Positions 1-29,604 of a stretch of DNA of 29,604 nucleotides are shown one piece after another. Every line of letters starts with the position of its first letter. Within the stretch, counting starts at the first letter, position 1. The notes below the pieces were generated by a model that did no database searches, had not been told where the DNA came from, and worked only from the letters and a program-made list of their open reading frames with translations. The DNA lies in IMG/VR virus record IMGVR_UViG_3300019761_000011, positions 1 to 29,604 of that record; one strand, written 5' to 3'. The position numbers and the translations under genes were made by a program. The stretch is from a virus.

Positions 1-115
1 TTATCTCATTTTTACACTTTTCTACTATATCCAAATCTCCTTGTTTAGTCCAAATTCTTACTTCACTTTCCAGTGCTTTTATTGCATCATCTAGTATTCT
101 TAAAGCTTTTTCCAT
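1..115 (-). CDS. Partial small hypothetical protein (runs off left edge)
   Basis: An ATG at 115 opens a minus-strand frame that stays open to the window edge, giving 38 residues beginning MEKALRILDDAIKALESEVR. The visible part is mostly helical and charged (Lys, Glu, Asp) and has one Trp and one Cys. No family was recognised. It follows the 27-residue membrane peptide gene by 86 nt and is the last visible gene of the leftmost minus-strand set. Its C-terminus and full length are unknown. Confidence is moderate because the reading frame is short and has no clear ribosome binding site, which is normal in Bacteroidota. Confidence 0.5.
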   Translation of the reverse strand, partial: MEKALRILDDAIKALESEVRIWTKQGDLDIVEKCKNEI

Positions 116-201
116 CGCTCGGTTATTTATAGTTTTATAATTCGTTTAACTTTAGTGCTAGTTTGGTAAAGCGGTCAGCACTTACAACCAACGTTACGGA
201 A

Positions 202-285
202 TCACACCCAAGCTAAGAGCTCTAGTAGTCCGCATGTTAACAGTGCAGCTATGCACATCCACCATTTATCTATAAACTTCTTCAT
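202..285 (-). CDS. 27-residue hydrophobic membrane peptide
   Basis: This short frame encodes MKKFIDKWWMCIAALLTCGL and a further seven residues ending LAWV. A basic/aromatic N-terminus precedes one hydrophobic stretch long enough to cross the membrane once. The start is well supported: it overlaps the stop of the upstream 70-aa gene as ATGA, and a strong Shine-Dalgarno core (TAAGGAGG) lies 7 nt upstream, which is rare in this window. The size and topology resemble small phage membrane peptides such as lysis or exclusion factors. That role is inference; no family was recognised. Confidence 0.55.
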   Translation of the reverse strand: MKKFIDKWWMCIAALLTCGLLELLAWV

Positions 286-494
286 ACTTCTGCCTCCTTA
301 TTTGCTTTAATCCACTTTAAGCGGCTTGTTTTGTTGTCGTCCCTAATTATTAGAGCTGTGTAGTTTGGATCGTTCTGCTTGTCTCTCTGCTGCTCCTTAG
401 CTCTATTTAGAACTACCTGAGCCTTTTGAATATCCGTTAAGCCTATTATTTGCTCATCGGTATTCTTTTTGGGTGAATTATTCGCTTTCTTCAT
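282..494 (-). CDS. Hypothetical charged 70-aa protein
   Basis: This is a Lys/Asn/Asp-rich protein with a probable helix in its middle (residues about 18-40, containing IQKAQVVLNRAKEQQRDKQN) and no membrane segment or cysteine. Its ATG lies inside the end of the upstream 66-aa gene (17-nt overlap), and its stop overlaps the start of the 27-residue membrane peptide as ATGA. The three genes are therefore probably translationally coupled on one message. No family was recognised and the function is unknown. Confidence 0.6.
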   Translation of the reverse strand: MKKANNSPKKNTDEQIIGLTDIQKAQVVLNRAKEQQRDKQNDPNYTALIIRDDNKTSRLKWIKANKEAEV

Positions 495-678
495 CGTTTT
501 CTATTTTTAAAATTAATCCCATTGGCTTTAGATTAGTTTCAAGCCATTTTATTTTATTGCCGAATGTTGCGATCTTTGAGTAGGAGTCATTGGCGTCTAC
601 GCCTAAAAACTCCGCTCTATCTTTCCTTTTCGGGAATAGCTCTTTTAATCTTTGCTCTACGATTTCTTGATTTTCCAT
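478..678 (-). CDS. Hypothetical 66-aa protein
   Basis: This small, mixed-charge protein begins MENQEIVEQRLKELFPKRKD. A helical N-terminal half (EIVEQRLKELFPKRKDRAEF) is followed by a second predicted helix around KIKWLETNLK and an acidic tail ENDEESE. The pattern could be a small nucleic-acid-binding or adaptor fold, but no motif decides this. It is the first gene after an inverted repeat at 693-710 and overlaps the next gene by 17 nt. Function unknown. Confidence 0.6.
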   Translation of the reverse strand: MENQEIVEQRLKELFPKRKDRAEFLGVDANDSYSKIATFGNKIKWLETNLKPMGLILKIENDEESE

Positions 679-692
679 TTGGTTTGTTTAGT

Positions 693-715
693 GGGGCTAA
701 TTAAAGCCCCTTTTT
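693..715 (+). terminator. Hairpin plus T-tract, plus-strand orientation
   Basis: GGGGCT (693-698) and AGCCCC (705-710) form a perfect 6-bp GC-rich stem with a 6-nt loop, followed by TTTTT on the plus strand. As an intrinsic terminator it points rightward, against the flanking minus-strand genes. On the minus strand the hairpin has no following U-tract, so it may instead be an attenuator or processing site between the 66-aa genes on either side. It could also stop antisense transcription into the operon. Confidence 0.5.
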
Positions 716-717
716 GT

Positions 718-918
718 TTAAACTCGATAATAATCGTCTGATTTTAAAAATTGTTTCCAGTCGTTTTCACTGTTCATTTCTTCACTGTCAAATTCTTCTT
801 GTGACATTGGGTAAGTTCTATATTTTGCGAATAACTTACCGTCAATATACTTGCGGATAGTAAAAGTTCTTTTACTTTGGTTAGCTGCTACTTTGATTGT
901 TTCGTTTGAAGTTATCAT
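718..918 (-). CDS. Hypothetical 66-aa protein
   Basis: The protein begins MITSNETIKVAANQSKRTFT and continues with a basic, probably beta-rich segment (TFTIRKYIDGKLFAKYRTY), then an acidic helical C-terminus with EEFDSEEMNSENDWKQFLKS. It resembles small accessory proteins I associate with Bacteroidota phages, but I cannot name a family. It is the first gene after the strong terminator at 1037-1062 and has its own upstream region with a promoter-like box at 963-970 and a hairpin at 932-956, so it is probably separately transcribed. Confidence 0.6.
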   Translation of the reverse strand: MITSNETIKVAANQSKRTFTIRKYIDGKLFAKYRTYPMSQEEFDSEEMNSENDWKQFLKSDDYYRV

Positions 919-931
919 TTTGTTTATTTTT

Positions 932-995
932 CAATGAGTGGGTTTATCTCTCATTGTCCATGACAAATTACGGATAAAAAATCCATAGTATCAAA
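932..995 (-). promoter_or_regulatory. Putative promoter and leader hairpin for the 718-918 gene
   Basis: On the minus strand TTTG (995-992) is followed after 21 nt by TAATTTGT (970-963), a near match to the Bacteroidota TTTG / TAnnTTTG promoter. Downstream, CAATGAG (956-950) and CTCATTG (938-932) form a perfect 7-bp inverted repeat with an 11-nt loop, ending 13 nt before the ATG at 918. It may be an operator or a translation-controlling leader hairpin. Confidence 0.4.
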
Positions 996-1016
996 TAATA
1001 ATAGAGTTATTTTCAT

Positions 1017-1030
1017 GTGTTTTAAAACAT
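1017..1030. promoter_or_regulatory. Dyad element RTGYTnnnnAACAT (copy 1)
   Basis: GTGTTTTAAAACAT is an almost perfect palindrome and one of seven intergenic copies of RTGYTnnnnAACAT in this window. It lies just outside the terminator at 1037-1062 and about 47 nt upstream of the promoter-like box of the 718-918 gene. No plus-strand -7 box stands at the 33-nt spacing found for four other copies, so a role here is uncertain. Confidence 0.45.
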
Positions 1031-1036
1031 GTGCAC

Positions 1037-1062
1037 AAAAAAAGCGAGGAACCACCCTCGCT
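1037..1062 (-). terminator. Strong intrinsic terminator, end of replication/lysis operon
   Basis: On the minus strand AGCGAGG (1062-1056), a 6-nt loop and CCTCGCT (1049-1043) form a perfect 7-bp stem followed by a run of seven T (1043-1037). It lies 54 nt after the stop of the 57-aa membrane protein gene (1117-1290) and would end the operon that begins near 4.63 kb. Confidence 0.85.
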
Positions 1063-1116
1063 TAAAAATTAACCCTAAAAATAATCTATGAAAACTAATT
1101 ATGAAACTATAAAAAA

Positions 1117-1290
1117 CTATTTATGCTTACCACCGCCATCTTTGCGGTTTGGGATTAAAAAAGAGACTAGCTTAATCACCCATTCTAAAATACTATCATC
1201 CTTCTTTGTTGGTGTTAATCGGACTACAACCTCCGCAAGTGCTATAACACCAAATAACAACTCTATCCAATTCGTTTGTAAAAATTCCAT
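1117..1290 (-). CDS. 57-aa small membrane protein, holin candidate
   Basis: An ATG at 1290 opens a 57-codon frame whose product starts MEFLQTNWIELLFGVIALAE. One hydrophobic segment covers residues about 9-23, and a second amphipathic or membrane-associated helix (ILEWVIKLVSFLIP) is followed by a basic, Gly-rich tail ending KDGGGKHK. The size, two hydrophobic helices and basic tail fit a small phage holin. Position supports this: it is the last gene before the operon terminator, two genes after the DUF5675-like lysin candidate. Holin function is inference; no specific family was recognised. The antisense plus-strand frame over the same DNA looks like a shadow. Confidence 0.6.
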   Translation of the reverse strand: MEFLQTNWIELLFGVIALAEVVVRLTPTKKDDSILEWVIKLVSFLIPNRKDGGGKHK

Positions 1291-1332
1291 TTTTATTTGA
1301 TTTAATTTGACTTATTTATATTATAAAGGTAA

Positions 1333-1566
1333 TTATTTTTTAGACTTTCTCAAAACACGCTTTCTTTTACGCTCCGCTTTGTTCTCGGGATCACGCTTTA
1401 AGAATCCAAAAATACCCTTCTTTGCTTTAATTTTGGTATTATCGGTTTTCTTTTGCTTCTCGATGTAGTCGCCTGATACGTTTATCTCTTCTGGATCTTT
1501 AACCTTAAGATAGATTAATAGCGCAGTTAAAGCACCTCCTAAAAACATTGATATTGATTTCCACAT
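1333..1566 (-). CDS. 77-aa protein with N-terminal membrane anchor and very basic tail
   Basis: Residues about 5-20 (ISMFLGGALTALLIYL) form one membrane segment. The rest is soluble and strongly basic, ending in a Lys/Arg-rich stretch (KAERKRKRVLRKSKK). The likely topology is a short N-terminus outside and a basic domain inside the cell. It starts 2 nt after the lysin-candidate gene stops and precedes the 57-aa membrane protein, so it belongs to the lysis-like group. It could be a holin, an antiholin or a small membrane-anchored nucleic-acid-binding protein; sequence alone does not choose. Confidence 0.65.
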   Translation of the reverse strand: MWKSISMFLGGALTALLIYLKVKDPEEINVSGDYIEKQKKTDNTKIKAKKGIFGFLKRDPENKAERKRKRVLRKSKK

Positions 1567-1568
1567 AA

Positions 1569-2009
1569 TTAAGGTTTTGCAATTTCTAAAAATACTTTTT
1601 CATTTCTTTCTTGTAATTCTCTAACCATCAGGGTTATTCTATCAGTCATGCCAATGTTTTTAAGTGTGTTAACTCCATCACACTCACCCACCAACAAACA
1701 CCCTTCAGATTGTCTTATTGTTCGTCCCCAGTGTATTCTAACACCTTCAAAATGCGGCACATTGCAAATTAATGTCATGTTTCTCTCAAATGCTGGAGAC
1801 CATGTGACGTCTAACTCATAGGTGCCGTAAGGGATTGCAGTTTCCCCGTAAACCTTACCTTCGTCTTTATCCTCTAAATCTCCGTCAGCGTTTCGATCTC
1901 TTACAATATCTTCTAGTGTGTCGCACAGGAATTTATCGTGAAAAAATAATACACCTGGCGTTTGCTCAGGCTCTGGCATTCTTAGTAGTTTGAATTGCGG
2001 TTTACTCAT
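1569..2009 (-). CDS. DUF5675-like protein, candidate endolysin
   Basis: This 146-aa protein has the layout I know from DUF5675 phage proteins: an N-terminal beta-rich part with CDTLED (residues 29-34), a central AIPYGTYEL (58-66), and a conserved RIHWGRTIRQSEGCLLVG segment (91-108). His93, Ser101 and Cys104 in this segment recall the His...Ser-x-Gly-Cys arrangement of L,D-transpeptidase-type catalytic sites, so a peptidoglycan-acting role is plausible. There is no signal peptide, so it would need a holin; two small membrane proteins follow directly. Its start overlaps the zinc ribbon gene by 8 nt. Family assignment is fairly confident; enzymatic activity is inference. Confidence 0.7.
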   Translation of the reverse strand: MSKPQFKLLRMPEPEQTPGVLFFHDKFLCDTLEDIVRDRNADGDLEDKDEGKVYGETAIPYGTYELDVTWSPAFERNMTLICNVPHFEGVRIHWGRTIRQSEGCLLVGECDGVNTLKNIGMTDRITLMVRELQERNEKVFLEIAKP

Positions 2010-2331
2010 GATTTTGATTTTTAGATTTACTTATTTTAATTCCATCGTGACAATGAACTTTAATTGTGTCGTGATTCTCAACGGGTCTTTTCTTTTTAAA
2101 TATTAATATCCAACTAAACCATTTATTTATCAAATCAATTCCTTTTCTCATAGCTACGTATTGATTATAATCATCTTCTGTTAAGAGATTCTCGCCGCAC
2201 TCAGGACATGCGCAATTTATAAAATTACCCATCTGCTCAAGTGTTAAACTTTGATATTCTCTTTTAAAATCACACTCTTCATTATCACAAACTAATGATT
2301 GTAGATTTAATGGCTCGATTAATTTTCTCAT
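2002..2331 (-). CDS. Small zinc-ribbon protein
   Basis: Two cysteine pairs frame the N-terminal half of this 109-aa protein: CDNEEC around residues 15-20 and CACPECGENL around residues 40-49, as expected for a zinc ribbon that binds one zinc ion. The C-terminal half has a hydrophobic/aromatic stretch (LINKWFSWILIF) followed by a basic, hydrophilic tail with two His. It sits between a 64-aa protein and the lysin candidate in the minus-strand operon, with an overlap on one side and a 1-nt gap on the other. Function is unknown; a nucleic-acid-related role is only a guess from the ribbon. Confidence 0.65.
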   Translation of the reverse strand: MRKLIEPLNLQSLVCDNEECDFKREYQSLTLEQMGNFINCACPECGENLLTEDDYNQYVAMRKGIDLINKWFSWILIFKKKRPVENHDTIKVHCHDGIKISKSKNQNHE

Positions 2332-2332
2332 C

Positions 2333-2527
2333 CTATGATTCTTTAAGTAAAATTATTAATTTTTCTTGGTCTGTTTTAAATTCCTTTTGCTTCTTTGAGT
2401 TATTCCCAATAGCGAAAACTGACTCTCGGATAATCACTTCAACTTTGAAACTTTCCCTATTCTTCAATTGCAAGCTTTCGGCAAAGATATTCCCCACCTT
2501 AAGCTCTGATACTTTTATGTTTTTCAT
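2333..2527 (-). CDS. Hypothetical 64-aa protein
   Basis: This Lys-rich protein begins MKNIKVSELKVGNIFAESLQ and looks beta-rich: its first half alternates hydrophobic and charged residues, with KVEVIIRESVFAIG in the middle. The SELKVGNIF pattern resembles the N-terminus of small Bacteroidota phage proteins such as the 140-aa one at 23034-23456 (ELRIGNIIRY), which may mean a shared beta-barrel-like domain. It lies between the ASCH and zinc ribbon genes. Function unknown. Confidence 0.6.
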   Translation of the reverse strand: MKNIKVSELKVGNIFAESLQLKNRESFKVEVIIRESVFAIGNNSKKQKEFKTDQEKLIILLKES

Positions 2528-2536
2528 TTCAGTTTT

Positions 2537-2881
2537 CTATATTTTTACCCAAACAACAGCCCCTTGTGGGTGATTATATGGAATTGGATTATCATATCGT
2601 TTAGAATCTTTTAATTGCCATGCATATTTCCACCTATCGAGCAATTTAAGATCTTCAACTTTATGGTATCTAATTAAACTTTCTTTTTTAGGTATAGGAT
2701 TAGGGAAGCATCCTATAATTGTTGTTTCGCCAACGATTAAGCCTGTACCAGATTCAATTAATCCTATGCGACCTGTTATTTTAGTCTTAAAAGACCTCAT
2801 CTCCCAAACCTTGCCCTCGTTAAAGATTTTATCGAGCCATTCATTTTTAACTATTAAAGCCCTTTCAATTTTCTGTTTCAT
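2537..2881 (-). CDS. ASCH-domain (PUA-like) protein
   Basis: The 114-aa sequence matches the ASCH layout: an N-terminal strand (RALIVKNEWLDKIF), a WEMRSF signature around residues 26-31 with the conserved Trp-Glu-x-Arg, a GRIGLIESGTGLIVGET segment (residues about 37-53) for the beta-barrel, and an aromatic C-terminal half ending HPQGAVVWVKI. ASCH domains are PUA-like barrels thought to bind RNA or modified nucleotides, and some act as ribonucleases. The gene follows the helicase loader by 1 nt. In a phage it may deal with modified nucleic acid or host RNA, which is inference from the family. Confidence 0.75.
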   Translation of the reverse strand: MKQKIERALIVKNEWLDKIFNEGKVWEMRSFKTKITGRIGLIESGTGLIVGETTIIGCFPNPIPKKESLIRYHKVEDLKLLDRWKYAWQLKDSKRYDNPIPYNHPQGAVVWVKI

Positions 2882-2882
2882 T

Positions 2883-3521
2883 TTATTTTCTTCTTGATTC
2901 GCCTTTAATTGGCATTACGTTAAACATTTCTTTTATTCTATCTCTCACCCTGTCCCCATAGCGCTCTTCCATTTGAGAGGGTTTAAGGTTGGTTGTGATA
3001 AACATTAGGAATCTACGGTCTAAATATCTTCGGTTGAAGATCTCATAAATTGGAGCTTCTTTTGTTCCATAATTATTAATTTCTACTTGCTCAGTTCCAA
3101 GGTCATCAATAAATAAAGGAGAAACAAATAAACGATCTTTACCCTCTTTGCTTTTGAAAATCTCTACAATCTCAATTGCTGAATATTGAGCGACAATTTT
3201 ATTTGCATACTTCATAAACTCAACAAAGATTTTTAGAGTCAAAGTTTTTCCGCATCCAATTTCACCAGATAGCAATAAGCCTTTTTGTAAATCGCCTTTA
3301 AAGCTTTTATCCATAATACACCACTTTAAAATCTCGGTGATTGGCTCTTTTAGATTCTCATCTACTTTATAACTTCCGTTTGTCAATCTATTACCAATGG
3401 CAAACCAAACATTTTTACAACTGTTTAAATCAGAAAAAACATTAAATGATTTTCTAACATTGGCCGATGATGCCAAAAGTTCTTTTTCGTGTTCGATTAT
3501 TTCATTAATACTTTTCATCAT
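2883..3521 (-). CDS. DnaC-like AAA+ helicase loader
   Basis: This 212-aa AAA+ ATPase has Walker A GEIGCGKT (residues 86-93), Walker B LFIDD (136-140), a sensor-1-like TTN (176-178) and an arginine-rich GDRVRDRI (189-196) that likely carries the arginine finger. This is the DnaC/DnaI order, so it probably loads a replicative helicase, presumably the host's since no DnaB-like gene is visible here. It follows the DnaD/O-like protein with a 17-nt overlap, the classic phage initiator-loader pair. I chose the ATG at 3521 (MMKSINEII) rather than a TTG at 3527; another ATG follows immediately. Confidence 0.85.
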   Translation of the reverse strand: MMKSINEIIEHEKELLASSANVRKSFNVFSDLNSCKNVWFAIGNRLTNGSYKVDENLKEPITEILKWCIMDKSFKGDLQKGLLLSGEIGCGKTLTLKIFVEFMKYANKIVAQYSAIEIVEIFKSKEGKDRLFVSPLFIDDLGTEQVEINNYGTKEAPIYEIFNRRYLDRRFLMFITTNLKPSQMEERYGDRVRDRIKEMFNVMPIKGESRRK

Positions 3522-4269
3522 GATCAAATTTTCCTGCGTTTTTAATATCGTCTTTTGGTTTGAAATTTCCCGCGGAACTTCCTTTTTCGTAGTTAAAATA
3601 TTTTATAAACTTGTCTTCTCGTGTGATAAATTCAGGAGTCAGGAAATGAGGGTTTTCAATATGATATTTATCAGATTTGCAATTTTCAATAGCAATTATT
3701 AAATCATCTACCGTGTAGCCTTCTGAAATTCTAGAAGTGATATTTGCCTTGGCTTTCTTATCAACTACTCTTAGTTTCTTTTTTTTAATTCTATTAAACT
3801 CTGAAAGGAAGAAATCAAAATCAATAACAATCTTCTCTTGTTCTTCTTCTTGTTCTTCTTCTTGTTCTTCTTCTTGTTCTTCTTCTTCTTGCGATTTAGT
3901 ACCTATACCCTTTACATACTGTATCAATAGAGTATCTTTAACAGTCGCAAACTCTTTATTCATGCAGGCTAAAACCTTTGGGGATGTACTTGCATTATAT
4001 TTAAGCCAATTCTTTAAAGCGAGCTCTGAAGTTTCCTCGTTATATCTTATTTTATTTAGTTTAATGAAGTATTTAAGCAGTAATGATACTCTATCGATAG
4101 TATAGCCAAGATCAAAAGCAATCTGCTTTTTAGTTATCTCATAAACACCGCACTGTTTCGTCTTTTCATTAGTGAGTAGATATATGTAGAATAGTTTTTT
4201 ATCTTTATCAAGATCACTAAAGAAACTATCACCCCACATAGAGGTGTGAATCTTTCTAAATATCGCCAT
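3505..4269 (-). CDS. Phage replication initiator-like protein (DnaD/gpO type)
   Basis: The N-terminal ~95 residues form a winged-helix-like domain (helices around ITKKQIAFDLGYTIDRVSLL, residues 45-64, then a wing with KIRYNEETSELAL). A low-complexity acidic linker at residues 128-145 consists of EEEQ repeats. The C-terminal part (residues about 146-235) with FFLSEFNRIKKKKLRV and KYHIENPHFLTPEFITREDKFIKYF resembles the DnaD-like C-terminal domain common in phage replication proteins. It starts with a 1-nt overlap (TAATG) with the upstream gene and overlaps the helicase loader. The likely role is origin binding and delivery of the loader; that is inferred from family and context. Confidence 0.75.
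   Translation of the reverse strand: MAIFRKIHTSMWGDSFFSDLDKDKKLFYIYLLTNEKTKQCGVYEITKKQIAFDLGYTIDRVSLLLKYFIKLNKIRYNEETSELALKNWLKYNASTSPKVLACMNKEFATVKDTLLIQYVKGIGTKSQEEEEQEEEQEEEQEEEQEKIVIDFDFFLSEFNRIKKKKLRVVDKKAKANITSRISEGYTVDDLIIAIENCKSDKYHIENPHFLTPEFITREDKFIKYFNYEKGSSAGNFKPKDDIKNAGKFDHDEKY
3837..3891. repeat. 12-bp tandem repeat inside the replication protein gene
   Basis: The 12-bp unit TTCTTCTTCTTG is repeated three times in perfect register with partial units on both sides. On the coding strand it reads as Glu-Glu-Glu-Gln repeats. It is prone to slippage, so linker length probably differs between relatives without breaking the frame. Confidence 0.85.
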
Positions 4270-4487
4270 TATTCAGCCTCCCTTAATTCGTCATTATCAA
4301 AATCTTTCATTTCTAGACTCATTATTGCATCTTGCAAGTCTCCGCTGACGCATGTATAATTATCATCTTCATCCCAAGTTTTAAGCGGGCAGCCTTTACA
4401 TCCGATCGTGTTACATGTATTGTTTATTACACGTGTCCACTCGCTATTCAGCCTATCTAGCTTTAATTTATCATCATTACTTAGCAT
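4269..4487 (-). CDS. 72-aa Cys-containing hypothetical protein
   Basis: Four cysteines occur in the middle (CNTIGCKGCPLKTW and YTCVSG, residues about 25-50), spaced so that a small metal site is possible. The N-terminus is a charged helix (DDKLKLDRLNSEWTRVINN) and the C-terminus is acidic. It is the second gene of the operon: its ATG lies within the end of the RHH gene (7-nt overlap) and its stop overlaps the start of the replication protein gene. No family was recognised. Confidence 0.65.
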   Translation of the reverse strand: MLSNDDKLKLDRLNSEWTRVINNTCNTIGCKGCPLKTWDEDDNYTCVSGDLQDAIMSLEMKDFDNDELREAE

Positions 4488-4627
4488 TTCGAACCCTCCT
4501 TTACAAACTCATTAATAAATTCTTTCACAGCTTTAGAAAGCTTCGTGTTCTTCTTTTCTGCCGCCTCGTGAGCCTTACCTAGTAAAGTTTCGGACAGTCT
4601 GATTTGATAAACTTTGTTTTGTTTCAT
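4481..4627 (-). CDS. 48-aa ribbon-helix-helix (Arc-like) protein
   Basis: This short gene encodes MKQNKVYQIRLSETLLGKAH followed by a second helix (TKLSKAVKEFINEFVKEG). A beta strand (KVYQIRLS) and two helices separated by a KKNTKLS turn are the ribbon-helix-helix DNA-binding fold, which works as a dimer through the strand. It is the first gene of the minus-strand replication operon and sits next to an intergenic region with three copies of ATTACCACT, so it is a good candidate autorepressor of its own operon and perhaps of the divergent rusA-like gene. The fold call is fairly strong for this size; the target sites are inference. Confidence 0.75.
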   Translation of the reverse strand: MKQNKVYQIRLSETLLGKAHEAAEKKNTKLSKAVKEFINEFVKEGSKC

Positions 4628-4711
4628 GACTGTAAAGGTAATTACTTAATCCGTAATTACAAATAATAAATGTAATTTCTTTTAAATATTCATTTGTTCG
4701 GGATTTCCGAC

Positions 4712-4745
4712 CCACTCCGCACCTTGATTTTTAAGTGTGGAGTGG
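4712..4745. promoter_or_regulatory. Inverted repeat in the divergent control region
   Basis: CCACTCC (4712-4718) and GGAGTGG (4739-4745), extended inward by a G-T pair and CAC/GTG, make an 11-bp stem with a 12-nt loop and no T-tract. AAGTGTGG is also repeated directly at 4733-4740 and 4748-4755. It lies downstream of the minus-strand -7 candidate at 4768-4761, so it would be in the leader of the replication operon. It may be an operator, a leader hairpin, or part of a replication origin. Confidence 0.5.
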
Positions 4746-4760
4746 CAAGTGTGGTATTTA

Positions 4761-4768
4761 CAAATGTA
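4761..4768 (-). promoter_or_regulatory. Putative -7 box of the replication operon
   Basis: On the minus strand TACATTTG is an exact match to the Bacteroidota -7 consensus TAnnTTTG. One ATTACCACT copy (4772-4780) lies directly upstream, as expected for a repressor or activator site touching the promoter. No convincing TTTG stands 19-21 nt upstream. A weaker alternative is TACATTTA at 4674-4667, closer to the ATG at 4627. Confidence 0.45.
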
Positions 4769-4771
4769 GCA

Positions 4772-4855
4772 ATTACCACTTCATTTTATTGAAACTCAGT
4801 GTATTGCAAAAATGAGTGATATTATCTTTTTGAAATTACCACTCAAATTACCACT
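4772..4855. promoter_or_regulatory. Three ATTACCACT direct repeats (candidate operators)
   Basis: ATTACCACT occurs at 4772-4780, 4835-4843 and 4847-4855. The last two are 12 bp apart, about one helical turn, as seen for tandem RHH or HTH operators. The first touches the minus-strand promoter; the other two lie between a weak plus-strand box (TATCTTTT, 4823-4830, with TTG at 4804-4806) and the ATG at 4874. The gene-free region 4628-4873 thus looks like a shared switch for the replication operon and the resolvase gene. Confidence 0.55.
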
Positions 4856-4873
4856 TTTAAATTATCTTTAAGT

Positions 4874-5260
4874 ATGGAAATAATAAAAGGGAGCATTCCG
4901 AGTAAATCGAATAGCTACAGGATAGCAATCAATAAAATAAGAGGTAAATTGACAGGGCGGCTTGTGAAGTCTTCTAAGATGTTGGCCTATGAAAAATTAT
5001 TCATGTTGCAGTGTAGAAAATACCGCAATAAAAACATTGATGGAGAATTTGGGTTTGAATGTTCTATCTATTACGATTCTAAGCGGCCTGATTTAGATGG
5101 AAGCTTTAAGGCGGTATTAGATTGCCTGCAAAAATTAAAAGCCTTTAAAAACGATAATAAATGCGTTGAAATTATCGCAAGGAAATTTAAGGATGCTGGT
5201 AATCCTAGAATAGAATTTAAAATAACGCCTTTGGAAAATTGGGATTATTCGGGAAAATAA
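4874..5260 (+). CDS. rusA: RusA-family Holliday junction resolvase
   Basis: This 128-aa protein has the RusA signature: an N-terminal IKGSIPSKSNSYRI strand/turn, then RPDLDGSFKAVLDCLQKL (residues about 75-92) and KNDNKCVEIIARK. The conserved acidic residues expected for metal binding (Asp-x-Asp in PDLDG and the Asp of VLDCL) are present; the usual Asp-Asp pair before the final strand is Asp-Asn here. RusA enzymes resolve branched recombination or replication DNA before packaging. The gene is divergent from the replication operon, stands alone on the plus strand and ends one base from a bidirectional terminator. Length is typical for the family. Confidence 0.85.
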   Translation: MEIIKGSIPSKSNSYRIAINKIRGKLTGRLVKSSKMLAYEKLFMLQCRKYRNKNIDGEFGFECSIYYDSKRPDLDGSFKAVLDCLQKLKAFKNDNKCVEIIARKFKDAGNPRIEFKITPLENWDYSGK

Positions 5261-5282
5261 AAAGGAGCCGTTTAGCTCCTTT
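5261..5282. terminator. Bidirectional intrinsic terminator between rusA and the tail/membrane operon
   Basis: AAAGGAGC (5261-5268) and GCTCCTTT (5275-5282) form an 8-bp stem with a 6-nt loop. T-rich runs follow in both directions (TTTATTTCTTT on plus, TTTTTATTTT on minus), so it can end the plus-strand resolvase transcript and the minus-strand transcript whose last gene stops at 5345. Confidence 0.8.
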
Positions 5283-5344
5283 ATTTCTTTGTTAGGTCCG
5301 CAAATTACTGGCGCCAACTTTTGTATTTATTCTATTAAATCCCA

Positions 5345-5737
5345 TTAGTTTTTTTCGCTTCTAATCCCTGTGAATTTAATTATTTCTCGTATGTGGTAAT
5401 TATATTCTTTTTCTGCTATTCTTATCTTTATCGTATCACCGCCCGCTAATGCTGCCATTTTAGCCATGTATGCGGCTGTTAATTTTGATTTAGTAATTTG
5501 TCCAGCCTCATATCTCTCAACTCTTAAGTAATATTTCTCCACATCATCTTTATTTGCTTTCTGATTTTCCAGATTAGCAATCTTATATATTCCTGTGCCC
5601 ATAGATCCTAAAAAAAGAACAGCTAACAGTACAATTGTGTTCCATGCGGCTTTATTTCTTTTATCTAAACTATCACTCTTATTGTCTATTTTTTTTAAGA
5701 CATCGCTAGCTGTTGTTAAAAAATCTTGTTCACTCAT
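5345..5737 (-). CDS. 130-aa single-pass membrane protein
   Basis: I place the start at the ATG at 5737 (MSEQDFLTTASDVLKKIDNK) because it overlaps the upstream stop as ATGA; a longer frame from 5794 would overlap the upstream gene more. A charged N-terminal helix (residues 1-31) is followed by one membrane segment (TIVLLAVLFLGSMGTGIY, about 34-51) and a soluble, helical, mostly basic domain with a Met/Ala-rich stretch. Topology and location after the last tail gene suggest a late membrane function such as lysis (holin or spanin-like) or virion egress. No family was recognised. Confidence 0.65.
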   Translation of the reverse strand: MSEQDFLTTASDVLKKIDNKSDSLDKRNKAAWNTIVLLAVLFLGSMGTGIYKIANLENQKANKDDVEKYYLRVERYEAGQITKSKLTAAYMAKMAALAGGDTIKIRIAEKEYNYHIREIIKFTGIRSEKN

Positions 5738-6087
5738 TTTCTGTATATTTGGAATAAAGAAAACCCAATAATACACCAAAGTATTTGAGTGCAAACTACA
5801 GGGCTTGATGTAAAGTCTCTATAAGAGCTAAATGGCTTAAATAGTACCGCGACATTAAATAAAATATAAAATATTTTCCACACTATCACAACTTCAAAAA
5901 TTCGCTTATAATTTATGTTTTCAATTACATTCCTTATAAACAGGGATGATAATAATGCAAAAAATAATTCTGTTTCGAAAAAGAAAGCGTACCATTTCAC
6001 ATCATAAGCATCACCAAAACACAAGAATGTTACAGCAGCTATCATATAGGCTACTGCAACAATCGTTATTACTCTTTTACTTATCAT
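5734..6087 (-). CDS. 117-aa polytopic membrane protein
   Basis: Four hydrophobic segments are visible: about residues 6-25 (VITIVAVAYMIAAVTFLCFG), 32-51, 63-84 and 96-114. It is therefore probably a four-pass inner membrane protein with short loops. I use the ATG at 6087 rather than a TTG at 6105. Its start lies inside the end of a 27-aa frame and its stop overlaps the next start as ATGA, so the three small genes appear coupled. It is either a multi-pass holin-type protein or a host-interaction membrane protein; the sequence does not decide. Confidence 0.65.
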   Translation of the reverse strand: MISKRVITIVAVAYMIAAVTFLCFGDAYDVKWYAFFFETELFFALLSSLFIRNVIENINYKRIFEVVIVWKIFYILFNVAVLFKPFSSYRDFTSSPVVCTQILWCIIGFSLFQIYRK

Positions 6088-6160
6088 TATCTGGTGGAAT
6101 AACAATAGGCGGCTGTACGTCTTCCTTTGGCTCGTTGCAACTTAAAATTTGTTTTCTCAT
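6077..6160 (-). CDS. 27-aa peptide with N-terminal Cys, uncertain
   Basis: A short frame begins MRKQILSCNEPKEDVQPPIV and ends PPDNDK. The LSC triplet resembles a lipobox, but the preceding hydrophobic stretch is far too short for a signal peptide. Proline-rich acidic content after the Cys is similar to small o-spanin-like peptides. It is 23 nt downstream of a TATCTTTA promoter-like box and overlaps the next membrane protein start by 11 nt. It may be real or simply a leader. Confidence 0.35.
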   Translation of the reverse strand: MRKQILSCNEPKEDVQPPIVIPPDNDK

Positions 6161-6182
6161 AATATAAAATTTAATGTTTGTG

Positions 6183-6221
6183 TAAAGATAGGAAATATAA
6201 TTAACTATTATTTGTATAGTT
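6183..6221 (-). promoter_or_regulatory. Putative late-type promoter box and inverted repeat
   Basis: On the minus strand TATCTTTA (6190-6183) resembles the -7 box and matches the boxes before the portal and terminase genes (TATCTTTR). It lies 23 nt before the ATG at 6160. A perfect 6-bp inverted repeat, AACTAT/ATAGTT (6203-6208 and 6216-6221), sits just upstream. No TTTG -33 element is apparent. Confidence 0.4.
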
Positions 6222-6236
6222 CGTTGTGTCATTATA

Positions 6237-8642
6237 TCATTTGGTTGATAAATCTAAAATTCTACATAGAAAATTGATAAACCCATCAGTTGCCTGTGTT
6301 ACAGCCTCAGAAGTATTCTTTGTTGATGGATTATCTGGCAATAACACCCCATTATCGTAATTAATTCTATCACAACTTTCATAAGTGCAAGATAAGGCCC
6401 CCTTATCTAATCCATACACAGCCCATGTCCCGTGATTAGTAGTATATTGCACCCATCCGAATTGAGTAATTACATCAGTTATTGGAGGATGTGAAGCATA
6501 ATTAATTTTCCACTTTCTGGAAATATATTCAATGCTTTCAGCCCCTATATTTATCACCTCTCCCATTCTTGTACTAACGTACATTTGATTTTTATTTGCT
6601 CCTGAAGTAAAATTATGATGATCTATGAAGACTTGAGGGTTAATTTCCTCCATATAATGAACAATCACCTGTGTTTCGTATTCACTCGCGGCAGATGGTC
6701 CAGAGTAAGTGCTTGTTCCGAATCCTTCAACTCTCCAATCAGATGTAGGTGCATTTCTATTCAAGTCTACACCGTTGAAGTTTGTTCGAGTTCCTTTATC
6801 AACTCCATAAGGACCAGCGCACGGCATAATGTAAAATGTTGAATTATAACGCATAGCCTCTATATTCTTATTTGATGCCCATGCTGTGCATATTAAGTTC
6901 ATAGTTTGGTATAAATCAAAAATACCCATATACTCTGGGTGTATTCCAGACAAAATAAAACATTTCAATTCATCTGCTATTGATGTAACGGTAGCCTCCA
7001 CACTGTTGCTTGGTGCATGATACGGAGAAAACTTGTACATATAAATCGGATGCCCAGCCATGTAAGCAGGCGTGTTTATGCCTGAATCAGCATCACAATC
7101 AATCTTCGATACGTATTCAGGGAATGCAGTAACTAAATCATCATATAACCCATAAAAATAAGGCGTTGATTCATCTACCGATAAAGGAGGAAGAACAGGA
7201 AGAGCAGGAGGGTCTATCTCGAATGTTAAGCCCCTGTTGAATACAGGCTTTGAAACTAGCCTACTATTTTTTGTTGTGTCCCTAAAGTTCAACTCAAAAA
7301 CATAATCCAAAGACCCCGAACCTGTTAAGCCTGTTGAGTACCATGCTAAAGATGTGTAGTTCGTCTCAGCTATAAAAATATGCTCAGTTAACCCACTTAC
7401 TTCGTCCCGTGTTATAGTTTGGTTCGTCGTTCCGTCCTCTCTCGTAAATACAATATTGCCTTTTAAAACATCTACGCCAGAATCTATTGTAAATTTTAAT
7501 TCTTCGCCAGAATATAAAACAATATTAGGGATGGTAGTAGTTAGTCCACCTGTATATTTAAAACCACCTGTTGTTATTGATTTTCCGTTTTTAACCTCTG
7601 TGATTGCCTCGCTAAGTGGAATGTTCGCTAGTGTGTCAATATTAACATCAACGGTAGCTGTGCCCGCAGTTGCTAATGAAGAAAATGCCACCCTAATATC
7701 TACATAATCCTCAACCGCTGTCCAACTGTAGCTAATCCCGTCAGCGACTGCTGCGTCTTGTTTTATAGCCACAAAAGACCCATTTTTCAATTCGCCAGCA
7801 ATAGTCACAAGGTAGCCGTATGTGGATGTGTTAATGTTTACAAAAATAGTTTCTCCTTCATGAACTCCATAACCTAAAAAGTGTAAACTACTTGCCTCAT
7901 AATCAAATTCAACTTCTTCTATAAATGATTTCCGTGAATCATAATTGTAATCATTACGAGTTTTATTGTTAAGATCTATTTTTGCATTTAACGCTAATGG
8001 TGCAGGTGTATTTGTTACCATATTAAATATAGCAGTTCCAGCAGAGAATGAACCCGAAAAGAACACCCTAATATCCTTATAGTCTTCATTAAACGTATAA
8101 CTAAATACCTCGACAGCCTCGTCAATAATTAGATTTTTAAATGTAAAAAAATCTTCATTTAATTTTTGCGCCGCAAATGAGATTTGAAAACCTGCTACTG
8201 GCGCCTGTGTTGTGAACGTTATAGTTTCCCCATTCGCAATAGGATAATTTAGCAAATATACACCACCCGGAATGAAGTCTATCGTTCTAGTTCTGTCATT
8301 TGTAAATCTAGATTCTAATATATCCATATCGGCACTATACACCTGCTTTTTTATCCATTTACCCCCATCGTATTCAAGCACGCATATTTCATTCTCAACC
8401 CTGATGTTTGAAAAGTTTGGGTAAACACCATCAGTAGTTGGCAAGACCGTTGCCCCTTCTTCAACACCTGTTTTTGCAGGGCTTGATGGTGTTATGTCAC
8501 CTAAGTATTGAGTCTTGAGATTACCTAAGTTGTTCAACACTAAATCAAAAGCGTCCCTAGCATCCTTAGCTTTGATTGCTTTGTTTAAATTATCAGGTAG
8601 TAAATTGCCTATCAGCACTTTTAAATCGCCTATATCGCTCAT
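6237..8642 (-). CDS. 801-aa tail protein with M14 zinc-carboxypeptidase-like domain
   Basis: The last ~300 residues carry an M14 (carboxypeptidase A-type) pattern: GIHPEYMG with His568, GVDLNRNAP with Asn628-Arg629, FIDHHNF with His675/His676, and TYES with Glu755 as candidate general base. Spacings fit the family. The first motif is unusual: Glu is at His+2 (Glu570), where M14 enzymes normally have HxxE. The first ~500 residues look like repeated beta-sandwich virion modules; similar segments (PVAGFQISFAAQKL, YDIRVFFSG-like) recur about three times. It is the last large gene of the tail operon, where fibre, spike or receptor-binding proteins sit. The peptidase domain may cut peptidoglycan peptides or surface proteins during adsorption (inference). 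Confidence 0.8.
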   Translation of the reverse strand: MSDIGDLKVLIGNLLPDNLNKAIKAKDARDAFDLVLNNLGNLKTQYLGDITPSSPAKTGVEEGATVLPTTDGVYPNFSNIRVENEICVLEYDGGKWIKKQVYSADMDILESRFTNDRTRTIDFIPGGVYLLNYPIANGETITFTTQAPVAGFQISFAAQKLNEDFFTFKNLIIDEAVEVFSYTFNEDYKDIRVFFSGSFSAGTAIFNMVTNTPAPLALNAKIDLNNKTRNDYNYDSRKSFIEEVEFDYEASSLHFLGYGVHEGETIFVNINTSTYGYLVTIAGELKNGSFVAIKQDAAVADGISYSWTAVEDYVDIRVAFSSLATAGTATVDVNIDTLANIPLSEAITEVKNGKSITTGGFKYTGGLTTTIPNIVLYSGEELKFTIDSGVDVLKGNIVFTREDGTTNQTITRDEVSGLTEHIFIAETNYTSLAWYSTGLTGSGSLDYVFELNFRDTTKNSRLVSKPVFNRGLTFEIDPPALPVLPPLSVDESTPYFYGLYDDLVTAFPEYVSKIDCDADSGINTPAYMAGHPIYMYKFSPYHAPSNSVEATVTSIADELKCFILSGIHPEYMGIFDLYQTMNLICTAWASNKNIEAMRYNSTFYIMPCAGPYGVDKGTRTNFNGVDLNRNAPTSDWRVEGFGTSTYSGPSAASEYETQVIVHYMEEINPQVFIDHHNFTSGANKNQMYVSTRMGEVINIGAESIEYISRKWKINYASHPPITDVITQFGWVQYTTNHGTWAVYGLDKGALSCTYESCDRINYDNGVLLPDNPSTKNTSEAVTQATDGFINFLCRILDLSTK

Positions 8643-8644
8643 GA

Positions 8645-10678
8645 TTATTCTGTTTTTTCCGTTAATGTAAATATAGTATTTGTTGAATAATTTGAATCAT
8701 CCTGAGTATTCCAATCATCATTCCAATCATCATTGAACTCACCAGTGGCGTTAATATACTCAAAAACCTCAACAAACTCAGCGTTCATCTCGTCTGTGTT
8801 CATATCCCAATCGGCCGAGTTAATCATTAATCGCTTATTCTGATCATCTATGTTTGTCCACAAGTCATAATCCCAAATTACAGTGCCGTTAACTTGTCTT
8901 GCAGGCTGCCTGTTTTGTAGGCCATAGCCTATTGCAACTTTCTTCAATAGGTTTTCGGCTGTTGTGTCGCCTTCTCTCTTCCAATCAACTTGTGAAACTC
9001 CTGAGGCTGTGAAAAGGCCGCCTAAATATACTATGCTTGAATTTGGCTCGACAGGAACATTACCAATGATTAAATCATAAGAATCTGGGTTTAAATTATT
9101 TTCATTATTTATGACTCCTTTTATATTCTGATCTACAACAAGCCCCTCGTTATCCTCAAACCTATTTAAGACAACAGAGTCTAGCTGAGTCGTGAAGTAT
9201 GAGTATACATATTCAGGCTTGTATGTAAATGATATGGATGCACCGCCAACCAACACGCTCAACTCTCCGTCTTCTGGGAATCCAAAAAAGATATACTCTT
9301 TTTCTGCACTAATACCTAGTCCTGAGGATATTCTAGCATCATCGTGAATAGCCTCAATGCTTGCAAATTCAGTCCATCCATCATCGGTTATTGCATACAG
9401 CTTAGTTGATGATTTTAACACTAATGCAACACTAGCACTAGAGCTAACGCCGCCGAACACATCCAGTAGATTGTAGTTTGCATCATAAGTTTTATTCAAT
9501 ATCGTCCAATTCATTTTAACAGAATAAGATCGTGACGATGATTTTACGTTGACTTTATTTGTAAGAACAATACATCTATGACTAACCAATGTGCCAGCGC
9601 CATATAGTGTTGCGCCGCTATCGTTAACTCTTGCGGCACCAGTAACCATTAATTTGTTATCTGATGAAAAATGCATAAAAACATCATCTCTTGGAGTAAC
9701 TCCAGTTATTGTAACATCAAAATCTTTATTAGTGTCATATAGGAATTTATCACCCTCGTTTATGAATGAATTATCATCTAAGAAATCGACATTATAAACA
9801 CTATCAGGCACATTGTAATCTTGCTCTAAAGTGAATTCCTTCCAAGCTGGAAGTATAGTCATTTCAGAATCCCTACCTATCCATTTAAAATCTTTAACTA
9901 CAGGCGTGAAATTTAACGTCTCAGCTAAATATGTTGGATAAGTAGCACTATTCCCTTGCACTGTGGTTTGGTTGTAGTATTTGGCTTGATCTACAATTTG
10001 CCACTTACTGTTAATCTGCCTTATTTGAGCTCCAAATCCCGTAAGGATGTTAGTTAATACATCTAGGCAATTCAATGGCTCATTATCTTCAAAGTTCCAA
10101 AAAGCATCATTATTAATATATGTTTGTAATGTTGTGTCTGTGTCATCAAACATATCTGATGAAAATAAACCTATCTTATCAATTAAGTCAAGACTATAGC
10201 CGACTCTTCCTAAAACATTATTAAGGATTATAGCCGCCGCGCTTAAGCCTGTTATTCTATCGCCTGATTCATCTAAATAAGGAATAGTTTCAAGTCTTCC
10301 TAAATTATCTCTTGCCGTTAGATTTACCGTATAATTCTTGTATGAATAATAAGGCTCCGAGTAACTATCTGATTCTAAAAAACCATTAAAAATCGTTATA
10401 CCATTTCTTATAATCTTAACTAAAAACTTTTTATCGTCCGATGTGAATAAATGCTCGAACTTCATATTGCGAGTACTTAGCAGTCTTAAAGATGCAGTAA
10501 GCTTCTTTATTGGCTCTTCTCGGCCGTCTCCTGAATCTGACAAATGTAAGCTTGCGCCCATTTCGCCTTTAAGAAACTCAGCAGCTCCAGCGTAATCTCT
10601 TTCTAGTATCTCAACTCTTACAAGTCTTTGATAATGTAAAGATGTAAACTCGTTATAGTATCTTAAATTGTATGCCAT
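8645..10678 (-). CDS. Tail hub / baseplate-like protein (677 aa)
   Basis: The position directly after the tape measure and the N-terminal content (VRVEILERDYAGAAEFLKGE, then FLVKIIRNGITIFNGFLESD and YTVNLTARDNLGRL) match distal tail/hub proteins of Bacteroidota siphophages and prophages. The middle (WNFEDNEPLNCLDVLTNIL, FGAQIRQINSKWQIVDQAKY) resembles the hub part of such tail proteins. The C-terminus has a repeated WNDDWN motif (DDWNDDWNTQDDSN). Start and stop overlap or abut the neighbours (TAATG with the tape measure). It probably forms the tail tip to which the M14-containing protein attaches. Confidence 0.65.
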   Translation of the reverse strand: MAYNLRYYNEFTSLHYQRLVRVEILERDYAGAAEFLKGEMGASLHLSDSGDGREEPIKKLTASLRLLSTRNMKFEHLFTSDDKKFLVKIIRNGITIFNGFLESDSYSEPYYSYKNYTVNLTARDNLGRLETIPYLDESGDRITGLSAAAIILNNVLGRVGYSLDLIDKIGLFSSDMFDDTDTTLQTYINNDAFWNFEDNEPLNCLDVLTNILTGFGAQIRQINSKWQIVDQAKYYNQTTVQGNSATYPTYLAETLNFTPVVKDFKWIGRDSEMTILPAWKEFTLEQDYNVPDSVYNVDFLDDNSFINEGDKFLYDTNKDFDVTITGVTPRDDVFMHFSSDNKLMVTGAARVNDSGATLYGAGTLVSHRCIVLTNKVNVKSSSRSYSVKMNWTILNKTYDANYNLLDVFGGVSSSASVALVLKSSTKLYAITDDGWTEFASIEAIHDDARISSGLGISAEKEYIFFGFPEDGELSVLVGGASISFTYKPEYVYSYFTTQLDSVVLNRFEDNEGLVVDQNIKGVINNENNLNPDSYDLIIGNVPVEPNSSIVYLGGLFTASGVSQVDWKREGDTTAENLLKKVAIGYGLQNRQPARQVNGTVIWDYDLWTNIDDQNKRLMINSADWDMNTDEMNAEFVEVFEYINATGEFNDDWNDDWNTQDDSNYSTNTIFTLTEKTE

Positions 10679-12393
10679 TATCGCTTAAGTTGTTTTTGTC
10701 CTTGATTATTGGCTAGTGCTATGTCTTTGCCTTTAATTGTTCCGGTAACCTCTACATTTATGTTTTGCGCCTGTGTGTTTGCCGTTCTTCTGGATGTGTT
10801 ATTGGTGTCGGGACCTCCAAATTGGCGTGTGTTTATTGAAGTTACAGAGCCGCCAGAGCTTGCAGAGCCTCCCCCGATTCCTGAGAATGCGGAAACAACA
10901 CCAGCAACCCCCGAAGCTATCGCTGCTAAATTTGCAGGGAATGGCAGTGCAGCACCAGAAGCCACAGCAGAGCCTACAGATTGACTAAACAATGCAGGTA
11001 TCATCTGAGCAACGGAGCTTAACACTTGAGAAGCTACATTTGCAAAAGTGGCAATTGTACTATCACCCATCGCCGTAGCTATCTGCCCGACAGATCCCAT
11101 TACAGAGCCATAGGCAGACATCGCGTTTTGGGTCATTAGAACTTGCTGTTGCGTTCCTAGCAAAGAGTTTTGTATATTTTCCTGAGTGGCTTTAAATCCC
11201 TCACTCTCTGCAAGTGTCCCAGATACGTCTAGTTTTACGGGCAATTCTATAGCTTCTAATTGATCTTTATCAAGTTGTAATGATGTTATATCAATAGTTG
11301 GTATTATAGGAATTGCAGTACCCTTGGCTGTTTGCTCTATCCCAGTAGGCCCTGCGGCTACTGCTGCATTTTTAGCATCAGAAACTTGTATTTCTTTTAA
11401 CTTGGCATTTAATAAATCAACCAATTGGAGTCTATCTTCTATCTGCTTATTTAATTTATCTCCACTTGTTTCCATACCCAAAAATCTCTTTTGGATATCC
11501 GCCCATTTATTCTCTTCTAATATTTGTAGCTCAGTATCACCAAGCTCTGTAACCTGATCTACAATACCATCAATCTGTTTGTTTATGAAATCAGTAGTTA
11601 AAAGCCCTTGCTTCTCCCACGATTCAAAGATATTTTCCGCCCCTGTTTTCTCTACCTCATCGCCCAGACTAGCTAACAGCACCTTTAATTCTGATACTGC
11701 CGTTTTAAACAAAGATGATTTAGAAATACCATCCCCTATCTTTTCTTGTAGATCTCCGTATGTGTTGCTGAGCTGTTCTATTGCTCCAGTTGATGTTTGA
11801 GCCTCCGACGTTGCAATTTTCATACCATCAGCCATAGCCTTCTGAAGAACAGCCGCCTTTTCTGTTTCTGTATTAGCTGATCTTAACGCAGGAATGTAGC
11901 GATTAAGCATTTCAAACTCCCCGTTTTGAGCAAGTATAACACCGCGCATTGCAGTCTCTAACGATATGCCGAAAGCCTTTGATAATCCTATTGCTCCTTT
12001 TGCCGCACCCTTAGCTTCCTGAGTAGTTGCACCCATAGATTCCGCAACCTGTAAAAGCTTAAGGGTTGTCTCATCACCAATGGTAGTAATTGATTGTAAT
12101 TCGCTAGCAAAATTCTTATAATCATTTAGCGTGGATTGCGCCGCTTTCCCATTGGCTTCTATTTGTGCCCTTAGCGATTCTTCGGCTTTCTCTTGTATTC
12201 CGTAAAGTTTAAAAGCATTCTTAAAAAAGGCTGTAACTTTACCAATGGCAAACGCCCCAGCGATCAAGCCGCCTATCTTCTTTATGTTATCGCCGAACAA
12301 CTTAGTCTGTTTTCCTGAATCTTTCAACCCCTTTTTGAAGTCCTTGTTTTCAAGACCTAATTTTACAAGTAAATTTGAAATAATACTACCCAT
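10678..12393 (-). CDS. Tape measure protein (571 aa)
   Basis: This is the longest helical protein of the tail module. It has an N-terminal basic region, a conserved tape-measure segment with LKLLQVAESMGATTQEAKGA and FGISLETAMRGVILAQNGE (residues about 105-165), coiled-coil-like helices, and a hydrophobic Ala/Gly-rich C-terminal region (SVGSAVASGAALPFPANLA) typical of tape measures that interact with the membrane. Its place after the frameshifted chaperones is diagnostic. At this length the tail should be shorter than that of lambda (853-aa tape measure). Its start overlaps the chaperone extension by 8 nt. Confidence 0.9.
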   Translation of the reverse strand: MGSIISNLLVKLGLENKDFKKGLKDSGKQTKLFGDNIKKIGGLIAGAFAIGKVTAFFKNAFKLYGIQEKAEESLRAQIEANGKAAQSTLNDYKNFASELQSITTIGDETTLKLLQVAESMGATTQEAKGAAKGAIGLSKAFGISLETAMRGVILAQNGEFEMLNRYIPALRSANTETEKAAVLQKAMADGMKIATSEAQTSTGAIEQLSNTYGDLQEKIGDGISKSSLFKTAVSELKVLLASLGDEVEKTGAENIFESWEKQGLLTTDFINKQIDGIVDQVTELGDTELQILEENKWADIQKRFLGMETSGDKLNKQIEDRLQLVDLLNAKLKEIQVSDAKNAAVAAGPTGIEQTAKGTAIPIIPTIDITSLQLDKDQLEAIELPVKLDVSGTLAESEGFKATQENIQNSLLGTQQQVLMTQNAMSAYGSVMGSVGQIATAMGDSTIATFANVASQVLSSVAQMIPALFSQSVGSAVASGAALPFPANLAAIASGVAGVVSAFSGIGGGSASSGGSVTSINTRQFGGPDTNNTSRRTANTQAQNINVEVTGTIKGKDIALANNQGQKQLKR

Positions 12394-12751
12394 TATCTAT
12401 AAATATTTCAGGAACATTAAGCCCCATTTTCTGAATCGTTTCAGCTTGTCTCTTAGTTACCTTGGTTGGCTTCACTTCTACTTTTACATCAATACTTAAT
12501 CCAAACAAATCGCTAGGTCTTCTCGGTTTTGATGACTTCTTAATATTAGGGTTGCCCATTATATCCTCGAAAACATGATACCTCAATCTCTCCCATGATC
12601 TTTCATTCTGTCTGTTAAAGGCTCTCATCTTGATATGATATTCGCCTATGGTTAGCGTGTAGAGATCTTCATGTCTTAAACCCAACTCCCCTATACAGTC
12701 TTCAGAAATGGACTGCCAAACAGCCGGTGAATCCAATTCTTCTTCTTCTTC
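12386..12751 (-). CDS. Frameshift extension of the tail assembly chaperone (gpT-like)
   Basis: This frame overlaps the end of the upstream chaperone gene and has no good start of its own; the first candidate is a TTG at 12736 with no suitable leader. It lies in the -1 frame relative to the upstream gene and opens only just before the A-rich slippery site. After the shift it reads five Glu then LDSPAVWQSISEDCIGELGL and 96 more residues, giving a 121-aa extension and a fusion of about 228 aa. This is the lambda gpG-gpGT arrangement, immediately upstream of the tape measure gene, which the fusion would help assemble. Confidence 0.8.
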   Translation of the reverse strand, partial: EEEEELDSPAVWQSISEDCIGELGLRHEDLYTLTIGEYHIKMRAFNRQNERSWERLRYHVFEDIMGNPNIKKSSKPRRPSDLFGLSIDVKVEVKPTKVTKRQAETIQKMGLNVPEIFIDNG

Positions 12752-13071
12752 TTTTTTTTTACTTCCTCAGATAATTCTTTAATAGACTTCCCCATGCTTT
12801 TAGACTCGCCAAAGCATTTTAAAGCTTTCTCAAACTCTTTAAAGTCGTTATTCATTAATTGATATACGTCCTTTATCGTAGCGTCGCAATCATCGCCTAA
12901 TAAGTCGGCGTGATTCTTAATACCTGCCCAAACTGTATTTACAGAATTCATATGATCTGATTCGTCAGTGGACATGCTCAATTTCTCATCCTCGATGATT
13001 TTGAAAATGCGCACCCCGAAGAGTACGCCTATTTCTTTATTATTGAGCTTTATGGTGCATTCGCCTATCAT
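12691..13071 (-). CDS. Tail assembly chaperone (gpG-like), 126 aa
   Basis: Located between the major tail protein and tape measure genes. The unshifted product is acidic to neutral and helical, beginning MIGECTIKLNNKEIGVLFGV, and ends with seven Lys and a short tail NWIHRLFGSPFLKTV. The poly-Lys codons are the slippery region. Codon 107 (AAG, 12753-12751) is the last one read before the proposed -1 shift. Its start overlaps the major tail protein stop (TAATG). It probably keeps the tape measure soluble and helps tail tube assembly, but is not expected in the mature virion. Confidence 0.8.
   Translation of the reverse strand: MIGECTIKLNNKEIGVLFGVRIFKIIEDEKLSMSTDESDHMNSVNTVWAGIKNHADLLGDDCDATIKDVYQLMNNDFKEFEKALKCFGESKSMGKSIKELSEEVKKKKKKKNWIHRLFGSPFLKTV
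12751..12757 (-). promoter_or_regulatory. Slippery heptamer for -1 programmed frameshift
   Basis: On the minus strand the nine-A run ending in G is read as GTA AAA AAA AAG, so the last seven bases form A AAA AAG in the correct phase, the same heptamer as in E. coli dnaX. The -1 frame is closed by TGA a few codons upstream (just before AGT AAA) and open for 121 codons afterwards. Confidence 0.8.
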
Positions 13072-13499
13072 TAAGCTGTTGTTGAAGGAACTAGTTGCCC
13101 TACGCCCTTAAATGACACACTCATAGTCATTAATTCACCTTTTGGGGCTGGAATAGATATGCTTTCCAGCAAAGCTTCGCCAGTAAACAAGATGTCACCT
13201 GTTTCAGTGTCTTCCCCGATTGCAATTTTACGCCTAGTACTCTGGGCTGGGTCTAAAATTCTAGTTATTAATCCAGTTACCTCAGCGTTTTCTTTGTCAT
13301 AAAAAAGCTCTGATGATGCGCTCCAACTTCTTGTTCCATCAATAAAGTCTTCGACTCCACCAGTACCCTTGTCTGACGCGTCTAATAAAGCGTTCCCGAA
13401 ATCTAAATCGGTCGATGTCTCTGTCGGGATGGCTGTTTTTACAGTTCCCGCAACGTCAAATATCCAAAGGATAAACTTATCTCCTAATTGTTTTGGCAT
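13071..13499 (-). CDS. Major tail (tube) protein, 142 aa
   Basis: This beta-rich, acidic protein lies between the tail terminator and chaperone genes, the standard site of the tube protein. It contains FGNALLDASDKGTGGVEDFI, SWSASSELFYDKENAEVTGL and a C-terminal MTMSVSFKGVGQL strand, as in phage major tail proteins of the TP901-1/HK97 type. It starts MPKQLGDKFILWIFDVAGTV; the ATG at 13499 is 3 nt from the upstream stop. It likely polymerises into the tail tube. Confidence 0.8.
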   Translation of the reverse strand: MPKQLGDKFILWIFDVAGTVKTAIPTETSTDLDFGNALLDASDKGTGGVEDFIDGTRSWSASSELFYDKENAEVTGLITRILDPAQSTRRKIAIGEDTETGDILFTGEALLESISIPAPKGELMTMSVSFKGVGQLVPSTTA

Positions 13500-13502
13500 A
13501 GC

Positions 13503-13898
13503 TTAAAAATTAATTTGTGTTAAATTATACGTATAGTTTATTAATATTCTATTAATTGTGCGCTGATCGTCAGCGTTTTCTTCGGTTAATGGTGTCGTCC
13601 CTGTCATTATAACCATATCCACGGTAAAATCAGGCACTATTACAGGGGTTTCAATTATCTTATTCTGCAATTCTTCAGATATCAACATAGCTTCGCCCTC
13701 ATTGCGATTTTCTGTTATCACATCGAACACGATATCAACGGGTTTCGAATTATCGCCCTTGTCTATCTGTTGACCTCCTGATGATAAATACACCTCTACA
13801 CGCGGATAATCACCAACGCCGTTATTAATGTACCCGTTATCAGGTAGCCAATTATCTTTAAATTCCGCCAGGAGCCTGAATCCTTGATCTTTTTGCAT
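13503..13898 (-). CDS. Tail terminator / tail completion protein (131 aa)
   Basis: I start at the ATG at 13898 (MQKDQGFRLLAEFKDNWLPD) because it follows a promoter-like box by 16 nt; the longer frame from 13958 would run through that box. Residues PRVEVYLSSGGQQIDKGDNS and PVDIVFDVITENRNEGEAML with a C-terminal strand RTINRILINYTYNLTQI fit the gpU/gp17-like tail terminator family in size and order. It would cap the tail tube at the head-proximal end. It is the first gene after the inverted plus-strand gene, so it probably begins a new transcript. Confidence 0.65.
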   Translation of the reverse strand: MQKDQGFRLLAEFKDNWLPDNGYINNGVGDYPRVEVYLSSGGQQIDKGDNSKPVDIVFDVITENRNEGEAMLISEELQNKIIETPVIVPDFTVDMVIMTGTTPLTEENADDQRTINRILINYTYNLTQINF

Positions 13899-13914
13899 AA
13901 AAATTGATTTGTTG

Positions 13915-13922
13915 TAAATATA
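13915..13922 (-). promoter_or_regulatory. Putative promoter of the tail operon
   Basis: TATATTTA on the minus strand, preceded by TTTCG, resembles TAnnTTTG and the TATCTTTR boxes before the terminase and portal genes. It is 16 nt upstream of the ATG at 13898. A new start here makes sense because a terminator-bounded plus-strand gene separates the tail genes from the head genes. Confidence 0.4.
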
Positions 13923-13939
13923 CGAAATAATTTGATAAC

Positions 13940-13994
13940 ATGTTTTAGAACATATCAATAGATTTTTATGGGGAATTATAAAGGAGTAGATTTG
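13940..13994 (+). promoter_or_regulatory. Dyad copy 2 and accessory-type promoter
   Basis: ATGTTTTAGAACAT (13940-13953), an almost perfect dyad, is followed after exactly 33 nt by TAGATTTG (13987-13994), an exact -7 consensus match. The ATG of the 130-aa gene (14025) comes 30 nt later. TTTT stands 19 nt before the -7 box, a partial -33 match. Confidence 0.7.
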
Positions 13995-14024
13995 CTTTTA
14001 ATGGATTCGCCTGACATATAAAGT

Positions 14025-14417
14025 ATGTTGCATGAAGTTTTTATTTATTTATTGGGTGGGTTTTTCCTATACACAAACAGAGTTAATATTGAAAAAATAA
14101 ACAATATGGATTTATATAAAAAGATTTATAATGACCTTGGTGGGAATGTTAAATGTAAGCCAAGTGTTAAAAAAACAGAAAGTCAGACTGCTAGATTATA
14201 CGAATTATGGTCAGAAAAGCTTTCTTATATAAACTACATTAGTGTTTCAGATAGAAATAAAGCTGTGTTTTACAATAGAATATCACTGTACACTAGTAGT
14301 GATAGTAGTGAGTTTTATCAAGAGATTTCAGTTTCTGCAAGCCAGAGATACGCTTTTGATAAACTAAAAACAATGGAGGAGAAGAGGGAATTTATCGCAA
14401 AAGCATTTTCACTATAA
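14025..14417 (+). CDS. 130-aa plus-strand accessory (moron) protein
   Basis: This gene runs against the late operon between the HK97 gp10-like and tail terminator genes and has its own promoter and terminator, the hallmark of a moron. The product begins with a hydrophobic N-terminus (MLHEVFIYLLGGFFLYTNRV) followed by a soluble, Lys/Ser/Tyr-rich helical domain (TARLYELWSEKLSYINYISV, MEEKREFIAKAFSL). An internal ATG at 14106 (MDLYKKIYNDLGG) would omit the hydrophobic part, but the promoter spacing favours 14025. The full form could be membrane-anchored. No family was recognised; a role in host alteration or exclusion is only suggested by context. Confidence 0.6.
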   Translation: MLHEVFIYLLGGFFLYTNRVNIEKINNMDLYKKIYNDLGGNVKCKPSVKKTESQTARLYELWSEKLSYINYISVSDRNKAVFYNRISLYTSSDSSEFYQEISVSASQRYAFDKLKTMEEKREFIAKAFSL

Positions 14418-14487
14418 TATGCTTTTGTAAAAAGCAAATAGCGTGGGGAAAATAAATAAAAATTGCATGTAACATAGGTATAAAGTT

Positions 14488-14540
14488 CATGTCCATTATC
14501 GGACATGAGCAAAGCCCGACCTTAATTGATCGGGCTTTTT
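14488..14540 (+). terminator. Tandem hairpins ending the plus-strand gene
   Basis: A perfect 7-bp hairpin CATGTCC/GGACATG (14488-14494, 14501-14507) is followed by AAAGCCCGA (14511-14519) and TCGGGCTTT (14530-14538), a perfect 9-bp stem with T-tract TTTTT on the plus strand. The second hairpin is a clear plus-strand terminator; on the minus strand its tract is weak, so late messages may pass. It touches the stop of the gp10-like gene at 14539. Confidence 0.8.
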
Positions 14541-15054
14541 ACAACTTAGCATTTCTACCGCTATTGCGTAAGACTACTTTTAGATTCTTAACAAGTAAAT
14601 TAGCGTTCTTTTTCCATGCTGGTATTAAATAAGGTCGAGGCTTTGTTCCATTATTAGCTATGGACCTGCCGATTAAAAAAGCCACTGATTTGATTTTTTT
14701 AGGATCCGTTTCAATTCCTTTTTTCTTAACCCATGTTTCAAGCGGCGCAAGTGGTGGAAATCCCCCCGCCTTTCTTCCAAACTCTAAGTAACCGCCATAA
14801 GCAGCACCCACAATGACCTCACCTATATTCCTAAGCTTATTAAAGCGGCTTTCAATAGAGTTGATTAGTAAGCTCGTTGATATGCTGCCGTTATCTTTAA
14901 CATTCTGCTTTGCATCTGCTGCCGTGTTTAAAGTAGCTTTGATCACTTCATTGGAGCATTGCTCTAAAGTTTTACCACCCCAAAAACGAATAGAGCGCAA
15001 CGCCCTATTCATATCTTTGTCAAAAACCTTTAGTTGAATACCATCTTTAGCCAT
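14539..15054 (-). CDS. HK97 gp10-like head-tail joining protein (171 aa)
   Basis: Characteristic segments are visible: GEVIVGAAYGGYLEFGRKAG (residues about 76-95), APLETWVKKKG and, near the C-terminus, KPRPYLIPAWKKN, as in the HK97_gp10-like (tail completion / minor structural) family. The N-terminal half has the helix RFWGGKTLEQCSNEVIKATL. The order (connector, adaptor, gp10-like, tail terminator, major tail protein) is the usual one. It probably helps join tail to head. It stops inside the terminator of the neighbouring plus-strand gene. Confidence 0.8.
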   Translation of the reverse strand: MAKDGIQLKVFDKDMNRALRSIRFWGGKTLEQCSNEVIKATLNTAADAKQNVKDNGSISTSLLINSIESRFNKLRNIGEVIVGAAYGGYLEFGRKAGGFPPLAPLETWVKKKGIETDPKKIKSVAFLIGRSIANNGTKPRPYLIPAWKKNANLLVKNLKVVLRNSGRNAKL

Positions 15055-15055
15055 A

Positions 15056-15388
15056 TCAAGCTGTATAAGACCCTAATATAACGACTCTTCTTTTAGCGTG
15101 ATTGTCTGGATCAACAAAAGACGCTACTGGTATCTTATTGCCGTTCCACATAAAATAAGAGGGTAGTGTGTCTATCCAATTCATTTCGATTAACACAGGA
15201 TTATTAATCCCCTGTTGTCGATATTGCAAGGCTTTATTACCGCTTAACACATCTATCTTCGCCAGTCCTGTAAATAAAGATGTATCTGTGTTGCTACTTC
15301 CAAATCCAGCACCTTCAGTTGTTATGAAAGCCTCGACCTCCTGATCGTAATCAGTGCCTAGTATTCGTCTTTTTGGTTTGAATATCAT
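15056..15388 (-). CDS. Head-tail adaptor / stopper-like protein (110 aa)
   Basis: I choose the ATG at 15388 (MIFKPKRRILGTDYDQEVEA), which overlaps the stop of the previous gene as ATGA, instead of a TTG at 15397. The short beta-rich protein with ALQYRQQGINNPVLIEMNWI and KRRVVILGSYTA fits small head-closure (SPP1 gp16-type) proteins by size and location, 1 nt before the gp10-like gene. The family match is modest; genomic context carries most of the weight. Confidence 0.55.
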   Translation of the reverse strand: MIFKPKRRILGTDYDQEVEAFITTEGAGFGSSNTDTSLFTGLAKIDVLSGNKALQYRQQGINNPVLIEMNWIDTLPSYFMWNGNKIPVASFVDPDNHAKRRVVILGSYTA

Positions 15389-16455
15389 AAGCCCCAAATT
15401 ACATTATCAAAAACAAAACCCTGAAAACCACCAGTAACACCTGTATTATTTGCCGAAACAGATTCGCACCTAAATACGATATCTGATTTCTCTTGGAAAA
15501 CTAAAGGGATGGTATAAACAGCCCTCCATGTTCCTGTTCCTTGTGTATTTAACGATATTCTTCGGCCAACTCTAAACACCTTGCCGAAATCGCGCCTTAA
15601 CTGGGTGAACACTGCTGAACTGGCAACGCCGCCGCTTTTAGATATGGCAACATAACCCTCAACATACACCAGTGTTTTACCTGCTGGCACAGAATATATC
15701 ATCATTTCAGTTTGATTCGCTGATGCTTTAACTTGTGCTCTAATTAAAGAGACATCAATGGGCACGCCACCAGAAAGAGCTGTGTTTTCATAAACATACA
15801 CGTCTCCCAATAGAGGCGTGGTATTGCTGTTAAACACCCTATACACTCTTATTAAACTGGTCGGCAATGCGAGTCTCGTTTGTCCTGTTAAATTAATAGT
15901 CTGAATAACCCTATCCCAATTAGCATCCAACCCCTCTATCGTAATCTCTACATTATCAGACGCGTTAGAGCTTGATATACTATTAATAGCGGCTGTCGTG
16001 CTAAAAGTGTAGATTCCTCCAAGATCCCAGATATCCTCTGGCGCTGAGCCTGTGTCTATAGATTCGTTTTCCCCATACTTATTGATCGCATAAACGCCTC
16101 TTATTTGCCCTAGCTGTACTTTTATTGCAAAATTATTATCGTTCAGCAAATCAAATACGTTGGTGCTTATAATTCCAGCAAGTTCAGCTTCTAAAGCCGC
16201 AGCATCTGCGTAAGGAGTGCCGCTTTCATCTAAATAACTGGTTATCGGCTGGAATTTAACTAGCTCAAAGTAATTATCTTTGCCGTATATAGCCGCACTA
16301 AGCTTTCCAGTGCCGTATGTTAGCCTATATTCGTTTTTGGGATAAATATTATCGTTTATTCTGAAATTACCTTCTGTGTCTGAATAAACTCTTTGGCTAA
16401 ATGCAGATAAAAAGGCTGCAAGTATTAACGATAATAATAATAATAGTCTTTTCAT
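15385..16455 (-). CDS. 356-aa protein with N-terminal signal peptide inside the head-tail module
   Basis: The N-terminus MKRLLLLLSLILAAFLSAFS is a clear secretion signal: two basic residues, a long Leu/Ala core and a likely cleavage site after AFS, before Q-RVYSD. The mature part is beta-rich and neutral (FRINDNIYPKNEYRLTYGTG, ITSYLDESGTPYADAAALEA, NVEITIEGLDANWDRVIQTI), resembling phage virion surface or decoration modules. Neighbours overlap or lie 3 nt away, so it is co-expressed with head-tail connector genes. A signal peptide is unexpected for a virion part assembled in the cytoplasm. It may be an exported adhesin or exclusion factor, or a structural protein with an unremoved hydrophobic N-terminus. 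No family was named. Confidence 0.7.
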   Translation of the reverse strand: MKRLLLLLSLILAAFLSAFSQRVYSDTEGNFRINDNIYPKNEYRLTYGTGKLSAAIYGKDNYFELVKFQPITSYLDESGTPYADAAALEAELAGIISTNVFDLLNDNNFAIKVQLGQIRGVYAINKYGENESIDTGSAPEDIWDLGGIYTFSTTAAINSISSSNASDNVEITIEGLDANWDRVIQTINLTGQTRLALPTSLIRVYRVFNSNTTPLLGDVYVYENTALSGGVPIDVSLIRAQVKASANQTEMMIYSVPAGKTLVYVEGYVAISKSGGVASSAVFTQLRRDFGKVFRVGRRISLNTQGTGTWRAVYTIPLVFQEKSDIVFRCESVSANNTGVTGGFQGFVFDNVIWGL

Positions 16456-16458
16456 ATC

Positions 16459-16941
16459 TTAGTATATTTCTGATTGAATTGTTCTTAAATGTACTGTTAT
16501 TGCCTTTCTAGCATCCATGTCTGTCGATCCTGTGTATTTCATAACAGAATAGTCGAGGATGGACGATGAGAGTACATCATTATCAACTCTAACACATGAG
16601 TAATTGATAAGATATTGGTGTTCTGATTCAGTATTAATCACACTGTTTTTCGCGTTAGTTGTGTAAGTCAAATCGTCGCCTGTAATCAAGTCTTTCGCAG
16701 TTGTAATAGTAATGTTGTCAAACAAAAGATCTTGCTTTAAAGTGGGCTTGTCTTGTGTCAATTCCACATCAAAGTCAGCGGCTGGAATGTTTGACATTTT
16801 GCTTACGACCACAATTGCAGCATTTATCCATCTCTGTATATCTGCATCTTTTTGCGTGTGATTAATGCCACCTATATAAGCCTTGAAATCTGCAAGGCTT
16901 ACAGGTGGGTTCGATATATTACTGAGCTTACTTTTTAACAT
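16459..16941 (-). CDS. Head-tail connector protein (gp6-like), 160 aa
   Basis: The N-terminal segment PPVSLADFKAYIGGINHTQK followed by DADIQRWINAAIVVVSKMS matches the helical start of phage head-tail connectors of the HK97 gp6 type (Phage_gp6-like), and the C-terminal helix (DARKAITVHLRTIQSEIY) is also typical. It lies after the capsid gene and before the adaptor. It probably forms the ring attached to the portal. Its ATG lies within the end of the upstream 61-aa gene (14-nt overlap). Confidence 0.75.
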   Translation of the reverse strand: MLKSKLSNISNPPVSLADFKAYIGGINHTQKDADIQRWINAAIVVVSKMSNIPAADFDVELTQDKPTLKQDLLFDNITITTAKDLITGDDLTYTTNAKNSVINTESEHQYLINYSCVRVDNDVLSSSILDYSVMKYTGSTDMDARKAITVHLRTIQSEIY

Positions 16942-17113
16942 GCTTAATGTATCCTTTTTTAATAAACTTATCAGCTATTATCTTGTTGCTAATGGTCAAT
17001 CCGACACCTTTAGGTAAGCATGGGTAAGTGTCAGTCGTAATGTACTTATTGTCTGCGGTTGCTTTTTTAGGCTTTCTTTTAACTGCCTTATTTTCTAATT
17101 CTTTATTCTCCAT
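16928..17113 (-). CDS. 61-aa Lys-rich small head-region protein
   Basis: The product (MENKELENKAVKRKPKKATA at its start) is strongly basic, with 17 Lys in 61 residues, and has a central TYPCLPKGVGLTISNKIIAD. Proteins like this, with a basic N-terminus and a short C-terminal domain, often follow the capsid gene in Bacteroidota phages; the role is unknown. It begins 13 nt after the strong terminator that follows the capsid gene and overlaps the connector gene. Confidence 0.6.
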   Translation of the reverse strand: MENKELENKAVKRKPKKATADNKYITTDTYPCLPKGVGLTISNKIIADKFIKKGYIKHVKK

Positions 17114-17125
17114 GTTTCAGATATT

Positions 17126-17157
17126 AAAAAAAAGGGATGAGCAGAAGCCCACCCCTT
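17126..17157 (-). terminator. Strong terminator after the major capsid gene
   Basis: On the minus strand an 11-bp stem (17157-17147 with 17142-17132, including two G-U pairs) closes a 4-nt loop and is followed by eight T (17133-17126). It begins 21 nt after the capsid stop. It probably gives a capsid-rich message, with partial read-through to the connector and tail genes. Confidence 0.85.
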
Positions 17158-17177
17158 AAAGTATTAATTAAAACTAA

Positions 17178-18419
17178 CTACGATGTTCTGTCTGGATCAA
17201 GAGCAATTAACGCTGTGTCGATATCTGAAACGTAAATATTACCTGCCTTGTCTGGTGTCTCTACCAGTGACTGACCTCTCCAAAATACAACCGCTGTAAA
17301 CTTGTCGGTTGACAAATCGGCGTTTTCTTGTCCGATCTTAAACTCCATGCCTCTTTTAATCCACAGCTCTAATGTCGAGCTATCTACCGCCAGCATTTCA
17401 TTGTCCCCCATTGCATAAGACTCGATAATAGTCATTCCACCAAGGACCTTTTCACCGTTCACCATTCGGATAATTAACTGTCCTGTAGTGTCTCTTACTC
17501 TCGAGTATTTAGCTACGGTTAATTTGTTCATGATGACGTAATTAGGCGTATAAACATCAGCCTGTACGTTAATTGCCACAGCTAAATCATCAATTGTAGC
17601 CTTTTTGTAAGCTCCGATTAATTCAGTTGGCGTACTGTAAGCTGTAGATCCCTGTGTTTTAAGCCCGTAAATATGCTTTTTCTGAGTGGCGTCATTACCA
17701 TCGCCTGAGATCAATTCAGTATTAATGAACTTCTCAGAATTAAACATTAATTTATTCTGTAATCTTGAAGCGAATGCAGAACGGTCTTCGAACATTTCAG
17801 CAGTAAAAGGGATTTTAGCCGAAATTTTAGCAACTTCACGCGTCTTTTCCTCCTCTGCACCTGTGTCATCAGCACCGATTGCGGCACCTTCACCTACATA
17901 ACCTACATTTGAAGTGTAAGAACCCTCTACCCATAACATACGGCTTCTGTCTTGCTCCATTGGCACAACTGAGAACAGGGGCGTAACAGTTAACATCTGC
18001 TCTCTAGGATAGTTTGCCCCTGGCTTAATTTGCGTTCTGGTCACATCGCCTACAAAAGCGGTGGTGTCTACCTTCATCTCAAAAGACTTCCCTTCTAGGC
18101 CTTTCATTTTACCAGCGTCAAAAGCTTTCTTTGTTTCAGGATCTTTCAGAATTCTGTCGATTTCCTGAGTGAAAGTTTTTGTTTCACCTTCTTTTTTAAT
18201 CAACCCTTTAACCTCTGTGTTAAGCTTGTTCAATGCGTCGTTAAGAGATTTAATTTCTGCAACATCCTTCATTTCTGGCATTTCATCAAACTTTTTTTTA
18301 AGTTCTGCGATACCGTCAGTAATAGACTTCGTGTCTAAATCTTTGTTTTTATCGACAAAAGATTTAAGATCTTTTAATTCTTGCTCGATAGCCTGAGCTT
18401 TCTTTTCTAGTTCTGTCAT
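17178..18419 (-). CDS. Major capsid protein, HK97 fold, with N-terminal scaffold domain
   Basis: This 413-aa protein starts with about 105 residues of charged coiled coil (MTELEKKAQAIEQELKDLKS onward), the HK97-type delta domain expected to act as scaffold and be removed by the protease. The capsid domain follows (PLFSVVPMEQDRSRMLWVEG, AAIGADDTGAEEEKTREVAK, AKIPFTAEMFEDRSAFASRL) with late segments VIMNKLTVAKYSRVRDTTGQ and FWRGQSLVETPDKAGN. It is directly preceded (1 nt) by the prohead protease and followed by a strong terminator. The delta-domain/MCP/protease set is internally consistent. Confidence 0.92.
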   Translation of the reverse strand: MTELEKKAQAIEQELKDLKSFVDKNKDLDTKSITDGIAELKKKFDEMPEMKDVAEIKSLNDALNKLNTEVKGLIKKEGETKTFTQEIDRILKDPETKKAFDAGKMKGLEGKSFEMKVDTTAFVGDVTRTQIKPGANYPREQMLTVTPLFSVVPMEQDRSRMLWVEGSYTSNVGYVGEGAAIGADDTGAEEEKTREVAKISAKIPFTAEMFEDRSAFASRLQNKLMFNSEKFINTELISGDGNDATQKKHIYGLKTQGSTAYSTPTELIGAYKKATIDDLAVAINVQADVYTPNYVIMNKLTVAKYSRVRDTTGQLIIRMVNGEKVLGGMTIIESYAMGDNEMLAVDSSTLELWIKRGMEFKIGQENADLSTDKFTAVVFWRGQSLVETPDKAGNIYVSDIDTALIALDPDRTS

Positions 18420-18420
18420 T

Positions 18421-19044
18421 TTATTTTAAATTTATGTAATCGAATACCGTTTTTGCCTCAGGCTCACGGGACTTTAATTCTACTTCTAATCTTAATTCTA
18501 AAGCTTTTAGTTCTTCATCACCCATTGATTGAAGGTCGAAATCTTCTGCTTTGCGCTCAGTTGAAATAATTTTAGCTTTCTTATTTGCAGCTCTTGTCAC
18601 TGCCGAGAATTCAGCTAGCCCAAGCTCTTTTAAGAATCTTAAAGACTCACCATCCTCTTCTTTGAAGTCTCTCTCCTCAACCCAATATCCAATAGAAAAC
18701 TTTTTTATTATACCTTCCTCGATTTTAACTGCCCTACCTTCCTCACTAGCCGAAATTACAGCTTCAAAATACAACCCGAAATCATCCTCCTTAAGCACCA
18801 TAATATTACCTATCGGCTGCTTCATGTCGTGCTGCCAACAGAAAGCAATATCTTCTTTATTTTCTCCGGTTATTGTTTTTGCAAACGCTCCCTTAACAAT
18901 AACGTCACCATAAGAATCTACATTACCAAACACAGCAGCATAACCTTTTACAATCAATCGCCCCGCAAACTCTCCATCAGCTTTACGCTCAAAAGCTTTG
19001 ATATTTTCAGCGGATATATTTTTAAATTCTATTTCTCTACTCAT
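18421..19044 (-). CDS. Prohead maturation protease (HK97 gp4 / S78-like), 207 aa
   Basis: Typical blocks are visible: LIVKGYAAVFGNVDSYGDVI and FAKTI near the N-terminus, CWQHDMKQPIGNI with candidate catalytic His72, GIIKKFSIGYWV with candidate nucleophile Ser117, and LAEFSAVTRAANKKAKI. Spacing between His and Ser agrees with the HK97 protease family. It would process the capsid scaffold domain and then itself during head maturation. It is the first gene on the minus strand after the plus-strand accessory block, and no convincing promoter was found directly upstream. Confidence 0.9.
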   Translation of the reverse strand: MSREIEFKNISAENIKAFERKADGEFAGRLIVKGYAAVFGNVDSYGDVIVKGAFAKTITGENKEDIAFCWQHDMKQPIGNIMVLKEDDFGLYFEAVISASEEGRAVKIEEGIIKKFSIGYWVEERDFKEEDGESLRFLKELGLAEFSAVTRAANKKAKIISTERKAEDFDLQSMGDEELKALELRLEVELKSREPEAKTVFDYINLK

Positions 19045-19091
19045 TGTTAATATTTTAACAAGTTTTTTAATACTGCTAATTTACTAATAAA

Positions 19092-19105
19092 ATGCTGTAA
19101 AACAT
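19092..19105. promoter_or_regulatory. Dyad element RTGYTnnnnAACAT (copy 3)
   Basis: ATGCTGTAAAACAT lies between the divergent protease gene (minus) and the 74-aa gene (plus). No TAGATTTG-like box occurs 33 nt downstream; the plus promoter at 19158-19188 is 75 nt away. It may act on either divergent gene. Confidence 0.45.
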
Positions 19106-19157
19106 GAAAATAAGTTTGGAATTGTTCTATTTTCTTATATGCAATATTCATATAATA

Positions 19158-19188
19158 TTTGTTTAATATTATTATTGTCGTATATTTG
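19158..19188 (+). promoter_or_regulatory. Consensus Bacteroidota promoter of the plus-strand block
   Basis: TTTG (19158-19161), 19 nt, TATATTTG (19181-19188): both elements and the spacing match the TTTG / TAnnTTTG consensus exactly. The first ATG (19217) follows 28 nt after the -7 box. It should drive the genes from 19217 to 21404. Confidence 0.75.
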
Positions 19189-19216
19189 GGTATTGTTTAA
19201 CTAAAACTAAATAGCC

Positions 19217-19441
19217 ATGAAAAATTTACGCTACAATTTACAAGGGGCACACATGCATGATAATACTGCATGCCCCCCTCAGGACAAAATGAAGGAGTTA
19301 GGCATAACGTATAAAAAAGCGGTGCCGCAGTCAATATGTGACCAATGGTGGTTTTTGGGCTGCGACAATATACCTAAAGAACTTCCCGAGTATATAACTA
19401 TTTTAGACGCTGATGTGTCTGACTTCCCAGAATGTAAATAA
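19217..19441 (+). CDS. Hypothetical 74-aa protein, first gene of plus-strand block
   Basis: The protein begins MKNLRYNLQGAHMHDNTACP and has four Cys (positions 19, 41, 49, 73), a WWFLGCDNIP core and an acidic C-terminus. The Cys and His content could bind a metal. A strong consensus promoter lies 28 nt upstream of its ATG, so it is probably the best expressed of the block. No family was recognised. Confidence 0.6.
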   Translation: MKNLRYNLQGAHMHDNTACPPQDKMKELGITYKKAVPQSICDQWWFLGCDNIPKELPEYITILDADVSDFPECK

Positions 19442-19447
19442 ATAACC

Positions 19448-19642
19448 ATGAAAGAATTAATTTCAGAAAACGTAGGCGTAATATTTTGGCTAGTCGGGTG
19501 TGTTATCACATTCCTGTTATTAGACAAAAAGGAGTTTAATTTCTGGTCAGTCGTGTTTATTGTTCTCTCATGGGTGACTCTTATATGCACTTTTATATTA
19601 ATGAAGGATAAGCAGTGTAAAAAATTAAATGAAAATGAATAA
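19448..19642 (+). CDS. 64-aa two-pass membrane protein
   Basis: Two hydrophobic segments are seen, VGVIFWLVGCVITFLLL (residues about 9-25) and NFWSVVFIVLSWVTLICTFI (about 31-50), with a short charged loop and a hydrophilic C-terminal tail KDKQCKKLNENE. It begins 6 nt after the previous gene and ends 2 nt before the next. Small phage membrane proteins expressed from the accessory strand are candidates for superinfection exclusion; that is inference. Confidence 0.6.
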   Translation: MKELISENVGVIFWLVGCVITFLLLDKKEFNFWSVVFIVLSWVTLICTFILMKDKQCKKLNENE

Positions 19643-19644
19643 TT

Positions 19645-19953
19645 ATGAGTAAAAGCAATCTAAGGCCAGTATACAGAAATGATGAAGATTATCTGGCAGC
19701 ACAAAACAGGAGTAGAGAGATATTTGGAAAGGTTAACTTTTCCATGTACGTAAACATGTTGATTGAGAAGGATTTGAGAAAGGAGGAGTCAATAACAGTT
19801 GTAGAACGCGGAATGCCACAAATAAACTCTATAGCTGAAAGACAAGCTTTAACTCGGTCAATAACAAAATGGGTGTCAATTAAAGAGTTTAAGGAGAATA
19901 GTGAAGAGGTTGTAAGCAAAATTGTAAATGAAATATTGGAGGAAATGAAATGA
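19645..19953 (+). CDS. Hypothetical 102-aa helical protein
   Basis: Mostly helical and charged, beginning MSKSNLRPVYRNDEDYLAAQ. The segment KVNFSMYVNMLIEKDLRKEE (residues about 29-48) looks like the strand-helix part of a ribbon-helix-helix protein, and a second helical region follows (SIKEFKENSEEVVSKIVNEI). It may be a small DNA-binding or protein-binding factor. Its last codons overlap the next gene as ATGA-type coupling (19950-19953). Confidence 0.55.
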   Translation: MSKSNLRPVYRNDEDYLAAQNRSREIFGKVNFSMYVNMLIEKDLRKEESITVVERGMPQINSIAERQALTRSITKWVSIKEFKENSEEVVSKIVNEILEEMK

Positions 19954-20378
19954 AAGAAGAAATAAAGCAAACGCTTTTAAATGGCATCGAGAAAGGAGGG
20001 TTTACACGTTCTTTCTCGGATGATCTATTTGATAATCTAGATGCGATATCCGAATACTTAGCAAATCAAGACATATTACTTAATCGTGATGTTGTTTTGA
20101 TTAAAAAACATTATAGTGGTGAAACTAAGATTTCAACAGATACTTATTGTGCCTGTAAAAAATCGGATGTTGATGATTCTATTAAAAAAGTAATGAATAC
20201 TAAGGAGCGGTATAAAAAAGAGCTATCCGATGCAAAAGCCCACATAGGCCTTCAGAAAGAAGAGATTGCAAGGCAAATAATTAGAGTTAAGCTTGCCATG
20301 AAGTTAAGTTTTATTATATACTCATGCGTGTTTGTCATGGGTTTAATCGTGGGTTTATTAATGGATTTAATATTTTAG
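19950..20378 (+). CDS. 142-aa protein with C-terminal membrane anchor
   Basis: A soluble N-terminal part (MKEEIKQTLLNGIEKGGFTR onward) and a helical, charged middle (residues about 75-115, including ERYKKELSDAKAHIGLQKEE) precede one C-terminal membrane segment, SFIIYSCVFVMGLIVGLLMD (residues about 119-138). A tail-anchored inner membrane protein with its domain in the cytoplasm is the likely topology. It is coupled to the preceding gene by overlap. Function unknown. Confidence 0.6.
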   Translation: MKEEIKQTLLNGIEKGGFTRSFSDDLFDNLDAISEYLANQDILLNRDVVLIKKHYSGETKISTDTYCACKKSDVDDSIKKVMNTKERYKKELSDAKAHIGLQKEEIARQIIRVKLAMKLSFIIYSCVFVMGLIVGLLMDLIF

Positions 20379-20382
20379 ATAT

Positions 20383-20601
20383 ATGTATATCATAGTTAAG
20401 ATAGAGCAGCATGGATATACCTACGTCACGTATAGCCATAGTTTGGTAGGCTGTAATATTGAAAATGAATCCAATGATCCTGAAGAATTTGAACCGATGC
20501 CTATTTTTAAATCTAAATCTGTAGCTGAATTAGAAATGAAAAAGCTTAAAGACGAAAATAGGTGCTATAAATATAGAGTTTTACCACTAAATATAATTTA
20601 A
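20383..20601 (+). CDS. Hypothetical 72-aa protein
   Basis: A small beta-rich protein beginning MYIIVKIEQHGYTYVTYSHS, with an acidic centre (NESNDPEEFEPMP) and a Lys/Glu helix (VAELEMKKLKDENRCYKYRV). No membrane segment and no family recognised. It lies 4 nt after the membrane-anchored protein and 10 nt before the 94-aa gene. Confidence 0.55.
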   Translation: MYIIVKIEQHGYTYVTYSHSLVGCNIENESNDPEEFEPMPIFKSKSVAELEMKKLKDENRCYKYRVLPLNII

Positions 20602-20611
20602 TAGGTTAGAC

Positions 20612-20896
20612 ATGAAAAACACAGTAACAATAAGCTTAGAAGAATTCAAAGAGATGGAGCGAATTATTGAATTGGCAGAGTCTGGGAACGAGACAGTTCT
20701 TAGAATTCATTCTAATTATCGTAGTGGAGGAACTACAGAAAAGCTAACTACTAAAGATGAAGTTTTAGAAGAGCTTAATTTTAAGTTAAAAGCGAGTAAG
20801 GACTACGGTGTTGAAGCCGATAAACAAATAAACTCATTAAGGTCTGATATTATGAGAATCCCATTGTGGATAAGACGAATATTTAAAGCTGTTTGA
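20612..20896 (+). CDS. Hypothetical 94-aa helical protein
   Basis: Begins MKNTVTISLEEFKEMERIIE, an N-terminal strand plus helix often seen in small phage proteins, followed by a coiled-coil-like centre (VLEELNFKLKASKDYGVEAD) and a basic amphipathic C-terminus (IMRIPLWIRRIFKAV) that could contact membrane or nucleic acid. It ends 1 nt before the next ATG. Function unknown. Confidence 0.55.
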   Translation: MKNTVTISLEEFKEMERIIELAESGNETVLRIHSNYRSGGTTEKLTTKDEVLEELNFKLKASKDYGVEADKQINSLRSDIMRIPLWIRRIFKAV

Positions 20897-20897
20897 T

Positions 20898-21160
20898 ATG
20901 AAAGATCTAATTAGGAGTATTAAAGCGCTATTCAATACGGAGCCATTTCTACCGCCTCGATTCATTAAGGGTAAGATGGTTGACTCTAATCACGAAGAAC
21001 TTAAAAAAGAATTGAAATTAAATCACAAGAAATATTCCCAGTCTCAGAGCGAGACGGATTAATTAATAACTACTCCCCTGTAATCGATAAGGTTATAGCG
21101 GCTTTGACAGTCGCAGAGGATGAAATAAATGATCTGAAAGAACAGTTAAAAAATAAATAG
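20898..21160 (+). pseudogene. Frameshifted (or recoded) 87-aa gene
   Basis: The frame from ATG 20898 (MKDLIRSIKALFNTEPFLPP) stops at 21062 after 54 codons, ending with the atypical HKKYSQSQSETD. The -1 frame opens at 21005 and runs to TAG at 21160 with protein-like content (IEIKSQEIFPVSERDGLINN, then VIDKVIAALTVAEDEINDLK), ending 1 nt before the next ATG. Joining them at the A6 run (21003-21008) gives an 87-aa protein with a natural layout. One missing A in the run would explain it. The run is read CTT AAA AAA, not a standard slippery heptamer, so a mutation or sequence error is likelier than programmed shifting. Confidence 0.55.
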
Positions 21161-21161
21161 G

Positions 21162-21404
21162 ATGATTGAAGACAAAAAGTTTACCGCTGAAGATGCTAGA
21201 GCTGCTAGCATGAAGAACGAAATGACATACGAAAGAGTTTTAACAGAGATTGAAACAGTCGCTAATGGTGCTTATTGCAATAGACAGTGCCATATAATGG
21301 GTTTCATGTCTAGTGAGGTTCTTAGAAAGTTACTGGCAGATGGTTATAATATATCTACCATTAAAGACCAGTTGAGTATGGACATCACAATAATTAAATG
21401 GTAA
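21162..21404 (+). CDS. Hypothetical 80-aa protein
   Basis: Begins MIEDKKFTAEDARAASMKNE and contains the segment EIETVANGAYCNRQCHIMGF (residues about 28-47) with a Cys-x3-Cys-His group and a hydrophobic C-terminal end (STIKDQLSMDITIIKW). No membrane segment and no family recognised. It is the last gene of the block before a hairpin terminator at 21410-21436. Confidence 0.6.
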   Translation: MIEDKKFTAEDARAASMKNEMTYERVLTEIETVANGAYCNRQCHIMGFMSSEVLRKLLADGYNISTIKDQLSMDITIIKW

Positions 21405-21409
21405 ACAAG

Positions 21410-21436
21410 ATAACCCGACCTAGCACCTCGGGTTAT
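21410..21436 (+). terminator. Hairpin after the plus-strand block
   Basis: ATAACCCGA (21410-21418) and TCGGGTTAT (21428-21436) form a perfect 9-bp stem with a 9-nt loop. The following T-tract is short (GCTTTAC), so it is an imperfect terminator. Its right arm overlaps the start of dyad copy 4. Confidence 0.65.
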
Positions 21437-21489
21437 GCTTTACAACATGCTTTCAATTAGCTAGAATGCTTTTTAAAGTTGTAGATTTG
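21435..21489 (+). promoter_or_regulatory. Dyad copy 4 and accessory-type promoter of the lipoprotein gene
   Basis: ATGCTTTACAACAT (21435-21448), exactly 33 nt, then TAGATTTG (21482-21489), identical to two other accessory promoters. The lipoprotein ATG (21521) is 31 nt after the box. No TTTG element is present at -33, so an activator may replace it. Confidence 0.7.
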
Positions 21490-21520
21490 AATATTATTAA
21501 TAATTAAACACAAAAACAAG

Positions 21521-21895
21521 ATGAGAAAATTAATGATTTTAATAATTGCCTTAGTGACATTATCGATGTCAAGTTGCACTGATGCTGATGTAGCATCAAG
21601 AAATTTAAGCAGGGCTGCTGATCAGTTCGAGATTTACAGAAGGGTAGTGTTTTATAATGGTATTACAGATGCTTACATATTATCTGTAGAGGGATATTGC
21701 TCTATCAGTGAGCTTAACGGACAATTAGAAGTGACAATAAAGACGAAAGAAGGAATGTTTCTTAAGCATCATTTAGGATTGTCTGACAATGTTACCTACT
21801 TCTCTGAACAATTACAGTCAAAACACGTATCTAAAGATAGATATAGGGTAATATTTAAACCTAGTGTTATTCTACCAAGTATAGATGTAGAATAG
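21521..21895 (+). CDS. Phage beta-sandwich-type lipoprotein (124 aa)
   Basis: The N-terminus MRKLMILIIALVTLSMSSCT is a lipoprotein signal with the lipobox ending at Cys19, so the mature protein should be lipid-anchored outside the inner membrane. The mature part (DADVASRNLSRAADQFEIYR, then RVVFYNGITDAYILSVEGYC) closely resembles a family of phage lipoproteins, usually annotated as beta-sandwich lipoproteins, that occur in many phages. Exclusion of related phages is a proposed role for such proteins, not shown here. It is a single-gene unit with its own dyad-linked promoter and terminator, inserted between late genes. Confidence 0.75.
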   Translation: MRKLMILIIALVTLSMSSCTDADVASRNLSRAADQFEIYRRVVFYNGITDAYILSVEGYCSISELNGQLEVTIKTKEGMFLKHHLGLSDNVTYFSEQLQSKHVSKDRYRVIFKPSVILPSIDVE

Positions 21896-21914
21896 AATAT
21901 TTTTCGATTAAACA

Positions 21915-21944
21915 AAAGCCTCACCTAGCCAGTGAGGCTTTTTT
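21915..21944. terminator. Bidirectional terminator between lipoprotein and minor head gene
   Basis: AAAGCCTCAC (21915-21924) and GTGAGGCTTT (21932-21941) form a 10-bp stem with a 7-nt loop. T-rich runs follow on the plus strand (TTTTTT) and on the minus strand (TTTTGTTT). It separates the convergent lipoprotein and minor head protein genes. Confidence 0.9.
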
Positions 21945-22701
21945 ATTTGGCGCGATAGGCAACAGCACACATGCAGCCTATTGACTCTTCGGCTCCAATG
22001 GTCGTATCTCTGGGGTACTTCCCTTTATACGCTCCAACTTGGAATAAATCATTCTTACCAATAGTAACACCATTTAAAGCTACATGATTGGCATGGGGCT
22101 GTTTTGCTCCTGAATGGATCCAAGTTTTTGTGTACTCTAATCCTGTACTATCCGCCCCTATCTTATTAGACACAGAATAAGCCGCTAAAACCTCTTGAGA
22201 AACTATCTGTCTCACCTTCCATGTTTCATAGCCAGTATAGCTGTTCTTCAATATCACTTTAGCGCGCTGAGTTAAAGCTTCCAATCCTACACCTTCCTCA
22301 ATGGCAATATTCACATAATCTTGAATAGTCTTCTGAACCCACTTCTTTAAAGTGCCTTCAACGGATACAATAAGTTCGCCAGTATTCGCAGATACCCATT
22401 GTTGAAGCTGAATATTCCAAACGGCATCGCGTATATCTGCTTTAAGCCCTAATAAACTATTATACTGCCTACGTGCCCAATATCCACCAACACCGGTATA
22501 AAGTTTATTATAGAAGTCAGGCAAATAGAACTCATCCACTAAAGCGGCTGCATTATCGGCTAATGTCTCATAAGATCCTGTCATATTATCCAAAACGACT
22601 TGCATAGCCTTTCTTCTAAGTGGCTTTAATACCCTTTCAAAATTGGCTATAAATACGGCATTACGCCTCTGTTCTGCTTTTAATTGTTGTCTAATTCCCA
22701 T
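21943..22701 (-). CDS. Minor head protein, SPP1 gp7 / Mu F-like morphogenesis family (252 aa)
   Basis: The C-terminal block KTWIHSGAKQPHANHVALNG, then IGKNDLFQVG and the closing EESIGCMCAVAYRAK, is the typical end of the phage head morphogenesis (SPP1 gp7-like) domain with its conserved His and Cys residues. The N-terminal two thirds are helical (RKAMQVVLDNMTGSYETLAD, QRAKVILKNSYTGYETWKVR). Start set at the ATG at 22701 (MGIRQQLKAEQRRN); the TTG at 22716 lies in the T-tract of a terminator. It normally follows the portal gene directly, so about 3.2 kb of accessory DNA has been placed between them. Confidence 0.88.
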   Translation of the reverse strand: MGIRQQLKAEQRRNAVFIANFERVLKPLRRKAMQVVLDNMTGSYETLADNAAALVDEFYLPDFYNKLYTGVGGYWARRQYNSLLGLKADIRDAVWNIQLQQWVSANTGELIVSVEGTLKKWVQKTIQDYVNIAIEEGVGLEALTQRAKVILKNSYTGYETWKVRQIVSQEVLAAYSVSNKIGADSTGLEYTKTWIHSGAKQPHANHVALNGVTIGKNDLFQVGAYKGKYPRDTTIGAEESIGCMCAVAYRAK

Positions 22702-22714
22702 AAAGTAAAGGTAC

Positions 22715-22745
22715 AAAAAAAACCGACCTCGTGAAAGGTCGGTTT
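22715..22745 (-). terminator. Strong terminator upstream of the minor head gene
   Basis: On the minus strand AAACCGACC (22745-22737) and GGTCGGTTT (22728-22720) form a perfect 9-bp stem with an 8-nt loop, followed by eight T in total. It ends the 64-aa gene transcript 14 nt before the ATG at 22701. A TACCTTTA box (22713-22706) directly after it could act as a promoter, but would give almost no leader. Confidence 0.88.
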
Positions 22746-22768
22746 ATATGCAATCAATTTAAGCTATC

Positions 22769-22963
22769 CTAAGACAATAACTCTAGTCTAGTTGTAAGTA
22801 TGCATATAAAACTTCTCATAATTCCGTACTGAGCTTTCAATAATGGTTTTTGAGCCTCATCGATCGATTCAAAATTAGGTGAATTAATAAAAGAATCGAG
22901 CTTAGTTGCTTTTACTGTCTCTTCTTTAATCTCTGTGATAAGTCTTGTTTTGAATTCTGACAT
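22769..22963 (-). CDS. Small conserved phage protein (64 aa, helical)
   Basis: The sequence MSEFKTRLITEIKEETVKAT, then LDSFINSPNFESIDEAQKPL and a final helix (RSFICILTTRLELLS), matches a pattern I know from small helix-hairpin proteins in many phages (MSEFKxRL...LDxFI...F..I....Q.LL..Q...M...). Its function is not established to my knowledge. It is a single-gene unit with a full consensus promoter at 23028-22998, a dyad overlapping the promoter, and a strong terminator. Confidence 0.7.
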   Translation of the reverse strand: MSEFKTRLITEIKEETVKATKLDSFINSPNFESIDEAQKPLLKAQYGIMRSFICILTTRLELLS

Positions 22964-22997
22964 GATTAAGGTTTTTTTTATTATAAATAATGAACTT

Positions 22998-23043
22998 CAA
23001 ATATACCTCTTTAAATCGACACATCAAACATGTTTAAGAACAT
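22998..23043 (-). promoter_or_regulatory. Consensus promoter with dyad copy 5 over the -33 element
   Basis: On the minus strand TTTG (23028-23025), 19 nt, TATATTTG (23005-22998): full consensus match. The dyad ATGTTTAAGAACAT (23030-23043 on plus) ends 1 nt before TTTG, so a bound protein would probably affect polymerase access. The ATG at 22963 is 34 nt after the -7 box. Confidence 0.75.
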
Positions 23044-23456
23044 GATAATTCTTCGCCTGTTAAAGCGAAATATAAGTTCTGTAATTGGTGGACGTACTCG
23101 ATTTTATGATGTCCATTCTTAAAAAACCAATACCCAAAAACATTACTCAGTTTAAGCATGTGCTCTTCTGTCACTGGATTTATCCCAATAGTAGCGTGCT
23201 TAGTTTCTTTATAATCTTCTTTCAATAACCACCTTGTTATTTTCCTATGATTACTGTCTGTTAATTCAAACCCAAACTTAACTAGCCACTCTTCTGTTAG
23301 TAGGATTGGTTTGTAATCGTTAATGTCGTCAGACCCATAAAATAAACCTCGATCATCTTTTGTTGAAAACCCCATGTCTCCCAAATTGGCTATCACCACA
23401 TCTTTCCCGTCACTGTATCTAATGATATTTCCTATTCTCAATTCTTTTGCATTCAT
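23034..23456 (-). CDS. 140-aa conserved Bacteroidota phage/mobile-element protein
   Basis: The pattern MNAKELRIGNIIRY at the start, YKPILLTEEWLVKFGFEL in the middle and a C-terminal HKIEYVHQLQNLYFALTGEE is familiar from small proteins of Bacteroidota phages and conjugative elements (MNA.ELRIGN ... P..LTEEWL..FGF ... YVHQLQNLYFALTGEEL). Its biochemical role is unknown. It is the only gene downstream of the structured non-coding region 23457-23948, which could be its leader. Confidence 0.7.
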   Translation of the reverse strand: MNAKELRIGNIIRYSDGKDVVIANLGDMGFSTKDDRGLFYGSDDINDYKPILLTEEWLVKFGFELTDSNHRKITRWLLKEDYKETKHATIGINPVTEEHMLKLSNVFGYWFFKNGHHKIEYVHQLQNLYFALTGEELSCS

Positions 23457-23832
23457 CTTGTTTAGTTTAGTTATTGATTATTTGTATTGGTTAGAGTGTT
23501 TGTTGTCCCAAGCGTCCTTTGTGTAATATACTACTAAATCAATAATGATATAAATAGAATAAAACACTGGATTAGTTTATTAAGATTTAAACTAATCGGG
23601 CAAAGACTGACACATGTTGCGTTCATGCTGTTTTACTGACTAAGATCTCTCTATTACACTGTCAACGGAGGTAATACTTGTAAATCATTGCTCCGAATAT
23701 ATTAACTGTCAACTTTATACCTTACCTTTTAATATACTTAATTTAATAAGCTTTATCAAACAGGATTTATTCTTTATTGTTAGTCTGGCTTAAATCTTTA
23801 CAGACACTTAAAGGAAATTGAAAACTTTAAGC
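23457..23832 (-). other. Gene-free region with several inverted and direct repeats
   Basis: No credible gene occurs here. On the minus strand, going away from the pseudoknot RNA, there are CTTAAAG/CTTTAAG (23831-23825 and 23813-23807, 7-bp stem), GTCTG/CAGAC (23805-23801, 23787-23783), CGGAG/CTCCG (23695-23691, 23670-23666) flanked by two copies of GTTGACAGT (23713-23705, 23666-23658), and GATTAGTTT/AAACTAATC (23597-23589, 23578-23570, 9-bp stem with 10-nt loop). The last could be a 3' end, but no clear T-tract follows. The region may be part of one RNA of up to ~490 nt, or a long leader of the 140-aa gene. Confidence 0.5.
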
Positions 23833-23948
23833 GAATGACAGGCAAGAGAAAACCCTATCAGCCATATTGTGAGATGTGGATCGATAGGGTTTTATATTTT
23901 AAAAAAGAAATGAAATACATGTTATCTGACCATCTCACCTGTCATTCA
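23833..23948 (-). ncRNA. Predicted pseudoknotted structured RNA
   Basis: Read on the minus strand. Closing stem P1: GAATGACAGG (23947-23938) with CCTGTCATTC (23842-23833), perfect 10 bp. Internal hairpin P2: AAAACCCTATC (23893-23883) with GATAGGGTTTT (23859-23849), perfect 11 bp, 23-nt loop. Pseudoknot: GTGAGATG (23938-23931) with CATCTCAC (23876-23869) in the P2 loop, perfect 8 bp, sharing one base with P1. A consensus promoter ends 7 nt before the 5' side of P1, so the transcript would begin at the first stem. No open frame crosses it. It could be a stand-alone small RNA or the 5' domain of a long regulatory leader. Confidence 0.65.
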
Positions 23949-23954
23949 ATACCA

Positions 23955-23985
23955 CAAATGTAACTCTTTTATTTGGGTTGTGCAA
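23955..23985 (-). promoter_or_regulatory. Promoter of the structured RNA
   Basis: On the minus strand TTG (23985-23983), 20 nt, TACATTTG (23962-23955) fits the Bacteroidota consensus. Expected initiation is around 23948, right at the first base of stem P1. Confidence 0.65.
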
Positions 23986-23988
23986 TAG

Positions 23989-24396
23989 CTAATTTATAAA
24001 CAAATTAGAATCATCTCCACTTAATTCATAATAATCACTAGGCTCACAGCAATTATAATAACAATAATCAACAAGCCTTAAGTCTTCATCCTTATAAACA
24101 ACTCCCAGTTTGTCAAAATAAGGCTTAATAACCTCAAGTTCTTTCTTAGTGAGCAAACGCACATTTCCCCAATCACCTGACTCTTCACCATATGTACTGT
24201 AGTAAAGCCAATCGATATAAAACGCCTCATCTGAATATCCCAACTTAAAGCTATTTTTGCTCCTATTATCCCATAGACCACCTATCTTTTCTTTAAAATA
24301 CTCCTCACACTCATACGGGTCTTCTGCGTTGTATTTCTCAATAATACTTTTAGGGAATGGTAATCTAATTACCTTTTCGTGCTTGTAATCACTCAT
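23989..24396 (-). CDS. Hypothetical acidic 135-aa protein
   Basis: Rich in Tyr, Asp and Glu, beginning MSDYKHEKVIRLPFPKSIIE, with DPYECEEYFKEKIGGLWDN, an aromatic segment YSDEAFYIDWLYYSTYGEES and a tail DYCYYNCCEPSDYYELSGDD. A small acidic, Tyr-rich fold of this kind is typical of phage accessory proteins; acidic surfaces occur in DNA mimics, but there is no specific evidence for that. It follows the 157-aa gene by 16 nt. Confidence 0.6.
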   Translation of the reverse strand: MSDYKHEKVIRLPFPKSIIEKYNAEDPYECEEYFKEKIGGLWDNRSKNSFKLGYSDEAFYIDWLYYSTYGEESGDWGNVRLLTKKELEVIKPYFDKLGVVYKDEDLRLVDYCYYNCCEPSDYYELSGDDSNLFIN

Positions 24397-24412
24397 ATCC
24401 TTTTATTTTTAG

Positions 24413-24886
24413 TTATTTACTTAACTCTTTATATTCGCTTGCCAAAATCTCAATCATATCTGACTTAGGTTTATAGTCGCATTCGTCACTAATTGTAATA
24501 AGAAAGCTTTCGTCAATATCTTTCAATCCAAATGCGTGATGAAACGTCATATCTGTAAATTGCTCGCTAAATCCTATAGTGCCATTAAATTCGTCATAAC
24601 TAACAACGGGTAAGCTTTCTATTTTCGAAACCACCTCTTTATTTTTAACTTTTGGATAGTATAAATCTTGATATTTCTCTCCGACAACCTTATATCCTTC
24701 AGGCTTGCCGCTCAAAGATTCTAGTGCTGAGATTCCACCACCAACACCATTGCGATCCTTGCAACATCTATTAAAGCCAAGCTCTTTGGTTAAATCTAAA
24801 GCCTTATTGTTACAGTCTGTGATTTTATCGCAAACACTTCTTAGTTTATTGTATGTTTCCGTTCCTTTTTCTACTTTAAAATACAT
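24413..24886 (-). CDS. 157-aa conserved Bacteroidota phage protein
   Basis: MYFKVEKGTETYNKLRSVCD followed by a helix and CNNKALDLTKELGFNRCCKD, then GGISALESLSGKPEGYKVVG, is a pattern I associate with unnamed proteins of Bacteroidota phages. The C-terminal half is mixed and ends SDMIEILASEYKELSK. No catalytic motif is visible. Its A-rich leader (TTAATAACTAAAAAATAAG-like) is similar to those of the flanking accessory genes. Function unknown. Confidence 0.65.
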   Translation of the reverse strand: MYFKVEKGTETYNKLRSVCDKITDCNNKALDLTKELGFNRCCKDRNGVGGGISALESLSGKPEGYKVVGEKYQDLYYPKVKNKEVVSKIESLPVVSYDEFNGTIGFSEQFTDMTFHHAFGLKDIDESFLITISDECDYKPKSDMIEILASEYKELSK

Positions 24887-24936
24887 ATCTCTTATTTTTT
24901 AGTTATTAATTTCTTGCAAGTACGACATTTAATCTT

Positions 24937-25293
24937 TTATTCAAAATACATATTCTTTCGTAGAATTTCAGCAGTCTTGTAATCCTCTATATTATTTTTT
25001 ATTCTTTTCATCATTGATAATCCTATAATAGATTGCCCATTATCAGATACTAAATTCATCATTTGATTATTACCGCGTCCAATACAATAATGATCACTAA
25101 ATCTTATAATAAACGTCTGTAGGTAATCTAATTTGCTATCTGATTCTGACAATTCAACATATACGCTGTTCGATTCGCTTTTATAAATAGATTCAACAAT
25201 AAAACCATTGCCTTTAAAATCAATGCTTTCTATGCTGTTTATTATATTAATTAGATTACTGTTTGATTTACTGATATTTACTTGAGTAGTCAT
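24937..25293 (-). CDS. Hypothetical 118-aa protein
   Basis: A Ser/Asn-rich, mixed alpha/beta protein beginning MTTQVNISKSNSNLINIINS, with VYVELSESDSKLDYLQTFII and RFSDHYCIGRGNNQMMNLVS. No membrane segment and no family recognised. It is the first minus-strand gene of the accessory group after the portal-side terminator and is divergent from the two plus-strand genes at 25455-25831. Confidence 0.6.
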   Translation of the reverse strand: MTTQVNISKSNSNLINIINSIESIDFKGNGFIVESIYKSESNSVYVELSESDSKLDYLQTFIIRFSDHYCIGRGNNQMMNLVSDNGQSIIGLSMMKRIKNNIEDYKTAEILRKNMYFE

Positions 25294-25373
25294 ATCTTTT
25301 AGTTTTATAGTTAATAACTCGTTTTGCTATTACAAATAACGGCATTTAAAACCGACTGGTAAAATATATCGAT

Positions 25374-25428
25374 GTGTTGTGTAACATGTTTCCGGATAAC
25401 TCGAATTGTCTTATTAGTTGTAGATTTG
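25374..25428 (+). promoter_or_regulatory. Dyad copy 6 and accessory-type promoter
   Basis: GTGTTGTGTAACAT (25374-25387), exactly 33 nt, then TAGATTTG (25421-25428). The ATG at 25455 is 26 nt after the box. The three bases before the box (TTG) are the same as in the lipoprotein promoter. No TTTG is present at -33. Confidence 0.7.
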
Positions 25429-25454
25429 TTGGAGTATCAATAAAAACCTAAGAA

Positions 25455-25619
25455 ATGAATTACAAGAAACATGATAAGATTGTTAGAATTGATAACTTAG
25501 ACGATGAGGGAGATTTGAGGGAAAAAGAAGAAGCATTATGCGCTTGTTTGTCCCCAACGCCAGACTCAGACAATGAATGTTGCAGGGTTTGTGGCGAATT
25601 ATTATTTAAAGAACATTAA
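25455..25619 (+). CDS. 54-aa Cys-rich small protein
   Basis: The product begins MNYKKHDKIVRIDNLDDEGD and carries five cysteines: CAC (residues 29-31) and CCRVC (42-46), the latter followed by GELLFKEH. The CxC...CxxC-type spacing suggests one small zinc site. The N-terminal half is acidic and helical. It is the first gene of a two-gene plus-strand unit with a dyad-linked promoter. Function unknown; a zinc-bound protein interaction module is plausible. Confidence 0.6.
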   Translation: MNYKKHDKIVRIDNLDDEGDLREKEEALCACLSPTPDSDNECCRVCGELLFKEH

Positions 25620-25633
25620 CCAACAAAAGAAAG

Positions 25634-25831
25634 ATGAAAGTAAAAGTAGGCGCAATATGCAGAGATTTAAACGGCACAAAGTGCCATATAGTAAACACAT
25701 TCAATGAGGGTAAAAAAGATGTCGTTACTTATAAGTATTGGGCGAAAGAAAAACAGCGCTGGATATTCAAAACAGACTTTACAGAGTTGTTTTTAATAGG
25801 CTTTAAGTACGGATGGACTTGGGGTATATAA
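25634..25831 (+). CDS. Hypothetical 65-aa protein
   Basis: A small basic, beta-rich and aromatic protein: MKVKVGAICRDLNGTKCHIV, then YKYWAKEKQRWIFKTDFTEL and a C-terminal FKYGWTWGI. The first half resembles small SH3-like barrels, but no family is certain. It follows the 54-aa gene by 14 nt and ends 22 nt before a bidirectional terminator. Confidence 0.6.
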   Translation: MKVKVGAICRDLNGTKCHIVNTFNEGKKDVVTYKYWAKEKQRWIFKTDFTELFLIGFKYGWTWGI

Positions 25832-25853
25832 ATAATACTGAAGTAGCTAAAAC

Positions 25854-25884
25854 AAAAAGCCGTGACTCACATCACGGCTTTTTT
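25854..25884. terminator. Bidirectional terminator next to the portal gene
   Basis: AAAAAGCCGTGA (25854-25865) and TCACGGCTTTTT (25872-25883) form a 12-bp stem with a 6-nt loop and T-tracts in both directions. It ends both the plus-strand pair and the minus-strand portal transcript (portal stop at 25888). Confidence 0.92.
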
Positions 25885-25887
25885 ATT

Positions 25888-27087
25888 CTATTCTAAATCG
25901 ATGTCGGGGGCTACACCAAACTGATCGCTTATGTTTGTTACTGGTTGATCCCATTGGTCGTTGCCGTCTAGAATTTCCGTATTTAATCCCGCAGCCTCCC
26001 ATCTTTGTCTAATTGACGCTTTAGCCTTCTCTAACACCTCTTGAACTTCTTTAGGGTCTTTCTGGATTTGTCTGACTTTGTCAATGTCGACAATCATTTT
26101 ATATCCCTTACCATCATCAAGAAACTCAGTCAATTGTTCACAGTAAATCTGTTTAAGTGGAATAGTCGTGTTTAATGCTAGTGTTTTTTCTGATGTGATA
26201 ACATTGTCTCTTGTGCTTGCTTCTTCTGATATCAAAGGAATTGGAACGCCGTATAACAATGCTAATAATTTTCTGGAATCCTTAGATGTTTCAAGAATAT
26301 TCAGGTCCGCTGGTGTTTTTGAAATGTCATGAACCTGAGCTTTTGCACCCATGAATCTAATGCCACCTTTCAAACTAGGGTCGTTAATCTGCTCCTGCGC
26401 GTTGGCTGCTTGTGTTTTGTCATATAGCACGTCACCGTCAGCAGTCACAAGGTAATTAGCCCCTTTGTTTCCGTATGCAGTAATATCCATTTTATCACCT
26501 TCCTCTATCTTCTTTATGATCTTTGAGGCTGTAATAAGCTTAGATGTGGCGTGTTGTGTCACTGCTGGATCCAACACATTCCCAATCGTAGATTTTATGT
26601 TTTCGAGAGGTACTTTTTTTGTCTGATTATATGAGTTTACGTAGCTAACTATTTTACCATTACTATCTAATTCAAAAGCGACATATTGCCCCTGTATTAT
26701 ATTAAGCTCCGCTCTCTTGCCCTTATTTAGAGCAACACCTTCAATCCCTCCATCTATAAAGCACTCGTCGTATATGCAGTATTGAGTAATAAAAGCATTC
26801 TCGAATTGGGTTTGTGTTTGCAGATAGTTAGGGCTTTTCAATAATTCTTGCTGATAAATACCTTCTACGTCTTTCCCGTCTTTATCTACCCATTTAACAG
26901 GAATAGACACAAAGCTATCAACAACCTTATCAATAACGAGCCTTGCCGCTGAACTATCCTTGTAGACGTTGTGAAGATCACGCCTTTCATAATTACCCGT
27001 ATCAATAATTTTACTCCCAAAAAACAAACTACTAATAAGACTCTCCCCCATTAGTGATTTAATCGCTGCTTTAATATTTAATGCCAT
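25888..27087 (-). CDS. Portal protein (HK97-type), 399 aa
   Basis: The N-terminus (LHNVYKDSSAARLVIDKVVD) and the segment ADLNILETSKDSRKLLALLY, followed by GVPIPLISEEASTRDNVITS, are characteristic of phage portal proteins; the latter region corresponds to the conserved stem/wing core. Length is typical. It follows the large terminase by 45 nt, the standard order. The dodecameric portal is the DNA channel of the head and the docking point of the terminase and connector. A promoter-like TATCTTTA lies 26 nt upstream. Confidence 0.9.
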   Translation of the reverse strand: MALNIKAAIKSLMGESLISSLFFGSKIIDTGNYERRDLHNVYKDSSAARLVIDKVVDSFVSIPVKWVDKDGKDVEGIYQQELLKSPNYLQTQTQFENAFITQYCIYDECFIDGGIEGVALNKGKRAELNIIQGQYVAFELDSNGKIVSYVNSYNQTKKVPLENIKSTIGNVLDPAVTQHATSKLITASKIIKKIEEGDKMDITAYGNKGANYLVTADGDVLYDKTQAANAQEQINDPSLKGGIRFMGAKAQVHDISKTPADLNILETSKDSRKLLALLYGVPIPLISEEASTRDNVITSEKTLALNTTIPLKQIYCEQLTEFLDDGKGYKMIVDIDKVRQIQKDPKEVQEVLEKAKASIRQRWEAAGLNTEILDGNDQWDQPVTNISDQFGVAPDIDLE

Positions 27088-27112
27088 ATCTATTTTATTT
27101 ACAATTTCTTAG

Positions 27113-27120
27113 TAAAGATA
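27113..27120 (-). promoter_or_regulatory. Putative late-type promoter box before the portal gene
   Basis: TATCTTTA on the minus strand (after TTTTTG) resembles the -7 element and the boxes upstream of the terminase and the 6160 peptide gene. It lies 25 nt before the ATG at 27087. No clear -33 element. Confidence 0.35.
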
Positions 27121-27132
27121 CAAAAATAATAA

Positions 27133-28599
27133 TTACATAATCCAGAGCTCAGTCGAGACTATGTTTTTTTCAATAATGCCAGTTAACGTATCTGGTGCAT
27201 CATCGTGCTTGTTTGCACTAAAAACTCTCTTGAATTTCACCACGTGATTGTAAAACTCAGGCCAACGAATATGCCAGCCTTGTGGGAAAATAATCTTTTC
27301 TTTTACTGTAGCGGCATTTGATATGATACGAGCCTCTTTATTGTCGCTTTGATGAAACCATCTTATATAACACGTGTCGGATGTTAGTTCGTCTATCTTT
27401 CTTGCAAAGCCTCTACCTCCATTATTGCTTTCAATATCTGATTCCCTTACTTTGTTTCGATCCATCATGCCAGACACTAAAGGCTCAGTAACTTCCATAC
27501 TCTCTTGTGTGTATGCGACATCTACAATATAAATAAGTCCATCGCTTGAAATGTCGTAATCAATAGAACAAAGGTAGTCATCGCCTTTATCGGCTGTATC
27601 GGTGTAGTTTTTCCTATTAATAACATTATCAGGCTGCTTGTTGTAGGTTTTCCAGTCGGAACCATACAAAAGCCCCTCTTTACTTGTTGGATTTCCTTGA
27701 TATAAAGAATCAAACTTAACAGGATCTTTAGCTCTTGATTTTTCGAGCTTCTTCAAACTATGACGGCTGGGCCAAAGTGGCTCATTCTTCTTTCTTGGGT
27801 CTAGTTCTGTAGGCTCACTCAGTTTAATAGCTTCAAAATTAATCTTAAACCAAACGTCTTGATTTTTATATTTCTCTACATCTGCCCACGACTCGATTAA
27901 AATAACAGTCTCGTTCTTTTCAATAAATCCCACCAGATCCTCTTCGTGCCACCGCGTAAACACTATTAGTTGCTGTGAGTCATTATGAAGTCGCGTATCA
28001 GCTACCGTGACATACCAGTCAATTACATTATCACGTATGATAGGTGAATTAGCCTCTTTCCAATCCTTATATAAATCATCCATTAAAAGAACGTCTACGG
28101 GATCACCCGTAAGCCCTCCTTGATAACCTACCATTTTTAACGAGCCATCACGCCCAACCATCTCGATTTCTTCGGCTGTGTTGATATAATTAGTATCCCC
28201 TTTATCAGCCATTTTAGCATCAGGATACAACTCTTTATATCTTAGTTCCGACAGTAGTTGTTTTGTTTTACGTCCAAACTTTCTTGCTTTGGTAGCGCTA
28301 TAACAGACGGTGGCAATCTTTAAATCTGGATTGCGACCTATCATTTGAGCTGGAACATTTATCGAACTGCCTTGACTCTTCCCGTGTTGCGGTGGTACTG
28401 ATATTATGAGCTTCTTTATTCTCCCATGAACAAACTCATTTAAAACTTTATAGTAAGTCTTATGGAAGCTTGTTGCCTGGAATGTTGGCATAGTGTAACG
28501 CACAAAAGCGAGAGAGTGCTTTTTCGCATACTCCGCCCGCTTTTCTTGTACTGCTTTATCAGCTAAGATTATGTCTTTATTCGTAATCTTCGAACTCAT
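27133..28599 (-). CDS. terL: Large terminase subunit (488 aa)
   Basis: ATPase motifs: Walker A PPQHGKS (residues 69-75), Walker B LLMDD (171-175), and the coupling motif QLIVFTRWHEEDL (210-222) common in large terminases. Nuclease domain: SIDYD (345-349), DIESNNGG (388-395) and HDDAPDTLTG (465-474), the acidic positions of the RNase H-like fold. The protein cuts concatemeric DNA and pumps it into the prohead through the portal. The start overlaps the small terminase gene by 23 nt. Confidence 0.95.
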   Translation of the reverse strand: MSSKITNKDIILADKAVQEKRAEYAKKHSLAFVRYTMPTFQATSFHKTYYKVLNEFVHGRIKKLIISVPPQHGKSQGSSINVPAQMIGRNPDLKIATVCYSATKARKFGRKTKQLLSELRYKELYPDAKMADKGDTNYINTAEEIEMVGRDGSLKMVGYQGGLTGDPVDVLLMDDLYKDWKEANSPIIRDNVIDWYVTVADTRLHNDSQQLIVFTRWHEEDLVGFIEKNETVILIESWADVEKYKNQDVWFKINFEAIKLSEPTELDPRKKNEPLWPSRHSLKKLEKSRAKDPVKFDSLYQGNPTSKEGLLYGSDWKTYNKQPDNVINRKNYTDTADKGDDYLCSIDYDISSDGLIYIVDVAYTQESMEVTEPLVSGMMDRNKVRESDIESNNGGRGFARKIDELTSDTCYIRWFHQSDNKEARIISNAATVKEKIIFPQGWHIRWPEFYNHVVKFKRVFSANKHDDAPDTLTGIIEKNIVSTELWIM

Positions 28600-29014
28600 T
28601 TAAGCCTTTCTTAACTCTGTTTAAAGCTTCTTGTTTTTGCTCCTCGTTCAGATCTATATTAATATTTGTAGTCGTGTTAATAGTTTCGGTTGTTTCTCTT
28701 TCACCCAACATCTTTTGGCGCCATATTGCTGCGGTGGCCTGATACTCTTGCTCTAAAGCTCCCTTATTGATCCTTGAGACAATTCTTTTTTGAATATCTC
28801 TTTTTAAGTTTTCAAGAACGGGAAATTTTTTTATTAAATAATCTATGTGTGAATCCCTCATTTCCACTGAAAAACACGCATCAGAAAAACACAGAATACT
28901 AGAGTCTTTACATGCGTTATCGTACATTTTTTCGAACACTTCAGAAGAGTTTTCGATAGTCCATTTTTCAGCGGCTGTATTTCCTATTTTAAATCTTGTT
29001 TCTTCTCCGTTCAT
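28577..29014 (-). CDS. terS: Small terminase subunit candidate (145 aa)
   Basis: Directly upstream of and overlapping the large terminase gene, as expected for the small subunit. The product (MNGEETRFKIGNTAAEKWTI at the ATG at 29014) has a helical N-terminal half with a possible HTH (SHIDYLIKKFPVLENLKRDI region) and a charged C-terminal part containing TINTTTNINIDLNEEQKQEA. Small terminases recognise the packaging site and regulate the large subunit. I use ATG 29014, since an upstream TTG at 29038 lies within the probable promoter. Sequence identity is weak; context is strong. Confidence 0.7.
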   Translation of the reverse strand: MNGEETRFKIGNTAAEKWTIENSSEVFEKMYDNACKDSSILCFSDACFSVEMRDSHIDYLIKKFPVLENLKRDIQKRIVSRINKGALEQEYQATAAIWRQKMLGERETTETINTTTNINIDLNEEQKQEALNRVKKGLNEFEDYE

Positions 29015-29035
29015 ATTCCGTCTATTTGATTTACC

Positions 29036-29043
29036 CAAAGATA
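29036..29043 (-). promoter_or_regulatory. Putative promoter of the packaging/head operon
   Basis: TATCTTTG (29043-29036 on the minus strand), preceded by TTTCG, exactly fits TAnnTTTG and lies 21 nt before the ATG at 29014. TTTA stands 20 nt upstream as a partial -33 element. Dyad copy 7 (29069-29082) is 25 nt upstream and is shared with the divergent plus promoter. Confidence 0.6.
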
Positions 29044-29068
29044 CGAAATTTATTTAAATCGATTAAAT

Positions 29069-29123
29069 GTGCTTTATAACATACTAAACCATTTCCCCGA
29101 CGTTGGGATAATGGTTAAATTGC
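29069..29123 (+). promoter_or_regulatory. Dyad copy 7 and accessory-type promoter
   Basis: GTGCTTTATAACAT (29069-29082), exactly 33 nt, then TAAATTGC (29116-29123), a weaker -7 box. The ATG at 29151 is 27 nt after the box, as for the other accessory promoters. An alternative box is TATGTTTA (29126-29133) with TTG at 29103-29105. Confidence 0.55.
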
Positions 29124-29150
29124 GGTATGTTTAATTTAAAACCTAGATAA

Positions 29151-29348
29151 ATGAACATTACAGATAAGCTGTTTAACTTCTATTTCGACTGGATATTAAT
29201 GTTGCCGTCAAAAACAGTAGAGAATTGCCATAAGATAATAAGAGTTTTTGCAAATATATTTCTTATTGCATGGATACCGTTTGCTATTATCGTATCAATA
29301 CCATATTTGCTTGTATTGTGCGTAGCTGCATTAATTATCGAAGCCTAA
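29151..29348 (+). CDS. 65-aa membrane protein
   Basis: Begins MNITDKLFNFYFDWILMLPS, with a basic/polar middle (KTVENCHKIIRVFA) and a long hydrophobic C-terminal half, NIFLIAWIPFAIIVSIPYLL, then VLCVAALIIEA, enough for one or two membrane passes. It is the first gene of the plus-strand unit at the right edge, divergent from the terminase genes. Small size and membrane location would suit a host-interaction or exclusion protein, without proof. Confidence 0.6.
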   Translation: MNITDKLFNFYFDWILMLPSKTVENCHKIIRVFANIFLIAWIPFAIIVSIPYLLVLCVAALIIEA

Positions 29349-29375
29349 CCACCCGAGAGGGAAAATAAAATAACT

Positions 29376-29504
29376 ATGAGTAAGAAAAAATCACTTTTAA
29401 CCAAGCTATTAAATATTAGAGGCTATTTATTGCCTGAAGACTACATGCTGAGTAGCTCTAATTTAGAAAAGCTAATATCAAATTTAAACCAAACCAAGAA
29501 ATGA
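29376..29504 (+). CDS. Hypothetical 42-aa protein
   Basis: A short frame starting MSKKKSLLTKLLNIRGYLLP and continuing EDYMLSSSNLEKLISNLNQT. It is basic at the N-terminus and helical. Its stop overlaps the next ATG (ATGA at 29501-29504), which supports translation. A plausible small regulator or membrane-associated peptide; no family recognised. Confidence 0.5.
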   Translation: MSKKKSLLTKLLNIRGYLLPEDYMLSSSNLEKLISNLNQTKK

Positions 29505-29604
29505 AAAAACAAATCTATTTCCCGAAAGGGGCGAAGTCAATTAATTTTGATCTAGAACAAGGAATTGCAACGGCTGTTTATGAAGAAGAAAGACCAGCCT
29601 TGAA
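29501..29604 (+). CDS. Partial hypothetical protein at right edge
   Basis: The frame from ATG 29501 stays open to the window end (34 residues, beginning MKKQIYFPKGAKSINFDLEQ). It is a third gene in the right-edge plus-strand unit, coupled to the previous one by ATGA overlap. The rest of the gene is outside the window; function unknown. Confidence 0.5.
   Translation, partial: MKKQIYFPKGAKSINFDLEQGIATAVYEEERPAL

Follow-up and report, generated by a model that had tools for sequence, protein, structure and literature searches.

A candidate stand-alone RNA with a conserved pseudoknot, located behind a promoter-like site after the portal gene of a Bacteroidota-type phage

Analysis of the window, a stretch of 29,604 nucleotides from virus record IMGVR_UViG_3300019761_000011, revealed a short structured element on the minus strand, after the portal gene, in which a closing stem (P1), a hairpin (P2) and a pseudoknot (PK) are retained in a sister phage together with a promoter-like site. 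Comparison of the two phages argues that a structured element with a conserved pseudoknot is real, and the phage-encoded structured RNA proposed in the initial annotation is supported by conserved secondary structure with compensatory change in one homologue. The explanation we favour, at a probability of roughly 50%, is a stand-alone phage RNA of about 115 nt that would have its own Bacteroidota-type promoter, would be carried as an RNA moron after the portal gene and would act through its shape. Phage accessory loci are, by general impression, mostly read for proteins. A short RNA with a conserved pseudoknot, its own promoter and an exchanged preceding gene points to a selected RNA function; it might, for instance, serve as a decoy, counter host defences or control a gene further on.

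The element is built from P1, a 10-bp closing stem, P2, an 11-bp hairpin, and PK, a helix of 8 bp (Table 1). These three helices had been noticed in the sequence before and all lie where they had been placed, except that G23938 had been counted twice, in P1 and in PK, the true count being 10 + 7 or 9 + 8 pairs. As in an H-type pseudoknot, a strand outside the P2 hairpin pairs with the P2 loop, and these pairs are retained in the homologue; the connecting stretches are 37, 6 and 9 nt by coordinate. Pairing of TCTTG, in the junction between P2 and P1, with TGAGA (23937-23933) would extend P1 and is incompatible with PK. The region had also been described as having no coding frame, which holds for ORFs of at least 50 aa, none being found on the RNA, but not for shorter ones, as it is overlapped by one of 26 codons on the minus strand and one of 42 codons on the plus strand. 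The 26-codon ORF was considered as a leader peptide and rejected, since in the homologue a stop closes its frame after five codons.

Table 1. Positions of the RNA element, its parts and neighbouring features (window coordinates unless a contig is named)
Feature	Position	Strand	Sequence or property	Homologue
Structured RNA	23833..23948	-	about 115 nt, 5′ and 3′ ends paired	
Bacteroidota-type promoter-like site	23955..23985	-	TTG, 20 nt, TACATTTG	
P1 5′ strand	23938..23947	-	GAATGACAGG	unchanged
P1 3′ strand	23833..23842	-	CCTGTCATTC	one C to U, G-U pair retained
PK 5′ strand	23931..23938	-	GTGAGATG; first G common to P1	GTGAGAGC
PK 3′ strand	23869..23876	-	CATCTCAC; within P2 loop	GCTCTCAC; two compensatory pairs
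P2 5′ strand	23883..23893	-	AAAACCCTATC	one C-G to U-G, outermost A absent
P2 3′ strand	23849..23859	-	GATAGGGTTTT	invariant
Linker, PK strand to P2	23894..23930	-	AU-rich, 37 nt	not conserved
Junction between P2 and P1	23843..23848	-	CTCTTG; TCTTG can pair with TGAGA	
135-aa gene, just upstream of RNA	23989..24396	-	no family in PHROGs or Pfam	
140-aa gene, next downstream of RNA	23034..23456	-	phrog_10066; possible mRNA in the leader reading	
Non-coding stretch, RNA to 140-aa gene	23457..23832	-	376 nt, little structure	
Large terminase, window	27133-28599			
Large terminase, homologue contig (L149)	11130-12332			

The source phage, one of Bacteroidota-type bacteria, has a contig of 41,254 bases, with the same 123 nt repeated at its two ends. 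Its large terminase is about 47% identical to Bacteroides and Parabacteroides phage terminases, its capsid protein 28% identical to Flavobacterium phages and its portal 23% identical to Cellulophaga phages. Ahead of the RNA, the minus strand carries in order a 153-aa gene (at the small-terminase position, with no family match), the genes for large terminase subunit and portal (25888), then a terminator-like site at 25883-25854 and three accessory genes (25293 to 23989). Behind the RNA come the 140-aa gene and one of 64 aa, then a second terminator-like site, at 22745-22720, and a head gene of Mu-F type.

Nested folding of positions 23950-23826 of the minus strand gave -37.7 kcal/mol (z -5.17). 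The claim that the three helices are hard to explain by chance held by one measure and failed by another. By helix length alone the trio is ordinary: 34 of 40 shuffled strands (20 windows) contain at least one such trio, and 2 of the 40 reach the observed 29 paired bases. By stacking energy, scored in a second test that followed the one on helix length, not one of the 1742 shuffled strands attained the observed value. Under laxer length limits, 92 loci (679,493 bases) contain one other place, in L030, with a marginally better score (-51.0 vs -49.0) and an AU-only 7-bp outer stem in its trio. When P2 was fixed while its flanks and loop were shuffled in 20000 runs, P1 was reached 12 times, PK 375 times and both never. 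On the single sequence P1 and P2 are solid and PK, the weakest helix, is only suggestive; its support comes from the homologue.

Before any pseudoknot penalty, the PK state reaches -41.7 kcal/mol against -37.7 for the nested state in the window, and -47.2 against -43.3 in the homologue, and so lies about 4 kcal/mol lower in both phages. A usual penalty would presumably put the nested state a little below the PK state. In this estimate the nested Vienna fold without PK lies within a few kcal/mol of the PK state and is probably a little lower. The plus strand of the RNA region folds as well (z -6.13), and among the 1180 windows of a fold scan that covered both strands, this region ranked 6th (plus) and 12th (minus), several of the other top-ranked windows being terminator-like sites.

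Homologues were sought with DNA patterns, blastn and covariance models. In the viral collection, the first pattern gave two matches, both in the source phage; the second gave five, two in the source phage and three inside ORFs (L096, L097 and L098); the third gave three, two in the source phage and one, L144, that was rejected because it is an isolated hairpin between ORFs and lacks both P1 and PK. No match to the DNA pattern was obtained in the genome collection, and when the RNA region was compared by blastn with named phages and with plasmids, no credible match emerged. A covariance model of the window sequence alone (R1) was run on loci from 83 sources near relatives of the 140-aa or 135-aa gene (the window and L094 included), on loci from 43 sources near large terminase relatives (three pattern loci included) and on 106 whole virus records tied to the neighbouring genes (34, 37 and 35). 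Four records were matched by R1 at E 0.05 (G023, G029, G043 and G061), of which G043 alone is convincing: IMGVR_UViG_3300019768_000041, positions 15286-15406, with 68 bits and E 6.5e-14. This homologue was absent from the locus-level R1 search because its locus, L015, stops short of the contig end.

A two-sequence model of the window and the homologue (R2), which both match by construction, was then applied to 126 records (49, 44 and 33) and found only these two phages, the other 124 records giving nothing at E 0.01. Across the three groups of relatives covered (140-aa gene, 135-aa gene and large terminase), the RNA thus occurs in one record besides the source phage, and as many of the 124 records are fragments, absence from them is weak evidence. 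One record with a 100% identical terminase (L131) is a 6.3-kb piece of the source phage itself. Several weaker matches were discarded. A match in L112/L113 (28.3 bits; E 0.004, and 2.9e-4 per record) has several pairs broken, was lost with R2 and sits in the start of an ORF that reads as a Mu-F-type head gene by place and size. Matches in L119/G029 (18.8 bits; E 0.68, then 0.034), G061 (18.9 bits), L057 (17 bits) and L044 (15.8 bits) were dropped as chance; G029, G061, L057 and L044 did not recur with R2. L141 (14.7 bits and less with R1) was likewise dropped as chance.

The initial annotation had proposed compensatory changes as a supporting check, and the sister phage supplies them: its homologue has lost none of the three helices, two PK pairs being altered on both sides, and P1 and P2 each by one change that leaves the pair intact, although this evidence comes from two sequences and so from one comparison. 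All eight PK pairs are kept, two of them altered on both sides (GUGAGAUG:CAUCUCAC to GUGAGAGC:GCUCUCAC; U-A to G-C and G-C to C-G). P1 keeps 10 of 10 pairs, one G-C having become G-U. P2 keeps 10 pairs, one C-G having become U-G, loses its outermost A-U pair and can extend inward by GGC/GCC. When the linker of one phage was combined with the loop of the other, the longest PK pairing fell from 8 to 6, and when linker and loop of the homologue underwent mononucleotide shuffling, 66 of 20000 runs reached 8 pairs. By rough estimate, two compensatory and six unchanged PK pairs would arise by luck about once in 16. Since MAFFT misregisters the P2 loop, PK pairs were counted by hand and the alignment-based count covers P1 and P2 only. 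In the hand alignment, 7 of 57 paired columns differ vs 23 of 65 unpaired ones. The promoter, each of the three helices and CTCTT at the junction are conserved; the linker varies, with indels and with differences in 15 of its 41 aligned columns (counting those with gaps). The alternative P1 extension (TGAGA with TCTTG) is also retained in the homologue, one U-G pair having become U-A.

The same comparison bears on the strand. The one-sided changes in P1 and P2 yield G-U pairs on the minus strand but would leave A-C mismatches on the opposite one; in the homologue, moreover, the fold of the promoter strand (-43.3 kcal/mol, z -6.39) is better than that of its complement (-36.5 kcal/mol, z -4.03). 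For these two reasons, a single comparison points to the minus strand as the RNA strand, as had been named from the window sequence.

The promoter-like site described in the initial annotation is present where it had been placed, starting 4 nt past the stop codon of the upstream 135-aa ORF, and both boxes and the 20-nt spacing recur in the homologue. The pattern TTG-N20-TANNTTTG is found twice in the window against 0.75 expected and is not enriched, so the weight of the site lies in its position and in the retention of boxes and spacing rather than in the pattern, which alone is not unusual. As described in PMC7366714, the consensus of the Bacteroidota primary sigma factor is TAnnTTTG at -7 and TTTG near -33; the site fits this consensus, its upstream box reading ATTG in the window and TTTG in the homologue.

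Similarity between the two phages at this place, as found by blastn, runs from the promoter TTG (window 23985) to the end of the homologue contig, with 81% identity over 161 positions. That contig (L149) breaks at 15406, 3 nt past P1. An assembly break just past P1 could mean that downstream sequences differ in that community. The two portals share 61.9% identity over 402 aligned residues (homologue portal 12779-13987), and a conserved non-coding block is kept as well (window 25339-25459, homologue 14441-14561; 87% over 122 nt). The gene before the RNA is a different one: in the homologue a 215-aa ORF (14596-15243) is followed by the promoter and the RNA. This ORF matches none of the ORFs of at least 60 aa of the window phage (tblastn, E 1e-4), and the 135-aa gene has no counterpart in the homologue contig. 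The large terminases also belong to different families, Terminase_3 with phrog_3717 and phrog_2 in the homologue and phrog_38 in the window. As promoter and RNA are retained while the upstream gene differs, the two can be regarded as one unit, an 'RNA moron'. Of the features of a moron, its own promoter and changing neighbours at a fixed place, marked by the portal and the conserved block, are found; a terminator of its own was not detected between P1 and the 140-aa gene in a simple consensus scan for terminator-like sites.

Several other explanations have to be weighed against a stand-alone RNA. Because the homologue contig ends 3 nt past P1, the main rival is a cis-acting 5′ leader, in which a transcript starting at 23948 would run for about 490 nt into the 140-aa gene and mutually exclusive folds would control that gene, as in a riboswitch or attenuator. 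No other TANNTTTG box occurs on the minus strand from 23955 to the start of the gene, and the two exclusive TGAGA pairings, similar in energy, are present in both phages. Two exclusive folds are what such a leader would need, and these points, together with the lack of a terminator listed before the gene, keep the leader a possibility to be taken seriously, if a doubtful one. Against it, P1 and the start codon lie 376 nt apart, and the three pieces of this stretch fold poorly (z -0.90, 0.36 and -2.00). Moreover, the only detected relative of the 140-aa gene in the sister phage lies far from the RNA (7660-7989 vs 15286), and of 74 loci with such relatives two belong to the source phage, while among the other 72 records only the homologue has the RNA. 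It is also conceivable, though unlikely, that the element is based on a terminator, P2 with its A- and T-tracts ending the upstream transcript as well as a small RNA from the promoter, and PK tuning termination. Several terminator-like sites of this phage are hairpins flanked by A- and T-tracts at unit ends, the 3′ strand of P2 ends in TTTT followed by CTCTT in both phages, and P2 begins about 95 nt past the upstream stop codon. The stem and tail of P2 fit an intrinsic terminator, but its loop of 23 nt (14 nt in the nested fold of the homologue) exceeds the 3-8 nt of the scan, which did not list it. Termination would in any case explain P2 and not P1, since the 3′ strand of P1, conserved but for one change that preserves pairing, would lie past the point at which the RNA stops.

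The strong folds on both strands would also suit nested inverted repeats read by a protein as duplex DNA, such as an operator pair or a recombination or replication site, and the 5′ copy of P1 lies at the start site of the promoter, where an operator could sit. Such a DNA element seems improbable to us: besides the two arms, the 41-kb genome holds no exact GAATGACAGG and two copies with one mismatch, the single changes in P1 and P2 give G-U pairs on one strand, and those in PK are matched on both sides. Chance, or inherited similarity without selected structure, could appeal to the frequency with which PK alone was reached before the homologue was considered (375 of 20000), to a trio that is ordinary by helix length and to covariation drawn from one comparison. 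The energy test (0 of 1742), the joint shuffling of P1 and PK (0 of 20000), the fold of the homologue, its table of pairs and the conservation of paired columns, taken together, leave this explanation scarcely credible.

Under the favoured explanation, a stand-alone RNA, transcription would start at the foot of P1, near 23948; the 5′ strand GUGAGA(UG/GC) would pair with the P2 loop into an H-type pseudoknot, and P1 would close the whole fold. The same 5′ strand can instead extend P1, and the RNA may have two states. The folded RNA would most likely bind or decoy a host or phage protein rather than pair as an antisense RNA, since the unpaired linker is not conserved, whereas the open seed of an antisense RNA would be expected to be. 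It most likely represents a new family of phage RNA. Rather more tentatively, we suggest that it may define a new class, a self-contained moron with a closed, switchable pseudoknot (PK or a longer P1, never both). In its folded form such a moron would act on a host or phage protein as ligand or decoy, and it would stay near the portal despite exchanges of the neighbouring gene and of the terminase.

The initial annotation could match the element to no known class, and Rfam 15 gave 0 matches at gathering threshold in the window. Permissive Rfam searches of the window stretch and of the homologue listed six and ten names, respectively, all below threshold; among them mir-454 (27.2 bits, threshold 60), a eukaryotic family, was rejected. 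In the open-access literature on pseudoknotted Bacteroidota phage RNAs, structured phage RNAs, phage small RNAs and packaging RNAs, no earlier description was found. The phi29 packaging RNA is comparable in size and also has paired ends, and the present RNA lies near the portal gene. However, the present RNA has no Rfam match, the sister phage keeps it despite a terminase of another family, and no link to packaging is seen. ToxI antitoxin RNAs of type III toxin-antitoxin systems are small and pseudoknotted, have their own promoter and are carried by phages or plasmids. Unlike these, the RNA site holds no array of tandem short-pseudoknot repeats, and no toxin family, ToxN type included, was found for the downstream gene, phrog_10066. 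With regard to retrons and diversity-generating retroelements (DGRs), no reverse transcriptase occurs among the proteins scanned, which are part of the ORFs of the 41-kb genome.

GOLLD and ROOL are associated with phages and are several times larger than the present RNA. They resemble it as structured non-coding RNAs (PMC12286853), but differ in that the present RNA has no Rfam match. The nearest published descriptions found concern phage anti-sRNAs, which differ in kind, and palindromic candidate RNAs of Bacteroidetes. The anti-sRNAs AgvB and AsxR, described in PMC4104026 as Hfq-bound phage RNAs of 51-60 nt at lambdoid moron sites, are likewise small phage-encoded RNAs at an accessory (moron) position. 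As described there, they act by base pairing through a variable 5′ end, whereas here the closed pseudoknotted fold is conserved and the open part is not. HMP_4078 is presented in PMC8040213 as a palindromic candidate RNA that measures 109 bp, occurs on either strand and mainly in Bacteroidetes, lies near phage protein domains and is not predicted as a terminator; the main text of that paper does not contain the word 'pseudoknot'. By this description, which is the basis of the comparison, HMP_4078 lies near integrase and D5 domains (PMC8040213), whereas the present RNA follows a portal.

Two other non-coding blocks conserved between the phages served as controls for folding. The block at 25339-25459 has no RNA fold (z 0.10 and 0.72), and that at 944-1042 (86% over 99 nt), which adjoins a terminator-like site (1063-1042), folds weakly (z -1.65 and -1.79). 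The former contains an unchanged TAGATTTG box and a long unchanged run through AACATGTTTCCGGATAACTCGAATTGTCTTATTAGTTGTAGATTTG, and looks like a conserved phage promoter or operator of the TAnnTTTG type; a 72% similar copy of its core (25383-25428) lies at 21444-21489. Elsewhere in the window, two adjacent strong hairpins stand around the start of a short intergenic stretch (14451-14570; z -6.18 and -4.43 on the two strands), and the top fold z of the scan (-6.25, minus strand) belongs to 4651-4770, a gap between divergent ORFs with inverted repeats that is perhaps an operator region. A small lipoprotein-like ORF (21521-21895) matches Pfam Phage_VG64 and phrog_478, whose PHROGs label, recombination directionality factor, looks doubtful given the lipoprotein-like start of the ORF. 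Finally, a phosphoadenosine phosphosulfate reductase-like protein (phrog_424) is encoded by the source phage at L094:3145-4080 (minus strand).
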